Source: Clostridia bacterium (lineage in GTDB: Bacteria; Bacillota; Clostridia; Monoglobales; Monoglobaceae). Taken from it: 64,000 nucleotides of DNA. Position 1 is the stretch's first letter. The number at the start of each line of letters is the position of its first letter. The translations under genes and the position numbers were made by a program. Below the pieces are notes generated by a model. It made no database searches and had not been told where the DNA came from. It saw nothing but the letters and a program-made list of their open reading frames with translations. The stretch covers positions 1-64,000 of the forward strand of contig JAGAUW010000004.1 of NCBI GenBank assembly GCA_017620615.1, given 5' to 3'. This document shows, piece by piece, positions 1-64,000 of this stretch.

Positions 1-165
1 ATCTATATATTTATATATAAATATACAATAATAAATAATTTAATTAATTATAAGTGGTCCCTTATTTGTAGCAAGGGGAAGAAAACACACTTGTTTCTTC
101 CCCCGGGGCCCCCAATAATTCTTTATCATATAGTTTGTTCAGTTGTAAAAGATTATTATTAATTA
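1..165. other. AT-rich left edge, inside the mobile element; no gene seen
   Basis: No open frame here resembles the missing N-terminal half of the deacetylase found at 3.4 kb, so the element probably continues to the left of the window. The only clear structure is a perfect 10-bp inverted repeat (75-84 GGGGAAGAAA with 94-103) around a 9-nt loop, followed by a GC-only run (104-113). No T-run follows it on either strand, so it is not a standard terminator. Its role is unknown. Confidence 0.5.
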
Positions 166-213
166 TATAAAAAATCCGACTTATTTTCACAAAGGATAAA
201 CAAGTCAGATTTT
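163..213 (-). terminator. Rho-independent terminator of the serine recombinase gene
   Basis: A 12-bp stem with one wobble pair (171-182 with 202-213) overlaps the recombinase stop codon. On the minus strand it is followed by a T-rich tract reading TTTTTTATATAATT. Confidence 0.75.
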
Positions 214-1650
214 CCATATGATATTTACTTCATTTCCTTCCAACAAGATACGCTCTATAAACTCAGCTGCTATAATCTTCTTTTCATCAAATTCAAGTGA
301 GTTAAAATCAATTTGCCGTATCTTTCGGGGTTCGTTTTTAATACTGTTCATTATGTCATTACGTTGTTTATGTAGCGCCTCTATCTGCTTTGAAATATAT
401 GTGGCAGAAATCTCACTACACTCCGAAAGAGCTGTTACAAGCCTTTCTATCTTTTGCTCTATCGCCAGAATATCAGACGATACCTCTCTCGTTGCCGGAA
501 TTAAATCTTCAGGAGGTGATTCCTTTAGTATATCATCAATCTGTTCTGCAATCTTCATTTCAAGCTCACGCAGGTCTATATTAATTGTAGATGTACAGGT
601 TGAGAAATTTGACCTCCCCGAGCAAATAAGATAACATTTATCCTCCGATTTAATGTAGTTAATTTTTACTGCATATCCGCACTTCCCACATTTCATAAGA
701 CCGGTAAGCCACGAATACTTGCCCGCATTTACTCTTGAAATCTGCGGATTCTTTGAGAGCTTTTCCTGAACCGTAAGCCACAGTTCTGAATCAATAAATC
801 CTTCGTGATTTGCAACAGTAAGCATCTGTCCCTCAAGTGAATTATATTTATTTTTGGAGCGGTCGCGTCTGCCGATAACATTACAAGCGTGTATTCCATC
901 AAAAACCTCAATCTCCTGCTGAATTTGAAGTCCTTTAGCTAAATAGTACCAATATACATCATCGTCAGCTTTTACATATACCGGACTATGCAAAATACGG
1001 GATAATGTGACATTATCCCACACCTCCCGTTTAGGTCCGTGTATTCCTTTTTCTGTCAGTTCTTTTGCCAACCCTCTGAGAGAGGTCTCAGGTTTTGCAT
1101 ATTCCTCAAATATCATTTTGACGATTCCGGATTTGTCATTTGCCACAAGGGAAGATGCCCGTGTACCATCAACCAAAATCTTTGTTAATTCAAATCCAAA
1201 GGGCGCAGGTCCACCCGTCCACGTTCCAAGTCGAAATCTATGTATATAATTATCTCTAACACGCTCGGCTGTAGTTTCCCTTTCAAGCTGTGCAAAGGTC
1301 ATAACGATGTTAAGCATTGCCCTTCCGATAGGGGTCGCCGTATCAAAATTTTCGGTTGCCGAATTAAATTCTACACCATTCACCGAAAGTGTTTCCCACA
1401 AACGGCTAAAATCTGCTATAGAACGGCTAAACCGGTCTAACCTATATACGAATATCTTTTTTACCGTTCCTGCCTCCACAGCCTTCATTAGTTCTGTAAA
1501 GGCAGGGCGTTTTATATTCTTACCTGAATAACCCTTGTCCTTAAATACCTTAGCGTCCTCTCCGGCAAATTTACGGCACTCGGCAATTTGCCCTTCAATA
1601 GATAAGCTGTCTTTTTTATCAATGGATTGTCTGGCGTATATTGCATTCAC
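205..1650 (-). CDS. Large serine recombinase (resolvase/integrase type)
   Basis: 481-aa site-specific DNA recombinase of the large serine family, which integrates and excises mobile elements through a covalent serine-DNA intermediate. The N-terminal resolvase domain carries the likely catalytic Ser9 (YARQS) and the family arginine motif VYRLDRFSRS (residues 68-77). The Recombinase domain (about 145-250) contains the typical glycine-rich segment GGPAPFGFE. A zinc ribbon (CGKCG near residue 320 plus two later cysteines) is followed by a C-terminal coiled coil (about 365-450). The start is GTG, read from within the stop of an upstream 39-aa ORF (TAGTG overlap), which suggests translational coupling. 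It lies next to a gene interrupted by the element and is the likely mobility enzyme. The attachment sites are not defined by the sequence. Confidence 0.93.
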   Translation of the reverse strand: MNAIYARQSIDKKDSLSIEGQIAECRKFAGEDAKVFKDKGYSGKNIKRPAFTELMKAVEAGTVKKIFVYRLDRFSRSIADFSRLWETLSVNGVEFNSATENFDTATPIGRAMLNIVMTFAQLERETTAERVRDNYIHRFRLGTWTGGPAPFGFELTKILVDGTRASSLVANDKSGIVKMIFEEYAKPETSLRGLAKELTEKGIHGPKREVWDNVTLSRILHSPVYVKADDDVYWYYLAKGLQIQQEIEVFDGIHACNVIGRRDRSKNKYNSLEGQMLTVANHEGFIDSELWLTVQEKLSKNPQISRVNAGKYSWLTGLMKCGKCGYAVKINYIKSEDKCYLICSGRSNFSTCTSTINIDLRELEMKIAEQIDDILKESPPEDLIPATREVSSDILAIEQKIERLVTALSECSEISATYISKQIEALHKQRNDIMNSIKNEPRKIRQIDFNSLEFDEKKIIAAEFIERILLEGNEVNIIWKI

Positions 1651-1769
1651 TAGGCATACCTCTTTCCTTTAACGGTCTGCAAAAGCAAAATGCATCTGCG
1701 GTGAACCTCAGCCTGACGAACCAGACGCTCGGATATATTATTTGTTGAAAAAGTGTTAGTAATTTTCAT
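1650..1769 (-). CDS. 39-aa micro-ORF translationally coupled to the recombinase
   Basis: A short ORF (starts MKITNTFSTNN, ends VKGKRYA) begins with ATG behind a strong ribosome binding site (GAGGAGG, 7 nt spacing). Its TAG stop shares one base with the GTG start of the recombinase. The recombinase has no good ribosome binding site of its own, so this ORF probably drives its translation by stop-restart coupling. The peptide is basic and I recognise no family. It may be a leader peptide, a small accessory factor, or the relic of an upstream gene. Confidence 0.55.
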   Translation of the reverse strand: MKITNTFSTNNISERLVRQAEVHRRCILLLQTVKGKRYA

Positions 1770-1800
1770 TTTACTACCTCCTCATAGAAATTATATGTAG

Positions 1801-1863
1801 CTGACCGAAATAAATATGACGGTAGCTTTATGAGAAGGTTAGATACGTTGTAAAAGTTTACAA
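1801..1863. promoter_or_regulatory. Palindromes in the divergent control region of the element
   Basis: Between the recombinase cassette and the divergent 459-aa gene lies the perfect palindrome TTGTAAAAGTTTACAA (1848-1863). A looser inverted repeat, AGCTGACCG pairing with CGGTAGCT, lies within 1798-1828. Both could bind a repressor, or the recombinase itself. No repressor gene is visible in the window part of the element. Confidence 0.35.
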
Positions 1864-1940
1864 AAGCGCGTTTATTCTTTCCATCGCCATTTAAAAATAT
1901 GTCATTATTATAATTTTTTCAAAAATATCAGAAAAATATA

Positions 1941-1969
1941 TTGACAAAATCTCTAAATTAAGTTATATT
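1941..1969 (+). promoter_or_regulatory. Sigma-A promoter of the 459-aa gene
   Basis: A consensus -35 TTGACA (1941-1946) and a -10 TATATT (1964-1969) are separated by 17 bp. The predicted start is near 1976, about 50 nt before the chosen start codon. Confidence 0.75.
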
Positions 1970-1998
1970 TTATGGTGCATATACGGTTTTATGGTGCA
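1968..1998 (+). repeat. 12-bp direct repeats over the transcription start
   Basis: TTTTATGGTGCA occurs at 1968-1979 and again at 1987-1998, 19 bp apart. The first copy spans the end of the -10 and the transcription start. The arrangement is compatible with an operator bound on one face of the helix, or with a 5'-leader control element. Function is inferred only. Confidence 0.5.
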
Positions 1999-2026
1999 AA
2001 AATTTTTTAGAAAAGAAGGGATACAT

Positions 2027-3406
2027 ATGGACACAAACTTAGGCAAAAGATATATGAGTTTAAAAAACACAATGGATAACATGAATAGATACAATAAAGC
2101 ATGCAAAAAAATTTATGATCTCGAAACAGAATTTTCATCAGCAATAAAGTGTCTTAAAAAATATGAGTGTACCAGCTATCGTCTAATCGACAATAATGTA
2201 TGTGCATTATCAACAAGCACTAAGATTTGGATGCCCTTAACTAAGGAAAGCTTTATCGATAATTTAACTGATGCCGAAAAAAAAGAGGCATATCGTATTA
2301 TACGCCTATACTTAAGGAAAAAACAAAGTTTGTCTACAAGCGCTTTTCCCTGCACTTCTGTCATAGCTGACCCTCTGGCTTATAATTATTCGGCAAGAAA
2401 GCCTTCTGATAAAACTATTCAATTCTTATATGACCTTACATTAGGAAAAAAAGAAGAATTTTGCAACTTTGCAAAACTATGTTCGGTAATAAAAAACCCC
2501 TCAGCTAATGTAAAAAAATCTTATGTAATTTTGGCAGACCAAGTTCTCCACCAGCCACTATTACATTTTTTTGCTATGCTTGTAAATAATAATATTACTA
2601 CTATGGACTTTAATTTTTTTACAAAAGTAGTTGGCATTCAGGAACTGCATATACAGAATCTTAACGGTTGCAAAGCAAATGTAATTATCGAGGGAGCAAT
2701 CCCTGAGCGCGAGCTTACTGTAAATAAAATTTCAAACATTCTGTCCGGTAAAAAAATAAGTACAAATCACCCCTCATTTTCGGGTAAACTTTTTGTGGTT
2801 AACAGAATTCCTTTCATATACATAACCGCAAGCCATAAAAAATATATTCAAATGAAAAATCTCTATGGCTCAACCTGTATAAAACTATCTTCTAAAAAGG
2901 AACTTACCACTAAATTTACTGCCGACATGTCCAGTTGGTTTAATAATGAACTTGTTAAGTTGGGAGAAGAACTACAAATAGGAAAAATGCCGCATCCAAC
3001 CCAAAAAATAAGAGATGATGATATTTTCAAAGCCTTTACTGAAGACCTTTGCATATTAAGCGAAAATGCTGTATGCCCTAAAGCAAAGCTCTACGAAATA
3101 TACTCAAGGTATTATCAAAAGTTTTATGGTACTGTTCCTCTCAGTCAAATAACCTTTAGCAAGAGATTTGCCATATATGGTAATTTTGAAACTATTCGAC
3201 CACATACCAACAGCAAGAGCTATCCATACTGTTTTAAAGGAGTCACAATTGATGATAAAAGAGTTGAAACACTCCTAAACCCTGCCGATACCCAAAATTA
3301 TTATTCCACGTTTAAAGACTTTAAATATTTTCTTGATTTATTATATGATGAGAAAATTAAACCAAAAACAAACCCTATAAAAGCCATTATCACGTCTACA
3401 GATTAA
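2027..3406 (+). CDS. Degenerate SF3/D5-like helicase protein of the element
   Basis: 459-aa protein without a confident family assignment. The start chosen is ATG at 2027, with ribosome binding site GAAGGG 6 nt upstream; an in-frame ATG at 1991 lacks one. The domain order resembles phage/plasmid D5-type (SF3) primase-helicases. A pre-ATPase segment (about 130-155, QFLYDLTLGKKEEFCNF) is followed by the place where a P-loop is expected (about 165-185), which reads ILADQVLHQPL and has no GxxxxGKS/T. A Walker-B-like stretch (VIIEGAIPERELT, about 218-230) follows, then the sensor-like strand VNRIPFIYITA. A D5-type C-terminal domain lies near 350-410 (KLYEIYSRYYQKFYG, then a YPYCFKGV-type motif). 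By this reading the ATPase is inactive and the protein may be a DNA-binding replication or copy-control factor. It diverges from the recombinase, and its stop lies within bases of the element's right junction. The homology is inferred by eye. Confidence 0.6.
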   Translation: MDTNLGKRYMSLKNTMDNMNRYNKACKKIYDLETEFSSAIKCLKKYECTSYRLIDNNVCALSTSTKIWMPLTKESFIDNLTDAEKKEAYRIIRLYLRKKQSLSTSAFPCTSVIADPLAYNYSARKPSDKTIQFLYDLTLGKKEEFCNFAKLCSVIKNPSANVKKSYVILADQVLHQPLLHFFAMLVNNNITTMDFNFFTKVVGIQELHIQNLNGCKANVIIEGAIPERELTVNKISNILSGKKISTNHPSFSGKLFVVNRIPFIYITASHKKYIQMKNLYGSTCIKLSSKKELTTKFTADMSSWFNNELVKLGEELQIGKMPHPTQKIRDDDIFKAFTEDLCILSENAVCPKAKLYEIYSRYYQKFYGTVPLSQITFSKRFAIYGNFETIRPHTNSKSYPYCFKGVTIDDKRVETLLNPADTQNYYSTFKDFKYFLDLLYDEKIKPKTNPIKAIITSTD

Positions 3407-3770
3407 TTTTCCAACCGCTGCCAACGGGGACAGTCTCGACTGGAAAAACCTCACAGCCAGCGAAATTTCAGATAGGGTCCTAAAAAAAGTGAAGCCCGGC
3501 TCTATTGTGCTTTTCCACAACGCTGCATTACATACGCCCAAGGCACTTCCCTCCATAATAGAAAGTCTCCAAAAAGACGGTTACAAAATTGTCCCTGTTT
3601 CCGAACTGATTTTAAAAGAAAATTTCACCATTGACTCTGCTGGTATGCAAATTCCTTATAAAAAGGAAAACGCTGACCCAACCCCCAACCCTCAAAAGAC
3701 TGTAGAAGACAAAAAAAAGTCTGAGCAAAAAGCTCAGCCCACCACATCATCGGCAGATATTATGATTTAA
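3407..3770 (+). pseudogene. 3' fragment of a polysaccharide deacetylase interrupted by the element
   Basis: The frame reads on without a start codon from about 3405. From SLDWKNLTASEI onward it matches the C-terminal third of NodB-type polysaccharide deacetylases, including VKPGSIVLFHN, PSIIESLQKDGY and IVPVSELI. In the family the segment before SLDW normally reads like QWSVD; here it is an unrelated sequence, placing the junction at roughly 3405-3430. The C-terminal tail (about 40 residues, rich in Lys, Pro and Gln) is not part of the fold. The catalytic N-terminal part would lie left of the window, across the element. The enzymes of this family de-N-acetylate peptidoglycan or related glycans. 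The gene is broken as it stands, unless the element excises precisely. Confidence 0.8.
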
Positions 3771-3776
3771 AAAGAT

Positions 3777-3814
3777 ACCCTTTTCTCTGTAGCAGAGAAA
3801 AGGGTGTTTGTTTT
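3777..3814 (+). terminator. Strong terminator after the deacetylase remnant
   Basis: A perfect 13-bp stem (3777-3789 with 3793-3805) with a 3-nt loop, followed by GTTTGTTTT. Confidence 0.85.
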
Positions 3815-3884
3815 ATCAAGAAAATTTTCTTCAACGGATAAGACAACAGAAATATTCCTCTATATTTTAAAGCATCCAAAAAAG

Positions 3885-5213
3885 TTATTTATTCCTGCTT
3901 TTTGCCATTGGGACAAGCTTTTCAAAATCGCTCCACACAAAATATGTAACACCATTTTGGCTGTCAGCAGTATTAAAGATATATACGTCACCTGAGTTTA
4001 TAGATACGTCAACAGTTTTACAATCTTCAAATTTTCCCTCACCATCATAATACACGCATATACAACGCACCATCATGGATTTTGCAGTATTGTTGTATAC
4101 CGCCGAACAAATCCCATCATTACCTGTTTTAATAGGTGAAATAAAGGATTTATAACCACCTATTACTTTTTTCGCCGCTGCTTCACAGTCGATGATGCCA
4201 TAACCATAATATTTATCATATTCTTCATCATCATTCCTCACAGCCGTCTCCGCAAGAATAGCGGCAAACTGCTCACCGTCTATGGAGCTATCCATACATT
4301 TTGCTACAGCCGCAAGTCCTGAAACATGAGGCGCCGCAAAAGACGTGCCCGACACAAATCCGCCAAAAATAGGAACTTCCTCGCCCGGAGCCACCACAAA
4401 TACACTTTCATTATAATTTGAAAATGTCGACCATTCGCCATTTTCGTTCACCGACCCTACACCAATGACCTCATCATACGCCGCGGGATAATTCAGCGTT
4501 GAATCTTCATCATTTCCAACCGATGCTACTAAAATAACACCTTTTTCCGCCGCATATTTAACCTTTTCATGGAACAACTGAACAGCAAGGCTTTCCTTTT
4601 CACCCGCAAAAGTAAAGCTCATGTTTATCACATCACAGTCATAAGCATCAACCGCATCCTCAACGGCATCCAGAAGTTCTGACACAAGGGTGTCATGCCC
4701 ATCATCAAAGCACTTAAGAGGCACAAACTGTGCATCATATGCCACACCATAAGGAGATGCAATCAGCGCGCTCACGATTGTTCCGTGCAACGTACTCGTG
4801 TTATCTGTTGTATCGGTGTTTTTATCAAGATAATTGTAGCCAGTAAGAACATTGCTCACATTTCCCAGAAACCCTGTATCAATAACTCCTACCTTTACAT
4901 TCTTCCCTGTGCAGTTTAGTTTTTCGGGGAACTCAACCTTTATATCTGCCAAATTCCACGACCTTGAATCAAGGTTCACAACATAGTCTATGCCGTAATC
5001 TGCAACTATCCCGGCATCAATATATTCAAGAAGTTCATCCTTTGTGGCGCTGCAATAATCTTTTATTTCACTGTCTTCTCTTGATGAAAAAAGCTGCGCA
5101 GAATCATTGAATTTTACCAGATATCTTTCTTCAGCATCTGCCCCATGCACACAAATTCCAATCATCAAAAGAAACACTGTAAATAAAAGCATTTTAAACT
5201 TCATCTTAATCAT
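3885..5213 (-). CDS. Secreted subtilisin-like serine protease (S8)
   Basis: 442-aa exported endopeptidase of the subtilase family. An N-terminal signal peptide (basic start MIKMKFK, hydrophobic core, probable cleavage near residue 25) is followed by a short prodomain-like region (to about 95). In the catalytic domain the triad is Asp112 (GVIDTG), His143 (LHGTIVSALI) and Ser291 (SGTSFAAPH), with oxyanion Asn234 (SVGND). About 85 residues follow the fold and look like a small beta-rich tail. It likely acts outside the membrane in protein turnover or processing. The gene is convergent with the deacetylase remnant and follows a small membrane protein gene on the same strand (18 bp apart). Substrate unknown. 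Confidence 0.9.
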   Translation of the reverse strand: MIKMKFKMLLFTVFLLMIGICVHGADAEERYLVKFNDSAQLFSSREDSEIKDYCSATKDELLEYIDAGIVADYGIDYVVNLDSRSWNLADIKVEFPEKLNCTGKNVKVGVIDTGFLGNVSNVLTGYNYLDKNTDTTDNTSTLHGTIVSALIASPYGVAYDAQFVPLKCFDDGHDTLVSELLDAVEDAVDAYDCDVINMSFTFAGEKESLAVQLFHEKVKYAAEKGVILVASVGNDEDSTLNYPAAYDEVIGVGSVNENGEWSTFSNYNESVFVVAPGEEVPIFGGFVSGTSFAAPHVSGLAAVAKCMDSSIDGEQFAAILAETAVRNDDEEYDKYYGYGIIDCEAAAKKVIGGYKSFISPIKTGNDGICSAVYNNTAKSMMVRCICVYYDGEGKFEDCKTVDVSINSGDVYIFNTADSQNGVTYFVWSDFEKLVPMAKSRNK

Positions 5214-5231
5214 AATAAAGCAACTCCCGTT

Positions 5232-5897
5232 TTATTCTTCTTCTAAAACAACTTCTTCAGCAATTTCTTCTGCAACAGTCACAATCTCATCATCTGTAGC
5301 AACTTCTGCATCTGCAAGTATCTGCTCCCCCGCACTTTCAGCTAAGTAAGCTTTATTTGCACACTTAAGAAGGCAAATAGCCTCTGCCAGCGGCACAATC
5401 AGGCTGAGAATAAAATACTTAACTGCCTTTTCTGGCGCAGTTGACTCAAACACTTTAAAAAGGCACACCATCTGACACCCCACAAGAGCCGATCCAGTCA
5501 AACCACCAACAATCATCCACAGATACATTCCAGCAGTACTCATCCAGAATTCGGCACTGATACGATATGGGTCATCTATCATTTCTTCCGCCATCACACC
5601 TAAAAGTAAGACATAAATCACCACGCAAACAAAAGTAATACCCAAAAGTACAGGAAGAACAACCCTCCACTTTCTTTTTATTCCATTTTTTCCGTCATAA
5701 CCATCAACAATGCTTCCCACAGTCCAGTAATTTACACCGGGAATCCAAGAAAGCCATGGTTTTTTTATCTGTCCAATCTTTGCAAGCCTGTAAAGTCCAA
5801 GGGATGATATTACATAATCAATAACACACAAGCCAAACAGCCCTAAAAATATTGATATAACACCAAACATAACTAAAAATGCAAAAAAATCATTCAT
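5232..5897 (-). CDS. Multi-pass membrane protein of unknown function
   Basis: 221 aa. The start was chosen at the ATG preceded by AAAGGAGG with 8-nt spacing (MNDFFAFLV); the frame opens 17 codons earlier without a ribosome binding site. It has about four hydrophobic segments (about 1-25, 80-105, 120-150, 160-185). A conserved-looking loop, KPWLSWIPGVNYWTVGSI, resembles loops seen in uncharacterised clostridial membrane proteins. The tail is strongly acidic (Glu-rich, ending VVLEEE). It sits directly upstream of the subtilase and may be co-transcribed with it. I cannot assign a role. Confidence 0.7.
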   Translation of the reverse strand: MNDFFAFLVMFGVISIFLGLFGLCVIDYVISSLGLYRLAKIGQIKKPWLSWIPGVNYWTVGSIVDGYDGKNGIKRKWRVVLPVLLGITFVCVVIYVLLLGVMAEEMIDDPYRISAEFWMSTAGMYLWMIVGGLTGSALVGCQMVCLFKVFESTAPEKAVKYFILSLIVPLAEAICLLKCANKAYLAESAGEQILADAEVATDDEIVTVAEEIAEEVVLEEE

Positions 5898-5952
5898 CTC
5901 AAAGACCTCCTTTTTTATAATCTTATCACAATTATAAATTTTTTTCAATAGA

Positions 5953-5981
5953 TATTAAAATGCGGCCGCAAAAGCGACCGC
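5953..5981 (-). terminator. Terminator after yebC
   Basis: GCGGTCGC-TTTT-GCGGCCGC hairpin on the minus strand (one mismatch) followed by ATTTTAAT, just past the yebC stop. Confidence 0.6.
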
Positions 5982-5990
5982 TAAACAAAT

Positions 5991-6728
5991 CTACTCTTCC
6001 TCTGGCATATCCCATGTGTGGTAGACGTTCTGGACGTCGTCATTATCCTCTAAGATGTCAATGAGCTTTTCAAGGTTCTTCACTGCTTCCGCATCGTCCA
6101 CCTGAGTGAGAGTCTGTGGGATGTAGCTGATTTCGGCTTGTTCGAACTCATATCCCTTTTCCTCAAGCGCCTCACGTACACGGCTGAATTCTTCCGGAGC
6201 ACAAGTGACCTCAAAGCACTCTTCTTCTGCGCTGAAATCCTCTGCCCCTGCATCAAGAGCATCCATCATAAGTGTGTCCTCGTCAATGCTATCATTTTTT
6301 GCAATAACCAACTGACCTTTGCGGTCAAACATAAAGCCCACACTTCCGGTCTGGCCAAGATTTCTGCCGTATTTGTCAAAATAATGACGCATATCACCTG
6401 CGGTGCGGTTTTTGTTATCACTAAGCGTCTCAACCATAAATGCAACGCCGCTTGGACCGTAGCCCTCGTATATAAGCTCAAAATATTCCTTTGAGCTATC
6501 CTCACCTGCTGCTTTCTTTATACTTCTCTGGATGGTATCATTTGGCATATTGTTGGCCTTTGCCTTTGTAATAGCGTCACGAAGCTTTGAGTTGCTGTCC
6601 GGGTCCGGACCGCCCTCTTTCACCGCAACAACCAATTCACGACCGATTTTGGTGAAAAGCTTTCCTCTTTTTGCATCAAGTGCACCTTTTTTTCTTTTTA
6701 TAGTTGCCCATTTCGAATGTCCTGACAT
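5991..6728 (-). CDS. yebC: YebC/PmpR (TACO1) family protein
   Basis: 245-aa cytosolic protein of the YebC/TACO1 family. Members were first described as transcriptional regulators and have more recently been linked to translation of difficult (proline-rich) stretches. The hallmark N-terminus [20 protein letters not shown] and the segment [22 protein letters not shown] are both present. Length is normal for the family. It has its own ribosome binding site (GGAGGAAA) and is separated from the SPFH gene upstream by about 40 bp. Confidence 0.95.
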
Positions 6729-6770
6729 TTTGTTTCCTCCTGTGTCCTTTTAAATAACTTTTTTAAATAT

Positions 6771-7685
6771 CTATTTCCCCTCATCCATTACCGCCTTGAG
6801 CCCTGCAGCAAGCCCTGCAAGTCCCTGGATTTCTGATGGGATAATAATCTTTGTTGCCTGTCCGTCAGCCGCTTTTTCAAAAGCCTCAAGGCTCTTGATT
6901 TTGAGCACGGAATCTTTTGGTGAAGCATCATTGAGCATACGAAGACCCGCAGCAGTAGCCTCCTGAACAGAAAGTATCGCCTGTGCTTCACCCTCTGCAA
7001 TGCGGATTGCAGATTCTTTTTCCGCCTCTGCCTTAAGTATCTGAGACTCTTTCTCCGCTTCAGCTTTAAGAATTGCCGCCGCTTTTTCACCCTCTGCGAC
7101 AAGAATCGCAGATTTCTTTTCACCCTCTGCACGAAGAATAGCTTCACGTCTTTCGCGTTCTGCTTTCATCTGCTTTTCCATTGCCTCGCGGATTCCTGCA
7201 GGCGGAATAATATTTTTAAGTTCAACACGATTCACCTTGATTCCCCAAGGGTCTGTTGCTTCATCAAGAATAGACCTCATCTTTGTGTTGATTACATCAC
7301 GGCTTGTCAAGCTTTCGTCAAGCTCCATATCACCGATTATATTTCTGAGTGTAGTGGCTGTCAGATTTTCAATTGCCGACATTGGAAGCTCGACACCATA
7401 TGCATAAAGTTTCGGGTCTGTAATCTGGAAATAAACCACGGTATCAATCTGCATAGTAACGTTATCTTTGGTAATAACGGGTTGAGGAGCAAAATCCACA
7501 ACCTGTTCTTTGAGGGTGACACGTTTTGCCACTCTGTCAATGAACGGAATTTTTATATGAAGGCCAACGCCCCAAGTCCCGCTGTATGCACCAAGGCGTT
7601 CAATTACATAGGCGTATGCCTGAGGAACAACCTTGATATTTGAAACAACTACCACAATTAAAACCGCAAGTATAATTAGAAACAT
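6771..7685 (-). CDS. SPFH-domain membrane scaffold protein (stomatin/QmcA-like)
   Basis: 304-aa band-7 protein. One N-terminal membrane helix (residues 1-15) is followed by the SPFH domain (about 20-180, with the family-typical VITKDNVTMQIDTVVYF). A long Ala/Glu/Lys-rich coiled coil (about 170-235, repeated AEGEK and AEAEK units) precedes a short C-terminal domain. Such proteins form oligomeric membrane microdomain scaffolds and often affect proteases. It is paired with the NfeD-type gene immediately upstream (33 bp), the classic partner arrangement. Confidence 0.93.
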   Translation of the reverse strand: MFLIILAVLIVVVVSNIKVVPQAYAYVIERLGAYSGTWGVGLHIKIPFIDRVAKRVTLKEQVVDFAPQPVITKDNVTMQIDTVVYFQITDPKLYAYGVELPMSAIENLTATTLRNIIGDMELDESLTSRDVINTKMRSILDEATDPWGIKVNRVELKNIIPPAGIREAMEKQMKAERERREAILRAEGEKKSAILVAEGEKAAAILKAEAEKESQILKAEAEKESAIRIAEGEAQAILSVQEATAAGLRMLNDASPKDSVLKIKSLEAFEKAADGQATKIIIPSEIQGLAGLAAGLKAVMDEGK

Positions 7686-7718
7686 AACAAAATCCTCCTA
7701 TTTATTTCAAAACAGTGT

Positions 7719-8153
7719 TTATTTTTTTGCTGAAACTACCACGCGGACACCCTCAAGGTCTTCAACCACCACAGGTGTATCTTCTTCAAGGGTCTCACCA
7801 TTTCTGGTTTTTGCTGACCAGACCTGCCCCATAACCTTGACTTGTCCGCTGTTTTCTATTGTGTCTATCTTTTGAATAACAATACCATCTTTTGCAATTA
7901 CACGGTCCGCATTGGTGGGAACAGCCTTCCCCACCACAAACTTTTTGGCAAGTGGTCTGGTTGAAAGAACAAGAATTGCCGAAAGAACTACAAAAACCGT
8001 TATCTGTGCACCAACCGTTGTGTCAAATGCCGAAAAAACAGCCGTGACAAGTGCAGAAATCGCAAACCATATTGTAATAAGATTCACGGTTGAGGCTTCG
8101 ATAACCCCAAGAACCACCGCAACAACTATCCAGAAAATCGTCCAATATGTCAT
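7719..8153 (-). CDS. NfeD-family membrane protein
   Basis: 144-aa short NfeD protein: two to three N-terminal membrane helices (about 5-75), then a soluble OB-fold (about 85-144, with GQVKVMGQVWSAK). It partners SPFH proteins in membrane microdomains; that gene lies directly downstream. A good ribosome binding site (GAGGAGAGG) supports the start. Confidence 0.9.
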   Translation of the reverse strand: MTYWTIFWIVVAVVLGVIEASTVNLITIWFAISALVTAVFSAFDTTVGAQITVFVVLSAILVLSTRPLAKKFVVGKAVPTNADRVIAKDGIVIQKIDTIENSGQVKVMGQVWSAKTRNGETLEEDTPVVVEDLEGVRVVVSAKK

Positions 8154-8230
8154 TTAATCCTCTCCTCACAAAATTTGCCAAATTCCTTTAAAAACACATC
8201 AACGGAACTTAAAAAGTTCCGTTTCCTCGA

Positions 8231-8683
8231 CTAATACGCTCTTTTGTAACCACCGTTGCGCTTTCCCTCGGTATTTCTTTTAAGGTCCTGAATTTTTTCA
8301 TCACTGTCTTGCTTGAATTTGAGAAGCTTGTCTTCAAAGGACATTTCTTCCATCTCGCGTCTTTTATGCGAAAATTCAAAAACTTCAGGAGCGCCCTGAA
8401 GTACGCCACTTTTTCCCCTGCGGTCTTCCTTTTTCTTTTTGGGCTTTTCCTCAGACGCTTTCTTTATTGAAAGGCTTATCTTTCCCTTTTCATCAACAGA
8501 AATAACCTTCACCTTCACGTTTTGTCCAACTGTCAGGTGCTTTGAAATGTCGTCTACATAATTGTTTGAAACCTCCGAAATATGTACAAGACCTGTTTTT
8601 CCGTCTTCAAGCTCCACAAAGGCGCCAAACGCCGCAAGCCCTGAAACCTTTCCCCGAAGCACCAATCCTTCTTCAATCTGCAT
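8231..8683 (-). CDS. S1 RNA-binding domain protein (YabR-like)
   Basis: 150-aa cytosolic protein. One S1/OB domain at residues 1-75 (GLVLRGKVSGLAAFGAFVEL, then GLVHISEVS) is followed by a charged low-complexity tail rich in Lys, Glu and Arg. It corresponds to Bacillus YabR / general stress protein 13, also found next to divIC. It presumably binds RNA or the ribosome. Last gene of the yabP-yabQ-divIC-S1 cluster. Confidence 0.9.
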   Translation of the reverse strand: MQIEEGLVLRGKVSGLAAFGAFVELEDGKTGLVHISEVSNNYVDDISKHLTVGQNVKVKVISVDEKGKISLSIKKASEEKPKKKKEDRRGKSGVLQGAPEVFEFSHKRREMEEMSFEDKLLKFKQDSDEKIQDLKRNTEGKRNGGYKRAY

Positions 8684-8763
8684 AACTTAAAAAATCCTCC
8701 TCAAAATGTCATACGCCTGACACTTTCCATATAAAACGAACAGCCTGTCCGTATTTTTTCAAT

Positions 8764-9075
8764 TTATTTTTGATTTATATCAATAAAAACGCGTTCATTT
8801 GCTTTCACAAGTCCAAGCTTTTCTCTTGCTGTACGTTCAACGTACTCATCAGTTCCCGCTTTCTCAAGCTCGTCTTTGAGCATCTGCTGTTCAATCTGTG
8901 CCGTAGCAATTTTTTCCTGATATTCTTTGGCAAGGTCATCACACTGAGAAAGTCTTATTTGTTGTTTCACCAAAGTCACCACAACATAAATGCACAAAAA
9001 GCAAACAACCAGAAGCTTTATCAGGTTTTTCGCAGATATTTTATTATTTTTTTTGTTAATATCCCTTTTTGCCAT
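8764..9075 (-). CDS. divIC: Cell-division protein of the DivIC/FtsB family
   Basis: 103-aa bitopic protein: basic N-terminus, one membrane helix (about 20-38, LIKLLVVCFLCIYVVVTLV), an extracytoplasmic leucine-zipper-like coiled coil (about 40-75) and the family-typical ERTAREKLGLVKANE near the C-terminus. With FtsL and DivIB it stabilises the divisome and controls septal peptidoglycan synthesis. Its position after yabQ matches the Bacillus order and supports DivIC over other small FtsB-like proteins. Confidence 0.9.
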   Translation of the reverse strand: MAKRDINKKNNKISAKNLIKLLVVCFLCIYVVVTLVKQQIRLSQCDDLAKEYQEKIATAQIEQQMLKDELEKAGTDEYVERTAREKLGLVKANERVFIDINQK

Positions 9076-9167
9076 AGGTCCTGTCCCTCACAAAAGCAAA
9101 ATAAAAATACTCTCCCTATTCTAATGCAATTATATCTCAACCCATCACCTTTGTCAAGACTTAGACC

Positions 9168-9677
9168 TTACTTTTTTCTCAGCATAATCCGCGCTTTTTT
9201 CATCCTCAGCCTCGCCTTATCACTGCTTATTTTCGCCACCTGTTTTGCACGCCTTATCTTCTGCCCTGTATACCACATAACAATATGTATGGGTCTCTTT
9301 AACGCCTTCATAATAAGTGATATGGGGAAAAGCAAAATCTTTAAGACTCTTCGTGTGATTTCAACCATCCATTTAACCAAAAATGTACCGGCATTTAAAA
9401 GTTTGTTTTTCACGATCAGAGCATAGGAAACGGCACCTATCCCCCAGCCGATAAACCCCTGCCACCTGATTTCACCGCTGTTTCTGAGGTATGCCGCAAC
9501 GAATAAGAGGACCCCCGCCAGCGTCATAAACAGTATGTCCTCAATATTCACCACCGCATCGGTGGGTCTATGGATTCTGCGGCTTACTCTCAGAATGTCA
9601 TAAAGAAATGCAGCACAAACTCCCGCCGCAAAGCTAAAAAAGAAAAAAACCATTTCTGACCAAACCGTCGAATACAT
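9168..9677 (-). CDS. yabQ: Spore cortex biosynthesis protein YabQ
   Basis: 169-aa membrane protein with helices at about 8-28, 45-65 and 75-92, the YabQ-type motif ILRVSRRIHRP in the first cytoplasmic loop, and a basic C-terminal tail. In Bacillus YabQ is localised to the forespore membranes and required for cortex assembly. Lies between yabP and divIC in the usual order. Confidence 0.9.
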   Translation of the reverse strand: MYSTVWSEMVFFFFSFAAGVCAAFLYDILRVSRRIHRPTDAVVNIEDILFMTLAGVLLFVAAYLRNSGEIRWQGFIGWGIGAVSYALIVKNKLLNAGTFLVKWMVEITRRVLKILLFPISLIMKALKRPIHIVMWYTGQKIRRAKQVAKISSDKARLRMKKARIMLRKK

Positions 9678-9688
9678 TTTTTCTCTCC

Positions 9689-9970
9689 CTATCTGAAAAT
9701 TTTGCCAAAAAAGCTTCCTTTTTCACTTTTGTGACCCTCGGCATATTCAATGCTGTCTATTTCGCCCTCTATTTCCATCTCGCCCTTTTCCACATTGAGT
9801 CGATTTATTCTCATTTCAGCACCTTTGATGGTCATCACACCCTCGGTGGTATACGCAACAATTTTATCCTCGTCAAAGCTGTCAACATCCTCTACCCCTG
9901 AAACCGTCATATTTCGTCTTTCCTCCATAGTAACGTTGTGAATCATATCCTCGCGTCTTCTTTCTTCCAT
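9689..9970 (-). CDS. yabP: Sporulation protein YabP
   Basis: 93 aa, YabP/YqfC family. The N-terminus is HNVTMEERRNMTVSGVEDVDSFDE-like and the core GVMTIKGAEMRINRLNVEKG is beta-rich. Family members are made in the mother cell during sporulation. Leads the yabP-yabQ-divIC-S1 cluster; 11 bp separate it from yabQ. Confidence 0.92.
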   Translation of the reverse strand: MEERRREDMIHNVTMEERRNMTVSGVEDVDSFDEDKIVAYTTEGVMTIKGAEMRINRLNVEKGEMEIEGEIDSIEYAEGHKSEKGSFFGKIFR

Positions 9971-10027
9971 TCTTATACAACCCCTTCATAGCAAACATTT
10001 TCTTTCATTTAATTATATTGGACCAGA

Positions 10028-10060
10028 AAAAAAATATGCAGAAACCAAAAGATTTCTGCA
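10028..10060 (-). terminator. Terminator after mecA
   Basis: Perfect 8-bp stem TGCAGAAA/TTTCTGCA (10037-10044, 10053-10060) followed on the minus strand by TATTTTTTTTC. Confidence 0.8.
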
Positions 10061-10070
10061 CACATGTTTT

Positions 10071-10688
10071 TCACCTAAAATATCTCGCGATACATTCCAC
10101 CGCATTTTTCTCTATCAGCAAGAGTCCGTGTTCTCCTAAGATCCCTTGAAGAACAACCGGCTCCTTTACTTTTTCTGCAAACTCAGAAAGGGTGTTTTCA
10201 AGTTTAAAAAGGCCGAATGTATCCGCAGGACTCAGTTCCAGAAAGAATTCTCCCTGATACTTAATCAGGCGGCTCTCTCCAATGTATTCCTGAAAAACTT
10301 CCCTGACTCCCGAGCATAAAGCCTCAAAATCAGTAAACCTGAAGATTCTAAGAGGTTGTCTCGTGGGCCTTCGCCTGATTTTAAACTCCACTTGCTTCAC
10401 ACGTTTTCCGGCATTGACCAGAGCCTGGGCGAACTCTTTTTCATTTTTTATTTTGCTTATAACCAGCACAAATCCATTGTTGTCCGACGTAGCTGTTTCA
10501 ACCATGAGTTGTGATTTTTCAACATGAAAGTCCAAATCCCGTTCAGCAAGCCTCAATGCGTGATGAAACATATTCTGTGCTTCCGGAGTGTGGTCGGTAA
10601 AATTTTTCAAATCCACATTCCAGGCTAAGATATCCTCTGCCTCAACAACAATTTTAATTTTATCTTCGCTGAGTTTTTCAATCCGCAT
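10071..10688 (-). CDS. mecA: Adaptor protein MecA
   Basis: 205-aa Clp adaptor that presents substrates to ClpC (in Bacillus, ComK and others). The start at 10688 is set by GGAGGTGA in front of MRIEKLSEDKIKI; a longer frame has no ribosome binding site. The N-terminal substrate-binding part (1-70) and C-terminal ClpC-binding domain (about 110-205, with FRFTDFEALCSG and a GEFFLELSP-like strand) are both present. Monocistronic: own promoter, own terminator. Confidence 0.92.
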   Translation of the reverse strand: MRIEKLSEDKIKIVVEAEDILAWNVDLKNFTDHTPEAQNMFHHALRLAERDLDFHVEKSQLMVETATSDNNGFVLVISKIKNEKEFAQALVNAGKRVKQVEFKIRRRPTRQPLRIFRFTDFEALCSGVREVFQEYIGESRLIKYQGEFFLELSPADTFGLFKLENTLSEFAEKVKEPVVLQGILGEHGLLLIEKNAVECIARYFR

Positions 10689-10765
10689 TCTACATTCACC
10701 TCCACAGCATAATAAATATATGTCAAAGCATTTAAAAATTTGCCTCTTACCCAATACCTTGTCTA

Positions 10766-10794
10766 ATTATACAACATTTTGTCGCATTTGAAAA
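10766..10794 (-). promoter_or_regulatory. Promoter of mecA
   Basis: On the minus strand, -10 TATAAT (10766-10771) and a weak -35 TTTTCA (10789-10794), 17-bp spacing. Confidence 0.55.
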
Positions 10795-10842
10795 GACTAA
10801 ATTTTTTCCAAATAATTTTTTAGTCAAAACAATATTTTCCTA

Positions 10843-10871
10843 TTGAAATTTTCAAAAAAATATGCTAAGAT
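10843..10871 (+). promoter_or_regulatory. Promoter of the 6S RNA candidate
   Basis: -35 TTGAAA (10843-10848), 17-bp spacer, -10 TAAGAT (10866-10871). Predicted start near 10878. Confidence 0.65.
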
Positions 10872-10877
10872 ACCATT

Positions 10878-11088
10878 ACAAAAACAAACTCTACCCTGCG
10901 ATGTACGTAATTTGGGCACAATGTAAAACCAACACATTTTCAAAGGGATTTTCTCTCCGGATGCGGCGCACATGCCTCCCACAGATTTCTGCGGCCAGTG
11001 GACTTGTAATGTATTCGGGATTTAGCCCACCTGCCATGCAGGTTTTTACCTTGACCCACCTACGGCATAGGCGGGGCTTTGTTTTTTT
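10878..11088 (+). ncRNA. ssrS: 6S RNA (candidate)
   Basis: A ~200-nt promoter-to-terminator unit with no ribosome binding site or credible protein. Its 5' end (CCCTGCGATGTACGTA, then GGGC) pairs with its 3' end (CCCACCTACGGCATAGGCGGGG), through CCCTGC/GCGGGG, ATG/CAT, CGTA/TACG and GGG/CCC. This forms the long closing stem typical of 6S RNA. The 5' motif resembles the conserved 6S start (compare CTCTGAGATGTTCGC in Escherichia coli), and the length fits. The 3' closing arm is followed by CTTTGTTTTTTT, so it also serves as terminator. 6S RNA binds housekeeping RNA polymerase as an open-promoter mimic. The assignment rests on hand folding; a covariance search would settle it. Confidence 0.7.
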
Positions 11089-11191
11089 ATGACTTTTTTG
11101 ACTGAACTTTCAAAAAATTTCTCAAAAACCTTGACAAAATCTTTAATTTATATAAAATATAAGTATACTTATTTGATAATGGGGTGATTGT

Positions 11192-11755
11192 GTGCGGGTT
11201 ATTTCAGGCTCTGCAAGAGGCAGAAAACTCGTGTCACCGGAGGGGCTTGACACCCGTCCCACCACCGACAGGGTTAAAGAATCCATTTTCAACATAATTA
11301 TGCCGCATCTCCCGGCAGACAGTGTCCTTGACCTTTTTTCAGGCAGCGGTGCCCTTGGGATTGAAGCCCTCAGCCGTGGTTCAAATCACTGCACTTTTGT
11401 TGAAAGCAGCAGAGATGCTCAAAAAGTCACAGCCGAAAACATTGACCTTGCCCGCGTGAAAGACCGTGCAGAAATAGTTTTTGGTGATGCCCTGGCATTT
11501 CTTGACAAAGCAGGCATCAAATTCGATTTGATTTTTCTTGACCCACCATATAATACCGGTCTTTTGACTAAGTCACTGACCAAAATTTATGAAAACAATC
11601 TCCTTTCAGATAACGGCATCATTGTTGCCGAAAGTGAATATATGGGGGAAGAGCCCCCGTCCGATTTTTTCAACGTAAAAAAATATGCAAAATACGGTAA
11701 AACCACGGTTTTCATTTTGCAGAAAAAGACTTTTCAGGGAGAGAAAAACATATGA
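11192..11755 (+). CDS. rsmD: 16S rRNA (guanine966-N2)-methyltransferase RsmD
   Basis: 187-aa SAM-dependent methyltransferase that modifies G966 of 16S rRNA. It starts with GTG behind GGGGTG. The signature RVISGSARGRKL opens the protein; the SAM loop is DLFSGSGALGIEALSRG (about 45-61) and the catalytic motif is DPPY (about 115). Its stop overlaps the coaD start (ATGA), a pairing common in Firmicutes. A -35 TTGACA lies at 11131-11136; the matching -10 is ambiguous within an AT run. Confidence 0.95.
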   Translation: MRVISGSARGRKLVSPEGLDTRPTTDRVKESIFNIIMPHLPADSVLDLFSGSGALGIEALSRGSNHCTFVESSRDAQKVTAENIDLARVKDRAEIVFGDALAFLDKAGIKFDLIFLDPPYNTGLLTKSLTKIYENNLLSDNGIIVAESEYMGEEPPSDFFNVKKYAKYGKTTVFILQKKTFQGEKNI

Positions 11756-12231
11756 AAGTAGCTGTCTATCCGGGAAGCTTTGACCCATGCACAAATGGGC
11801 ATCTTGACATTATCACCCGTGCATCAGGTCTTTTTGAAAAAGTGGTTGTAGCAGTTTTGATTAACGAAAAAAAACACCCTCTTTTTTCTCTTGAAGAAAG
11901 GGTTGATATGCTGAAAACGGTGACCAGGCATCTCGAAAATGTCGAGGTGGTTGCGTTCTCGGGGTTGCTGGCTGACTTTATGAGGCAGAACAATTATTCA
12001 ATCATAATAAAAGGTCTTCGGGCGGTATCCGACTTTGAATATGAATTTCAGATGGCTCTTACCAACCGCACACTCTTTGACAAAATCGAAACTGTTTTCA
12101 TCCCATCAAGTTCTGAGTTTATGTTTCTCAGTTCCAGCATAGTAAAAGAAGTTGCAAAATACAACGGCGACCTTACACCATTGGTTCCAAAAGAATTGGT
12201 TCCACGGATTATGAGCCGTTTTGGATATTAA
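11752..12231 (+). CDS. coaD: Phosphopantetheine adenylyltransferase
   Basis: 159-aa nucleotidyltransferase that makes dephospho-CoA from ATP and 4'-phosphopantetheine, the penultimate step of CoA synthesis. The family motifs are intact: GSFDPCTNGHLDII with the TxGH nucleotide site (about 9-22), KGLRAVSDFEYE (about 87) and SSSIVKE near the C-terminus. Full length. Overlaps rsmD by 4 bp. Confidence 0.97.
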   Translation: MKVAVYPGSFDPCTNGHLDIITRASGLFEKVVVAVLINEKKHPLFSLEERVDMLKTVTRHLENVEVVAFSGLLADFMRQNNYSIIIKGLRAVSDFEYEFQMALTNRTLFDKIETVFIPSSSEFMFLSSSIVKEVAKYNGDLTPLVPKELVPRIMSRFGY

Positions 12232-12261
12232 ATTCCGTATAATTTTAAGGAGGTAACAAAT

Positions 12262-12726
12262 ATGGACGTAGGTGCTTTGGATTTAATAAGCGAATTGGAG
12301 GATATTATCGACAAAGGTGTAGCTGTTCCTTTCACAGGCCGCTGTATGCTTGATAAAGAGGAGCTTCTTGAAATTATTCAGGAAATCCGCCTCAAGCTCC
12401 CCACAGACCTTGAACAGGCTAAATGGATAAAGGCTGAACGCCAGAATATTATCAACGATGCCAACAAGGAAGCTGAGGAAATCATCAAGATAGCAAACGA
12501 CAAGCTGATTGCTATGATTGACGAAAACGAAATTACAAAAAAAGCCATGGCTGCTGCTGCTGAAATCACAACAACCGCAAACCAGGAAGCTCAGGCTGCA
12601 AAAAATTCTTCATACCAGTATGCAGACTATCTTCTTGAAAACGTTGAAACCGTTGTTCAGAAGACCATCCGCGACCTTGAACAGTGCATTACCATTGTCA
12701 AGGAAAACAGAAATCAGCTTAAATAA
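12262..12726 (+). CDS. Coiled-coil protein of unknown function downstream of coaD
   Basis: 154-aa soluble protein. The N-terminus is DLISELEDIIDKG with a LDKEELLEIIQEIRLKLP helix. A long Ala/Glu/Lys coiled coil (about 50-110) is followed by a helical C-terminus. Genes like this follow coaD in many Clostridia; the coiled coil resembles ATPase stalk subunits, but no enzymatic motif is visible. Clear ribosome binding site (AAGGAGG). Role unknown. Confidence 0.75.
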   Translation: MDVGALDLISELEDIIDKGVAVPFTGRCMLDKEELLEIIQEIRLKLPTDLEQAKWIKAERQNIINDANKEAEEIIKIANDKLIAMIDENEITKKAMAAAAEITTTANQEAQAAKNSSYQYADYLLENVETVVQKTIRDLEQCITIVKENRNQLK

Positions 12727-12742
12727 CTTTTAAAACACTTTT

Positions 12743-12845
12743 AGCAAAGTAGGATATGGCGCGTTAAGTGAGAGACAGACGGGAAGTTGCTGCCTCTACG
12801 AAAAGCCTTTACGGGCTTGCGGTGCCTTGTCCGCATTCCGTTGCT
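12743..12845 (+). ncRNA. THF (folate) riboswitch aptamer
   Basis: It contains the invariant tetrahydrofolate-riboswitch core GCGTTAAGTG (12761-12770), followed by GGGAAGTTGC, CTCTACGAAA and GCGGTGCC...GTCCGC. P1 forms between AGCAA (12743-12747) and TTGCT (12841-12845). The class senses reduced folates and sits before folT genes. Here it precedes folT-folC, exactly the expected regulon. Recognition is from the known consensus. Confidence 0.93.
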
Positions 12846-12851
12846 GCACAG

Positions 12852-12917
12852 AATTTGATTGCTTTTTAAAACAAACAAATTGAGAAAGCCTTTTGCAGTG
12901 ATGTAAAAGGCTTTTTG
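12852..12917 (+). terminator. Riboswitch expression platform: terminator with alternative pairings
   Basis: A 10-bp stem AAAGCCTTTT/AAAAGGCTTT (12885-12894, 12905-12914) ends in a T-run, before folT. Upstream, AATTTG (12852-12857) can pair with CAAATT (12876-12881), and GCTTT (12861-12865) can pair with AAAGC (12885-12889). The latter would block the terminator stem. This suggests transcriptional control. Which state binds folate is not readable from sequence. Confidence 0.7.
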
Positions 12918-12951
12918 TGTGCAAATTTAAACAAGAAAGGTTCTGTTTTTT

Positions 12952-13488
12952 ATGAATTCTTCAAGCTTTGGGCTTAAACGGCTTGTTTTTATGTCGCTCT
13001 TTGTGGGACTCACCATTATCTGTGTAAGGTTTTTGTCTTTTGAAACCACCATAATCCGGGTATCGCTCGGCTTTGTTCCCCTTTCTGCCTGTGGTATGCT
13101 TCTGGGGCCTCTTTCCGCAGGTATTGTAGGTATAGTAGCAGACGTTTTAGGGATGCTTATCAGCAGTCGTGGAGGAATTTATTTCTTCCCCTTTGGAATC
13201 AGCGAATTCTTTTATGGTGTGACTTTTGGTCTTATCCTCTATAAAAAAAGACCCTCTTTTTTGAAGCTGACAATTTCGCTTTTAATTCAGTTCGTGGTGA
13301 TAAATCTCGCGTTGGGCTCTCTTTGGATTTATCTTTATAATCTCCTTATTATAGGAACACCAAAAACCTTCTGGCTTGTTTTTGGAAGCCGCATAATCTC
13401 CGCCGCTGTTCAGTTCCCTGTTCAGCTGGTGGTCATAAACCTTATGAAAAACCACCTTGCACCACAATCTAGCAAGTTTAAATTCTAA
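12952..13488 (+). CDS. folT: Folate ECF transporter S component
   Basis: 178-aa membrane protein with about six helices, the substrate-binding S subunit of an energy-coupling-factor vitamin importer. Fold-typical segments are RVSLGFVPLSACGMLLGPLSAG and a GIVADVLGMLI-type helix. The ECF ATPases and T component are not in the window, as usual for group II systems. Folate specificity follows from the THF riboswitch upstream and folC downstream (17 bp). Confidence 0.92.
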   Translation: MNSSSFGLKRLVFMSLFVGLTIICVRFLSFETTIIRVSLGFVPLSACGMLLGPLSAGIVGIVADVLGMLISSRGGIYFFPFGISEFFYGVTFGLILYKKRPSFLKLTISLLIQFVVINLALGSLWIYLYNLLIIGTPKTFWLVFGSRIISAAVQFPVQLVVINLMKNHLAPQSSKFKF

Positions 13489-13505
13489 TAAAGGACGAAA
13501 ATAAA

Positions 13506-14801
13506 ATGCAAAATAATTTCAACAAATTCGCAAACAGCTTTCAGGCCGTAGCACGACTGGAGCTTGAGGGCATAAAGTGCCTTATGAAGCATCTTGGAAA
13601 CCCTCAGGACAGTTTGAAATTTATTCACGTGGCAGGAACCAACGGGAAAGGTTCGGTCTGCAGTTTTTTGCAGAATATATTCACCGATGCAGGATACCGT
13701 ACAGGAAAATATACCTCCCCAAACCTTATAACTGTTTGTGAACGTATTTCAGTTGACGGAGAACTTATTTCCGAAAAGGATATAAACCGCATTTTAAAGG
13801 ACGTGGAAACAGCCGCAAACAAGGTAAAGGAGGAAACCTGTGATTTCCCCACCCAGTTTGAAATCTGGACAGCCGCGGCTTTTTGCTATTTCAAAGAAAA
13901 AAATTGTGACATAGTAATCCTTGAAACAGGCCTTGGCGGAACACACGACGCAACCAATATCATAAAGGCACCCCTTGCCTCTGTTATAACCACCATAGAC
14001 ATCGACCACACTGAATATCTGGGCGACACCATTGAAAAAATTGCCCATGAAAAAGCAGGGATAATAAAAGAGCCTTTGGAGGCTAACTCTTTTGGTCTGG
14101 TGGTTTCTTCTCCGCAATGCCCTGATGCAGAAAAGGTTTTGAAAGATGTCTGTCAGAATAGAAAAAATAACCTTATTTTTTCTTTTCTTCCGTCACTCAC
14201 AAAAACCGAAGACTTTTGCGAAATTTTTGACTACACATCATCTTCAGGAAAAGAGATAAAAGATATAAAATGCGGCATCTCAGGCTTTTATCAGCCACAA
14301 AACGCTGCCCTTGCTATTGAAACTGCGTTTCAGCTTGGCATTGACGAAAAACATATAAAAAGCGGAATCATAAAATCAGAAAACCCCGGACGATTTGAAA
14401 TCATCAGTCAAAATCCTACCGTTATATATGACGGTGCACACAATAAAAACGGTATGACCGCACTTTCTCAAAGCTTAAAAAGGTACTTTCCGTCGTGGCA
14501 GGGTGCAACCTTTATCATGGCCTTCATGGGAGATAAGGACATTTCTGGAGAACTTGAACTTTTGAAAGGTGAAGGTCTGTTGGAACATTCGGAAATTTTT
14601 GCCGTCAAAGTGAAAAACAATCCCCGGGCAGCAGACGCCATTTTTGTCGCTGAAGCTGCCGGAAAATCAGGAATTGCTGTCACTCCATATTTTGATTTAA
14701 AAAACGCATACATCGACGCACTGGGCACAGGCAAACCCATTATTCTCTGCGGCTCCCTTTATCTTTACAAAGACCTTGACGCCGTGTTAAAGGAAATATA
14801 A
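13506..14801 (+). CDS. folC: Folylpolyglutamate synthase / dihydrofolate synthase
   Basis: 431-aa Mur-ligase-type enzyme that adds glutamate to folates (and in many bacteria to dihydropteroate), retaining them in the cell. The ATP site HVAGTNGKGSVCSFL (about 39-53) and the TSPNL and ETGLGGTHDATN motifs are present, and the glutamate-ligase C-terminal domain starts near 295 (YDGAHNKNG). Co-transcribed with folT under the THF riboswitch. Confidence 0.95.
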   Translation: MQNNFNKFANSFQAVARLELEGIKCLMKHLGNPQDSLKFIHVAGTNGKGSVCSFLQNIFTDAGYRTGKYTSPNLITVCERISVDGELISEKDINRILKDVETAANKVKEETCDFPTQFEIWTAAAFCYFKEKNCDIVILETGLGGTHDATNIIKAPLASVITTIDIDHTEYLGDTIEKIAHEKAGIIKEPLEANSFGLVVSSPQCPDAEKVLKDVCQNRKNNLIFSFLPSLTKTEDFCEIFDYTSSSGKEIKDIKCGISGFYQPQNAALAIETAFQLGIDEKHIKSGIIKSENPGRFEIISQNPTVIYDGAHNKNGMTALSQSLKRYFPSWQGATFIMAFMGDKDISGELELLKGEGLLEHSEIFAVKVKNNPRAADAIFVAEAAGKSGIAVTPYFDLKNAYIDALGTGKPIILCGSLYLYKDLDAVLKEI

Positions 14802-14819
14802 AAATTTTCACAACAGCTA

Positions 14820-14848
14820 TTGACAAATCAAATTTGTTATGCTAAAAT
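14820..14848 (+). promoter_or_regulatory. Promoter of tRNA-Gly
   Basis: -35 TTGACA (14820-14825), 17-bp spacer, -10 TAAAAT (14843-14848). Confidence 0.75.
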
Positions 14849-14881
14849 ATCATTCGTGGTGAATGTTTGCCACGAATATTT

Positions 14882-14956
14882 GCGGGAGTGGCTCAGTGGT
14901 AGAGCGTCACCTTGCCAAGGTGAACGTCGCGAGTTCGAATCTCGTCTTCCGCTCCA
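14882..14956 (+). tRNA. tRNA-Gly (anticodon GCC)
   Basis: Full cloverleaf: acceptor GCGGGAG/CTTCCGC, D arm GCTC...GAGC, anticodon loop TTGCCAA (GCC), variable loop, T arm GCGAG-TTCGAAT-CTCGT, encoded 3' CCA. Confidence 0.97.
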
Positions 14957-14962
14957 ATTTTG

Positions 14963-14992
14963 AAAGTCGCACATTTGTGCGACTTTATTTTT
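14963..14992 (+). terminator. Terminator after tRNA-Gly
   Basis: Perfect 11-bp stem AAAGTCGCACA/TGTGCGACTTT followed by ATTTTT. Confidence 0.9.
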
Positions 14993-15000
14993 ATGTAGAC

Positions 15001-15031
15001 AAGAACCCAAAACTTTGGGTTCTTGTTTTTT
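15001..15031 (+). terminator. Second terminator between tRNA-Gly and the convergent SLH gene
   Basis: Stem AAGAACCCAAA/TTTGGGTTCTT followed by GTTTTTTG on the plus strand. It blocks read-through into the convergent SLH gene. On the minus strand it has no T-run. Confidence 0.75.
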
Positions 15032-15032
15032 G

Positions 15033-18029
15033 TTATCTTACGATAACCATTTCAGTGGGCTGGTCTTCATAAATCTTGATGAAGAGTCTTACCTCGTTGC
15101 CTTCTTCAAATACTTCAATATCACCTGATGTCACAACAGAAACGTTTCCTGTCTTGCGCTGTGAGTTGTATTCATAAACCAAAGCGCCGTTTGTTGAATA
15201 GTTTCTTACTGTTCCATTTACGCTGACGTTTACTGAATCAGTAAATTTCTTTGTTACCTTACCGTAAACAGTAACAAGGTCTGTTGCTACATTATTGGTG
15301 AATTCAGTGGTTTTCGCTTCAGAATCAAAGAGAACTGTGATTTTGTCAACTTCGCCCTTGGCATTTGTGCTGTACTGGAAGATATCACCCTGTTTGAGAG
15401 CCTTACTTCCACCCTTGACAAAGATATTTTTGTCACTTGACATAAGCTCTACTCGTTTTCCGTTTTCAATACCATAAACAACATCAACTGTCTCATAATC
15501 TTCGTTCTGTGCAGTTGCTATTTCGTCAACCAGAACAATGGGGTTTTTCGCCTCTGTCACACCCGTTGTGCTGGTTACCACAATGGCTCTTGCAGAGAAG
15601 TCCTCCTGAAGGTCATAAACTATGATGTCATAAGGTGTGTTATTTGCGAACATATCCATATTTCTCACGGCATATCTTGTTGTGTCAGTTCCCGCACTTG
15701 CAGGAATATCAAACACAATCGTACTTGGTGTAACCTTTACATTGCCAAGCATATTTGATGCGCTCTTATACACCTGTTCTGCCGCTGCAATATTCTTTGT
15801 GAATACACCCTTGTTTACTGCGCCTGTCTGAGTTTTATCAACCGCAAGGTCAATACCTGTAAGGAGTCCCTGAGAGTTTGTCTCATAGGTTACAAGCTGC
15901 GGTGATACCACGCCGTCTTTACCAAGTGCCGCAAGTGCCTCGTCAGCACCAAGACCGTAAGTGTCATTTACACGGATTTTTGTTGCTGCATCAAACACTG
16001 TTGTATCACCTGATGATGTGAATATCTTAAACTGAAGTGTCTTGTCAATTGTGCCGGTGATTGCAGCGCCTGTCATATATCCGTAAGTTCCGCGGATAGC
16101 TGTTCCTGCTGTTGATGCTGTGGTGTCTACTGCTGCTACATTTCCTTCCACGTCAAGATAGAAACGTCCCTCGTCACGAAGATTGATTTCATTTGGATAG
16201 TTTGCGGCCTTCTTATAAACAGTTTCTGAATCATTTATTCTGAATCCCTTGGCTGTTGTCTGTGTTACACGGCCAAGAACGCTCTCTGTTGAAACATAAC
16301 CCTTAATAAGCTGTTTATCCTGGCTGACTGTATAAGAAATTACATTCCACTCAACCAAATCGTCGGGCTGAATCTGTACACCGTCTTTCCAGAGAACAAA
16401 ATCAACCTCTGTGCTTTCGGGGTCAAGAAGAAGTGAGCCGTTGTTATACTTGTCAGTAACTCTTCCTGTTGCAGATGAAACAGTTTCCACTACAAGGTTG
16501 GTAAAGTGGTTTACAAACACAATGTCATATACACTGTTTACGTCTGTATCAAGAAGGACAAGGTTTCCTGTCGCAGGAATAAGCTGTTCGTTTGTAAGTG
16601 TGCTGATAAACTTTCCATTGTAAATATAAACAGGACTTGCCACTATGCTTGCAGTTCTGGTTGTGGTGTCATTTGTGCCTGCTCTCCAGTAGGTCACTGT
16701 TTTATTGGCACCGCTTTCACCTGTAACTGATTCGATGTCTGTTGCGTTTATTGTGAGTACGTTGTTCTTGCTTTCCTGAGGTTTAACAAGAATAAGGGTT
16801 TTCTGGTCACGTGTCGTGTCTATTCTTGCATAATAAACTACGTTGTAGCCAAGGAACTCACGTGCCATTGTTGTACCTTCTTCAAACACGCGGTCGTTTA
16901 TCATAATCTGATTTTCAGCGGCGGTACTTCCCCCTGAAAGTGTTGTTTCACTTGTTCCTGTAATCTGTCCGTATGCCTTTTCTACGTTGAGTCGGTCATA
17001 AAGAAGTGTTTTGTCAACTACTTCGTATATGATGTTTGAGCCAAATCCTGTCTGCTCCATAAGATTGACAGTAAGCCCGTTAAATACTAATTGTGCTATA
17101 TCCCCTCTTTTCGCAGGGTTTCCGCCTGCTGCTGAAATGCCTTTGAGAAGCTGATTTTCTGATGCAACAGCCATATATCCTGCTGGGTATCCGCCTCGCT
17201 GCATTGCAACCGGCTCATAGCCAAGTGCTCTTACTAAGATAGTAACCGCTTCCTGAAGAAGAACGTTGTCATCAGGACGGAAAGTACCCACATCATCACC
17301 GATAACAAGTCCCTGCTGTTCTGCTACGTTGATTGCACCTGTTGCCCAGTGACCTGCCGGTACGTCAGGAAAACGTGTAGCATAACCTGAACCGGTTGCT
17401 ACATCTTCAAGACCTACCGAATAAACTGCAACCTTTGCCATTTCAGAACGAAGAATGGGGTCATCAGGACGGAAAGCTCCGTCTTCTGCGTCACCTACCA
17501 TAATACCAAGGGCATTAAGAACCTCTGCTGCTTCTTCATATTTTGTTCCCGCAATATCAGGTGAAAGCGCAACACGACGGCTGCTGTATCTTGAAGGAGC
17601 CACTGATTCTGAAAGGCCGTCATTCATCATGGCGTTGTTTTTTGTTCTGTTCTGTTCGACAAGAGCCTCGCTGTTGTCCATTGTCTTTGTTACTCTGGGA
17701 GTCGCTGCCGGCATTTTTGAATTCATATCTTGATTTTCGGTGCCGGATTGACTTTCTGCTATATTGGTGTTTACATTGTTTCCTGCTGCATTATTTCCTG
17801 CCGCATTGTTTCCTGCTGCATTATTTCCTGCCGCATTGTTTCCCGCTTCATTGTTTTCTGCCGCATTGTTTCCGGTACCCATCTGTGTATTTCCACCGTT
17901 TGTACCGTTTAACATTTCGGGTGTCTCACCCGATGCAAGGATATTTTCCTCACCTGCGGCAAAAACATTTATGCCAAATGTGAAAAGCATTACTGTTGCC
18001 ACACACAAGGCGATAAATTTTTTTGACAT
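15033..18029 (-). CDS. SLH-domain surface protein with an Asn/Ala/Gly repeat linker
   Basis: 998-aa exported protein. The signal peptide is residues 1-24 (core LCVATVMLFTFGINVFA). A low-complexity tract of AAGNN units (about 54-85) and a Ser/Thr/Asn-rich spacer follow. Two clear SLH repeats (about 158-210 with GAFRPDDPILRSEMAKV, and 218-275 with GTFRPDDNVLLQEAV) precede a third, degenerate one to about 330. The rest is a long beta-rich region without a recognisable enzyme motif. SLH domains usually bind pyruvylated secondary cell-wall polymers, so it is probably an S-layer or cell-wall-anchored protein. Ribosome binding site AGAGGAGG. Divergent from another SLH gene across 269 bp. Confidence 0.88.
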   Translation of the reverse strand: MSKKFIALCVATVMLFTFGINVFAAGEENILASGETPEMLNGTNGGNTQMGTGNNAAENNEAGNNAAGNNAAGNNAAGNNAAGNNVNTNIAESQSGTENQDMNSKMPAATPRVTKTMDNSEALVEQNRTKNNAMMNDGLSESVAPSRYSSRRVALSPDIAGTKYEEAAEVLNALGIMVGDAEDGAFRPDDPILRSEMAKVAVYSVGLEDVATGSGYATRFPDVPAGHWATGAINVAEQQGLVIGDDVGTFRPDDNVLLQEAVTILVRALGYEPVAMQRGGYPAGYMAVASENQLLKGISAAGGNPAKRGDIAQLVFNGLTVNLMEQTGFGSNIIYEVVDKTLLYDRLNVEKAYGQITGTSETTLSGGSTAAENQIMINDRVFEEGTTMAREFLGYNVVYYARIDTTRDQKTLILVKPQESKNNVLTINATDIESVTGESGANKTVTYWRAGTNDTTTRTASIVASPVYIYNGKFISTLTNEQLIPATGNLVLLDTDVNSVYDIVFVNHFTNLVVETVSSATGRVTDKYNNGSLLLDPESTEVDFVLWKDGVQIQPDDLVEWNVISYTVSQDKQLIKGYVSTESVLGRVTQTTAKGFRINDSETVYKKAANYPNEINLRDEGRFYLDVEGNVAAVDTTASTAGTAIRGTYGYMTGAAITGTIDKTLQFKIFTSSGDTTVFDAATKIRVNDTYGLGADEALAALGKDGVVSPQLVTYETNSQGLLTGIDLAVDKTQTGAVNKGVFTKNIAAAEQVYKSASNMLGNVKVTPSTIVFDIPASAGTDTTRYAVRNMDMFANNTPYDIIVYDLQEDFSARAIVVTSTTGVTEAKNPIVLVDEIATAQNEDYETVDVVYGIENGKRVELMSSDKNIFVKGGSKALKQGDIFQYSTNAKGEVDKITVLFDSEAKTTEFTNNVATDLVTVYGKVTKKFTDSVNVSVNGTVRNYSTNGALVYEYNSQRKTGNVSVVTSGDIEVFEEGNEVRLFIKIYEDQPTEMVIVR
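17775..17870 (-). repeat. In-frame 15-bp tandem repeat in the SLH protein gene
   Basis: About five AAGNN-encoding units, some alternating between two synonymous spellings so that a 30-bp period is also visible. They lie between the signal peptide and the SLH region. Gain or loss of units by slippage would keep frame. Confidence 0.8.
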
Positions 18030-18298
18030 TTTTATTCCTCCTCTTTTAAAATTGAAAATGTTTCGCTTTTATTGTGTGTCGGCAAAAAAAATTTACAACA
18101 CAAATTTTTTGGGTTATTGACAAAAATATTCCTATGCTCCAATACTTTAATCAATTTGTAATAAATATGTAAAAATTTTTTAGATAAATATAGTTGAAAT
18201 ATCTAAAAATATATGGTAGAATAAAATTGTTAAAAAATAACTTTAACACAAATCTGATAATTATTAACAACATAAACCTATACCAAGGGGGAATTTAA
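18030..18298. promoter_or_regulatory. Divergent promoter region between two SLH genes
   Basis: Plus strand: -35 TTGAAA (18194-18199), 17-bp spacer, -10 TAGAAT (18217-18222) for the 606-aa gene. This leaves a leader of about 70 nt, with ribosome binding site AAGGGGG before the ATG. A further TTGACA on the plus strand near 18117 lacks a good -10. I could not place a convincing promoter for the leftward gene. Confidence 0.55.
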
Positions 18299-20119
18299 AT
18301 GATTAACAAAAAACTTTTGAGCGGCATTATCTGTGTGGTATTTCTGCTCTCAACACTGTCCGTTGCGGCACTGCCTTTTTCTGATGTAGAAAACGATCCG
18401 ACAGTCCAGTGGGCAAAGCCATACATAAACGAAATGGCAGAGCTTGGCTACATCAAAGGTTATGAAGACGGCACATTCAAGCCCAACAACACAATTTCAA
18501 AAACCGAAGTCCTCATTCTTCTTTCAAGGATGATAGGTGTTAACGACGAAAGTTTTGCAGATTCCCTTGAATATGCAGTTTCAGAATACAAAGACACCCT
18601 CAGCAAATTTTCAACAAACTACGAGAAAGAGGTTTCTTTCCTCCTTTACGTTGGAATTCTTGATGCTGATGACCTTGGCACATACATTTCAAATGCAAAC
18701 AAAAACACAGCTCTCAAAAGATATGAAGCAGCTGTTCTTCTCACAAAGCTTTTAGGTGCTGAAGAAGAAGTTCTGGGCAACGCCTTTGTTTCATCTTCAT
18801 ATGCTGACACAGTGGAAATCCCTGATTCTGCACGTGCTTATGTTGAATACGTAAAAGAAAAAGGCATCATGCAGGGAATGGGAAACAACGAACAGGGTCA
18901 GCCAATGTTCTCACCCAACACATCGGTTACACGTTCACAGATGGCAAAAATGCTTTACAGCCTTATTGATGTGATTGACCTCTCATCACAGACAGGAACC
19001 GTTGTTTCTGTTGATACCTTCAACGAAACAATCACTGTTACAATAGGCGGAAGTGACATCGTATACAACATCAAAGCAAATACAAAATTCAAAGTAAACG
19101 GCAAAGATGTTAAATCAACAGACCTCAGAAAAGGCATGTCTGTAAAAGTTACTCACATTGCAGGCGATGTTGCCCTTATTGAAAACAACGTTGTTGTCGA
19201 AGATTCTGTCATCTATGGTCTGGTTTCTACCACAAAAGACTCTACCACGAGATCGGTAACAATTGCTGATGCAAACAACAAGAAAAATGTTTCAACATAC
19301 GTTCTTGCTGATAATGCAAAAATAAGAGTAAATGGTGCAATCGACCTCTTCAGCAAGGTTAAAGCCAACAACTATGTGGCACTCACCTTGGTTGACGGTC
19401 TTGTTGAAACCCTTGAGGTTATCGACAAAACCACAACAGCAAGCGGCACACTCGTTTCAATAGATGCGTCAGGCGAATTCACTGTTTTAAACGTTGAAGA
19501 TAAATCAGGCGAAGTTGGGGCTTACGAAATTTCAGCTGACGGTGTTGACGTTTCAAGAAACAGCCTTTCATCAAGTCTCAATCAGCTTATGACTGGCGAC
19601 ACTGTTGTTCTCAAAATGACTTACGGCAAGGTTACAAAGATTTCAGCAAGCAGCAAGAATCAAAACCTTTCCGGTTCAATCTCATACATCACTCATTCAA
19701 AGGACGGCTCAGTAATCGGTCTTGAAACATCAAATTCTCTTACCGAATATAAGGTTAACAAGAGCGTTTCTGTCCTTATCGATTCAACCGAGGAGGGCAC
19801 AGTTTATGACCTCCGTCCCGGTACAGATATTGACATCACGCTCCAGAGCAGTGAAATCATCACCATCAAAGCTGCAAGTGTTGTTGCAAAATCTTCTCTC
19901 AACGGAACAGTGCAAAGCATAAATGCAACATACGGACTTATGGTTGTTGAAGAAGACGGAATTGACTACAACGTATTCGTTAACTCAAGCACAAAGATTA
20001 TTGACAGTGCATCAGGACGAAACATTCTTCTCAAGAATGTTGAAAAAGGTAAATTTGTTACCGTTACCGGTTCAAATGCATCTGGTGTTCTGGAAGCATC
20101 TGTTATAGTAATTCAGTAA
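18299..20119 (+). CDS. SLH-domain surface protein with repeated beta domains
   Basis: 606-aa exported protein. Signal peptide 1-22 (IICVVFLLSTLSVAALP). Three SLH modules cover about 24-225: the first is typical (GYIKGYEDGTFKPNNTISKTEVLILLSRMIG), the second divergent, the third ends SVTRSQMAKMLYSLI. Residues 230-606 hold about four related beta modules, each starting with a GTVVSVD- or GTLVSID-like strand followed by an NGKDV/KGMSVKV-type hairpin. Likely cell-wall or S-layer structural protein. Own promoter and terminator, so monocistronic. Confidence 0.87.
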   Translation: MINKKLLSGIICVVFLLSTLSVAALPFSDVENDPTVQWAKPYINEMAELGYIKGYEDGTFKPNNTISKTEVLILLSRMIGVNDESFADSLEYAVSEYKDTLSKFSTNYEKEVSFLLYVGILDADDLGTYISNANKNTALKRYEAAVLLTKLLGAEEEVLGNAFVSSSYADTVEIPDSARAYVEYVKEKGIMQGMGNNEQGQPMFSPNTSVTRSQMAKMLYSLIDVIDLSSQTGTVVSVDTFNETITVTIGGSDIVYNIKANTKFKVNGKDVKSTDLRKGMSVKVTHIAGDVALIENNVVVEDSVIYGLVSTTKDSTTRSVTIADANNKKNVSTYVLADNAKIRVNGAIDLFSKVKANNYVALTLVDGLVETLEVIDKTTTASGTLVSIDASGEFTVLNVEDKSGEVGAYEISADGVDVSRNSLSSSLNQLMTGDTVVLKMTYGKVTKISASSKNQNLSGSISYITHSKDGSVIGLETSNSLTEYKVNKSVSVLIDSTEEGTVYDLRPGTDIDITLQSSEIITIKAASVVAKSSLNGTVQSINATYGLMVVEEDGIDYNVFVNSSTKIIDSASGRNILLKNVEKGKFVTVTGSNASGVLEASVIVIQ

Positions 20120-20135
20120 AACTTTCTCATAACTT

Positions 20136-20166
20136 AAAAGACCGCATCGTGTGATGCGGTCTTTTG
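20136..20166 (+). terminator. Terminator after the 606-aa SLH gene
   Basis: Perfect 13-bp stem AAAAGACCGCATC/GATGCGGTCTTTT with a 4-nt loop. Confidence 0.88.
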
Positions 20167-20222
20167 TTGTATAAAAAAACTTTTTGATGTAAATACTTTC
20201 CATATACAAGGTGGTGTTTTCA

Positions 20223-20540
20223 TTGATAGATAAAAAATCAAGACGTGTCGTAATAATCAACAACATTGAGTCCGACACAATCGACCAGGCAATTTTCATT
20301 CTGAAATCTGATAAAGCCTCATCAGAAATCAAAAGCTTTGATGCCGACATTTCGGTCGAAGCACAAAAAATAATTGACAACTATATAAATCAAGTAGAAC
20401 GGCTAAAAAAAGTCCAGGAGCCTTTCTCGGCAAAATCAAAAAAACGTTTCAAATCCAAAAAGCCATCGTTTTTGCTGCCCGTAACACTTACAGCCACGTT
20501 TATGCTTGCAATCTTTTTCCTCGTTGTATATTTTGCATAA
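20223..20540 (+). CDS. Small tail-anchored membrane protein, unknown function
   Basis: 105 aa, starting from TTG at 20223 behind AAGGTGGTG; GTG codons 12 and 9 bp earlier are part of that ribosome binding site. It has a charged soluble N-terminus (IDKKSRRVVIINN, then about 50 helical residues), a basic stretch and one C-terminal membrane helix (about 82-103) ending the protein. The shape suggests a cytosolic domain tethered to the membrane. No family recognised. Confidence 0.65.
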   Translation: MIDKKSRRVVIINNIESDTIDQAIFILKSDKASSEIKSFDADISVEAQKIIDNYINQVERLKKVQEPFSAKSKKRFKSKKPSFLLPVTLTATFMLAIFFLVVYFA

Positions 20541-20543
20541 GTT

Positions 20544-21032
20544 CTAAATAAGTTCGCTTAAATTGATAACTCCAAGCCCTTTTTCCTTTGCATAATCAAC
20601 CGTATGTGCTGTACCCCCGCTTCTTCGGGTTTTGTAGGCAATGCAGATACTGCTGTTTTCCACCATAAACTTATTTCGAAGCTGCATACAGCCTGTGCAA
20701 TATGTTTCAGTAACATAAATAATTTCGTCAGCACGCCCAATCACTTTTTCATATCGCCTTTTATCGGCCCCAGGCCATCTAAGATTCTGGTCACGACAAG
20801 GAAGCGCCATAATAAGCTTGAGAAAGGGAATGTTCTTCTTTTTTTGCAAAACAACCTCAGCCGCAAGCAAATCAAACCCAAGTGCTCCTCCCGAAATAAA
20901 TTCGGTATAGCCCTTTTCCGCAAGGTCACAAATAACCTCACCCAGAATATCTGCAATTTTTTCTTTGCTCCCATATGGCAAATCCCGATGTCCGCTGAAG
21001 CAACAGCGATTTTCTTTTTGTGCCTCTCTCAT
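20544..21032 (-). CDS. SLOG-family (DUF1273/YpsA-like) protein
   Basis: 162 aa. The N-terminal motif CCFSGHRDLP and FISGGALGFDLLAAEVVL are the nucleotide-binding features of the SLOG/YpsA group. The core continues through YEKVIGRADEIIYVTE and ends with GGTAHTVDYAKEKG. Bacillus YpsA affects cell division; the ligand is not established. Convergent with the tail-anchored protein gene. Confidence 0.88.
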   Translation of the reverse strand: MREAQKENRCCFSGHRDLPYGSKEKIADILGEVICDLAEKGYTEFISGGALGFDLLAAEVVLQKKKNIPFLKLIMALPCRDQNLRWPGADKRRYEKVIGRADEIIYVTETYCTGCMQLRNKFMVENSSICIAYKTRRSGGTAHTVDYAKEKGLGVINLSELI

Positions 21033-21103
21033 ACTCTATTATCCTTTGGTTGTTTTTGATAAATAGTTTATCACACCGAAAAAACATTTGTCAATTATCC
21101 TTA

Positions 21104-21132
21104 TTTACATTTTAAAAACTTTATGTTAATAT
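21104..21132 (+). promoter_or_regulatory. Promoter of the lrgA/lrgB pair
   Basis: -35 TTTACA (21104-21109), 17-bp spacer, -10 TAATAT (21127-21132). Confidence 0.6.
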
Positions 21133-21165
21133 ATTCTCATATCAATTTTGGGGGAGGGTATATCC

Positions 21166-21537
21166 TTGGCTTTTTTCAAACAAGTTTTTCTGCTTTTTTT
21201 TGTATGCTGCATTGGGGAAATTGTTTCTCTTTTTTTGCCTTTCCCTATGCCCGGAAGTGTCGTTGCGCTTATCATCTTATTTATTTTCTTGCTTATAAAG
21301 GCAATCCGTCCGGCACAAATTGACACTGTATGCAACTTTCTTCTTGGAAATATGTCATTTATTTTTATACCGTCTACTGTTTCAATCCTTGCTTATATTG
21401 ACGTTTTCAAAAGTATTCTCTGGCAATTTCTTTTTATTTGTATTGCCACTACCATAATTACATTTTTCGCCACAGCCTATGCTGTGAAACTTACCATGTA
21501 CCTTTTATCAAAAAAGGGGGGCAATGAAAATGCTTAA
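21166..21537 (+). CDS. lrgA: CidA/LrgA-family membrane protein
   Basis: 123-aa holin-like protein with four membrane helices. The TTG at 21166 is preferred because GGGGGAGG lies 8 nt before it. The family motif PFPMPGSVVALII is at about 30-42. LrgA/CidA proteins influence murein hydrolase export and cell lysis, and some also transport small organic acids with LrgB. The stop overlaps the lrgB start by 14 bp. LrgA and CidA cannot be told apart from sequence alone. Confidence 0.85.
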   Translation: MAFFKQVFLLFFVCCIGEIVSLFLPFPMPGSVVALIILFIFLLIKAIRPAQIDTVCNFLLGNMSFIFIPSTVSILAYIDVFKSILWQFLFICIATTIITFFATAYAVKLTMYLLSKKGGNENA

Positions 21538-22210
21538 TCAATTCACTTCCTCCCCCATTTTTGGTTTCACACTATGCATTGCATCTTATCTAGTAGGTCT
21601 TGGGGTGAAAAAGAGATTTAATTATCCAATAGCAAACCCCATGATTATTGCTTCAATAATTATCATAGGAATTTTGGTAATTTTCAAAATTCCACTTGAA
21701 AACTTTATGACAGGCGGCTCTTTTGTTCTTATGTTCCTTGCCCCTGCAACAGCAGCCCTTGCGCTTTCCATGTACCGCCAGCTTGAAATTATAAAGAAAA
21801 ATCTTATACCGATTTTAGTTGGCTGCATTGTCGGTGCCGTTTCTGCTCTTGTCAGCATAATCGCCTTGTGTCGGTTTTTTGGCATCTCTGACGAAATAAC
21901 TGCAAGCCTTATCCCAAAATCGATCACTACGGCAATTGCCACCGAGCTGTCAAGCCAGCTTGGAGGCCTTTCTCCCGTCACCGTGGCAGCCGTCAGCGTT
22001 ACCGGAATTTTCGGTGCCGTGGCATCACCCTATCTCATCCGATGGTCTCGCCTTAACAATTCAATCGCCGCAGGTCTTGCCATCGGGGCATCAAGCCACG
22101 CTCTTGGCACAACAAAAGCCATTGAAATTGGAGAAGTTGAAGGCTCTGTCAGCGGCATTGCAGTTGGTCTTTGCGGAATTATAACCGTGATTTTAGCAAT
22201 CTTTCTTTAA
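21524..22210 (+). CDS. lrgB: LrgB-family membrane protein
   Basis: 228 aa, about seven helices, matching LrgB/YohK. The recognisable region runs SLIPKSITTAIATELSSQLGG then VTGIFGAVASPYL and ASSHALGTTKAIEIG (about 125-205). Works with the overlapping LrgA-type gene, probably as a holin-like or transport pair controlling autolysis or overflow metabolites. Confidence 0.92.
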   Translation: MKMLNQFTSSPIFGFTLCIASYLVGLGVKKRFNYPIANPMIIASIIIIGILVIFKIPLENFMTGGSFVLMFLAPATAALALSMYRQLEIIKKNLIPILVGCIVGAVSALVSIIALCRFFGISDEITASLIPKSITTAIATELSSQLGGLSPVTVAAVSVTGIFGAVASPYLIRWSRLNNSIAAGLAIGASSHALGTTKAIEIGEVEGSVSGIAVGLCGIITVILAIFL

Positions 22211-22220
22211 TAATAAAACA

Positions 22221-22256
22221 AAAAATGCTTTGAAAATTCAAAGCATTTTTATTTTT
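22221..22256. terminator. Bidirectional terminator between lrgB and the PAP2 gene
   Basis: 13-bp stem AAAAATGCTTTGA/TCAAAGCATTTTT with A/T runs on both sides, between convergent genes. Confidence 0.85.
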
Positions 22257-22770
22257 TCAAAAGTTTTTTCACAATAAAAAATATCACAGCCCCCAAAATT
22301 ATTCCGCCCAAAATATCAGTCGGGAAATGAACAAAAAGATAAAGTCTTGTGAAAGCCATAATAATTGCACCGCAAAGGGTAACTATCCCCCATTTTTTGT
22401 TTTGCGTCAAAATCACAAATGCAGATAGAAATGATGAATATGTATGCCCCGACGGAAATGAAAAATCCTCAGGAATTGGAATCAACATATTTGGGGCATC
22501 AAACATCCAGCAAGGTCTGGGTCTTGCAATAATATTTTTGAGAAAAATGTTTCCAAAAACCAGGCACAAAATGAGTCCTGCCGAAAGGGCAATTCCAGTT
22601 CGTCTATATTTTTTTGTTGCAATAAGAACTATCGCCAGAACAATCCATATAAGACCGCTATTTCCAAGCCACGAAATTCTTGGCACAAGAAAGTCCAACA
22701 AATCAGAGCTTGTGATGTGATGTATTGATTCAAGAATTTCAAACTCGATATTTTCAGTCCCAAACAGCAC
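22249..22770 (-). CDS. PAP2-family membrane phosphatase
   Basis: 173-aa lipid phosphatase-like protein, five or six helices. The three active-site motifs are present: KNIIARPRP (about 78), PSGHT (about 105, catalytic first His) and RLYLFVHFPTDILGG (about 142, nucleophile His). Likely dephosphorylates undecaprenyl diphosphate or another lipid phosphate at the membrane. GTG start with GAGGTG. Substrate inferred from family only. Confidence 0.88.
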   Translation of the reverse strand: MLFGTENIEFEILESIHHITSSDLLDFLVPRISWLGNSGLIWIVLAIVLIATKKYRRTGIALSAGLILCLVFGNIFLKNIIARPRPCWMFDAPNMLIPIPEDFSFPSGHTYSSFLSAFVILTQNKKWGIVTLCGAIIMAFTRLYLFVHFPTDILGGIILGAVIFFIVKKLLKK

Positions 22771-22784
22771 AAAATCACCTCAAA

Positions 22785-23264
22785 TCAAATCCCGAAAGCC
22801 GCCAGCACTCCGCCTGTAACCAAAGCAACAATCAGCCCGGCACCCACAACTCCAAGGAAAATGGCAGGCACTGCATCCTTCAGCCTCATTTCAAGCATAG
22901 CGGCAACCAAAGCACCTGTCCACGCACCTGTTCCCGGAAGAGGTATTGCCACAAGAATAAAAAGCCCCCAGAACTTGTATCGGTCAACCACCTTGCGATT
23001 TTTTTCAGCTTTTTGTTCCATTGCCAAAACCACTTTGTCAAGCTTTTTACTCACACTTCGCATCCACTCAAAAATCTTTCGTATAAACAAAATAATAAAA
23101 GGCACCGGAACCATATTCCCAATGACCGAAACACAAATAGCCAGCCACAAATCAAGTCCACTTGCTGTGGCAATGGGAATAGCTCCGCGAAGTTCAACCA
23201 CAGGGACCATAGAAATAAAAAAAGTTGTAAAAATCTTGCCCAAAAAAGTATCAAAAAAAGCCAT
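22785..23264 (-). CDS. COG2426-type small membrane protein
   Basis: 159 aa, annotated in databases as putative small multidrug export protein, though the function is unproven. Family landmarks: SMVPVVELRGAIPIA (about 18-32) and IPLPGTGAWTGALVAAML (about 108-125). ATG at 23264 is preferred over a TTG one codon earlier from ribosome binding site spacing. About four helices. Upstream of, and likely co-transcribed with, the PAP2 gene. Confidence 0.82.
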   Translation of the reverse strand: MAFFDTFLGKIFTTFFISMVPVVELRGAIPIATASGLDLWLAICVSVIGNMVPVPFIILFIRKIFEWMRSVSKKLDKVVLAMEQKAEKNRKVVDRYKFWGLFILVAIPLPGTGAWTGALVAAMLEMRLKDAVPAIFLGVVGAGLIVALVTGGVLAAFGI

Positions 23265-23348
23265 CAAAAATTCTCCGTTTATTTCCTTTATAGCATAATT
23301 ATACCTTTATTCAAAACACTTGTCAACAAGGGATATATGAACTTTTTG

Positions 23349-24302
23349 TTACTTGAAATATATCTCCATGCCAAACTCCTTTGCAAGAGCCTCTGCGTCT
23401 TCTTTTCCAAGGACAAAGCAGGCTGTGGCAAGGCAATCCCCATAAAGACTGCTTTCTCCCACAATGGTCACACTGCTGTAATCAGTCTCTTTTGGAAAGC
23501 CCGTTTTGGGGTCCAATATATGATGATATTTTTTTCCGTCCTTCTCAAAGAATCTCTGATATGTTCCGCTTGTGACCACGCTTCCTTCATCTATGTGAAC
23601 TACCTGGTCATATTCTCCCGCAACCTCAAAGGGTTTTTGCAAACCTATTCTCCACTTTTTGTCTCTTACATCACGATTTTCTCCCACGCAACAAATATTT
23701 CCGCCCAAATCCACTATGGCACCCCCGACGCCATAGCTTTTCAGAATTTTCACCGCCACATCTCCGGCATATCCTTTTGCGGCACCTCCCAAATCTATTT
23801 TGGCATCATCGGCGTTTTTTATAATAGTTTTGGTAGCTGCATCAAAAACTATCGCCTCGCCTCCGCAAATTTCAAGTGCCTTTTTGATTTCACCGTCACT
23901 TGGCACACGTCCATCCTTGTCAAATTCCCACAAGGAAGAGACAGGTGCAAGGCTTATATCAAACGCGCCATCTGATGCTTCCTCAACCTTCTTTGCCGCA
24001 GAAATGATATTATACATATCATCACCAAGTGTTATAACCTCGCCTTTTTTTGCAGAATTTATTCTGCTGATCTCAGATTTTTCAGAATAAAAGTCCGTAA
24101 TCTTGTGAATTTCACGAAGTTTCTCAAATACAGCATCCACCGCCTCTTCGGCATCATGCCCGTATGCACTTATGCTGCAATATGTGTCAAACAAAAATTC
24201 GGTTTTTTCAACGCCCGGGTTCTGTAAATTTCCTTTAAAATAAAGCCCCGCAAAAACTGTCAAAAGCAGAACCGCACTAAAGCCCCAGACAAACTTTTTC
24301 AT
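23349..24302 (-). CDS. apbE: FAD:protein FMN transferase (ApbE family)
   Basis: 317-aa flavin transferase that attaches FMN covalently to a Thr/Ser of client proteins such as Rnf/Nqr subunits. An N-terminal signal anchor (about 5-22) without a lipobox cysteine places it outside the membrane. Motifs: DTYCSISAYG, DLGGAAKGYAGD (about 170-182), ILDPKTGFP (about 260) and TSGTYQRFF. Client proteins are not in the window. Confidence 0.93.
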   Translation of the reverse strand: MKKFVWGFSAVLLLTVFAGLYFKGNLQNPGVEKTEFLFDTYCSISAYGHDAEEAVDAVFEKLREIHKITDFYSEKSEISRINSAKKGEVITLGDDMYNIISAAKKVEEASDGAFDISLAPVSSLWEFDKDGRVPSDGEIKKALEICGGEAIVFDAATKTIIKNADDAKIDLGGAAKGYAGDVAVKILKSYGVGGAIVDLGGNICCVGENRDVRDKKWRIGLQKPFEVAGEYDQVVHIDEGSVVTSGTYQRFFEKDGKKYHHILDPKTGFPKETDYSSVTIVGESSLYGDCLATACFVLGKEDAEALAKEFGMEIYFK

Positions 24303-24373
24303 TTATTTTCTCCTTACCTGAAATTTTATATCTTCTTATATATTAGCACAAATATAATTTGCCGTCAATCTTC

Positions 24374-24402
24374 TTTACTTTTAAAGAATTTTATGGTATA
24401 AT
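24374..24402 (+). promoter_or_regulatory. Promoter of the surface-glycan cluster
   Basis: -35 TTTACT (24374-24379), 17-bp spacer, consensus -10 TATAAT (24397-24402), 40 bp before the murJ-type start. No terminator is visible until after the ABC transporter, so a 7-kb operon is plausible. Confidence 0.65.
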
Positions 24403-24441
24403 TATTTTATATATACAATCACATTGAAAGGGGGAATTTTT

Positions 24442-25998
24442 TTGAAGAACAGTGCCTCTTCCAAAGCTGTGCGCACCATCAGCTTTATGGCTGTTATCAT
24501 CTTTTGTGCAAAGCTTATGGGCCTTCTCCGAGAAACTCTTATCGCAAGCGTTTACGGTCAGGGGTTTGAGTCTGACATTTTAAACACTGCTACACAGATT
24601 CCTCTGCTTTTTTTCGATATGACCTTGGGGGTTGCCATTCTTTCAACCTTTATCCCCGTTTTCAATACTTTTTTAGAACGTGACGGAAAGATACGTGCAA
24701 TGAAATTTGCCAACAGCTTTCTTGCAACGGTGGTCATTATTTCATCACTTGCGGCTATCATCGGTATGATTTTTGCATATCCCCTTGTTCGTCTTATGGT
24801 GCCGGGATATTCCGCCGAAAAGGTGGCTGCAACAGCAACGCTTCTTCGGGTTTTGTTTCCATCAATAGTTTTCACCGCAGCGGCTTATACCGCAGTTGGC
24901 ATACTCCAGTCCTTCGGGGAATTCAATATTCCATCAATAATCAGCGTTGTTTCAAACCTGATAATGATTTTGTATCTCGTTTTTGTGGGCGACCGTTTCA
25001 GCCTTTTGGGAGTTGTTATTTCAATGGTAATCGCCTGGGCATCCCAGTTGATTATTCAAATACCTCACCTTTTAAAAAGCGGATGGCGATGGAGTTTTGG
25101 TTTCAGCCTGCGAGACAAAGGTATCCGCGATGCCGCAAAGCTGGCACTTCCCGTTCTTATCAGCTCGTGGATTCAACCACTTTGTGTGGTTATCAATATG
25201 GCCTTTTCATCCTCAATGGGTGACGGCGCTGTGTCCGGTCTTAACTGGGCAAACAAAATTTATATAATAATGGTGGGCGTTTTTGCCTATGCCGTTACAA
25301 ACTTTATTTTCCCTCGCCTTTCAAGGCTTGGCAGCGGCTCAAGAAATAATGAATTCAAGGAAACTACAAGGATTTCTTTGGGGTGGATTATTTTTATAAT
25401 TGCATATGTTTCAGCTATGTTTGTTGCCCTTTCAAAGCCTATAATAAAAATCATTTTTGAATATGGCGCTTTTTCAGCAAAAAACACAGAAACCACCGCG
25501 GTAGCCCTCCTCTTCTATTCATTCGGTATGGTGGGCTATGCAATATGCGAAATCCTAAACAAAAGCTTTTATGCCCTCCGTGACGGCAAAACACCTATGT
25601 TTACTGCCGCTTTCGGAATTTTCATGAACCTTGTATCAGCTTTTGTTTTAGTAAAGCTTTTCAAGATGGGCATTGGTGGTCTTGCTTTAGCAAGCGCCGT
25701 GAGCTCACTTGCTATGGCAATGGTTCTCCTTTATATGATAAACAAAAAGGAATCCGGCACAATAACTGGAAATTTCATCAAAAATACAGCAAAAACCGTC
25801 GCCTCTGCTATTGTTTGTGGCATTGTGGCCTTCCTTTGCTACACACTTTTATCGCCCGACCAAATGGGCCGCATTTTAAACTTTATACTCTGCGGAGCCT
25901 CTGCAGGCGTTGCCCTTATCTTATATCTGCTACTTAGTTTTGTTTTGAAGATTGACGAATTTGACCAAATCAGGAGGTTTATTCATCATGAAAAATAA
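24442..25998 (+). CDS. murJ: MurJ-type lipid flippase
   Basis: 518-aa MOP-superfamily membrane protein (about 14 helices) of the MurJ/MviN group, which flips lipid II or related undecaprenyl-linked sugars. TTG at 24442 is chosen from the AAGGGGG site upstream. The MurJ signature GLLRETLIASVYG (about 25-37) is present. It leads a cluster with an O-antigen-ligase-type protein and a glycosyltransferase, so it could be dedicated to a surface glycan rather than being the essential lipid II flippase. Overlaps the next gene by 11 bp. Confidence 0.88.
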   Translation: MKNSASSKAVRTISFMAVIIFCAKLMGLLRETLIASVYGQGFESDILNTATQIPLLFFDMTLGVAILSTFIPVFNTFLERDGKIRAMKFANSFLATVVIISSLAAIIGMIFAYPLVRLMVPGYSAEKVAATATLLRVLFPSIVFTAAAYTAVGILQSFGEFNIPSIISVVSNLIMILYLVFVGDRFSLLGVVISMVIAWASQLIIQIPHLLKSGWRWSFGFSLRDKGIRDAAKLALPVLISSWIQPLCVVINMAFSSSMGDGAVSGLNWANKIYIIMVGVFAYAVTNFIFPRLSRLGSGSRNNEFKETTRISLGWIIFIIAYVSAMFVALSKPIIKIIFEYGAFSAKNTETTAVALLFYSFGMVGYAICEILNKSFYALRDGKTPMFTAAFGIFMNLVSAFVLVKLFKMGIGGLALASAVSSLAMAMVLLYMINKKESGTITGNFIKNTAKTVASAIVCGIVAFLCYTLLSPDQMGRILNFILCGASAGVALILYLLLSFVLKIDEFDQIRRFIHHEK

Positions 25999-27886
25999 CA
26001 GCTTTTTCATAACAGTTTGGCTTTGTTTTTACAATGCGGTAATCAAAAACAGCATCACTTACCGCTGGCTTTTGGGGCTGTATAACGGCATCTCAAAGGC
26101 TTGGAGAGAATCCTTTATCACTAATCTTTTCAGAAAACAATTTTTCTCTAAAAATTGTGTAAGAAACAGTGTGTGGGGTAAAGTTTGCTTTTCACCATTT
26201 TCTCTGCTGGAAAAAGTTGCCGATAGTTTTGGCGAAAAGCTGATTGTGCAAAAAGAAAAAAGTCATATAGTTAGATTTTTCAAATACTTCTTGCACAATT
26301 GTCTCGCCCTTAACTTGCGTTTCCTCGGTGTCTTCATTTTCTGCGGCAGTCTTTCAAACCTTTTAATTTCCCTTTTAAGTGGCGAAAAAATCCTTCTTTC
26401 ACTTTCTGCAGTGATTTTAGGCGGGATTCTTTATATCTTTGATTTCAATCTTACTGCCGCTTTTAAAAGCTCAAAGCTTGTCAGCCTTCTAGAAAACTGT
26501 CTTGATACAAAGTTTGTCTTTGATTTCTTTTATATGACAAAATGTGAGGGGAAAATGAGACTAATAACTGCCGCTGCCTTAGGTATCGCATCAGGGCTTA
26601 TTAGCAGCATTATTTCACCCATCTTTGCACTTTTGTTCGTTTTTGGGTTACTTTTCTTTTGCCTTGTCCTTTATAAAGTGGAGTTTGGCGTATTTGTAAC
26701 AGTTTTTCTTGCACCCCTTATTCCCACCATGGTGCTTGTTGGGCTCTCTCTTCTTTGTCTTTTCTCCTTGGTCATTAAATATCTCACCACCAAAAAGTTC
26801 TTATGGCACTTTGAGGGCTGCGGACTTATGATAATCACTATGCTCGTCATATATCTGATTTCCGCAATTACTTCTTTCGCCCCCTTCAAAAGCGTTCAGA
26901 TATGGCTTGTATACTTTGCTTTCATGATATTTTATTTTGTAATTATAAATACCGTAAAAACAAAAAATCAGCTTTTCAACATCCTGAAAGTTTTTGTTCT
27001 CTCAGGCGGAATTGTTTGTCTCTACGGAATTTTGCAATATATTTTTGGCTGGAATGTAAATCAGGCATGGATGGACGAAGAAATGTTCGAAGACATCAAA
27101 ATGCGAATCTATTCAACCCTGGAAAACCCAAACGTCCTTGGCGAATACATTCTTCTGGTGCTCCCTGTTTGCATTTCACTTATGTGGACATCAAAAAAGG
27201 CTTGGGCAAAAATTGTTTATGCCGGTCTTTCGGGTATTATGGGCGTGGCTCTCATTCTCACTTTTTCCCGTGGCTGTTGGCTCGGAATTATGGCGTCTGC
27301 AGCGGTTTTTGTAACATTCGTCTGTGGAAAGCTCTGGGGACTGGCTCTTATTGCACTGCCTGTTATCCCTATGGTTCTTCCACAGAGCATTATCAACCGT
27401 TTCTTAAGCATCGGTGATATGAAAGACTCTTCCACATCCTACCGCGTTTATATATGGATGGGAACACTCCTTCTTCTGAAAGACTTCTGGCTCTCAGGTA
27501 TTGGTCCCGGAACCGAAGCCTTCACCCAGGTTTATCCTTTTTATTCGTACAGTGCCATTGTTGCACCACACTCCCACAATCTGTTTTTGCAGATTTTGGT
27601 GGAATCAGGGATTTTGGGAATCTTTGCCTTTGTTCTGCTTATGTTCCTTTTCATAAAGAATTCCATTTCTGGATATCTTGCCTTTGGCAAGGGAAATCCA
27701 TTTTCTGTTGTGATTGTTGGCATTGCCTCAGGAATTTTGGGATTTATGGTTCAGGGACTTTTCGATAACTGTTTTTACAACTACCGAGTATTTATGATTT
27801 TCTTCACGGTGATAGCACTTGGCATCACCGCATCAAAAATAGCAAAAACCGAGTCAGAAAAAACGGAGGTACCTTTAAATGCTTAA
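25988..27886 (+). CDS. O-antigen ligase / Wzy-type polymerase
   Basis: 632-aa polytopic membrane protein; start set by AGGAGG 9 nt before ATG 25988. The N-terminal 190 residues are an unusual extension with two helices. The ligase core is in the C-terminal half: TFSRGCWLGIMAS (about 413), a large external loop, and PHSHNLFLQILVESGILG (about 519-537), the PF04932 signature. Such enzymes polymerise or transfer undecaprenyl-linked glycans at the outer face. In a Gram-positive cell it probably makes a secondary wall polymer, capsule or exopolysaccharide. Confidence 0.87.
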   Translation: MKNNSFFITVWLCFYNAVIKNSITYRWLLGLYNGISKAWRESFITNLFRKQFFSKNCVRNSVWGKVCFSPFSLLEKVADSFGEKLIVQKEKSHIVRFFKYFLHNCLALNLRFLGVFIFCGSLSNLLISLLSGEKILLSLSAVILGGILYIFDFNLTAAFKSSKLVSLLENCLDTKFVFDFFYMTKCEGKMRLITAAALGIASGLISSIISPIFALLFVFGLLFFCLVLYKVEFGVFVTVFLAPLIPTMVLVGLSLLCLFSLVIKYLTTKKFLWHFEGCGLMIITMLVIYLISAITSFAPFKSVQIWLVYFAFMIFYFVIINTVKTKNQLFNILKVFVLSGGIVCLYGILQYIFGWNVNQAWMDEEMFEDIKMRIYSTLENPNVLGEYILLVLPVCISLMWTSKKAWAKIVYAGLSGIMGVALILTFSRGCWLGIMASAAVFVTFVCGKLWGLALIALPVIPMVLPQSIINRFLSIGDMKDSSTSYRVYIWMGTLLLLKDFWLSGIGPGTEAFTQVYPFYSYSAIVAPHSHNLFLQILVESGILGIFAFVLLMFLFIKNSISGYLAFGKGNPFSVVIVGIASGILGFMVQGLFDNCFYNYRVFMIFFTVIALGITASKIAKTESEKTEVPLNA

Positions 27887-29000
27887 AGTTTTGCAAGTTT
27901 GTTCGGACACAAATATCGGTGGTGCAGGAAAGTGTATTCTCACTTATCTCAAGCACTGCAACAAAGAAAAACTGAACGTGGCTGTTGTCCTTCCCGCAAA
28001 CAGCCTGCTTAAACCCAAGGTTGAAGAATTAGGCTTTGAGGTCTTTGAAGTAGACGCTATGGCGGACAAATCTCTCGACGCTCTTGCAATCAAAAAGCTT
28101 CTTGGGGTTTTTAAAGAGTTTAAGCCTCAGATTGTTCATACACACGCAAGTATGTCCGCACGTATTGCTGCAAGGCTTTTTGGGGCAAAAATAGTATACA
28201 CAAGGCACAGCGTGTTCCCCCCGAATCCACATCTCACTCACGGGCTTGGGAAAGCAATCTGTGGCCTTGCCAACAACTCCACTGCCGACAAAATAATTGC
28301 GGTAGCTGAGGCGGCAAAGGAAAATATCTGTGACATCGGCGTAAAAGAAGGCAAAATTGACGTCATTTTAAACGGCGTAGAGCCGCTTCGCAAATACTCC
28401 GACGAGGAAATTTCAAAAATCAAAGCAGATTTCAATATTCCCGCCGATTGCAAATGTACCGCCATTGTTGCTCGTCTCAACGAGGTAAAGGGTCACAAAT
28501 ACTTTGTTGAAGCCGCAAAGATTTTGAAAGACCGCGGCGTAAAGGCTAGGTTTCTTATTGCGGGGACCGGGGATATGGCAGAGGCTATACGCAAACAAAT
28601 CATAGACTCAGGTCTTGAGGATTATGTGATTATGCTGGGATTTCTCGATAACGTTGAGCCCCTTATGAACATCATAGATGTTCAGGCAAACTGTTCATTC
28701 GGCACCGAAGCCACAAGTCTCTCACTCCTTGAGGGTATGAGCCTTGGAAAGCCCGCTGTGGTTTCAGACTTCGGCGGCAATCCCGGTGTAATCAAGAATA
28801 ACAAAAACGGATTTATTGTGCCCACCCACGATTCTGTGGCGCTCGCTGAGAAGCTGACTATGCTTTTTGAAGACGATGACCTTTATTCAAAGCTCTCAGA
28901 GGGCAGTACCGCAATTTTCAACTCAACATTCACTGCAAAAAAATATGCAGAAAACATTGATAATATCTATTTTAGCCTTGGAGGTAAGAACAATGACTAA
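27879..29000 (+). CDS. Family 4 glycosyltransferase
   Basis: 373-aa GT-B retaining glycosyltransferase. The N-terminal acceptor domain has QVCSDTNIGGAGK and HTHASMSARIAARLFG. The donor domain has the linker VILNGVEP, GTGDMAEAIRKQI and the nucleotide-sugar motif EATSLSLLEGMSLGKPAV (E-x7-E type, about 275). It acts at the inner membrane face adding a sugar to the lipid-linked glycan. Overlaps both neighbours (8 bp each), indicating tight co-expression. Confidence 0.92.
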   Translation: MLKVLQVCSDTNIGGAGKCILTYLKHCNKEKLNVAVVLPANSLLKPKVEELGFEVFEVDAMADKSLDALAIKKLLGVFKEFKPQIVHTHASMSARIAARLFGAKIVYTRHSVFPPNPHLTHGLGKAICGLANNSTADKIIAVAEAAKENICDIGVKEGKIDVILNGVEPLRKYSDEEISKIKADFNIPADCKCTAIVARLNEVKGHKYFVEAAKILKDRGVKARFLIAGTGDMAEAIRKQIIDSGLEDYVIMLGFLDNVEPLMNIIDVQANCSFGTEATSLSLLEGMSLGKPAVVSDFGGNPGVIKNNKNGFIVPTHDSVALAEKLTMLFEDDDLYSKLSEGSTAIFNSTFTAKKYAENIDNIYFSLGGKNND

Positions 29001-29487
29001 AGCAAAATTCAACCTTATTGATGTCCTTATTGTTGCAGCTGTGGTTTTAATCGCCGTTATCGCTGTATGGTTTTTGGGCGGAAGAAGTGGCACTGGCACT
29101 ACCAGCGAAACACAAAACACCACGGCAACATTCAAGATTCAGCTTACCAAAGCAGAAAAAAGTCTTTATGACAAATTCCTCGCAGGTTTAGAAAATGACG
29201 AAAGCGTATGGATAGGAATAAAAGAACGTTTTGAAGGAAAGCTTACTGGCATAGAGCTTTCACCCTCTACCAAGGTGGGTACCGATTTATCATCAGGCAA
29301 GGCTGTACTTTTGGAAGACCCTGTTCTTTATGACATAACCCTTGAGGTAACCGCAGACGTCCTTGAGACGTCCAGCCAGATTTCTTCATCAAACACCCCT
29401 ATCCGTGTGGGCGAGGAAACAGCTATTCGTGGCAAGGGCTTTGCGGGCTATGGCTTTGTGATTGACCTGGCTACAAACGCTCAATAA
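28993..29487 (+). CDS. DUF4330 protein, first copy
   Basis: 164 aa. Start ATG at 28993 overlaps the glycosyltransferase stop (ATGACTAA); ribosome binding site GGAGG. Short cytosolic start FNLIDVLIV, one membrane helix (about 8-30), then a beta-rich external domain. The KFNLIDVLIVAA opening is typical of DUF4330. Function unknown; its place suggests a role in export or assembly of the glycan. Confidence 0.8.
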   Translation: MTKAKFNLIDVLIVAAVVLIAVIAVWFLGGRSGTGTTSETQNTTATFKIQLTKAEKSLYDKFLAGLENDESVWIGIKERFEGKLTGIELSPSTKVGTDLSSGKAVLLEDPVLYDITLEVTADVLETSSQISSSNTPIRVGEETAIRGKGFAGYGFVIDLATNAQ

Positions 29488-29509
29488 AGAATAAAGGGAG
29501 GAAAAATCT

Positions 29510-30004
29510 ATGCTTATCAACAAAGAAGGAAAGCTGTTTGGAAAAATCAGCATTATTGATATAATTGTTATTCTTGCAATTTTTGTGGGTGCTTTCGGAG
29601 TTTACACAAGATTTTTTGTGAGCGAAAAGAAAGTCGAAACTGCCGCGAGCCACATTGAATACACTATGAAAATCAAAGAGGTTCGTATCGGCACAGTCAA
29701 TGCCCTGAAAAATTATATGGGTCCCGTTACCGATGCCACCACAAAAGAATATATGGGTGATGTTGTGGATGTCACTTACGCCGATTCGAAGAGAGCCGTT
29801 GAAACAACAAACGGAAAGATGAAAGCTTCGCTTGTCCCTGAAAGATACGACGTCACCCTTACAGTAAGAGTTGACGGAAAGATAAACACTTCCGGTTTTT
29901 ATACCGCAAACAATCAAGCACTTGCTGCTGGTTCATCCTATGTTTTCACGACAAAAGCGGCAAAAACCACCGGAACAATTACGGATGTATATGAAATAAA
30001 ATAG
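29510..30004 (+). CDS. DUF4330 protein, second copy
   Basis: 164 aa, paralogous in layout to the preceding gene: GKISIIDIIVILAIF helix near the N-terminus, then a beta-rich extracytoplasmic part. Sequence identity between the copies is low outside the helix, so they are old duplicates or two subunits of one complex. Good ribosome binding site (GGGAGG). Confidence 0.8.
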   Translation: MLINKEGKLFGKISIIDIIVILAIFVGAFGVYTRFFVSEKKVETAASHIEYTMKIKEVRIGTVNALKNYMGPVTDATTKEYMGDVVDVTYADSKRAVETTNGKMKASLVPERYDVTLTVRVDGKINTSGFYTANNQALAAGSSYVFTTKAAKTTGTITDVYEIK

Positions 30005-30060
30005 TCTTTAGCGGTGGCGAGCCTTGCCACCGCTAAGATTTCTCTTAGGAGTGATACCTT

Positions 30061-31788
30061 ATGTTCAGACGTTTTTCAGTTTATTACAAACCATATATAG
30101 GAATTATTCTAATCGACCTTTTGTGTGCAGCCCTTTCAACCATCTGCGAGCTTGTTTTTCCTATGATTGTACGAACAATCACAAGCACCGCACAAATGGG
30201 TCCCGGTGCCCTTCTGCTTTCAACGGTGTTGAAGCTTGGCGCACTTTACCTTTTCCTGCGGATTGTTGACACCGTTGCAAACTATTTTATGGCAAATGTA
30301 GGTCACGTAATGGGAGCACGGCTTGAGACGGATATGCGCCGCGACCTTTTCAATCACCTTGAAAAGCTGCCCTTTAAATTTTTTGATAACACAAAAATCG
30401 GTCAGCTTATGTCAAGAGTAACCACCGACCTTTTTGATATAACCGAATTTTCACATCACTGCCCTGAGGAATTTTTCATTGCTGGAATCAAAATAATTGG
30501 CGCATTCATAATCCTTGGAAGAATAAATCTGACCTTCACCGCCATCATATTTCTGCTTCTTCCCCTTATGCTGATTTCTGTTTTTGTGTTCCGCAAAAAT
30601 ATGAAAAATGCATTCAAGGAACAACGTAAGCAAGTGGGCGAGCTGAACGCTGACCTTGAGGACAGTCTGCTTGGCACAAGGGTTGTAAAAAGCTTTGCAA
30701 ACGAAAACCTGGAGCGCGAAAAGTTTGCCGAAGGCAATAAAAAGTTTTTTATCACCAAGAAAAATGCTTACAGATATATGGCTCTTTTTCAGGCGGGAAC
30801 AAGATTCTTTGACGGAGTTATGTATATCGCGGTCATCGTTATCGGCTCGATTTTTATGATAAATGGTCGTCTCACCCCTGCTGACCTTATTGCATATCTC
30901 CTCTATATACAGACACTGATAACATCAATCAGGCGAATCGTGGAGTTCACCGAGCAATTCCAGAAAGGAATCACTGGTATCGAACGCTTTTTTGAAATAT
31001 TGGACGAGCCCGTGGAGGAATATAACCCCACAGACTGCATTGAACTTGAGAATGTGTCGGGAAATATAGATTTCAATGATGTTTCATTCAAATATTCTGA
31101 CGGTTCGAAGGATGTCTTAAGCCACATCGACCTTCACATAAAAAAAGGCGAAAATATCGCTTTTGTAGGCCCATCAGGGGGCGGAAAGACAACGCTTTGC
31201 AATCTTATCCCAAAATTCTATGATTTAAAAAGTGGAAGCATAACAATAGACGGTATTGACATAAGCAATATTTCTCTTTCTTCTCTCAGAAATAATATCG
31301 GCATGGTTCAGCAGGATGTTTATCTCTTCAGCGGCTCGGTTTATGAAAATATCCTTTACGGAAAGCCAGGCGCCACCCGTGATGAAGTTACCCGGGCAGC
31401 AAAACTTGCCGGCGCACATGACTTCATTATGGAACTGAAAGACGGGTATGATACCTATGTGGGAGAACGCGGACTCAAGCTTTCAGGCGGACAGAAACAA
31501 AGAGTTTCAATCGCAAGGCTTTTCCTGAAAAACCCGCCTATCCTTATTCTTGACGAGGCTACCTCCGCTCTTGACAATGAAAGCGAGCTTCTTGTTCAAA
31601 AATCACTGAAGCGGCTTTCCGAGGGCAGAACAACCCTGACAATTGCTCATCGCCTTACTACTATAAAAAATGCCACAAGAATTTTTGTTCTGACCCAGGA
31701 CGGAATTTCTGAAAGCGGCACACATCAGGAGCTTATGGAAAAAGGCGGCGAATACGCAAAACTTTATTCTCTTTACAGCACTCTTTAA
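30061..31788 (+). CDS. ABC exporter, fused permease and ATPase
   Basis: 575-aa half-transporter expected to dimerise. The membrane domain has six helices (about 15-300); the ATPase carries Walker A GPSGGGKTTL (about 378-387), signature LSGGQKQRVSIAR (about 480), Walker B ILILDEATSALD and the H-loop IAHRL. MsbA/multidrug type. The position at the end of the glycan cluster suggests export of a lipid-linked product, but a general drug or lipid exporter cannot be excluded. Confidence 0.9.
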   Translation: MFRRFSVYYKPYIGIILIDLLCAALSTICELVFPMIVRTITSTAQMGPGALLLSTVLKLGALYLFLRIVDTVANYFMANVGHVMGARLETDMRRDLFNHLEKLPFKFFDNTKIGQLMSRVTTDLFDITEFSHHCPEEFFIAGIKIIGAFIILGRINLTFTAIIFLLLPLMLISVFVFRKNMKNAFKEQRKQVGELNADLEDSLLGTRVVKSFANENLEREKFAEGNKKFFITKKNAYRYMALFQAGTRFFDGVMYIAVIVIGSIFMINGRLTPADLIAYLLYIQTLITSIRRIVEFTEQFQKGITGIERFFEILDEPVEEYNPTDCIELENVSGNIDFNDVSFKYSDGSKDVLSHIDLHIKKGENIAFVGPSGGGKTTLCNLIPKFYDLKSGSITIDGIDISNISLSSLRNNIGMVQQDVYLFSGSVYENILYGKPGATRDEVTRAAKLAGAHDFIMELKDGYDTYVGERGLKLSGGQKQRVSIARLFLKNPPILILDEATSALDNESELLVQKSLKRLSEGRTTLTIAHRLTTIKNATRIFVLTQDGISESGTHQELMEKGGEYAKLYSLYSTL

Positions 31789-31793
31789 ATGCC

Positions 31794-31824
31794 AACCCCG
31801 TACCAAAATTTGTGGTACGGGGTT
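31794..31824 (+). terminator. Hairpin after the ABC exporter
   Basis: Perfect 12-bp stem AACCCCGTACCA/TGGTACGGGGTT immediately after the stop. It has no T-run, so it may terminate poorly or stabilise the mRNA 3' end. Confidence 0.5.
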
Positions 31825-31867
31825 AACTATGTATTAAACCGAGTCGCATCAGTTCCTCGCGCCTTTA

Positions 31868-32044
31868 TAAAAAAAAGTGCGCTGTCACAATGACAACGCA
31901 CAAAAAACACATTGCCCTTGTTTTGTTGCGACACAAAATCTTTAACACAACTATCAGCACATGTCAAATAGAGCAATGCATTTTTATCAAAATGATAAAA
32001 AACACATGTGCATAATAGTTTCAATATTAAGATTTTATGTCGCA
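31868..32044 (-). ncRNA. Structured small RNA, unrecognised class, downstream of uvrA
   Basis: A ~175-nt transcription unit between convergent genes. The start predicted from the promoter (near 32043) coincides with the first base of a 16-18-bp stem: TGCGACATAAAATCTT pairs with AAGATTTTGTGTCGCA, with one G-U. Inside are ACTAT/ATAGT, an 8-bp GCACATGT/ACATGTGC helix and a 9-bp apical hairpin TTTTTATCA/TGATAAAAA. Loop bases CATTGCTC can pair with GGGCAATG beyond the closing stem, forming a pseudoknot. A terminator (GTGCG-x-TGTCA with TGACA-x-CGCAC, then eight T) ends the unit. An ORF crosses it, but it has no ribosome binding site and runs through the terminator. I do not recognise the class; it does not fit 6S RNA. 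Confidence 0.68.
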
Positions 32045-32049
32045 TAATT

Positions 32050-32078
32050 ATGATAGCACATTTATTCAAATTTGTCTA
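32050..32078 (-). promoter_or_regulatory. Promoter of the structured RNA
   Basis: On the minus strand, -35 TAGACA (32073-32078), 17-bp spacer, -10 TATCAT (32050-32055). It follows directly on the uvrA terminator. Confidence 0.7.
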
Positions 32079-32089
32079 TACCCAAAAGG

Positions 32090-32115
32090 AAAAATCCGCA
32101 TCACTGCGGATTTTT
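32090..32115 (-). terminator. Terminator after uvrA
   Basis: 11-bp stem AAAAATCCGCA/TGCGGATTTTT with a 4-nt loop; on the minus strand it ends in TTTTT-CC-TTTT. Confidence 0.85.
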
Positions 32116-34941
32116 CTTTAGTACCTCTTTAAGATACTGTCCTGTATATGATTTTTTGTTTTTCGCCACTTCTTCAGGCGTGCCGCAGGCAACAATCTCG
32201 CCGCCCCGGTCACCGCCCTCAGGACCCAAGTCAATAATATAGTCCGAGGTCTTTATCATATCAAGGTTATGCTCAATGAGGACAACGGTGTTTCCCGCAT
32301 CCACCAATTTCTGCAAAACCTCAATAAGCTTATGCACGTCAGCGGTATGAAGTCCCGTAGTTGGCTCATCAAGAATATAAATGGTCTTTCCTGTGCTGCG
32401 TTTACTCAGCTCTGTGGCAAGCTTCACACGTTGTGCCTCACCGCCGGAAAGAGTAGTGGAGGATTGGCCGATTTTTATATATCCAAGACCAACTTCAAAA
32501 AGGGTCTTAAGTCTGTTTGCTATTTTTGGGATGTTCTCGAAGAATTCCACACCCTCCTCAACAGTCATCTCCAAAACATCGTGAATGCTCTTTCCTTTAT
32601 ACTTTACCTCCAAGGTCTCACGGTTATAGCGTCTTCCTCCGCAGACCTCACATGGCATATAAATATCAGGCAAAAAGTGCATCTCAATTTTCACTATACC
32701 ATCACCCTGACAGGATTCACATCTTCCGCCTTTCACGTTGAAGCTGAATCGTCCGGGACCATAGCCCCTTGATTTTGCCTCAGGCGTCATAGCAAAAAGG
32801 TTTCTTATATCCCCAAAAAGCCCCGTATATGTGGCAGGATTTGAACGCGGAGTTCTTCCAATAGGCGACTGGTCAATGTTTATCACCTTGTCAAGATATT
32901 CAAGACCTGAAATTTTCTTATACTTTCCGGGCTTTTGTTTCGCACGGTTAAGCTCATTGGCAAGCACCTTGTAAAGTACTTCATTTACAAGTGAGCTTTT
33001 TCCGCTACCAGAAACACCCGTTATGCAAGTAGCTGTACCAAGAGGAATTTCTATATCCACATTTTTCAGGTTATTCTGTGATGCACCAAATAGTTTCAAA
33101 TAATTTCCGTTTCCTTTTCGTCTGGTCACTGGAACGGGGATTTTTTTCTTGCCACTCAAATATTGTCCTGTTTCAGACGCCTCACACGCCATAATATCTT
33201 CTACACTACCCTCAGCGACAACATATCCGCCGTGAATACCTGCCCCCGGACCTATATCAATTATATGGTCAGCCGCCATCATAGTGTCTTCGTCGTGCTC
33301 CACCACAATCAAGGTATTCCCAAGGTCCCGAAGTCTTTTCAGCATATCTATAAGCTTATGGTTATCCTTTTGGTGAAGACCGATGCTTGGCTCGTCCAGA
33401 ATATAAAGAACACCCATAAGTCCCGAACCAATCTGGCTTGCAAGACGTATTCGCTGTGCCTCACCGCCTGAAAGCGTTCCGCTTGAACGGGATAGTGTCA
33501 GATATTCAAGCCCCACGCTCTTTAAAAAATTAAGTCTGGCCTTGATTTCTTTCAGGATTTGTTTGCCGATTTGAGCTTCTCTTTCGCTTAGCTCGATATT
33601 TTCAAAAAAGTTCAGCGCTTCATTTACAGAAAGCCTGCTTATTTCATCAATGTTCATGTTTTTGACAGTGACAGCAAGACTTTCTTTCCTCAGTCTTGTA
33701 CCCTTACACTCAGGACAGGGCATGGTATACATAAGCTCCTGAATTTCCTTTTTTGCCCATTCGGAATTTGTTTCTTTATACCGGCGCTCAATATTGTTCA
33801 TAACGCCCTCGAATCTTGCATACTGCTCGCCCCTGGCAAACTTCCTCTCATAAGAAAGTCGGACCTTTTCCCCACGTGTTCCATACATAATGATGTCCAC
33901 AATATCCTCGGGCAAATCCTCAAAAGGCGCGTCGAGACTGAATCCATAATGCTCCGAAAGTCCGCGATAATACATAGCAGAAACCGATGCCTCATCCGTT
34001 CCGCTCCAGCCGTAACAATTTATTGCCCCCTGATTTATACTTTTTGTTTTGTCCGGAACAAGTCTGTCAGGGTCAATTATTTCAACCTGACCAAGACCCA
34101 TACAGTGAGGACACGCACCATAAGGGGTGTTGAACGAAAACATTCTTGGAGTAAGTTCTTCAATGCTTATTCCGCAGTCATCACAAGCATAGTTCTGGCT
34201 GAACATCAACTCTTTATCTTCATCAATAAGCTGAATTACCACGAGACCTTTTGCCATTTTGAGAGCTGTTTCAAGAGAGTCTGTCAAACGTTTTTCTATG
34301 CCCTCCCGTTGAATAAGCCTGTCCACAACAATTTCTATATTATGTTTTTTTTGTTTATCAAGGACAATTTCATCTGATGCCGGGTCAAAAATCTCACCAT
34401 CAACTCGTACTCTTACAAATCCATCCTTTGCCGCTTTTTCAAATACTTTTGTATATTCACCTTTTCTGCCCCTGACTATTGGTGCCAGAATTTGAAATCT
34501 GGTCTTTTCAGGAAGCGCCAGTACCGCATCAACAATCTGGTCTATTGACTGCGACTTTATTTCTTTTCCGCATTTCGGGCAGTGGGGGACACCTATTCTC
34601 GCATATAAGAGACGTATATAGTCATAGATTTCCGTCACCGTTCCCACTGTGGAACGGGGATTTTTGCTTGTAGTTTTCTGGTCAATGGATATGGCGGGAG
34701 AAAGTCCGTCTATTGACTCAACATTGGGCTTTTCCATCTGCCCCAAAAACTGTCTTGCATAGGCAGAAAGAGACTCCACATACCGCCTTTGTCCTTCGGC
34801 ATAAATGGTTTCAAAAGCAAGTGATGACTTGCCCGAGCCACTGAGACCCGTCAGAACCACCATTTTATCACGGGGTATCTTGACATCAATGTTTTTCAGA
34901 TTATTTTCTTTTGCACCCTTGATATAAATTTCCTTGTGCAT
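32101..34941 (-). CDS. uvrA: Excinuclease ABC subunit A
   Basis: 946-aa ATPase that recognises DNA lesions in nucleotide excision repair and loads UvrB. Two ABC modules: Walker [11 protein letters not shown] (about 33) and [10 protein letters not shown] (about 640), two LSGGEAQR signatures (about 490 and 830), and zinc fingers with CPHCMGLG and CESCQGDG. Full length. Start overlaps the uvrB stop (TAATG), so both are translated from one mRNA. Confidence 0.98.
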
Positions 34942-36902
34942 TATTCTTCTCCCTCAAGTCTTTTTATTTCATCACGAAGCTTTGCTGCAAGCTCAAACTG
35001 CAGGAGTTCCGCCGCTTTTTTCATTTCCACAGTAAGCTCAGCAATGGTCTTTTCTCTTATCTCCTCTTCCTTGTGACTTGCCTTTTTGCTGGTACGCTTT
35101 TCGTCATCCACAGTAGCTTCAATAATTTCGTGAATATTCTTTTGAATAGTTTTTGGAACAATTCCATTTTTCTCATTGTATTCTGCCTGGATTTTACGTC
35201 TGCGCTCGGTTTCAGAAATGGCTCTTTGCATTGACCCGGTAATGGTATCAGCATACATAATCACTGTTCCGTTGGCATTTCGCGCTGCACGTCCAATTGT
35301 CTGTATAAGGGATGTATCCGACCTCAAAAAGCCTTCCTTGTCTGCATCAAGAATTGCAACCAAAGAAACCTCAGGAATATCAAGACCTTCACGAAGAAGG
35401 TTTATCCCTACCAGAACGTCAAACTCGCCAAGTCTCAAATCGCGGATTATCTCCATTCGCTCAATGGTCTCAACCTCAGAATGAAGGTATCTCACCCTCA
35501 CCCCCATCTCCTCGAAATATTCAGTAAGGCGTTCCGCCATTTTCTTAGTGAGTGTTGTAACAAGTACCCTTTCATTTTTCTCCACACGGGCCTTGATTTC
35601 GCCATATAAATCATCAATCTGTCCATCCACCGGTCGCACAGAAATTTTAGGGTCCAAAAGTCCTGTTGGTCTTATTACCTGCTCAACCACTCTTGTCGAC
35701 CGCTCTTTTTCAAACTCTGCAGGTGTAGCACTGACAAATATTGCCTGATTTATATGGTCGTAAAATTCATCAAAGTTCAGCGGTCTGTTGTCATAAGCCG
35801 ACGGAAGTCTGAACCCAAATTCCACCAGATTGTTTTTTCTTGCACGGTCACCTGCATACATAGCGCGCACCTGAGGAATGGTCACGTGTGATTCATCAAC
35901 AATCAGCAAAAAATCATCAGGCAAATAGTCAAGAAGAGTAAAGGGCGGACTGCCCGGCTCTCTTCCGCTTATGTGTCTTGAATAATTCTCTATCCCCTGA
36001 CAAAAACCTGTTTCACGCATCATCTCAATGTCATACTTGGTGCGTTCCTTTATCCTTTGAGCTTCAATGAGACATTCTTTCGCCTTGAACTCCTCAACTC
36101 TTTGCTGCATTTCTTCATCAATATTCAATATTGCCTTTTCAAGTTTTTCACGTCCAACAACATAATGTGATGCCGGATAAATTGCACAGTGTTTGAGACT
36201 TGAAATGACCTCGCCAGTCACCGAACTTATTTCCGCAATCCGTTCAACCTCGTCACCAAAGAATTCAATTCTTATGGCATTTCCCGATGAATAGGATGGG
36301 AACACGTCAATTACATCGCCCCTCACTCTGAATTTATTTCTGGAAAAAGCGATATCATTTCTTTCATATTGAATTTCAATGAGTTTTTGTATAACTGCAT
36401 CTCTGTCAGCACAATTTCCAACTCTGAGAGACACCACCATACTGTTGTAGTCAATAGGGTCGCCAAGTCCGTATATACACGAAACACTGGCAACAATAAT
36501 CACATCACGACGCTCAAACAGTGCCGCCGTTGCTGAGTGTCTGAGCTTGTCTATATCCTCATTTGTCTGGGCATCCTTCTCGATATATGTATCAGAGCTT
36601 GGGATGTACGCCTCCGGTTGATAATAGTCATAATAAGAAACAAAATATTCCACCGCATTGTCAGGAAAAAGCTCCTTGAATTCGCTACACAACTGTGCTG
36701 CAAGGGTCTTGTTGTGGGCAAGAACCAGCGTTGGTCGATTCACCTTTTCAATAACATTTGCCATCGTAAAAGTTTTTCCCGAACCGGTTACGCCCATCAG
36801 CGTCTGAAATTTATCACCATTTATAACCCCTTGGGAAAGGGCAGAAATTGCCTGTGGCTGGTCACCCGAAGGTTTATGCTTTGAGACAATTTTAAACTCC
36901 AT
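34941..36902 (-). CDS. uvrB: Excinuclease ABC subunit B
   Basis: 653-aa helicase-like damage-verification protein. Start at 36902 ([11 protein letters not shown]) is preferred: GAGGAG precedes it and homologues start here; the frame opens 14 codons upstream inside radC. Walker [15 protein letters not shown] (about 40), beta-hairpin [16 protein letters not shown] box and C-terminal UvrC-binding motif ([25 protein letters not shown] region) are intact. Confidence 0.98.
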
Positions 36903-37614
36903 CTTTGCTTCTCCTCTTTGGCTCCACTTTTCCATTTTTCCCAATATTTTCTTTGAGAGTTATGCTGTAAACATCATTTCCCGACACAATCAAACTGTCA
37001 AAAAACTCAATATCCACCATATTAAAGCATTTCTGCAGTTTTTCCGACAGTTCTATATCCGCTACCGACGGATTTACCAATCCGCACGGGTGATTGTGGA
37101 CAATAACCACTGTACTCGCTCTGTCATTAAGGGCCTGTCTCACAACTTTTGGAACATAAACAGCCGTTTCTCCCTGAACCCCCTCGGATATCCGGGTTAT
37201 TGAAAGTAGCCTGAATGACGAATTCATACTGAGCATATATGCTGACTCAGTAAGCTTTCCATAGAAAAACGTTTTCACAAAATTTGCCAATCTTTCATAT
37301 CCATTAAGTTTCAATGGTTTATCAACCAAAATACTCCGTTCAACAATCCCCAAAAGTGCCGGAAGTGAGGTCAGAAACCTTGCCGTACTGCGCCCAACAC
37401 CTTCAATGCTCATAAGTTCATCCATACTTGCGTTAATGGCACCGCTTATTGTTTGAAATCTATTCAGGATGTTATGCGCCAATTCATTTGTGTCTCCCCT
37501 GGGAATTACCGCAAACAAAAGATACTCAAGCTGTTCGTGGGGTTCAAGTGATTCAAGCCCGTATTCACTTACTTTTTTGTCAAGCCTCTCACGATGCATC
37601 GCGTGCAAACTCAA
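36892..37614 (-). CDS. radC: RadC-family JAB/MPN protein
   Basis: 240 aa. Helix-hairpin-helix-like segment ([13 protein letters not shown], about 68-80) and a JAB domain with the metal motif [14 protein letters not shown] (about 172-185). Historically called a DNA repair protein, though a repair role is doubtful and the true function is unknown. The TTG start behind GGGGGAG overlaps the rluD stop; an ATG five codons later is an alternative. Its 3' end overlaps the uvrB start. Confidence 0.9.
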
Positions 37615-38519
37615 TTCATTCTCCCCCTCAGTTTCACCAAAACCTCTTCAAAATATTCCGGAATATCCTGCGAGAACTCCATATACTCATTTGTTTCAGG
37701 ATGAAAAAAGCCAATCAAATGTGCATGCAAGAGCTGTCCATTCAACCTAAATTCCTCTTTCTTCCTGCCATAAACACTGTCTCCCACAATGGGATTCCCC
37801 CGCTTTGACATATGGACTCTTATCTGATGTGTTCTTCCGGTTTCAAGTCTGCATCTTAAAAAGGTATATTTTTCAAATCTCTCCAACACAAAAAAATGCG
37901 TAACCGCATTTTTTGAATTTTTCTGTGTAATAGTCATTTTTTTTCGGTCTTTTTCGTCTCTGCCTATGGGCGCATCAATGGTTCCCTCGTCCTCTTTTAT
38001 TTTGCCGTGCACCAAAGCCAGATATTCACGGGTCAGACTGTGTTCCTTTATCTGTCTTGAGAGTCCAAGATGGGCCGCATCATTTTTAGCCACCATCAAA
38101 AGCCCACTTGTATCCTTGTCAATGCGATGCAAAATCCCCGGGCGGATTTCACCGTTAATCCCCGAAAGATTATCCCCGCAATGAGCCATAAGTGCATTCA
38201 CAAGAGTCCCATTATAATTACCTGCAGCAGGATGCACCACCATTCCCTGGGGCTTATTTACCACAAGCATGCACGAGTCTTCATACACCACATCAAGCGG
38301 AATTTCCTCAGCTGCTATCCGGATCTCTTTAGGCTCGGGAATTTCAATGGAAATAAGGTCATTCTCTTTAAGCTTATAATTTGACTTTACAGTTTTTTGC
38401 CCAACCAATATGAAACCGTCTTCAATCAGCTTTTGTATTCGTGAACGGGTAAGCCCTAGGTCACTTTCAGCCAGAAAAGCATCAATCCGTTTATCTTTGC
38501 TTTGGGAATCAATCAACAT
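37611..38519 (-). CDS. rluD: RluA-family 23S rRNA pseudouridine synthase
   Basis: 302 aa. Start ATG 38519 follows the lspA stop by 1 bp; the longer frame is the lspA shadow. N-terminal S4 RNA-binding domain (RIDAFLAESDLGLTRSRIQ, about 11-60) and catalytic domain with HRIDKDTSGLL (about 130, catalytic Asp). Converts uridines to pseudouridine in 23S rRNA; the usual lspA-rluD pairing supports the RluD type, though the exact target sites are not readable. Confidence 0.9.
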   Translation of the reverse strand: MLIDSQSKDKRIDAFLAESDLGLTRSRIQKLIEDGFILVGQKTVKSNYKLKENDLISIEIPEPKEIRIAAEEIPLDVVYEDSCMLVVNKPQGMVVHPAAGNYNGTLVNALMAHCGDNLSGINGEIRPGILHRIDKDTSGLLMVAKNDAAHLGLSRQIKEHSLTREYLALVHGKIKEDEGTIDAPIGRDEKDRKKMTITQKNSKNAVTHFFVLERFEKYTFLRCRLETGRTHQIRVHMSKRGNPIVGDSVYGRKKEEFRLNGQLLHAHLIGFFHPETNEYMEFSQDIPEYFEEVLVKLRGRMN

Positions 38520-38520
38520 T

Positions 38521-38997
38521 TCATACACTTTTATTTTCCTCCCGCCACTTTTCTTCAAAAAACACAAAAAACACAGCCAAGGCACCTGCGCCAAGGCAAA
38601 CAAAAATATCCGCCACATTAAACACCGGGAATTTTATAAGACAAAAATCAAAAAAGTCCACCACATATCCATACACAATACGGTCTATCATATTTCCAAG
38701 CGCCCCGGCAGTCATAAAGGAAATCCCCAGATTCAAAATGGGCGGCTTGTTTTTAACCCTGACAGAAATCCAAAGCACAACGGCCACAAAACCCACCGCC
38801 ACCGCAACAAAAAGCAGCCCTCTTCCCTGCATAATTCCGAAGGCTGCTCCTTTGTTTTCAACATAAGTGAGATGGAACACGCCCTCAATCAAAGGAATTG
38901 ACCCAAGTCCTGAAAGATGCGTTTTTGCCAATATTTTTGTCAGGAAGTCCGCAATCAAAATTGCAAACCCTACTAAAAAATATACCATATCTCTCAC
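38521..38997 (-). CDS. lspA: Lipoprotein signal peptidase
   Basis: 158-aa aspartic membrane protease (type II signal peptidase) that cleaves prolipoproteins after lipid attachment. Four helices; catalytic Asp residues in NMIDRIVYGYVVDF and FNVADIFVCLGAG, and the VENKGAAFGI motif (about 46-55). Full length. Confidence 0.95.
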   Translation of the reverse strand: MRDMVYFLVGFAILIADFLTKILAKTHLSGLGSIPLIEGVFHLTYVENKGAAFGIMQGRGLLFVAVAVGFVAVVLWISVRVKNKPPILNLGISFMTAGALGNMIDRIVYGYVVDFFDFCLIKFPVFNVADIFVCLGAGALAVFFVFFEEKWREENKSV

Positions 38998-39037
38998 CTT
39001 TAAAATTTATGTAAATGAAATTTAAATCTCTATAATA

Positions 39038-39688
39038 TTACTCTTCGTTCCCTTTTTCTTCCGCCTTAGCCTCTTCCGCTGTGACATATTCACCCTTTTC
39101 ATTCACAACGATTTTGGGAAGCTCCATTGTCACCTGTTCAAGCTTCTGGATAGCAGACATAACGCCGTCAGTTTTAGCTTCTACCTTAGTATCAAGCTCA
39201 ATGTGTGGAATATCCTTAGTCTCAACCGACTTTGCAGCTTTTTCGGGCATACTGAATTCCTTAACGATATCCATTTGAGAGGTGAGAAGTGAAATAACTC
39301 TTGTCCTGAAAATTTCCACGTTGCGACGCATCTCTTCGTATTCATAGCTTATGCGGGTAACCTCTCGACTTGCATCAGACAAAAGCTGTGATGCTTTGTT
39401 TTCAGCATCCTTTATGATGTTCTCTGCATTCTTTCTCGCATTCTGAACAACCTCATCACCGGCGCTCTGAGCAACCAAAATTGCGCTCTGAAGAGTTTCT
39501 TCCATTGACTTGTACTGAGAAATCGCATTGGACAGCATGTTTATTTTATCCTTGTTTGCGAGGTTTTCCTTGTAAATAAGCTCATAATTCTCAGCGATTA
39601 CATTCATAAACTCCTCAACCTCAGTCATGCTGTAACCCCTGAATTCCCTTTTAAATTTTCTGTTTTCAATTTCGAGTGGTGTCAACAT
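39038..39688 (-). CDS. divIVA: DivIVA-family cell-division/polarity protein
   Basis: 216 aa. Start MLTPLEIENRKF at 39688 follows ATGGAGGAAAG; the longer frame lacks a site. The membrane-binding N-terminal domain (KFKREFRGYSMTEVEEFMN) is followed by a long coiled coil (about 35-145) and a disordered acidic tail. Senses negative membrane curvature at septum and poles. Lies in the conserved sepF-ylmH-divIVA group. Confidence 0.95.
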   Translation of the reverse strand: MLTPLEIENRKFKREFRGYSMTEVEEFMNVIAENYELIYKENLANKDKINMLSNAISQYKSMEETLQSAILVAQSAGDEVVQNARKNAENIIKDAENKASQLLSDASREVTRISYEYEEMRRNVEIFRTRVISLLTSQMDIVKEFSMPEKAAKSVETKDIPHIELDTKVEAKTDGVMSAIQKLEQVTMELPKIVVNEKGEYVTAEEAKAEEKGNEE

Positions 39689-39758
39689 AAAACTTTCCTC
39701 CATTCTGCCACAAAACGTGACATTCTTTAAAAGCAATGGGAATAATCCCAAATTTCCT

Positions 39759-40514
39759 TTATATAAATTTTTCTATTTGTATTCCGATTCTGCCTTTTTT
39801 CGTTTCCCTGATCTCTTCAAGAAGTCGGAATCTTCCTTGTCCTCTCACCGAAAAAACATCTCCGGGTTTAATCTTCAGCGAAACGTTTTCGGTTTGCATC
39901 CAATTCACAAACACGCGTCCCTCAGCAATATACCCCGCAGCAATCGACCTTGAAGTCTTTGTGGCCGCTGACACCACACTGTCAAGACGAAGTGCTGAAA
40001 CCGTATGACTCATGGTTTCAACCTTACGCAAGGGAATTTCAAGCATTTCATTTGGAATTAGTCTCACCTTCACGCCATGACGCCCAACTTTGGTAAGGTT
40101 TTCCACAATATATGCGCCTATGTTTTCTGCAACAAATACGATGCATCTATCTTCCAAAACAATTATGTCACCAATCTTTTCACGCTTGATGCCAAGCCCC
40201 AGAAGACTCCCCAAAAAGTCGGGGTGCCTGAGACTTCCCACATCTCTGCCCGAAATTTCTATTGCAGAGATCAGGTCCAGTGCATCCGTTTCTTCAAGAT
40301 AGTCAGGAAGCGCCACAAACATTGTCCGCTCTGCATCTTCATAGCCACCACAAAAACACGTTTTCACCGGATTTTTAGTAATATTTTTTCTGACAATTTC
40401 TCGTTCCGAAGGAGTAAGAAAGCCCGTAGCCTTGATGCAATTTTGCTTTTCGCACAAAAAAGCAGTGTCTTGAGCCTTTGCAATCAACAGCTTTTCTTCA
40501 AGCTTGTTATCCAT
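39759..40514 (-). CDS. ylmH: YlmH-type RNA-binding protein (S4 domain)
   Basis: 251 aa. The N-terminal YlmH domain (FLTPSEREIVRKN region, then IEISGRDVGSLRHPDFLGSLLGLGI) is followed by an S4 domain (about 180-245, RLDSVVSAATKTSRSIAAGYIAEGRVFVN). YlmH of Bacillus has been linked to ribosome rescue and binding of stalled 50S subunits. Start overlaps the sepF stop by 1 bp. Confidence 0.93.
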   Translation of the reverse strand: MDNKLEEKLLIAKAQDTAFLCEKQNCIKATGFLTPSEREIVRKNITKNPVKTCFCGGYEDAERTMFVALPDYLEETDALDLISAIEISGRDVGSLRHPDFLGSLLGLGIKREKIGDIIVLEDRCIVFVAENIGAYIVENLTKVGRHGVKVRLIPNEMLEIPLRKVETMSHTVSALRLDSVVSAATKTSRSIAAGYIAEGRVFVNWMQTENVSLKIKPGDVFSVRGQGRFRLLEEIRETKKGRIGIQIEKFI

Positions 40515-40972
40515 TAGTTATTGTTCCAGGGGAAAATACCTTTGTTTCTGAGTTCATCCTTGAAATCTCCCATAATTCCTACATTATAAGGAGCAATCAA
40601 AAAGATTCCGTTTGAAACCTTCTGGATGTTTCCGTCAAGAGCATACACTGCACCGCTTAAGAAATCCACGATTTTCTGAGAAACACTGCGGTCAACAGAT
40701 TCAAGATTGATAACAACCGGCTTTTTGTTCTTGAGGTGATTTGCAATATCCCTTGCGTCTTCAAAGCTTTCAGGGCTCATAACCACAAGCTTAAGCTGTG
40801 CAGTTGTATGTATTTTTACAACCTTGTTACGCTTTCCACCCTCAAAAGCCTCCGGCTCTTCCTCCTCAAAAAGCTGACTGTTTGAAAATTCGCTGTTACC
40901 GATAAGCTCTTCTTCATACTCATCCTGTGTCTCAAACCCAATAAGATTCAACATTTTGTTTACAATACTCAT
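40514..40972 (-). CDS. sepF: Cell-division protein SepF
   Basis: 152-aa FtsZ-bundling and membrane-anchoring protein. N-terminal amphipathic helix (MSIVNKMLNLIGF), acidic linker, and globular DUF552 domain (about 55-140, KPVVINLESVDRSVSQKIVDFLSG). Good ribosome binding site (CCAGGAGG). Begins the sepF-ylmH-divIVA unit about 95 bp after yggS. Confidence 0.95.
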   Translation of the reverse strand: MSIVNKMLNLIGFETQDEYEEELIGNSEFSNSQLFEEEEPEAFEGGKRNKVVKIHTTAQLKLVVMSPESFEDARDIANHLKNKKPVVINLESVDRSVSQKIVDFLSGAVYALDGNIQKVSNGIFLIAPYNVGIMGDFKDELRNKGIFPWNNN

Positions 40973-41067
40973 AATATTTCCTCCTGGATATTTATAAAGT
41001 TTTCATATAATTCTATGCCCAACTTGTCCGTCACATTTTTTCACCAATATATTATATCACACTTTTT

Positions 41068-41763
41068 TTATTTTGTATAGTCTCTTTTTCCGAAAATTCC
41101 TGTTCCGACCCTGACCATTGTTGCACCCTTTTCAATCGCAAGGGGAAAATCGTTGGTCATGCCCATAGAAAGCTCCTCCATAGATACATTTTTGATGTTT
41201 TCTTGGCTTATTTTTTCAGCCAAACCTTTAAGCCCAGAGAACACACCCAAAAGAAGCTCTTCATCATCAGTAAACGGCGCAACCGTCATGAGCCCCATAA
41301 TTTTAACATTCTCAAGCAAGCTGATTTCACGACAAACGTCAATGCAATTCGTTGGCTCTATCCCGAATTTTGATTCTTCGCCAGAAACATTGACCTCCAG
41401 AAGAATTTTCTGAATTTTGTCAATTTTTTTTGCCTTTTTGTCAATTTCAACAGCAAGCTCAACACTATCAACAGAATGAATAAGCTCCACCTTGTCTATT
41501 ATATACTTTACCTTATTCTTTTGCAAATGCCCGATAAGATGCCACCTTACCGGATTCACTTTGTCGTATTTTTCCATTATTTCCTGAACACGGTTTTCGC
41601 CTATGTCAGTAACCCCACAGTCAATAGCCTCGTTTATGAGGTCAGCTCCATAAGTTTTTGTCACTGCAATAAGCTTTATTTCATCCGTCTTCCTATTTGA
41701 AGCCCTTGCCGCCTCATCAATTTTTTTGTTTACTTCCAAAAGATTTTTTTCAATGTATGACAT
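41068..41763 (-). CDS. YggS-family PLP-binding protein
   Basis: 231-aa alanine-racemase-like TIM barrel that binds pyridoxal phosphate (Lys in LIAVTKTYGAD, about 33-37) and keeps PLP homeostasis. Other motifs: IGENRVQEI, HLIGHLQKNK and SMGMTNDFPLAI. Bacillus YlmE is the orthologue, also upstream of sepF. Start overlaps the preceding stop (TAATG). Confidence 0.95.
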   Translation of the reverse strand: MSYIEKNLLEVNKKIDEAARASNRKTDEIKLIAVTKTYGADLINEAIDCGVTDIGENRVQEIMEKYDKVNPVRWHLIGHLQKNKVKYIIDKVELIHSVDSVELAVEIDKKAKKIDKIQKILLEVNVSGEESKFGIEPTNCIDVCREISLLENVKIMGLMTVAPFTDDEELLLGVFSGLKGLAEKISQENIKNVSMEELSMGMTNDFPLAIEKGATMVRVGTGIFGKRDYTK

Positions 41764-43034
41764 TATCTCACAACCTTGTTATTATAAAGTTCTTTTCCAT
41801 TTACAATCAGCTCATCGTAGAGTTTCAGTGTGGTATCCCCTGAGCTTAAAGTTTCCGCCACAATGACCCACTCTTTGCTGTTGTACAAAATATTGACCGG
41901 AACAAATCTCGCCTTGTCATTTTTTATGATATAAACGCCAGTTTTTCCGTCAATTATTCTTATACTCTCAGATGGAATTTTGAACCCCTCATAGTGATGC
42001 TTTATAAACTCAATTTCGGACCTTGATGTAGAATATATATTGCTTACATACCGGTTTGATTTTACCACCAAAACCGCTTTCCCCTTTTCTTCCTGCTTTA
42101 TTTGTGATACTGTCCCCGAAATAGTGTCCTGACCAATGTCCAGCAGTCTGAATTCAATTCTGTCGCCCACTCTCATATCTTCAACTTGTTCAAAAGGAAC
42201 AGTTGCCGCCACGCTCCAGCTGAAATTGTCCACAATTTTGCCCACCGCATCGCTTTCTTTCACCTTTGTAAGCATTACTGGTTTTTCAAATTTTTTGTCT
42301 AGCTCCTTGATGTAATCAACAGAAATTTCACCAAGCTTTTTTGTATTAAGGAGTTCTTCCATCCCGTCCGTCCTAGACGTAAACGCTCCGGCTCTTGGCG
42401 CATAAACTGCTGTCCTTTCAATGTTGTAATCCTTTTCAATTTCTGCCTTCCTTGCCAGCAATTCTTCAAGCTCTTTTATGCTGTCCTTTGGCTCAGCTTC
42501 TCCTTTGATTATCATTCTGCCTTCAATCAGGGAATTTACATTATCCTTTATTTCAGAAACTCCCCTAATATTATTTTTAAAGCCGAGAAAAGGAACATCT
42601 TTAAGTGCGAGCAAAATTTCCTGTTCAATTTTTGCCGCATCATTGCTGAAAACATCATCCTTTATTTTATTTGATGACAGCTTGTGTATTTTTTCTTCAA
42701 TCGCCTTGAGCTCACTGCCCGCTGATGCGTCCATTTGATTTTTGTGTATGTACATAACTGTTTCGCCAATTTTTACACGCTGTTCGTCGCCCACTTCACA
42801 ATAAACATAGCCCGCTGCAGGAGAAACTATCACCGTCTGATCTTTGAAAATATATCCTTTTGCCTTTATAATTTCTTCTTCAGTCCCTGTTCTCACCAGC
42901 ATCGTCTCAATTCTTCCGCCATAACTCAAGGCAACGTTTATGACTATGCTCAAAGCAAAGGCAAATATCAAAAAAGCAACAAAGCTTCTTTTCCCTTTTT
43001 TCTTTTTTCTCTTTTCTTCTCTTGTTTCTCTCAT
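41763..43034 (-). CDS. HlyD-like membrane-anchored protein
   Basis: 423 aa. ATG 43034 is preferred over TTG 43040 from spacing to AGAGG. Very basic cytosolic start (EEKRKKKKGKRS), one membrane helix (about 17-37), then an external barrel-sandwich region split by a helical hairpin (about 100-200) as in HlyD-type adaptors (YIFKDQTVIVSPAAGYV; AVYAPRAGAFTSR). Genes like this sit between miaA and yggS in many Clostridia. No partner transporter adjacent; role probably in envelope or division, unproven. Confidence 0.78.
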   Translation of the reverse strand: MRETREEKRKKKKGKRSFVAFLIFAFALSIVINVALSYGGRIETMLVRTGTEEEIIKAKGYIFKDQTVIVSPAAGYVYCEVGDEQRVKIGETVMYIHKNQMDASAGSELKAIEEKIHKLSSNKIKDDVFSNDAAKIEQEILLALKDVPFLGFKNNIRGVSEIKDNVNSLIEGRMIIKGEAEPKDSIKELEELLARKAEIEKDYNIERTAVYAPRAGAFTSRTDGMEELLNTKKLGEISVDYIKELDKKFEKPVMLTKVKESDAVGKIVDNFSWSVAATVPFEQVEDMRVGDRIEFRLLDIGQDTISGTVSQIKQEEKGKAVLVVKSNRYVSNIYSTSRSEIEFIKHHYEGFKIPSESIRIIDGKTGVYIIKNDKARFVPVNILYNSKEWVIVAETLSSGDTTLKLYDELIVNGKELYNNKVVR

Positions 43035-43057
43035 TTTCAAAACCTCTGCTTTGGCCT

Positions 43058-43981
43058 TTAATCCAAAAACTCACTGCACTTTTCAAAAATTTTCTTCATT
43101 CCGTCATTCTCGTTGGGCCTCACCCAGTTAATTTTTCCATTCCGTCTAAACCATGTCAGCTGTCTCTTTGCATAACGTCTGCTTTCCTGTTTTATCAGTT
43201 CCGTCATTTCATCAATGTTCAATTTTCCCTCGAGATATTCAATAACTTCTTTATATCCTATGGCCTGCATAGCTGTGGTGTTTCGGTCAATCCCCATGTC
43301 ACAAAGTCTTTTAACTTCATCCACAAGGCCCTCTTTCATCATACGGTCTACTCTTTCGTTTATGCGGTTGTAAAGGATTTCTCTGTCTGCATCAATTGCA
43401 AAAACCAATGCATCATAAACTGCCTCACGCCTTGACTCCTTATTTACTTCTGTAAATGTCTTATTGGTAAGATGACACACTTCAAGAGCACGTATAACTC
43501 GCCTCAAGTTGTTGGGATGGATTTTCTGCGCCGCCTCGCTGTCTCTTGCCTCAAGAAGCTTGTGCACCGCATCATTCCCCTCTTTTTCGGCTAAAAGTTC
43601 CATCTCTTCCCTGAATTTTGGGTCACTGCCAAAATCATCAAAGGCTATGTTGTTTAAAATGCTATCAAGATAAAGACCTGTTCCCCCTGCCAAAATGGGA
43701 GTTTTGCCGCGAGTTATTATATCATCAATGCAGTCTCTTGCCCTCACCGCAAAATCAGCCACGCTGTATTTTACATTGGGTTCAAGGAAATCAATCATAT
43801 GGTGCTTTACTGCCTTTTGTTCGCTCTCAGTAGCCTTTGCCGTACCTATATCCATATATTTATAAATCTGCATAGAGTCACAAGACACTATTTCGCCATC
43901 AAACTTCTTCGCAATTTCAATTGCCAGCGCCGTCTTCCCCGATGCAGTGGGCCCGCAAACTGCAATAACCTTTTTCAGCAT
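43058..43981 (-). CDS. miaA: tRNA dimethylallyltransferase
   Basis: 307-aa enzyme adding a dimethylallyl group to A37 of tRNAs reading UNN codons. P-loop CGPTASGKTALA (about 9-20), DSMQIYKYMDIGTAK, GGTGLYLDSI and the tRNA-binding C-terminal segment (RRYAKRQLTWFRR) are intact. MiaB, the next enzyme of the pathway, is encoded in the same operon. Confidence 0.97.
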   Translation of the reverse strand: MLKKVIAVCGPTASGKTALAIEIAKKFDGEIVSCDSMQIYKYMDIGTAKATESEQKAVKHHMIDFLEPNVKYSVADFAVRARDCIDDIITRGKTPILAGGTGLYLDSILNNIAFDDFGSDPKFREEMELLAEKEGNDAVHKLLEARDSEAAQKIHPNNLRRVIRALEVCHLTNKTFTEVNKESRREAVYDALVFAIDADREILYNRINERVDRMMKEGLVDEVKRLCDMGIDRNTTAMQAIGYKEVIEYLEGKLNIDEMTELIKQESRRYAKRQLTWFRRNGKINWVRPNENDGMKKIFEKCSEFLD

Positions 43982-43989
43982 AGACCCTC

Positions 43990-45885
43990 CTAAACAATTC
44001 TCTTAAACATTTTTTCTATTTCACGTTTGGTAAATTCAACTTTTATTGGTCTTCCATGAGGGCAGGTAGTTATACCCATTTTTTCAAGCGCCTCAACATC
44101 TTTGATCAGCGCCTCCATTTCAAGCGCGCTTAGCTTTTTGTTGGCTTTTATGGCATATTTGCACGATATTGTATCAAGAATTTTTTCTTCAAAGCTAAGA
44201 ATTCCTGATGGCCTTGCCTCACCTAATATTTCAATAATTTCCAGTGCCAAAGCCTTTATATCATCGTCATCAGCAACAAATGGTGTCTGGCGTATAATAA
44301 GCGAATTTTTTCCAAACTCCTCTATCACAAACCCCATTTTTTCAAGGATTTCGCCCTTATCTCGCACTACTTCCATTTCAATGCTGTCCGCATCCATAAC
44401 AATAGGAACAAGCAGCATCTGCCCTGAAACGCCCCTCTGTTCATAGTCACTTTTCAGCATTTCAAACCGCTTGCGCTCGTGTGCTGCATGCTGGTCTATC
44501 AAAAACATACTGTCATTTCTTTGGGCTATTACATATGTATCAAAAACCTGACCGCAAATTTTCCAATAATCTGTGTTTTGTGCTTCGTCGTCAAAGAGCG
44601 TCGGCATTTCCTCCTTTTCAGAAACAGCCTTATTTTCAGGCGTCGAAAAATATTCTTCCTTAAACACGGTCTCTCTTATTTCTTCAAATCTTTTTTCTGT
44701 CTCTGTATCAAAAATTTCGTTTCTCTTTGGTTCATGAAAACTATAATATGAAGAACCCGCTGAAGCTGTGTTATTCAAAAATTCCTTGACAACCGCAGTA
44801 TCAACAACCTCTTTTTTCGGCTGGCTGAATACACCATTTCCTCCAAAACCCAAAGAGGTCTTTTCTTCCACCTTTACAGCTTGAACGCTCTCCGCAGACT
44901 TCTTATAAAGAGCATTTTTCACAGCATGATAAACAATATCATAAACCTCTTTTTCGTTGGCAAACTTAATCTCTGTTTTCGCAGGATGGACATTTACATC
45001 GACAAGTTCAGGCGAAAGTACTATATCCAACACAAAAAATGGAAATCTGCCCGTCATAAGCTCGTTTCGATAAGCCTCTTCAACAATCTTTGAAACCACG
45101 TGGTTTTTTATATAACGGCCATTTACAAAAAGGGTCTGTCTCGTCCTGTTTCCTCTCGAAAGCTCCGCCTTTCCTATCACTCCCGAAACCTTCACGCCGT
45201 GTTCTGTGTGGTCAACTTCAATCACACCTTTTGCATGGTCTATGCCATAAATATTGAGTATGGCATTTTTAAGACTTCCGTCACCTGCAGTAGAAAAAAC
45301 CTCTTTTCCGTCTGATATATATCTGAATGAAATATTTGGTTTTGACAATGCAATGCGGCTTAAAACATCGGTAACATATCCCGCTTCTGTCGCATCTTTT
45401 TTGAGAAACTTCATTCTTGCAGGAACCGATGCAAAAAGATTTTCAACAAGCATAACTGTTCCGCTGTTGCAAGCAATTTCTTCTTTCACTTCTACCTCAC
45501 CATGCCGAAGGACAAGTCTTGCACCTATGTCAGTGCTCTGCTCCTTTGTGATAACCTCTACATCAGATACCGCACAAATGCTCGCCAAAGCTTCACCGCG
45601 AAAACCCATAGTCTGTATGCGGAACAAATCATCAATTTCCTGAAGCTTGCTTGTGGCATGACGTACAAAAGCAAACTCCGCCTCATCAAAAGGAATTCCG
45701 CAGCCGTTATCTTCCACAGAAATAAGTGAAATGCCGCCATTTTTTATTTCAACGGTTATCTGTGTTGCGCCGGCATCTATTGAATTTTCAACAAGTTCTT
45801 TAACCACAGCCGATGGGCGTTCAGCCACTTCTCCTGCCGCAATTTTATCTGCAATGCTCTGGGGCAAAATCTTTATCCGTGCCAC
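43990..45885 (-). CDS. mutL: DNA mismatch repair protein MutL
   Basis: 631 aa. GHKL ATPase N-terminus (AAGEVAERPSAVVKELVENS; DNGCGI; GFRGEALASI). The C-terminal domain carries the endonuclease motif DQHAAHERKRFE plus SCKYAIKA and CPHGRP, so it should be a latent nicking endonuclease as in species without MutH. Linker about 340-430 is poorly conserved. Directly downstream of mutS (19 bp). Confidence 0.97.
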   Translation of the reverse strand: MARIKILPQSIADKIAAGEVAERPSAVVKELVENSIDAGATQITVEIKNGGISLISVEDNGCGIPFDEAEFAFVRHATSKLQEIDDLFRIQTMGFRGEALASICAVSDVEVITKEQSTDIGARLVLRHGEVEVKEEIACNSGTVMLVENLFASVPARMKFLKKDATEAGYVTDVLSRIALSKPNISFRYISDGKEVFSTAGDGSLKNAILNIYGIDHAKGVIEVDHTEHGVKVSGVIGKAELSRGNRTRQTLFVNGRYIKNHVVSKIVEEAYRNELMTGRFPFFVLDIVLSPELVDVNVHPAKTEIKFANEKEVYDIVYHAVKNALYKKSAESVQAVKVEEKTSLGFGGNGVFSQPKKEVVDTAVVKEFLNNTASAGSSYYSFHEPKRNEIFDTETEKRFEEIRETVFKEEYFSTPENKAVSEKEEMPTLFDDEAQNTDYWKICGQVFDTYVIAQRNDSMFLIDQHAAHERKRFEMLKSDYEQRGVSGQMLLVPIVMDADSIEMEVVRDKGEILEKMGFVIEEFGKNSLIIRQTPFVADDDDIKALALEIIEILGEARPSGILSFEEKILDTISCKYAIKANKKLSALEMEALIKDVEALEKMGITTCPHGRPIKVEFTKREIEKMFKRIV

Positions 45886-45903
45886 GTTTCATCCTCCTGT
45901 CCT

Positions 45904-48522
45904 TTATATATTTTCCGCTTTCGCCTTAAGGGCATAAAGCTTAGTAAGCGCCTCCATAGGCGACATTGTGTCAAGGCTGAGCGCTCTTATCTCTGCCACA
46001 ATTTCATTTTCTTCAAAGCCAACAAAACTCAGCTGTTCAAAATCTTCATCCTTGCTCGTTTTCTTTTTTGCTTTAGGAACAGAAATTTCACTTTTTTCGT
46101 TTCCGTCACGGATTTCAAGGGCTTTAAGAATCTCCTTGGCACGTTTTGTCACGTCCTTTTTAACTCCCGCAAGAGCCGCAACCTCAATTCCATAGCTTCC
46201 GTCTGCACCGCCGCGAATGATTTTTCTTAAGAAAGTTATATCATCGCCGTGCTTTTTCACCGCAATGCAATAATTTTTTACCCCGTCAATCTGGCTTTCA
46301 AGCTCGGTGAGCTCGTGATAATGTGTGGCAAAAAGCGTCTTTGCTCCGCATTTATTCTTATTTGCCATATATTCAACCACTGCCCAGGCAATGCTGAGTC
46401 CGTCATATGTGCTTGTTCCTCTGCCTATTTCATCAAGGATAACAAGGCTCTTTTTCGTGGCATTATCAAGAATATACGCCACCTCATTCATTTCCACCAT
46501 AAAAGTGCTCTGTCCGGCAGATAAGTCATCAGACGCACCAACTCTAGTAAATATCTTATCAACAACACCGATTTTTGCAAATGATGCCGGCACAAAAGAG
46601 CCCATCTGTGCCATAAGCACGATTAAAGCAGTTTGCCTCATATAAGTGGACTTTCCCGCCATATTGGGACCTGTTATTATTGCAAGCTGTTTTTCCTTTC
46701 CGTCAAGCTCGGTATCGTTTGGTATAAACATACTGGTTATATTTTCAATAACAGGATGCCGTCCGTCCTTGATAACAATTTCATCCTCCATATTCATTTG
46801 GGGCATAACATATCTGTTTTTTTCAGCCACATATGCCAAGGAACACAAAACATCAAGGTTTGCTATTGCGTGAGCAGTAAGCTGGATTCTCGCTATCTGT
46901 TCTCCCACAAGATCACGTACTTTACAGAAAATGTCATATTCAAGTACTACAATTTCACTTTCTGCCTCCACGATTTTTTCTTCGATTTCTTTTATCTGGG
47001 GGGTTATGTATCTTTCCCCGTTTGAAAGGGTCTGTTTTCTCACAAAATAGTCAGGCACCTCATTTGCATTCTGCTTGCTTATTTCAAGGTAGTATCCAAA
47101 AACCCGATTGTAACCTACCTTGATATTGCGGATTCCGGTTTTTTCTTTTTCTTCTTCAGCAAAGTCGTTAATCCACTTAACACCGTTTTGAATCACCTCA
47201 CGTCTTTCATCAACCTCACGGCTGAATCCGTCACGAATGAGATTTCCCTCCCTGAGCGTAATTGGCGGGTCAGGATTTATTGAATCCTCAATGATTTTTT
47301 TCACATCAGAAAGTTCATCCAGCTGACTTTCAAGTCTCTTCAAAACCCCTGCATCAAATCCGCCAAGGATTTCCTTTATCCGAGGAAGAGAGGAAAACGA
47401 CTGAGCGAGTGCCAACAAATCCCTACACTTTGCAGTCTTGTATGTAATTCTTGATACCAATCTTTCAATATCCTGAATTTCTTTGAGTGCATCCACGATT
47501 TCCTGTCTTGCAATAGGATTTCTTAGCAGTTCATCAACCGCCTTGTGCCGATTTTGAATTTTTGCACAGTTTGCCAAGGGCATAGTTATCCACTTTCTCA
47601 TAAGCCTGCTGCCCATAGAGGTTTTTGTCTTGTTAAGAACCGCAAAAAGACTGCCCTTGGTCTTCTTGTCTCGCATGGTTTCAAGCAGCTCTAAGTTCCT
47701 TATGCTATAAAGGTCAATGGCCATATACTCCTGACTTTCGACCACCGTAATCTCACGAAGATTTGATAGCTCCGTTTTTTGAGTATCCGCCAAAAACTCA
47801 ATCAAAGCCCCAAGGCTCTGCATGGCATAACCTTTTTCAAAAAGTACACTATCCACCTCGCCAAACTTTTCCCTGACAGTTTTTTCAGCATTTTCCTTTT
47901 CAAAGCATTGGTCGAAATAGCTTCTTGTGATACAACCAAATCTATCTGCTACCATATCAACAAGCATCTTGTTTTCAAATGCACTTTGGGAAAAAACTAC
48001 CTCGGACGGATTGAATCTGCTTATTTCATTGAGAAGCTGAATTTCAAGATCAGTACCCGCAAATTCGTTTACCGAAATTTCGCCGGTGGAAATATCAACA
48101 AACGCAATACCAGCACCCTTACTTTCCATAAAAACAGATGCAAGATAGTTGTTTTTTGTGTCGTCCAGAGCCTCAGCGTCCATAATTGTTCCGGCACTGA
48201 CCACCCTCACAACCTCACGTTTTACAATTCCTTTTGTCTGTGCGGGGTCCTCGGTCTGCTCACATATGGCAACAGTATAGCCATTCTCCACAAGCTTTGC
48301 TATGTAGCTGTCCACAGCGTGAAACGGCACGCCGCACATAGGCGCCCGTTCCTCCTGACCGCAATCTCTGCCTGTCAGCGTAATTTCCAGAACCCTTGAC
48401 GCAATCTTGGCATCCTCAAAAAACATCTCATAAAAATCACCAAGACGGTACATCAAAATGCTATCTTTGTATTGATTTTTAATTTCAAAATACTGACGCA
48501 TCATAGGCGTAAATTCAGCCAT
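45904..48522 (-). CDS. mutS: DNA mismatch repair protein MutS
   Basis: 872-aa mismatch-recognition ATPase. Start MAEFTPMMRQYFEIK at 48522 is set by a GGGGG site and by homologues; the frame extends 45 codons further inside ylbF. Mismatch-binding motif LYRLGDFYEMFFEDA (Phe-x-Glu), Walker A TGPNMAGKSTYMRQ (about 610), Walker B ILDEIGRGTSTYDG. Full length. Confidence 0.98.
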   Translation of the reverse strand: MAEFTPMMRQYFEIKNQYKDSILMYRLGDFYEMFFEDAKIASRVLEITLTGRDCGQEERAPMCGVPFHAVDSYIAKLVENGYTVAICEQTEDPAQTKGIVKREVVRVVSAGTIMDAEALDDTKNNYLASVFMESKGAGIAFVDISTGEISVNEFAGTDLEIQLLNEISRFNPSEVVFSQSAFENKMLVDMVADRFGCITRSYFDQCFEKENAEKTVREKFGEVDSVLFEKGYAMQSLGALIEFLADTQKTELSNLREITVVESQEYMAIDLYSIRNLELLETMRDKKTKGSLFAVLNKTKTSMGSRLMRKWITMPLANCAKIQNRHKAVDELLRNPIARQEIVDALKEIQDIERLVSRITYKTAKCRDLLALAQSFSSLPRIKEILGGFDAGVLKRLESQLDELSDVKKIIEDSINPDPPITLREGNLIRDGFSREVDERREVIQNGVKWINDFAEEEKEKTGIRNIKVGYNRVFGYYLEISKQNANEVPDYFVRKQTLSNGERYITPQIKEIEEKIVEAESEIVVLEYDIFCKVRDLVGEQIARIQLTAHAIANLDVLCSLAYVAEKNRYVMPQMNMEDEIVIKDGRHPVIENITSMFIPNDTELDGKEKQLAIITGPNMAGKSTYMRQTALIVLMAQMGSFVPASFAKIGVVDKIFTRVGASDDLSAGQSTFMVEMNEVAYILDNATKKSLVILDEIGRGTSTYDGLSIAWAVVEYMANKNKCGAKTLFATHYHELTELESQIDGVKNYCIAVKKHGDDITFLRKIIRGGADGSYGIEVAALAGVKKDVTKRAKEILKALEIRDGNEKSEISVPKAKKKTSKDEDFEQLSFVGFEENEIVAEIRALSLDTMSPMEALTKLYALKAKAENI

Positions 48523-48562
48523 TTTAAGTCCCCCTTCTTTGCAAAAACAAGGTTTTTCAAAT

Positions 48563-48973
48563 TTAGTGACAGCTTGAGCATCCTGCACAGTTTCCGCTGC
48601 AGCCACCCTCACCGCTTGCGCTTTCCTGTCCGGTGATAAAATATGTGAGCACAGCATTCACCTGATTTACCATCATTTCAAACTCTCTGTCTGCCTCAAG
48701 GTATTCTGCAATAAGATTATTTTTCACAATCTTTTCAAATTCTGCCTGAACATAATTCTTATATTCCTCAAGTTCTTCTTTTGTGGGGTCTGTTCCACGA
48801 AGCCTTTCTGTTGCAGCTTTTCTGTTATCGTTGTAAGCCTTAAGAAGTGCCACCGCCTCATCATCTGCATTCATAGCATCTGCCGCCTTTGTTACTCTCA
48901 TGCTTTCTTCACTCTCTGCAATCATAGTGCCCAGTTCCTGAGCTTTTTCAATAATCTGATTTCTCATTTTCAA
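48563..48973 (-). CDS. ylbF: YlbF-family protein with C-terminal cysteine cluster
   Basis: 136-aa helical protein of the YlbF/YmcA family. Bacillus YlbF (RicF) joins YmcA and YaaT in a complex that binds Fe-S clusters and promotes mRNA maturation by RNase Y. Residues 1-115 are helical; the tail carries four cysteines and a terminal His in GGCSGNCAGCSSCH, suited to metal or Fe-S binding. Placed between miaB and mutS, as in many Clostridia. Confidence 0.88.
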   Translation of the reverse strand: MKMRNQIIEKAQELGTMIAESEESMRVTKAADAMNADDEAVALLKAYNDNRKAATERLRGTDPTKEELEEYKNYVQAEFEKIVKNNLIAEYLEADREFEMMVNQVNAVLTYFITGQESASGEGGCSGNCAGCSSCH

Positions 48974-48984
48974 ATTCCTCCGTT

Positions 48985-50385
48985 TTAATCAACAATTTCG
49001 CCAATCAGCGACCAGGTTTTTACCTCTGTAATTTTCACATTTACTATTTTGCCTACCAAAGCGTCTTCACCCCGGAAATTCACAATTTTTCCTCCGTCGG
49101 TTCTTCCGCTCAAAAATTCAGGATTGTTCTTGCTGGGGCCCTCAACAAGTACCTTTTCGCATTTTCCAAGGTAGGCATCATTCTTCTTCTTGGAAATCAC
49201 GTTCTGAAATTCCACCATCCGTTCAAAATTCCTATGTTTCTCTTCGGGGGAAAGACAATCCTCCATTTCCGCCGCAGGCGTTCCCTTTCGCTTTGAATAA
49301 ATAAACGAAAAAATCATATCGTATTCGACTTCACGTAAGATAGACATTGTCTCTTCAAAATCCTCATTAGTCTCCCCCGGGAAACCCACAATAATATCCG
49401 TGGTAAGAACAATATCAGGCATCTTTTCACGGACTTTTTTCACAATATCCAGATATTTTTCTCTGGTATAGCTGCGATTCATTTTTTTGAGTATCCGGTC
49501 CGAGCCGCACTGCACCGGAAGATGCAACTGCTTGCATATCTTATCGTTCTGCGCCATAACCTCAATAAGCTCGTCCGATATGTCTTTAGGGTGAGATGTC
49601 ATAAATCTCACTCTCTCTATCCCGTCAATTTTGCAAACCTCTGTAAGCAGCTTTGCAAAGCTTATACCACAATCAAGGTCTTTGCCATAGGAATTCACAT
49701 TTTGCCCAAGAAGCATAACCTCTTTATAGCCAAGGCTAGATACCTCACGCACTTCTGTCAATACACTCTCCATAGTTCTGCTACGCTCACGACCTCTGAC
49801 ATAGGGAACTATACAATAGGTGCAAAAATTATTGCAGCCATACATAATCGGGATTTTTGCAAGAGGTAGCTTTTCACGTTTTGTGGTTATCCCTTCAAAA
49901 ATTTCACCATCACTATTCTGCACGTCAAAAGCTCTGCCGGCATCTTTCGCCTCCCACAAAAGCTGAGGCAATTTAACAAGTGCGTGAGTTCCAAAAACCA
50001 TGTCCACGTGCTTATATTTTTTCTTTATCTGTTCTGCGATGTGCGCTTGTTGAACCATACATCCGCACACCCCAATAATGAGCGACGGTTTTTTTGCTTT
50101 GAGGTGTTTTAGTGCCCCCAAATTCCCAAACACCCGAAGCTCCGCATTTTCACGAACAGCACAGGTATTATAAATCACTAAATCGGCATCTTTCACATCA
50201 TCACAAAATTCATATCCCATATCAAAAAGCATACCGGAAATTCGTTCGGAATCATTTTCATTCTGGGCACAGCCATAAGTTTCCACAAAAGCCTTGGGAG
50301 CGGTCTCGCGCACTTCATTGACAAGTCGCATTTTTTGTATATATTCCCGCTGTTTTTCAATTTCAATATTCCTGAGTTCTTCCAA
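48985..50385 (-). CDS. miaB: tRNA-2-methylthio-N6-dimethylallyladenosine synthase
   Basis: 466-aa radical-SAM methylthiotransferase that completes ms2i6A37 after MiaA. The MTTase domain has three cluster cysteines (YGCAQNEND, NTCAVRENAE, GVCGCMVQ), the radical SAM site is CNNFCTYCIVPYVRG (about 183-197), and a C-terminal TRAM domain is present. TTG start with a GGGGAG site. Confidence 0.97.
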   Translation of the reverse strand: MEELRNIEIEKQREYIQKMRLVNEVRETAPKAFVETYGCAQNENDSERISGMLFDMGYEFCDDVKDADLVIYNTCAVRENAELRVFGNLGALKHLKAKKPSLIIGVCGCMVQQAHIAEQIKKKYKHVDMVFGTHALVKLPQLLWEAKDAGRAFDVQNSDGEIFEGITTKREKLPLAKIPIMYGCNNFCTYCIVPYVRGRERSRTMESVLTEVREVSSLGYKEVMLLGQNVNSYGKDLDCGISFAKLLTEVCKIDGIERVRFMTSHPKDISDELIEVMAQNDKICKQLHLPVQCGSDRILKKMNRSYTREKYLDIVKKVREKMPDIVLTTDIIVGFPGETNEDFEETMSILREVEYDMIFSFIYSKRKGTPAAEMEDCLSPEEKHRNFERMVEFQNVISKKKNDAYLGKCEKVLVEGPSKNNPEFLSGRTDGGKIVNFRGEDALVGKIVNVKITEVKTWSLIGEIVD

Positions 50386-50423
50386 ACAAAAAACACTCCC
50401 CTCAATTTTAGCATATATATTTT

Positions 50424-50452
50424 ATTATACTCTTCCCGGAGTGTTTTTGCAA
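50424..50452 (-). promoter_or_regulatory. Promoter of the miaB-mutSL operon
   Basis: -35 TTGCAA (50447-50452), 17-bp spacer, consensus -10 TATAAT (50424-50429) on the minus strand. Confidence 0.7.
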
Positions 50453-50487
50453 TAGGTTTTTTGTGATAAATCTTGAAATTTCAGCCT

Positions 50488-50853
50488 TTATTTCTGTTTG
50501 GGATTGAATAGCAGCGCCGCCAGAAATCCAAAGAAAACAGATGCCGCAATTCCTCCCGCAGCGCCCGTGACTCCGCCGGTGAATACACCCAAAAAGCCAC
50601 GTTCTTCAATTCCTTTGAAAACCCCCTTTGCCAAAGTGTTTCCAAACCCGATAATTGGTACAGTAGCACCTGCACCGCCTATTTCAATTATTTTGTCATA
50701 AAGTCCAAGTCCGCTCAAAATCACACCCGTCACCACAAAAGCCACCAAAATCCGCGCCGGAGTCAGCTTTGTCTTGTCAATAAGAATTTGTGCCACTGCA
50801 CAAAAAGCACCGCCCACCCAGAACGCATTGAAAAACCTCATAAAAATATCCAT
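50488..50853 (-). CDS. spoVAE: Stage V sporulation protein AE
   Basis: 121-aa membrane protein with about four helices. AFWVGGAFCAVAQILIDKTKLTPARILV and GATVPIIGFGNTLAKGV are SpoVAE landmarks. With SpoVAC and SpoVAD it forms the channel that loads dipicolinic acid into the spore core and releases it on germination. Last gene of the trio. Confidence 0.95.
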   Translation of the reverse strand: MDIFMRFFNAFWVGGAFCAVAQILIDKTKLTPARILVAFVVTGVILSGLGLYDKIIEIGGAGATVPIIGFGNTLAKGVFKGIEERGFLGVFTGGVTGAAGGIAASVFFGFLAALLFNPKQK

Positions 50854-50856
50854 TTT

Positions 50857-51873
50857 CTACTCCCTTTCTGCAGAAATTGCCACTGCGTGAGCAACCGACG
50901 GTATTGATTCCCCCTGAAGTGTGGATGTCGGGCTAAGTAGGGCTCCCGTCCCCATAAAAAGTACATTTTTAAGCTCGCCAGCGCGGATTCTGTCCATAAT
51001 ATATCCGCAAAGAGTAATAGCACCACATCCACAACCCGAGCCGCCTGCGTGCATATCCTGTTTCTGAACATCAAAAATCATGCAGCCGCAATCGTCGTAA
51101 TTTCCCCCGACATCAAAGCCCTTTTCACGCATCAAATCAACAATAATTGACTTTCCTACCGTTCCCAAGTCCCCCGTCACTATAAGGTCATAAAAATCCG
51201 GATTTCTCCCGGTATCTTCAAAATGCGCTGCCAAGGTGTCCGCCGCCGCAGGCGCCATTGCCGCTCCCATATTGTTGGCATCCTTAACGCCTAGATCCAC
51301 AACTTTTCCCGATGTAAAGTGTGTTATATATGGTCCATTTCCACTTTCCGAAAGCACCACCGCCCCCGAGCCGGTAACCGTCCACTGCGCCGTAGGCGTC
51401 CTCTGTCCGCCGTATTCAAGAGGGTTTCTGTACTGACGCTCAGCCGTGCAAAAATGGCTGGAGGTCACCGCAACAGAAAGGTCACCATACCCTCCGTCGA
51501 TACTCATAGCCGCAAGTCCCATGGTCTCTGCCATGGTGGAACACGCCCCATACACTCCCAAAAAAGGAATGTCAAACGCCATAAGCCCAAAAGTAGAGCT
51601 AATACACTGATTAAGCAGGTCCCCCGCAAAAATATATTTTACGTCCTTTGCGTCCACCTTTGCCTTTTCAAGGGCACGTCCCACAGCCATCCTTTGCATC
51701 TTGCTTTCCGCTTTCTCCCAGGTGTCCTCGCCCCACTCGGAGTTCTCCATAATAATATCAAAGTGCGAAGCCAAGGGCCCCTCACCCTCTTTTTGTCCTG
51801 CCACCGCTGCTGTAGATAAAAGGCTCACCGCTTTTGAGAATTTCACCGTTTGTTTTCCAAGCCGTTTTTCCAT
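50857..51873 (-). CDS. spoVAD: Stage V sporulation protein AD
   Basis: 338 aa, thiolase-like fold that in Bacillus binds Ca-dipicolinate. Recognisable parts: FLGVYGACSTMAET (about 129-142), DLIVTGDLGTVGKSI, DDCGCMIFD and HAGGSGCGCGAI. It lacks a working thiolase reaction and serves as a substrate-binding subunit of the SpoVA channel. Lies between spoVAC and spoVAE, 3 bp and 12 bp apart. Confidence 0.96.
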   Translation of the reverse strand: MEKRLGKQTVKFSKAVSLLSTAAVAGQKEGEGPLASHFDIIMENSEWGEDTWEKAESKMQRMAVGRALEKAKVDAKDVKYIFAGDLLNQCISSTFGLMAFDIPFLGVYGACSTMAETMGLAAMSIDGGYGDLSVAVTSSHFCTAERQYRNPLEYGGQRTPTAQWTVTGSGAVVLSESGNGPYITHFTSGKVVDLGVKDANNMGAAMAPAAADTLAAHFEDTGRNPDFYDLIVTGDLGTVGKSIIVDLMREKGFDVGGNYDDCGCMIFDVQKQDMHAGGSGCGCGAITLCGYIMDRIRAGELKNVLFMGTGALLSPTSTLQGESIPSVAHAVAISAERE

Positions 51874-51885
51874 AATGACACCCTC

Positions 51886-52335
51886 CTATTTCCCAAATCC
51901 CAGCACATAATAAATAAGCCCCAAAAGGATTGACGCATTTATTCCGTATACCAAAACAGGTCCTGCAATGGTGAACATCTTTGCAGCAAGCCCCAAAACA
52001 TACCCCTCCCGCTTAAACTCAATGGCAGGGGATACCACCGCATTGGCAAAGCCCGTTATAGGCACAAGGGTTCCGGCCCCTGCATACTTTGCAAGCTTGT
52101 GATAAAGATTAAGCCCCGTAAAAAGCGCCCCCAAAAATACCATAGTGATAGGAACAGCCGTCTTGACACTTTCTTCATTAAGACCAAATACCGATTTATA
52201 AATTTCCCCAAAGCCTTGTCCAACGGTGCAGATAAGCCCGCCAATCACAAATGCAAACAACATATTTCGAAAAAGCTTGCTGTTTGGTGATTTTTTCTGC
52301 ACATAATCTAAGTATTCCTGCTTTGTATAATCCAT
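51886..52335 (-). CDS. spoVAC: Stage V sporulation protein AC
   Basis: 149-aa membrane protein with about four helices; motif NMLFAFVIGGLICTVGQGF and GTLVPITGFANAVVSPA. In Bacillus SpoVAC behaves as a mechanosensitive channel component. First gene of spoVAC-AD-AE; other spoVA members and sigG are not here. Confidence 0.95.
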   Translation of the reverse strand: MDYTKQEYLDYVQKKSPNSKLFRNMLFAFVIGGLICTVGQGFGEIYKSVFGLNEESVKTAVPITMVFLGALFTGLNLYHKLAKYAGAGTLVPITGFANAVVSPAIEFKREGYVLGLAAKMFTIAGPVLVYGINASILLGLIYYVLGFGK

Positions 52336-52416
52336 AAAAGCTCTCTCCTTATTTTTCTGTTTCAGTTATTATCTGTATTTTTTGTTTTTGTATTCATCAA
52401 AAATAACGCAAAAAAA

Positions 52417-52464
52417 GGCTCCCTTGTGTAAAGGGAGCTGTCACGTAGTGACTGAGGGATTGTT
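52417..52464 (+). repeat. Double-hairpin repeat, copy A (solo)
   Basis: Hairpin 1 GCTCCCTT-GTGT-AAAGGGAGC, hairpin 2 GTCAC-GTA-GTGAC, then TGAGGGATTGTT. It lies between spoVAC and malQ. It is the same element as copies B and C around the DUF559 gene. Confidence 0.88.
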
Positions 52465-52489
52465 ATAAATATCCCCTATCCAAAATATT

Positions 52490-53923
52490 TTATCTGTTAT
52501 AAAGTTCATTAAGGCGTCGGAATCGTTTTTTATCAATTCCGTCAATCTGCTCCTTGGTGACACGATAACGCCAGTTGTTTTCGGCACGCCCAGGGAAGTT
52601 CAGACGAGTGTCTGCGCCATAACCCAAAATGTCCTGAATGGGGAAAATAACTGTCCCCGCACTGCTTGCCCAGATTGTGCGGAGCATAGAGCTGAGCCCA
52701 TTCCCCCAATCCTCTGATGTATAACCGCAATATTCAAGCATCTCACGGCGGTTTTTTTCATCAAGTTCCCAAAGGTAGCCAAGGAGTGTGTTGTTGTCGT
52801 GAGTTCCGCTGTATGCAATGCAGTTTTCTTTGTAGTTGTGAGGTTTGTGGGTTGATTCCCCGCCAAAAAATCCAAACTGAAAAACTCTCATACCAGGGAA
52901 ACCACTTTCCTCTACCAAATCCACAACCTCCTTGGTTATGTCACCCAAGTCCTCTGCAATTATCAGTTTTTTACCTGCTACCTTGGAAATTTTACTTAGG
53001 ATATCCATACCGGGTCCTTTCACCCAATGACCATTTTTTGCGGTTTCTTCATCCCTTGGCACCTCCCAGAAGGATTCAAAGGCACGGAAATGGTCAATCC
53101 GAAGACCATCAAAAAGCTCAAGTGCCGATTTCACGCGGTCACACCACCACTTATATCCCGTTTCTTTCATTTTTTGCCAGTTGTATAGTGGGTTGCCCCA
53201 AAGCTGACCATCCTCTGTGAAATAATCAGGTGGCACACCTGCAACCTGCGTGGGATAGCCCTTTTCATCAAGCAAAAATAAATCGCGGTCGAAATAAACA
53301 TCCGAGCTGTCAGGGGATACATAAATCGGCATATCCCCAATCAGCTCAACGCCGTGTTCATTGGCATATTTTTTTATCTCTTTCCACTCTTCAAAAAATT
53401 CATACTGAATAAATTTCCATCCAAAAAGTATATCTTGATCAATGCCGGATTCAGTCCATTCCTGCCACGCCTTTTGGTCATTGACAGTTTTCAGCGCCAT
53501 AAACTTGCAAAAGTTCTCTATGTAAGGTCTTTGCGATATAAATTCTTCGATTTCCCGCCTGTCATTCACCCGTTTTGATGCTGTCATAAGCAAAAAGATT
53601 CGTTCCTCCCGAAGCCTTTCAAATTCACAAAGATATGGTGTGGTTTGTCTTGCACCCTCAAGCTCCTCTTTGGTTATCAAGCCCTTTTCAAAAAGATTTT
53701 CAAGGTCAATGAAATACGGATTTCCCGCAAAGGTGGAATAAGATTTGTAAGGCGAGTTGAAATCATCCACAGGGCAAAAGGGCAGCACCTGCCAGTACGA
53801 AAATCCGCACTCCCTCAAAAAATCAACGAACTCCCGTGCCGCCTTTCCAAATCCGCCACAGGAATAATCACCCCAAAGGGATGAAATATGCATAAGTACT
53901 CCGCTTTTTCGTTTCAAAGTCAT
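52490..53923 (-). CDS. malQ: 4-alpha-glucanotransferase
   Basis: 477-aa GH77 amylomaltase that transfers alpha-1,4-glucan segments in maltodextrin or glycogen metabolism. Opening RKSGVLMHISSLWGDYSCGGFG; active-site regions GDMPIYVSPDSSDVYFDR, VAGVPPDYFTEDGQLWGNP, GLRIDHFRAF (nucleophile Asp) and IIAEDLG are intact. Length normal. No other glycogen genes nearby. It lies between two direct copies of the double-hairpin repeat. Confidence 0.95.
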   Translation of the reverse strand: MTLKRKSGVLMHISSLWGDYSCGGFGKAAREFVDFLRECGFSYWQVLPFCPVDDFNSPYKSYSTFAGNPYFIDLENLFEKGLITKEELEGARQTTPYLCEFERLREERIFLLMTASKRVNDRREIEEFISQRPYIENFCKFMALKTVNDQKAWQEWTESGIDQDILFGWKFIQYEFFEEWKEIKKYANEHGVELIGDMPIYVSPDSSDVYFDRDLFLLDEKGYPTQVAGVPPDYFTEDGQLWGNPLYNWQKMKETGYKWWCDRVKSALELFDGLRIDHFRAFESFWEVPRDEETAKNGHWVKGPGMDILSKISKVAGKKLIIAEDLGDITKEVVDLVEESGFPGMRVFQFGFFGGESTHKPHNYKENCIAYSGTHDNNTLLGYLWELDEKNRREMLEYCGYTSEDWGNGLSSMLRTIWASSAGTVIFPIQDILGYGADTRLNFPGRAENNWRYRVTKEQIDGIDKKRFRRLNELYNR

Positions 53924-53952
53924 GGCCCCCCATTTGTTATTTTTTTGTATTA

Positions 53953-54002
53953 GGCTCCCTTGTGTAAAGGGAGCTGTCAGCTCTGCTGACTGAGGGATTG
54001 TT
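53953..54002 (+). repeat. Double-hairpin repeat, copy B (left end of the DUF559 unit)
   Basis: Identical to copy A except for hairpin 2, which is GTCAGC-TCT-GCTGAC. The DUF559 stop codon and its last seven residues (QSLSQQS) are encoded inside it. Confidence 0.9.
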
Positions 54003-54345
54003 TTATCATATTATCTATATATGTACACACGCCCTCAAAGTTTCTCATAACATCAGAATTAGATATTCTAACAACCGTTATGCCGTATCCTTTTAAATAT
54101 TCTGTTCTTTCTTTATCATATTCATTCCCATTATTTTCATAATGTTGTGATCCATCAAGTTCAATAACCAAATTCGCTTTTGCACAATAAAAATCCGCTA
54201 TATATCCGCCTAATATTTTTTGTCTTATGAAGCGTATGGGATAATTCCTCAAAAAGTCATACCAAAGATGTCTTTCTTCTTTCGTCATATTCTTTCTCAA
54301 ACTTTTTGCAAGAGGCACTAATTTTTTATTGTGTTTTCTTTCCAT
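53977..54345 (-). CDS. DUF559 endonuclease-like protein
   Basis: 122-aa basic protein of the DUF559 family, related to Vsr-type PD-(D/E)XK nucleases. The core GGYIADFYCAKANLVIELDGSQH holds likely catalytic Asp51, Glu62 and Asp64, with His68. The N-terminal basic region (RKHNKK, then LRKNMTKEERHLWYDFLR) resembles the DNA-contacting start of the family. The start codon ATG at 54345 follows GGAGGG, which belongs to the flanking repeat. Function unproven; the flanking inverted repeats suggest it moves or maintains them. Confidence 0.88.
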   Translation of the reverse strand: MERKHNKKLVPLAKSLRKNMTKEERHLWYDFLRNYPIRFIRQKILGGYIADFYCAKANLVIELDGSQHYENNGNEYDKERTEYLKGYGITVVRISNSDVMRNFEGVCTYIDNMIKQSLSQQS

Positions 54346-54346
54346 C

Positions 54347-54395
54347 TACAATCCCTCCACCGCAAGCGGTCCCCCTCCCTTTACACAAGGGAGGC
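54347..54395 (-). repeat. Double-hairpin repeat, copy C (right end of the DUF559 unit)
   Basis: Minus-strand copy: hairpin 1 CCTCCCTT-GTGT-AAAGGGAGG, hairpin 2 ACCGC-TT-GCGGT, then GGAGGGATTGTAG leading into the DUF559 start codon. Stem bases differ from A and B in a compensated way. Confidence 0.88.
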
Positions 54396-54492
54396 TAAGT
54401 ATTATTTTACCACACTTAAAAAACTTTCGCAACATCCAATTATTTCAAGTTTATGAAAGTAATGCCTCATACGTTCCACAGCAAAAGAAAAA

Positions 54493-54528
54493 AGACACAA
54501 AAAAAGAGACGACCGAAGTCGTCTCTTT
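54493..54528 (-). terminator. Strong terminator of the S-layer gene
   Basis: Perfect 11-bp stem AAAGAGACGAC/GTCGTCTCTTT with a TTCG loop on the minus strand, ending in seven T. Confidence 0.93.
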
Positions 54529-54557
54529 AATTTTTAGGTTAAATCAGATTACGGAAA

Positions 54558-57500
54558 TTATTCCTTTGTAATCTTGTTAGCACCCTTAATGATAACTACG
54601 TCAGTAACTCTGCCGTCATATTCTCTTACGTATACATGGTCAGCATACTTGAGAGCGTTAGCCTGGCTTACACCAGTAGATACAGTAGAACCAACTGTTA
54701 CTTCAAATGTTTCTGCGCTCATAGAAGCATCATAGAGGTTTTCGAAGTACTTGTAGTTAGCATCTGAACCGTTCTTAACAACGAGTGCTCTACCTGTAGC
54801 ATCAACAACATAAACATTTTCAGCTCTTGAAAGCTTGAAAAGACTTGTTGTTGTTGCAGGGTTATAAGGAGCTGTTGCTGATGTGTTGTCTTTTCTTGAA
54901 AGTTCAATTTCTGTTGAAGTTTCCTTGTAAGAAACAACCTTACCACCGGCAAATACTTCCTTAGCCTGATACAAGTTGGTGTATGCAGCAGCAGTTGCAT
55001 CCGCTGTTGAAGCACTTGTGAAGTCTCTTACATCAGCAGCAAAGTCATAAACCTTTGTGAGGTTTGTGATAGTACCAGCTGAACCAACCTTAACCTTAAC
55101 GATGTCACCAGCGTTGAGACCACTGATTGTTGTAGCAGCATCAGCTGTTGTATCAGCTGTTACTTCTTCACCACCGAGGAGGTATGTGATGTTGTAGATA
55201 GGTTCACCATCTTTGTTTGTGCCGTTACCAACTTCTTTGATAACAGCAATGTTAGATGTTGTGCTTGTCTGAATTGAAGCATATGTTACAACTATAACGT
55301 TTGTATCTTCAGCCTTCTTGTCAGCATAAGCAAGGTTTACAGCGTATACATTGTCGTGATCAAGGTCAGCAAGTGTACCAACTGAGCAGTTAGCAGCATC
55401 ACCGTCAACGATGAATACGATTGTATCAGCATCTACGTAACCAGCAGTTGTATCAAATTTGCTGTTTTCAGCATCATATTTAACACTACCTGTAGACATT
55501 GAAGATGTCTTGAACTTTGTTGTGTCGTGACCAGCTTCTGTAATCTTTGTGATATAACCAGCAGCATTTGTTACATACTGAACAACTGTGTTCTTAGAAC
55601 CAAGGATTGCGTTCCATTCGTCATAACCACCTGTTGAAGGTGAAGTACCTACTGAAGAAGCGTTGCTGTTGTCATCATTTACAACCCAAGCTGTGAGATC
55701 GAAATCGATATCAACTGTGCTTGCATCTTCAAATCTTGCGTTGCTCTTTACAGGCATAATCTTTACGCCATCAGCTGTAAGCATCTGAACCTTGAGGTCA
55801 GCAGTTGTACCACCGAAAGCAGCTTCTTCAACAGCAACACCAAGAACGTAACCATAGTTAGCAGCAGTACCACCAGCAAGAGCACTGTCTTCGATGAATG
55901 CAGCAATCTTACCAAACTGGTCAATGTAGAGTGTACCACCTTCGTTTACGTCGAGATCTGCTCTCTTGTAAGCACCTTCAGCTACATCATACCAAGCATC
56001 ATTAACTTTGAAAGCTGTACCTGTTGCAGATGTTGTTGAATTCTTCTTAGCTGTGATTGTTCCAACAACCTGGTTAGCAACAACTTCAGCTACGATATAC
56101 TTAGCACTTGCTGTGTCAGCGTATACTGAGAGAACATCAAATTCGTTAAGAGCAGAAGCATCGATAACTTCGCCGTCTTTCTTGATAACTACAACATATG
56201 TTTCATCATCAGCGTCGAGTTCGATGAATTTGTCACCAAAGAGAGGAAGTGCATTGTAGAAGTTAATTCCATCTTCAACAACCTTCTTAACAACACCTGT
56301 TTCAGCACGGTCAACGATAGCAAGATCATAACCATTTACTTCGTCGTTGTCGATAAGAGTAATGCTACCGCCATAGAGTGAACCAGCAAGGCTGTTAAGT
56401 GATGTAAGTGTACCACCGTTACCGTTGAGAACAACATCGATACCAGCTTCAACTTTTGCAGTTGTTACATCATTGTCGCCATCTTTATAGTACTTAACGC
56501 ATTCTTTACCAACTGTTGTGTCGTGACCTGCAAATACATCAAGACCGATAACGAGTTCGTCATTTCTGTTTGTATCAATAGCGATTGAAAGGAGTTCAAA
56601 ATCATCCTTTGCATTAGCCTTTGTGTAAGCGATAACGCTGCGGCCAAGGAGACCATCAACATCAATTTCGCCTACAAGGTATTCATTGTTAGCCTTGTTA
56701 ATGAATTTTTTGTTTTCTGTGCCGTAATCGTCAACAACAGCGATCCAAACTTTTGATTCTTCTGTTGTGTCAATGTTCTTTGTGCCGTAAATGCTTGTGT
56801 AGTCGTTAGCGTAGAGGATACCTCTGATCTTAACGTAACCAAGGTTTTCGCTCATAAGAGTTTTGTAACCCTTTGTTGTTGTAACAGGAGCGTAACCACC
56901 AGCACCACTGTTCAAAGTAGCATCCCAAACGAATTCTGTTGTAAGTTCGCCTTCAGCGATCTTGTACTCTACTTCACCATTTGTGTTCCAGCCAGCCTGA
57001 ACCATCAAAGGTGTGTCAAGAGCGTTTTCGAGAAGCTGAGCAACTGTACCACGATTAGCTTCCTGACCTACTGCTGCGTTAGCAACTGCGAGTGATACAT
57101 TGTATCTCTGAGCTGCTGCGAGGTAACCTGTGGGGTAACCACCGTTCTTTTCAGCAAAAGGTGTGTAACCAAGTGTAGCCATAACCATCTTTACAGCCTG
57201 TTCATAGAGAACGGGATCTTCGGGACCGAAGTTTCCGTCGCCATAGCCGTTGATGATGCCCATGCCAGCAGCGTTTGCGATGTAACCAGAAGCCCAGTGG
57301 CTTGCAGGAACGTCAGCAAAGCCTGTGCTTGCAGCAGCCTTAGCTGTTTCGCCATAACCCTGGATTCTAGCGATAAGAGCAGCCATTTCAGCTCTTGTTA
57401 CGCCATCTTCGGGCTTGAATGTGCCGTCTTCGTAACCTGTAACGATTCCGAGTTTGTTGAGTGTTTCAACTGCTTCGTAATAAGCGCTGTCTTCAGCAAC

Positions 57501-57587
57501 ATCAGTATAAGTAGCACCAAATGCAACTGTTGTGAGTGCGAGAGCAAATACGCAAACCAAAGCAATCACTTTTTTGAGATTTAACAT
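54558..57587 (-). CDS. SLH-domain protein, probable major S-layer protein
   Basis: 1009-aa exported protein. Signal peptide 1-24 (VIALVCVFALALTTVAFGA). Three SLH repeats at about 25-190 (TDVAEDSAYYEAVETLNKLG, GYEDGTFKPEDGVTRAEMAAL; GYGDGNFGPEDPVLYEQAV; a weaker third). The remaining ~800 residues are beta-rich, high in Ala, Val, Thr and Asp, with no enzyme motif. Codon choice is strikingly uniform (GTT/GTA for Val, GCT/GCA for Ala, ACA/ACT for Thr), unlike the neighbours, which suggests very high expression. Strong promoters and a strong terminator agree. It probably self-assembles on the wall, anchored by its SLH domains. Confidence 0.88.
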   Translation of the reverse strand: MLNLKKVIALVCVFALALTTVAFGATYTDVAEDSAYYEAVETLNKLGIVTGYEDGTFKPEDGVTRAEMAALIARIQGYGETAKAAASTGFADVPASHWASGYIANAAGMGIINGYGDGNFGPEDPVLYEQAVKMVMATLGYTPFAEKNGGYPTGYLAAAQRYNVSLAVANAAVGQEANRGTVAQLLENALDTPLMVQAGWNTNGEVEYKIAEGELTTEFVWDATLNSGAGGYAPVTTTKGYKTLMSENLGYVKIRGILYANDYTSIYGTKNIDTTEESKVWIAVVDDYGTENKKFINKANNEYLVGEIDVDGLLGRSVIAYTKANAKDDFELLSIAIDTNRNDELVIGLDVFAGHDTTVGKECVKYYKDGDNDVTTAKVEAGIDVVLNGNGGTLTSLNSLAGSLYGGSITLIDNDEVNGYDLAIVDRAETGVVKKVVEDGINFYNALPLFGDKFIELDADDETYVVVIKKDGEVIDASALNEFDVLSVYADTASAKYIVAEVVANQVVGTITAKKNSTTSATGTAFKVNDAWYDVAEGAYKRADLDVNEGGTLYIDQFGKIAAFIEDSALAGGTAANYGYVLGVAVEEAAFGGTTADLKVQMLTADGVKIMPVKSNARFEDASTVDIDFDLTAWVVNDDNSNASSVGTSPSTGGYDEWNAILGSKNTVVQYVTNAAGYITKITEAGHDTTKFKTSSMSTGSVKYDAENSKFDTTAGYVDADTIVFIVDGDAANCSVGTLADLDHDNVYAVNLAYADKKAEDTNVIVVTYASIQTSTTSNIAVIKEVGNGTNKDGEPIYNITYLLGGEEVTADTTADAATTISGLNAGDIVKVKVGSAGTITNLTKVYDFAADVRDFTSASTADATAAAYTNLYQAKEVFAGGKVVSYKETSTEIELSRKDNTSATAPYNPATTTSLFKLSRAENVYVVDATGRALVVKNGSDANYKYFENLYDASMSAETFEVTVGSTVSTGVSQANALKYADHVYVREYDGRVTDVVIIKGANKITKE

Positions 57588-57969
57588 AGTCTCAAATCCT
57601 CCTTAAAAAAATATATATTTGTTAATTTTTTTTACAAAGTAATGAATGTTCGCCTCTGGGAAAAGAATGCATCAAAACATAACACTCCCATTAACTTAGG
57701 TTGATTATATCACCAAAACACCGCCTATGTCAACACGAATTTGAAAATGTAACACATTTGTAATACATCTTAAACTCTTTTGTCAAACTAAGTACGGTGA
57801 AATCTATATATTGATAAAAAATTATCTCTTTATGTCATATATTGTACTATCAAGAAAGCAATATGTCAAGGCTTTTTGGAAAATTTGGTAAAATTTTCTG
57901 TCTTTTGGGGACATTTTAAAAATTTTTCTTAATTTATTATATAATTATATAGGAAGAAACTCAGAAAAT
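57588..57969 (-). promoter_or_regulatory. Stacked promoter region of the S-layer gene
   Basis: Three TTGACA-type promoters point toward the gene. P1 has -35 57728-57733 and -10 TATAAT 57704-57709, 18 bp apart. P2 is weaker, with TTGACA 57781-57786 and TACAAA 57757-57762, 18 bp. P3 has TTGACA 57864-57869 and TACAAT 57841-57846, 17 bp. The leader from P1 is about 110 nt and ends with AAGGAGGA before the start. No separate gene is seen in this stretch. Confidence 0.75.
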
Positions 57970-59280
57970 TTATATCCCCTCCAATGTTTCTATCTCCAAA
58001 AAGCTTCTTTCAGCATATACTCCAGCCTTTTCCTTTTTGTCCTTTATGCGAACTCCCAGATCTTCAAATATGCCAAAGTTCACATTCATAGGCTGAAAAT
58101 CGTCTACCGCTGGATTTGATATATAATTTGCCAGTGAACCAAGTGCCGTCTTGGATGTGATTTTGGGCGTCGCCTTGCCAAGAACAGCATTCGCCGCCGA
58201 TATTCCTGCCCAAAGCCCTGATGCAGCTGATTCAATATAGCCCTCAACCCCTGTTATCTGCCCCGCAAAATAAACTTTGGGGAATTCTTTCATATTATAG
58301 TTATCTGTCAAAAGCTTTGGCGAATTTATATATGTGTTTCGGTGCATAACGCCATATCTGACAAATTCCGCATTTTCGAGGCCCGGTATCATCCCAAACA
58401 CTCTTTTTTGCTCTCCAAATTTCAGGTGAGTCTGAAACCCTACTATGTTGTACATGCTTGCCGAGGCATTGTCCTGACGAAGCTGCACCACCGCATAGGG
58501 ACGGCTTCCGTCATGGGGGCTTGTCAACCCCACAGGCTTTAGTGGGCCAAACCGTATTGTGTCCTCGCCACGCGCCGCCATAACCTCAATGGGCATACAG
58601 CCTTCGAACACCTTTGGGTTTTCAACCCCCTCGTGAACTGCGGCACACTCGGCATCAACAAGGGCATTGCGAAAGGCGATATATTCTTCCTTATTCATAG
58701 GGCAGTTGATATAATCGTCACCGCCCTTGCCATAACGTGCCGCCTTGAACGCTTTGGTCATATCAATGCTGTCGTACGCCACAATAGGTGCCGCCGCATC
58801 AAAAAAGTGCAGTCCCTTACCGCCCGTAAGCTTTCTGATAGCTTCCGAAATTCCGTCGGATGCCAAAGGGCCTGCCGCTATAACAGTATATTCATCGGTG
58901 TTGATTTCTGTTACTTCTTCCGATACCACTTCTATCAATTCGCAGCTCTTTATTTTTTCTGTGACCAATTTGGAAAAGCCCTCACGTTCCACCGCAAGTG
59001 CTCCCCCCGCAGGAACACGGGTGGCATCTGCGCACTCCATAATAAGCGAGCCTAATTTTCGCATTTCTTCTTTCAAGAGTCCTACCGCGTTGTATATTCC
59101 ATCAGCGCGTAGGGAATTGCTGCACACAAGCTCCGCAAAGTCTGCTGTCTTGTGGGCGGGGGACATCTTTTTCGGTTTCATTTCAAAAAGCTTTACCTTC
59201 ACCCCACGTTTCGCCAGCTGCCACGCCGCTTCACAGCCTGCCAGTCCTGCGCCGATTATCTTTACTGTTTTTTCTTCCAT
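57970..59280 (-). CDS. trmFO: Folate-dependent tRNA (uracil-54) methyltransferase TrmFO
   Basis: 436-aa flavoprotein forming ribothymidine at tRNA position 54 with methylene-THF as carbon donor. FAD motif [16 protein letters not shown] (about 8-23), then [23 protein letters not shown], and the [15 protein letters not shown] and [16 protein letters not shown] motifs typical of TrmFO. Full length. Confidence 0.97.
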
Positions 59281-59350
59281 GGTTTGTCTTTTCCTTTCGG
59301 ATGAATTCTTTCATATATATTACCACAAACCATGGCCGGTTGCAAGCATT

Positions 59351-60259
59351 TTAAAGTCCTACCGTCATAGCACCCAAAAGAACAGGCAGCGTTTCCCGAT
59401 AAATCTTTGGAAATTGTGACAGAGGCAGGGGATTTTGACCTTCGCCCACCTCAATGGTAAAACCTGTGCGGCGGAATTCGTCCACAAACCAATCCTTGTA
59501 GCCGCCGTATGAGGCAATCCCCTCTGTCTGGTCAATGCGATATGGTGAAATCTTTTCAAAAGCCTTGGCGATTTTCAAGGAAATCGGTGGCTCTTTCTTT
59601 TGAAAGCCGTGGTATATCACCTTGCCCTGACTGTGAAAGGCTATTGTCATTTTAAAATCGTGTTCACGGGTAAATCTCACAAGAGCGCGACTTTCAGGCT
59701 CAGAAAAAGGAACCTCGCCTGAATATCGGGTGGGGCCAGGGCCAAATATGCCGTATTCTTTTTCCATTTTCTTTGACATTTCCCACATCCCGTCATAGTT
59801 GTGGTTCAGGTCAACACCACGGGCGTTCGCCTGCCATCTGCCAAAATTTTCTGAGCCATTGAACTTTATCAGCTGGTTTTTGAGTTCCACGCTCAAATGT
59901 TGCGGAATACCCGACGCCACCAGCTCCACTCCGTCGGGGTTCACCATTGGAACTATGTAAAGTGACGTTTTTTTTGCCAATGCTTTTGGTAAAAATCCCA
60001 CCAGCCCCGTATTTTTCTTTTCAGCCCCAAGAAAATCTGCGGCGAATTTCATTAAAAGTTGCGCAGTTATCCATTCCATTCCGTGATGCGCACCATTAAA
60101 GGAAATTTTATTTTCACCTCTTCCCAGCCTTATGTAAAAAAGATCTTTGCCCCAGACAGATTTTCCTATGCTTCCCCACTCAAGCTCAGGAAAATTTCTT
60201 GTCAAACTATTTATATCCTTTTTTAACTGCTCATGTGTGTATGCTATATCCTTTTTCAT
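59351..60259 (-). CDS. M14-family zinc carboxypeptidase (likely muropeptide peptidase)
   Basis: 302 aa. Zinc ligands His59 and Glu62 (AHHGMEW) and His209 (AFHSQG); catalytic Glu270 (TIEVGEG). The pattern MVNPDGVELV and GVDLNHNYDG resembles gamma-D-glutamyl-(L)-meso-diaminopimelate peptidases (endopeptidase I / YqgT) used on peptidoglycan fragments. No signal peptide, so it acts in the cytosol unless exported otherwise. Lies between spoIIP and trmFO on the same strand. Confidence 0.9.
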   Translation of the reverse strand: MKKDIAYTHEQLKKDINSLTRNFPELEWGSIGKSVWGKDLFYIRLGRGENKISFNGAHHGMEWITAQLLMKFAADFLGAEKKNTGLVGFLPKALAKKTSLYIVPMVNPDGVELVASGIPQHLSVELKNQLIKFNGSENFGRWQANARGVDLNHNYDGMWEMSKKMEKEYGIFGPGPTRYSGEVPFSEPESRALVRFTREHDFKMTIAFHSQGKVIYHGFQKKEPPISLKIAKAFEKISPYRIDQTEGIASYGGYKDWFVDEFRRTGFTIEVGEGQNPLPLSQFPKIYRETLPVLLGAMTVGL

Positions 60260-60360
60260 AAAATCAACTCCTCAAGTATTTAAAAGTCATCTTTTAAAAT
60301 ATATGAGAAAAGAATGAAAGTATGCCCTCTCATTTTGTTTATCGCGCAGCAAACGAAACA

Positions 60361-60391
60361 AAAAGCCGCAGCATTTTTCGCTTTGGCTTTT
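60361..60391 (-). terminator. Terminator after spoIIP
   Basis: AAAAGCC/GGCTTTT stem with an inner AGC/GCT pairing, overlapping the spoIIP stop; T-run on the minus strand. Confidence 0.65.
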
Positions 60392-61589
60392 ATAAACTAT
60401 TCAAAAAATCCGCAATTTCTTCTGCCCCCAAAGTCGCACCGCGCACAGCTTCTTCCATTGTGTTTCCGCTGCTGCCCACCTCAAGAATGAGGCTTCCCTT
60501 CGTGAGATGCCCGTTAAACCTCTCGTTTCTTAAGTTTATCCCCCTCATAAGAGTGGGGTATTTCTTGCTGATATGATTTTGGAGCTTTGCCGCAAATTTC
60601 ATATTGCTTCGCCAATCAGGATGCTCGAGGCCACCGCCCGAAGTCCCCACCACAAACATCAGCTGGGCGGTTTCCTTGCCGTCAATTTTCGTGACAAATT
60701 TCGCCTTACTTCCATCATCATAAACAAATGCATCTCGATGTATATCAAGGACAATCTTTATACCCGGATTCTTTGAAAGGTATTTTTCCACCGTCTTTCT
60801 GGAATTCTCATAAGAACCGTTGAAATTCGGATGGTCGTGAAGGGTTTTATCGTGAATTACTTTAATCCCCTTTTTCTCCAAAACTCTTTTTACCGCCTCG
60901 CCCACCTTGATTACATTTTTCGTTTCATCAAGGGATCTATCACTTTTGTCGGTCTGATAACTGGTAGCCCCCGCCTCTGCATAGCTTTCGGTTGCGTGGG
61001 TGTGAACAATCAGCACTTCAGGGGGCGAACCATTTGTTCCAAATTCAAGATTTGACCCAAGCATCTCGTCAATATTTACTCCAAAATTTGTATCGTTGCG
61101 GACAAGAATTTTTCCGGATTTTTGACCCAATGTTTTTGACTGACTTGAATCAACTGCTTTAATGGGATACGCGTTTTGTTGCTCTTCCTCATTCACCTTT
61201 CCTTTTTCGGGGAGTATTGCGCCTACCAGTTGGTTTGCTTGTGCCGCAAGATAACCGCTGCTGACCGTCCTCACAAGAGGCATCTGCCCAAAAATTACTG
61301 TTCGGCTGTCCTTCGGGTCAAATCCAAGGGTAAAACTTATGCCTTTCCCTATCCATTTTTCAACAAAGCCAGCCTCTTCCCCACCGTTTTCTTCACCCGT
61401 CCACAAGGCAGGAAGACTTTCCATTACAATCTTCTCATTGTTTAAAAATTTCTCCGCAAAAAGTCTGCCCGCATCGGCAATTTCCAGATTTATAATTGCA
61501 AGGCATGAAATCACTGCTATTATCGCAATTTCAAGTCCGCGTTTTACCACCTTTTTGGCGTCAATAACCACTGCTCTGTAATGCTTCAT
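60390..61589 (-). CDS. spoIIP: Stage II sporulation protein P
   Basis: 399-aa peptidoglycan amidase/endopeptidase of the DMP engulfment complex (with SpoIID and SpoIIM). ATG 61589 is chosen after AAAGGAAA; the frame extends 27 codons without a site. Basic start and one membrane helix (about 20-40) anchor it; the catalytic domain starts near 185 with ILIVHTHATESYAE (zinc His/Glu), then DIHRDAF and LRNERFNGHLTKGSLILEVG. Length typical. Confidence 0.95.
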   Translation of the reverse strand: MKHYRAVVIDAKKVVKRGLEIAIIAVISCLAIINLEIADAGRLFAEKFLNNEKIVMESLPALWTGEENGGEEAGFVEKWIGKGISFTLGFDPKDSRTVIFGQMPLVRTVSSGYLAAQANQLVGAILPEKGKVNEEEQQNAYPIKAVDSSQSKTLGQKSGKILVRNDTNFGVNIDEMLGSNLEFGTNGSPPEVLIVHTHATESYAEAGATSYQTDKSDRSLDETKNVIKVGEAVKRVLEKKGIKVIHDKTLHDHPNFNGSYENSRKTVEKYLSKNPGIKIVLDIHRDAFVYDDGSKAKFVTKIDGKETAQLMFVVGTSGGGLEHPDWRSNMKFAAKLQNHISKKYPTLMRGINLRNERFNGHLTKGSLILEVGSSGNTMEEAVRGATLGAEEIADFLNSL

Positions 61590-61686
61590 GGGTACTTTCC
61601 TTTCTCTTTTGACAACTGATCCATTTTCTTTGGACATCCTATAAAACACTATATGAAAAAGGCTTTTCATTTATTCCGCCAAAAGA

Positions 61687-61712
61687 AAAAGGAGTGAAAT
61701 TTCACTCCTTTT
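61687..61712 (-). terminator. Terminator after the sugar-isomerase-like gene
   Basis: Near-continuous palindrome AAAAGGAGTGAA/TTCACTCCTTTT, followed by T-rich sequence on the minus strand. Confidence 0.8.
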
Positions 61713-61718
61713 AAAAAA

Positions 61719-62513
61719 TTATTTATATTTTTTTACTGCATCATCAAGCTTCTTTATTGCATATCCTGCCCGACGGTAATATTCCTGTGGCGAAAAATCC
61801 TTGTATCGTTTGCTCTCGCTCCTGAAAACTTCAAGCATCAGCGTTCCGCCAAAGTGATAATCTGCCAGAGTTTTTGCCACATAATCAAAGTCGCATATTC
61901 CGTCATAAGGCAAAAGGTGTTCGTCCTCATCCTGAACGTGATGATTGTCATGGAGATGCACCGCGCTGAGTCTTTCGCCAAAAAGTGGCATAAAGTGCTT
62001 GCCGTTTGTGAAGCACCCCTCATGACCCACGTCCCAGCAAAATCCTGCTGAGGCATGCTGTTCAAGGACTGATGCAAGATTTGCAACAAATCTCTGATTT
62101 TCAAAAGCAAGGGTTACATTCTTTTTTTCGGCATATTCCACAAGTTTTTTATATCTAGAGTTCCCTATATCAGAAATAACAGGCGCAGGTCTTCCCGAAG
62201 AAAGATGAACCACAGCAACGGGTATCTCATAGTCACTACAACGTTCAACCGTCCCGCAAAGCCTCGCAAGCATCCTATCCCCGTCAGTGCCATCCTTCCA
62301 CATTGTGTTTATTTCGTCGAAAGGAGCATGAAGTGTGTCAAACACAATACCGCTACGTTTCACCTTGTCAACAAGATTGTCAGTCAAAAGCGGCGAGTCA
62401 CCCAGAAAAAAGGTGTGTCCAAAACCGTTTTCTTTCATAAGTTCAATCTGTCCGTCTATATCAAGTCGCTCTCCGTTATCATAACAAAACAAATTTATTC
62501 CTTTTTCCATCAA
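61719..62513 (-). CDS. Sugar phosphate isomerase/epimerase-like TIM barrel
   Basis: 264 aa, xylose-isomerase-like AP-endonuclease-2 fold. Metal-site features: FDTLHAPFDE, AVVHLSSGRP, LAFENQ, FCWDVGHEG, HLHDNHHVQDEDEHLLPYDG and LMLEVFRSE near the C-terminus. The substrate cannot be read from sequence. It ends with its own terminator and lies just inside the boundary of the recombinase region at the right edge. Confidence 0.85.
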   Translation of the reverse strand: MMEKGINLFCYDNGERLDIDGQIELMKENGFGHTFFLGDSPLLTDNLVDKVKRSGIVFDTLHAPFDEINTMWKDGTDGDRMLARLCGTVERCSDYEIPVAVVHLSSGRPAPVISDIGNSRYKKLVEYAEKKNVTLAFENQRFVANLASVLEQHASAGFCWDVGHEGCFTNGKHFMPLFGERLSAVHLHDNHHVQDEDEHLLPYDGICDFDYVAKTLADYHFGGTLMLEVFRSESKRYKDFSPQEYYRRAGYAIKKLDDAVKKYK

Positions 62514-62557
62514 AAATCACCTCGTTTTCAATTCATTATAAAACAATGCCTTTTCAA

Positions 62558-64000
62558 CTACTTTTGTTCGTTCTGACACTCTTTTCCCTGCGACATAGTA
62601 GCAGACAGCACTCCACATGTATCGGACGACTGAAAAGAAGGCAAAATTTCCGCTAATTTTTCACGTGTTTTATCTGCAAAGGAAGGCAAATTCATAAACT
62701 CCTTCGCCCTTCCGTTCTTCCTCTCAGGCTTGTGTTTATCACTGTCAACCGAGTTTGTAAATCCGGTCTTATATATGAACGTCAACATATGTGGGTCTGG
62801 ATTTCCTTCATCATCGTAGCCGCCGACAATAACCTTATCAACAATGCTTTCAAACATTGCACGGTCAAATTCATCAATGCTTTGTTTTTCCTGTATTACT
62901 TTTCTAAAAGTATTAAGCCTTGTGCGGATAGCCTTGCTTCGCTCGTTAGAATGCAAGAACTGATATTTCTCTTCGTTATACTTTTCAAGTTTCGCCATAA
63001 CATCAGATAATTTCTTTTCGTAAGTTTCCTTATCGATGACTTCCTCAAGGTGCATATCTAATAGCTTTTCCTTCTTTTTCTCAAGTGCATCGATTTGTTT
63101 ATCTAAACGAGCTATTTCTTTTGGAGTGTCAGTGTTACATAGTGTAGATTCTATTCTGTCAAGCAACTTTTCCATAACACCCTCATTATTATAACACAAA
63201 AGTTTATAACTTTCAAGAAAAGCATTCTCTAAAGTTGTTTCCTGTATTGCTTTTGAATGAGGGCAATCTTTTTTACCCATACGGATTGCCGTTATACATT
63301 GCCAAATTATTTTATGATAATTGAACCTGCGTGCCAACTTCTTCTTGAATATCCACTACCGCAGAAACCACATTCAAGCATAGAACTGAAAGCATACTTT
63401 TTACTGTATTTTTCTCGTGTTCCATTTGGTTGGAATCTGTTTGCAGCTCTTCTCATTCTTATCTGCTGTGCAGCTTCATAATCTTCAACACTTACAATAG
63501 GTTCGTGATGTTCACTCATATAAAATTGGTCTTCTTCGCCAAAATTGTCAAGTCTTCTTTTGGATATGGGGTCAACAGTAAAAGTTTTACCTTGGCGAAT
63601 ATCACCTTTATACTTTTCATTTTTTATAATACCCATAACAGTTGTATCACACCATTTATCTGAACCACGAGGAGATTTGTAACCAAGTTGGCCCAATTCT
63701 CTTGCGATAATACCACAGCCCATACCTTCAAGATAACGTCTGAAAATATAACGGACAATTTCTGCTTCTTTTTCATTAACAGAAATAGACTTTGTTTCGG
63801 GATGATAGTCATAGCCAAGGCAACCTTGGAAACCAACAAGTTCTCCACGTTGCATTTTCATTTTAAGTCCCTTTTTTACATTCGCCGAAATGTTCTCAAC
63901 TTCCTGCTGTGCAACCGAACTTAATATTACAAGTAAAAGTTCTCCGTCCATTGTCAAAGTGTTAATGTTTTCCTCTTCAAAAAAGACAGCAACATTTTTT
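62558..64000 (-). pseudogene. Large serine recombinase, frameshifted and cut by the window edge
   Basis: Two frames join into one large serine recombinase. The right frame (63307-64000) is still open at the edge and reads VFFEEENINTL, then ELLLVILSSVAQQEVENIS, the end of a catalytic domain. It continues into the Recombinase domain and the first zinc-ribbon pair CGFCG. It then goes out of frame after RRSWHAG. The other frame (from 62558 up to about 63330) resumes with NYHKIIWQCITA and DCPHSK, followed by a coiled coil. One missing base near 63322-63324 would explain this. Different from the recombinase at the left edge. Either inactive, or a sequencing or assembly error. Confidence 0.85.

Follow-up and report, generated by a model that had tools for sequence, protein, structure and literature searches.

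The DUF559 nuclease gene described here, which is enclosed between two inverted double-hairpin repeats, is probably a minimal autonomous mobile element whose sole protein is a single-domain nuclease of the Vsr/EDxHD type. It lies in a window of 64,000 nucleotides from a Clostridia bacterium of the family Monoglobaceae (contig JAGAUW010000004.1, positions 1 to 64,000). Gene and repeats behave as one unit, which is present or absent at a given site, moves between genomes and leaves gene-less derivatives, and the two have diversified together. In the literature searched, which excludes most subscription journals, there is no paper tying DUF559 to repeats, and this kind of minimal mobile element seems not to have been described before.

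Read on the minus strand, the unit consists of a 48-nt repeat, the dinucleotide AG, the gene beginning with its ATG, and an inverse 49-nt repeat (Table 1). Repeat matches and the PF04480 coding region place it exactly where a preliminary description of this DNA had put it. The gene is intergenic and is interlocked with both of its repeats, as that description had proposed: the right copy supplies the ribosome binding site, a GGAGGG lying 7 nt ahead of the ATG, and the left copy encodes the last seven residues and the TGA. An internal ribosome binding site is seen in most 5' copies of the repeat. The first 28 nt of the repeat are identical at 52416 and 53952, positions 54375-54398 form an inverted match of the repeat start at 96%, and the 26-nt core of the repeat, allowing three or fewer mismatches, has a chance expectation of 0 in 100 shuffles. 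The ends are indeed inverted relative to each other, but they are two distinct subtypes, GG..GC and GC..GG, rather than copies of a single repeat. When folded with DNA parameters, both end repeats and a solo copy nearby form two adjacent hairpins (z from -4.0 to -5.7 relative to shuffles), and a covariance model finds five copies in the window genome.

Table 1. Positions in the window of the DUF559 unit, its parts and the solo repeat
Feature	Position	Strand	Basis
Whole unit (5' repeat, DUF559 gene, 3' repeat; minus-strand reading)	53953..54395	-	inverted ends
DUF559 / PF04480 nuclease gene, 122 aa, Vsr-like fold	53977..54345	-	profile match, structure model
3'-end repeat, GG..GC subtype: hairpin 1, hairpin 2, purine tail	53953..54001	+	
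5'-end repeat, GC..GG subtype: hairpin 1, hairpin 2, purine tail GGAGGGATTGT	54348..54395	-	
GGAGGG ribosome binding site, inside tail of 5' repeat	54353..54358	-	sequence
Solo copy, GG..GC subtype, malQ 3' intergenic region	52417..52463	+	covariance model

The solo copy had been described as fitting a non-autonomous derivative of the unit. The copy is real, but it is weak evidence for a derivative, because most of the non-autonomous forms consist of two inverted repeats and measure 113-151 bp. It adjoins an A-run and reads on the minus strand as a hairpin followed by a T-run. At the same site, the sister species G007 carries a repeat of another type (GGCTTCCCC..GATGAGGTG), and the sister species G002 has a small hairpin only; the spot is occupied independently in the window genome and in G007.

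The product of the gene is a Vsr-like nuclease of 122 residues, in agreement with its first assignment. It matches the PF04480 profile (E 2.5e-30; 105 bits against a cut-off of 20.6), and its AlphaFold model (pLDDT 85) shows the Vsr fold, with DALI-scale Z values of 15.6 for NGO0050, 14.3 for I-Bth0305I (3r3p) and 11.8 for Vsr (1cw0); I-Bth0305I is matched at the level of sequence as well (E 1.9e-4). Six residues (E24, D51, E62, D64, H68 and D77) are invariant in 13 homologues, and these acidic and histidine positions are the likely active site of the predicted enzyme. Values of dN/dS from 0.03 to 0.21 among relatives indicate that the protein is under purifying selection. Both Vsr and YcjD have been assigned to the PD-(D/E)XK superfamily (PMC1189080).

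The structure of the repeat was investigated in 80 A-type copies, namely those with the TTGTGTAAAG loop. They divide into a 3'-end subtype GGCTCCC..GGGAGCTGTC..GACTGAGGGATTGT (GG..GC; 48 copies) and a 5'-end subtype GCCTCCC..GGGAGGTGG..CGGAGGGATTGT (GC..GG; 32 copies), and there are no mixed-subtype copies among the 80. Within units, the GC..GG subtype usually stands ahead of the gene and the GG..GC subtype behind it. When the two stems were compared across 36 distinct repeats, 84 cells were doubly changed, versus 26.6 in shuffles, and the covariation score was 0.413, versus 0.118 when shuffled and at most 0.113 when slid. Consequently, it is the pairing itself that is kept. The sequence of hairpin 2 varies freely; its commonest loop is GAA (96 of 387), mostly closed as GC-GAA-GC. 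The mini-hairpin formed by d(GCGAAGC) has an unusual stability for DNA, and this form of hairpin 2 hints at a role as single-stranded DNA. Rfam contains no family matching the repeat.

A mirror purine tail is newly noticed in this analysis and was absent from the preliminary description. The tail that follows hairpin 2 mirrors the purine arm found in hairpin 1, as in the pairs AAGGGAGG / GGAGGGAT, AGGGGAGG / GGAGGGGT, AAAGGAGG / GGAGGATT and GGAGAAG / GATGAGG, and in Deinococcus aetherius GGGAGAGGGG / GGGGAGAGGG; the GGAGGG-bearing tail of the 5' repeat in the window mirrors its hairpin 1 arm as well. In a strand-aware test over 34 distinct arms, with the tail placed by hairpin 2 and T scored as a match for A, the mirror match was 5.44 of 7, compared to 4.52 (sd 0.16) for permuted tails, and 0 of 5000 permutations reached the observed value. 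The direct (non-mirror) orientation of the tail is also above chance (4.85 versus 4.49, p 0.016), and thus low sequence complexity contributes to the mirror signal. A test that mixes both palindrome strands gave a weak result (p 0.005 versus shuffled, 0.08 versus the direct orientation). The geometry of arm and tail would permit an antiparallel purine-motif triplex (G*GC, A*AT, T*AT), and judging from these sequences the repeat may form one.

The repeat is dispersed well beyond the window genome, as the preliminary description required. Among 118 relatives, DUF559 is present in 36 and the covariance model detects dispersed repeats in 48. These include all 26 relatives with a strong DUF559 match, which together hold at least about 650 copies (up to 50 candidates were scored in each genome), versus 22 of the 92 others (Fisher p 3e-13, with genomes treated as independent); the 22 may be explained by incomplete MAGs, by loss or by another mover. 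DUF559 homologues also have the flanks that this description required: of 128 loci, 56% are surrounded by inverted flanks, defined by an inverted match score of 14 or more between the upstream and downstream flank, whereas the figure for 488 control ORFs is 0.6%. By this score, a clear two-sided inverted flank is missing from about 40% of the DUF559 loci, and by eye many of those below the threshold show a repeat on one side. The same layout extends to other phyla: it surrounds DUF559 in four Deinococcus plasmids, Azospirillum lipoferum, Sphingobium, Sphingomonas, Pseudanabaena and Sinorhizobium meliloti (score 104), and a GGGGGACC-hairpin-GGTGGAGGG core is common to Clostridia and Sphingomonadales.

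Several other arrangements have been observed near DUF559 genes. In a rabbit-gut Clostridia MAG (L131), tandem and alternating repeat arrays closely resembling BIMEs occupy positions 4119-5700 and 9126-9700, on both sides of the DUF559 gene, with periods of 55, 74, 169-170 and 314 bp. A promoter-like repeat (GCATCTAAACCTTATGTGTCGCAATATGGATATGTCGAA..TGTCGAA..AGGAG), whose TGTCGAA boxes resemble Spo0A boxes, adjoins many units on either side; it is found at unit flanks of G007, G025, G066, G100, L115 and L138, with L209 (960-1140) and L038 as examples. Unit flanks of G007 and G008 also contain other dispersed intergenic repeats of ~230 bp, rich in GATATCGA-like motifs and with up to 60 query matches per genome. 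A gut phage contig (L206, MT835756.1) has a DUF559 gene with inverted hairpin flanks at 195-533 (score 28), and this contig, filed as phage, is a possible vehicle of the unit between hosts. On a plasmid of Synechocystis sp. B12 (L196), a DUF559 gene adjoins a BREX PglX methyltransferase gene. The ycjD gene of E. coli K-12 (L283; also L207) has a long palindrome ahead of it and a purine/pyrimidine hairpin relic at its end. Across E. coli, the interval from sapF to fabI contains either ycjD or the eef operon (locus covered in 3361 of 5426 complete genomes), and the operon has been reported at this alternative allele (PMC12817139); the presence or absence of ycjD was consequently rejected as a simple empty site.

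The type of repeat is tied to the type of nuclease. When repeat types A, B and C are mapped at 72 labelled loci onto a tree of 117 nucleases, built from a short alignment with many forks open, 3 changes suffice, versus 25.5 after shuffling (minimum 22). One genome, G100, has three nucleases in three clades, each with the repeat type of its clade, and in another, G025, two of two nucleases match in this way. Linkage alone could yield such co-diversification, and the result therefore supports repeat recognition without proving it. The earlier inference that the nuclease acts on the repeat now has this backing, and the enzyme may act on it, perhaps by cutting.

A different explanation for the association is that the repeats are spread by a RAYT or IS200-type Y1 transposase, or by some other factor, and that DUF559 simply rides inside the pair. 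Y1_Tnp genes are present in 62 of the 118 relatives, and the 22 genomes that hold repeats in the absence of a strong DUF559 match would be accounted for. However, there is no Y1_Tnp match in G000 (the window genome, 81.6% complete), G007, G031, G032, G095 or G100, all of which carry repeats and DUF559 units; although some of the repeat-carrying genomes are incomplete MAGs, this makes RAYTs unlikely movers. In addition, the GTAG tetranucleotide of REPs (PMC8266576) is absent 5' to the palindrome in the 80 DUF559 repeat copies, where the bases before hairpin 1 are AAA-rich, and repeat type tracks the clade of the nuclease. Passage of the gene as a mere rider is thus considered unlikely.

Evidence that the unit itself moves comes from comparison of sites. 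A sister species, G002, whose malQ flank is 90% identical, has no unit at the window site, while both the window genome and G007 have it there; the empty site that the preliminary description called for does exist. This is the only precise interspecies empty site, and because its edge is AT-rich the junction can be placed only to within about 10 bp. The joined flanks of five G007 units, which are repeat-rich, gave no further clean junction in the genus. Near-identical units occur in G001/G006, of one family, and in G100, of another, and their dS of 0.18-0.22 points to recent transfer. In the hpa cluster of Deinococcus, one species has the unit to one side of the oxidoreductase gene and a second species has it to the other side; the nucleases are 87.5% identical. 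Over 52 units, there is no target-site duplication beyond chance (mean direct repeat 0.85 versus 0.58 for mismatched flanks, p 0.054; one direct repeat of 5 bp or more, versus 1.05 expected), a result that argues against ordinary staggered DDE-type insertion. GTATTA flanks the window unit at both ends; this is one isolated case and, given these 52 units, was discarded as a target-site duplication.

The paired elements (n=52) are mainly of two sizes: those that contain the gene measure 443-449 bp, and those that lack it 113-151 bp. In G007 (L210), a 448-bp unit and a 119-bp derivative lie 1 kb apart; they share the same unusual 5' repeat, and the linker of the shorter form resembles the first codons of the gene, so that it is most simply a deletion product. 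The claim that gene and repeat travel as one is sustained by presence and absence at the site and by the 443-449 bp class, but it needs qualification, since in some subfamilies 75-190 bp beyond one repeat move along with the unit. The outer ends are thus not in every case formed by the repeats. A gene-less family of ~225 bp, a repeat pair with about 75 bp outside one end (L208, L217, L212, L220), occurs with 86-95% identity in G000, G001 and G007 and also in G100, which is distant from them. "Scar" hairpins (GGCTCCC..GGGAGGC) joining the outer halves of both end types are rare, with 4 exact cases (G100:C53:13558, G100:C60:28979, G101:C41:20523 and G066:C30:127669). These hybrids are possible footprints of excision or deletion, and they could also be due to plain deletion between short direct repeats.

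It has also been considered that the REPIN-like pairs are the older component and that a free-standing DUF559 gene homes into them by cutting empty ones. Among solved structures, NGO0050 and the homing endonuclease I-Bth0305I come closest in fold, and empty pairs of 113-151 bp are common. However, the short L210 pair derives most simply from its gene-bearing neighbor, and what is missing in G002 is the whole unit, not merely the gene; homing into older pairs is accordingly judged quite unlikely. It is very unlikely that the repeats are host terminators or translation starts used for regulation by the gene of a Vsr-like repair or restriction enzyme. In favor of this reading, the ribosome binding site comes from the 5' repeat, hairpin 1 beside A/T-runs looks terminator-like, and Caulobacter VsrA triggers a response to DNA damage in cells that lack ScmA methylation (PMC12907096). 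Against it, such flanks occur at 0.6% of control ORFs, hundreds of repeat copies lie away from DUF559, the presence of the unit differs between sister species, and units occur in many genomic contexts. For some DUF559 genes, such as Caulobacter VsrA, a role linked with cytosine methylation has been reported (PMC12907096), and this counts against the mobile-element reading.

Taken together, these results have led to a model for the unit as a mobile element whose repeat ends double as the ribosome binding site and stop codon of the nuclease gene. In this model, the hairpin pair would be exposed during replication as a folded strand, possibly clamped as a triplex by the mirror purine tail, and the nuclease would recognize its own repeat type. 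It would then nick or cut at the foot of the repeat or in the adjoining A-run, after which host replication or recombination would copy the unit to another AT-rich intergenic site. The short paired derivatives might be moved in trans by the same nuclease, as REPINs are thought to be moved by RAYTs. A broader proposal, offered tentatively, is that DUF559 units make up a class of transposable element in their own right, present in several phyla, in which a lone Vsr-type nuclease reads the purine-motif triplex or double hairpin of its own repeat and mobilizes both units and gene-less pairs in the absence of a known transposase.

If this is true, the short list of enzymes known to move repetitive elements would gain a nuclease class. 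The REP-like lifestyle, with a repeat, a cognate enzyme and a non-autonomous crowd, would then have arisen more than once. If the mirror tail forms a triplex, a DNA triplex would be serving in nature as a recognition signal. The widespread DUF559 family (COG2852), of which E. coli K-12 also has a member in ycjD, would gain a concrete and testable role, and the frequent short palindromes at the start and end of DUF559 genes would be explained.

Among known systems, the CGTC-tagged REPs resemble the DUF559 repeats in being palindromic and in occurring in several phyla, and they are said to have no dedicated transposase (PMC3733652). However, the CGTC tag, the A-T first stem pairs and the CCA-type tail of that description are not in the DUF559 repeat consensus. 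MITEs of IS elements are comparable in that an internal-deletion derivative can lie beside an autonomous copy (448 and 119 bp in L210), but DUF559 units have double-hairpin ends and no target-site duplications. For a Thiomargarita MITE, an enzyme of the PD-(D/E)XK_2 (YhgA-type) family has been suggested as parent (PMC4853749), a nuclease family different from DUF559. Through PF04480, the window protein belongs with the Vsr/YcjD/DUF559 (COG2852) nucleases, for which the available part of PMC1189080 describes neither flanking repeats nor mobility. I-Bth0305I (EDxHD) shares the nuclease fold and is an enzyme of the same superfamily that mobilizes its own gene; it carries extra DNA-binding regions and is part of a mobile group I intron (PMC3943268), whereas the DUF559 protein consists of one domain, its gene lies outside any intron (Rfam gave no intron family for 51800-54600) and the unit has many sites.

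The closest parallel, drawn already in the preliminary description, is with REP elements and their RAYT transposases, and it holds for the build of the unit. As in REPtrons, a cognate gene lies between inverted copies of short palindromic repeats; as with REPINs and BIMEs, there are paired inverted derivatives and tandem arrays (L131); and the location is intergenic, with each repeat type tied to its own gene. In contrast, the REPtron enzyme is a Y1 HUH (tyrosine) transposase rather than a Vsr-fold PF04480 protein, a REP has one hairpin rather than two hairpins and a mirror purine tail, and the DUF559 repeat overlaps the start signal and stop codon of its gene. Because it departs from REPtrons in both of their defining features, the enzyme and the GTAG tag, the unit is not a REPtron. 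It fits among the elements made of a repeat plus a cognate enzyme, and a separate class would be warranted should the nuclease turn out to move the unit.
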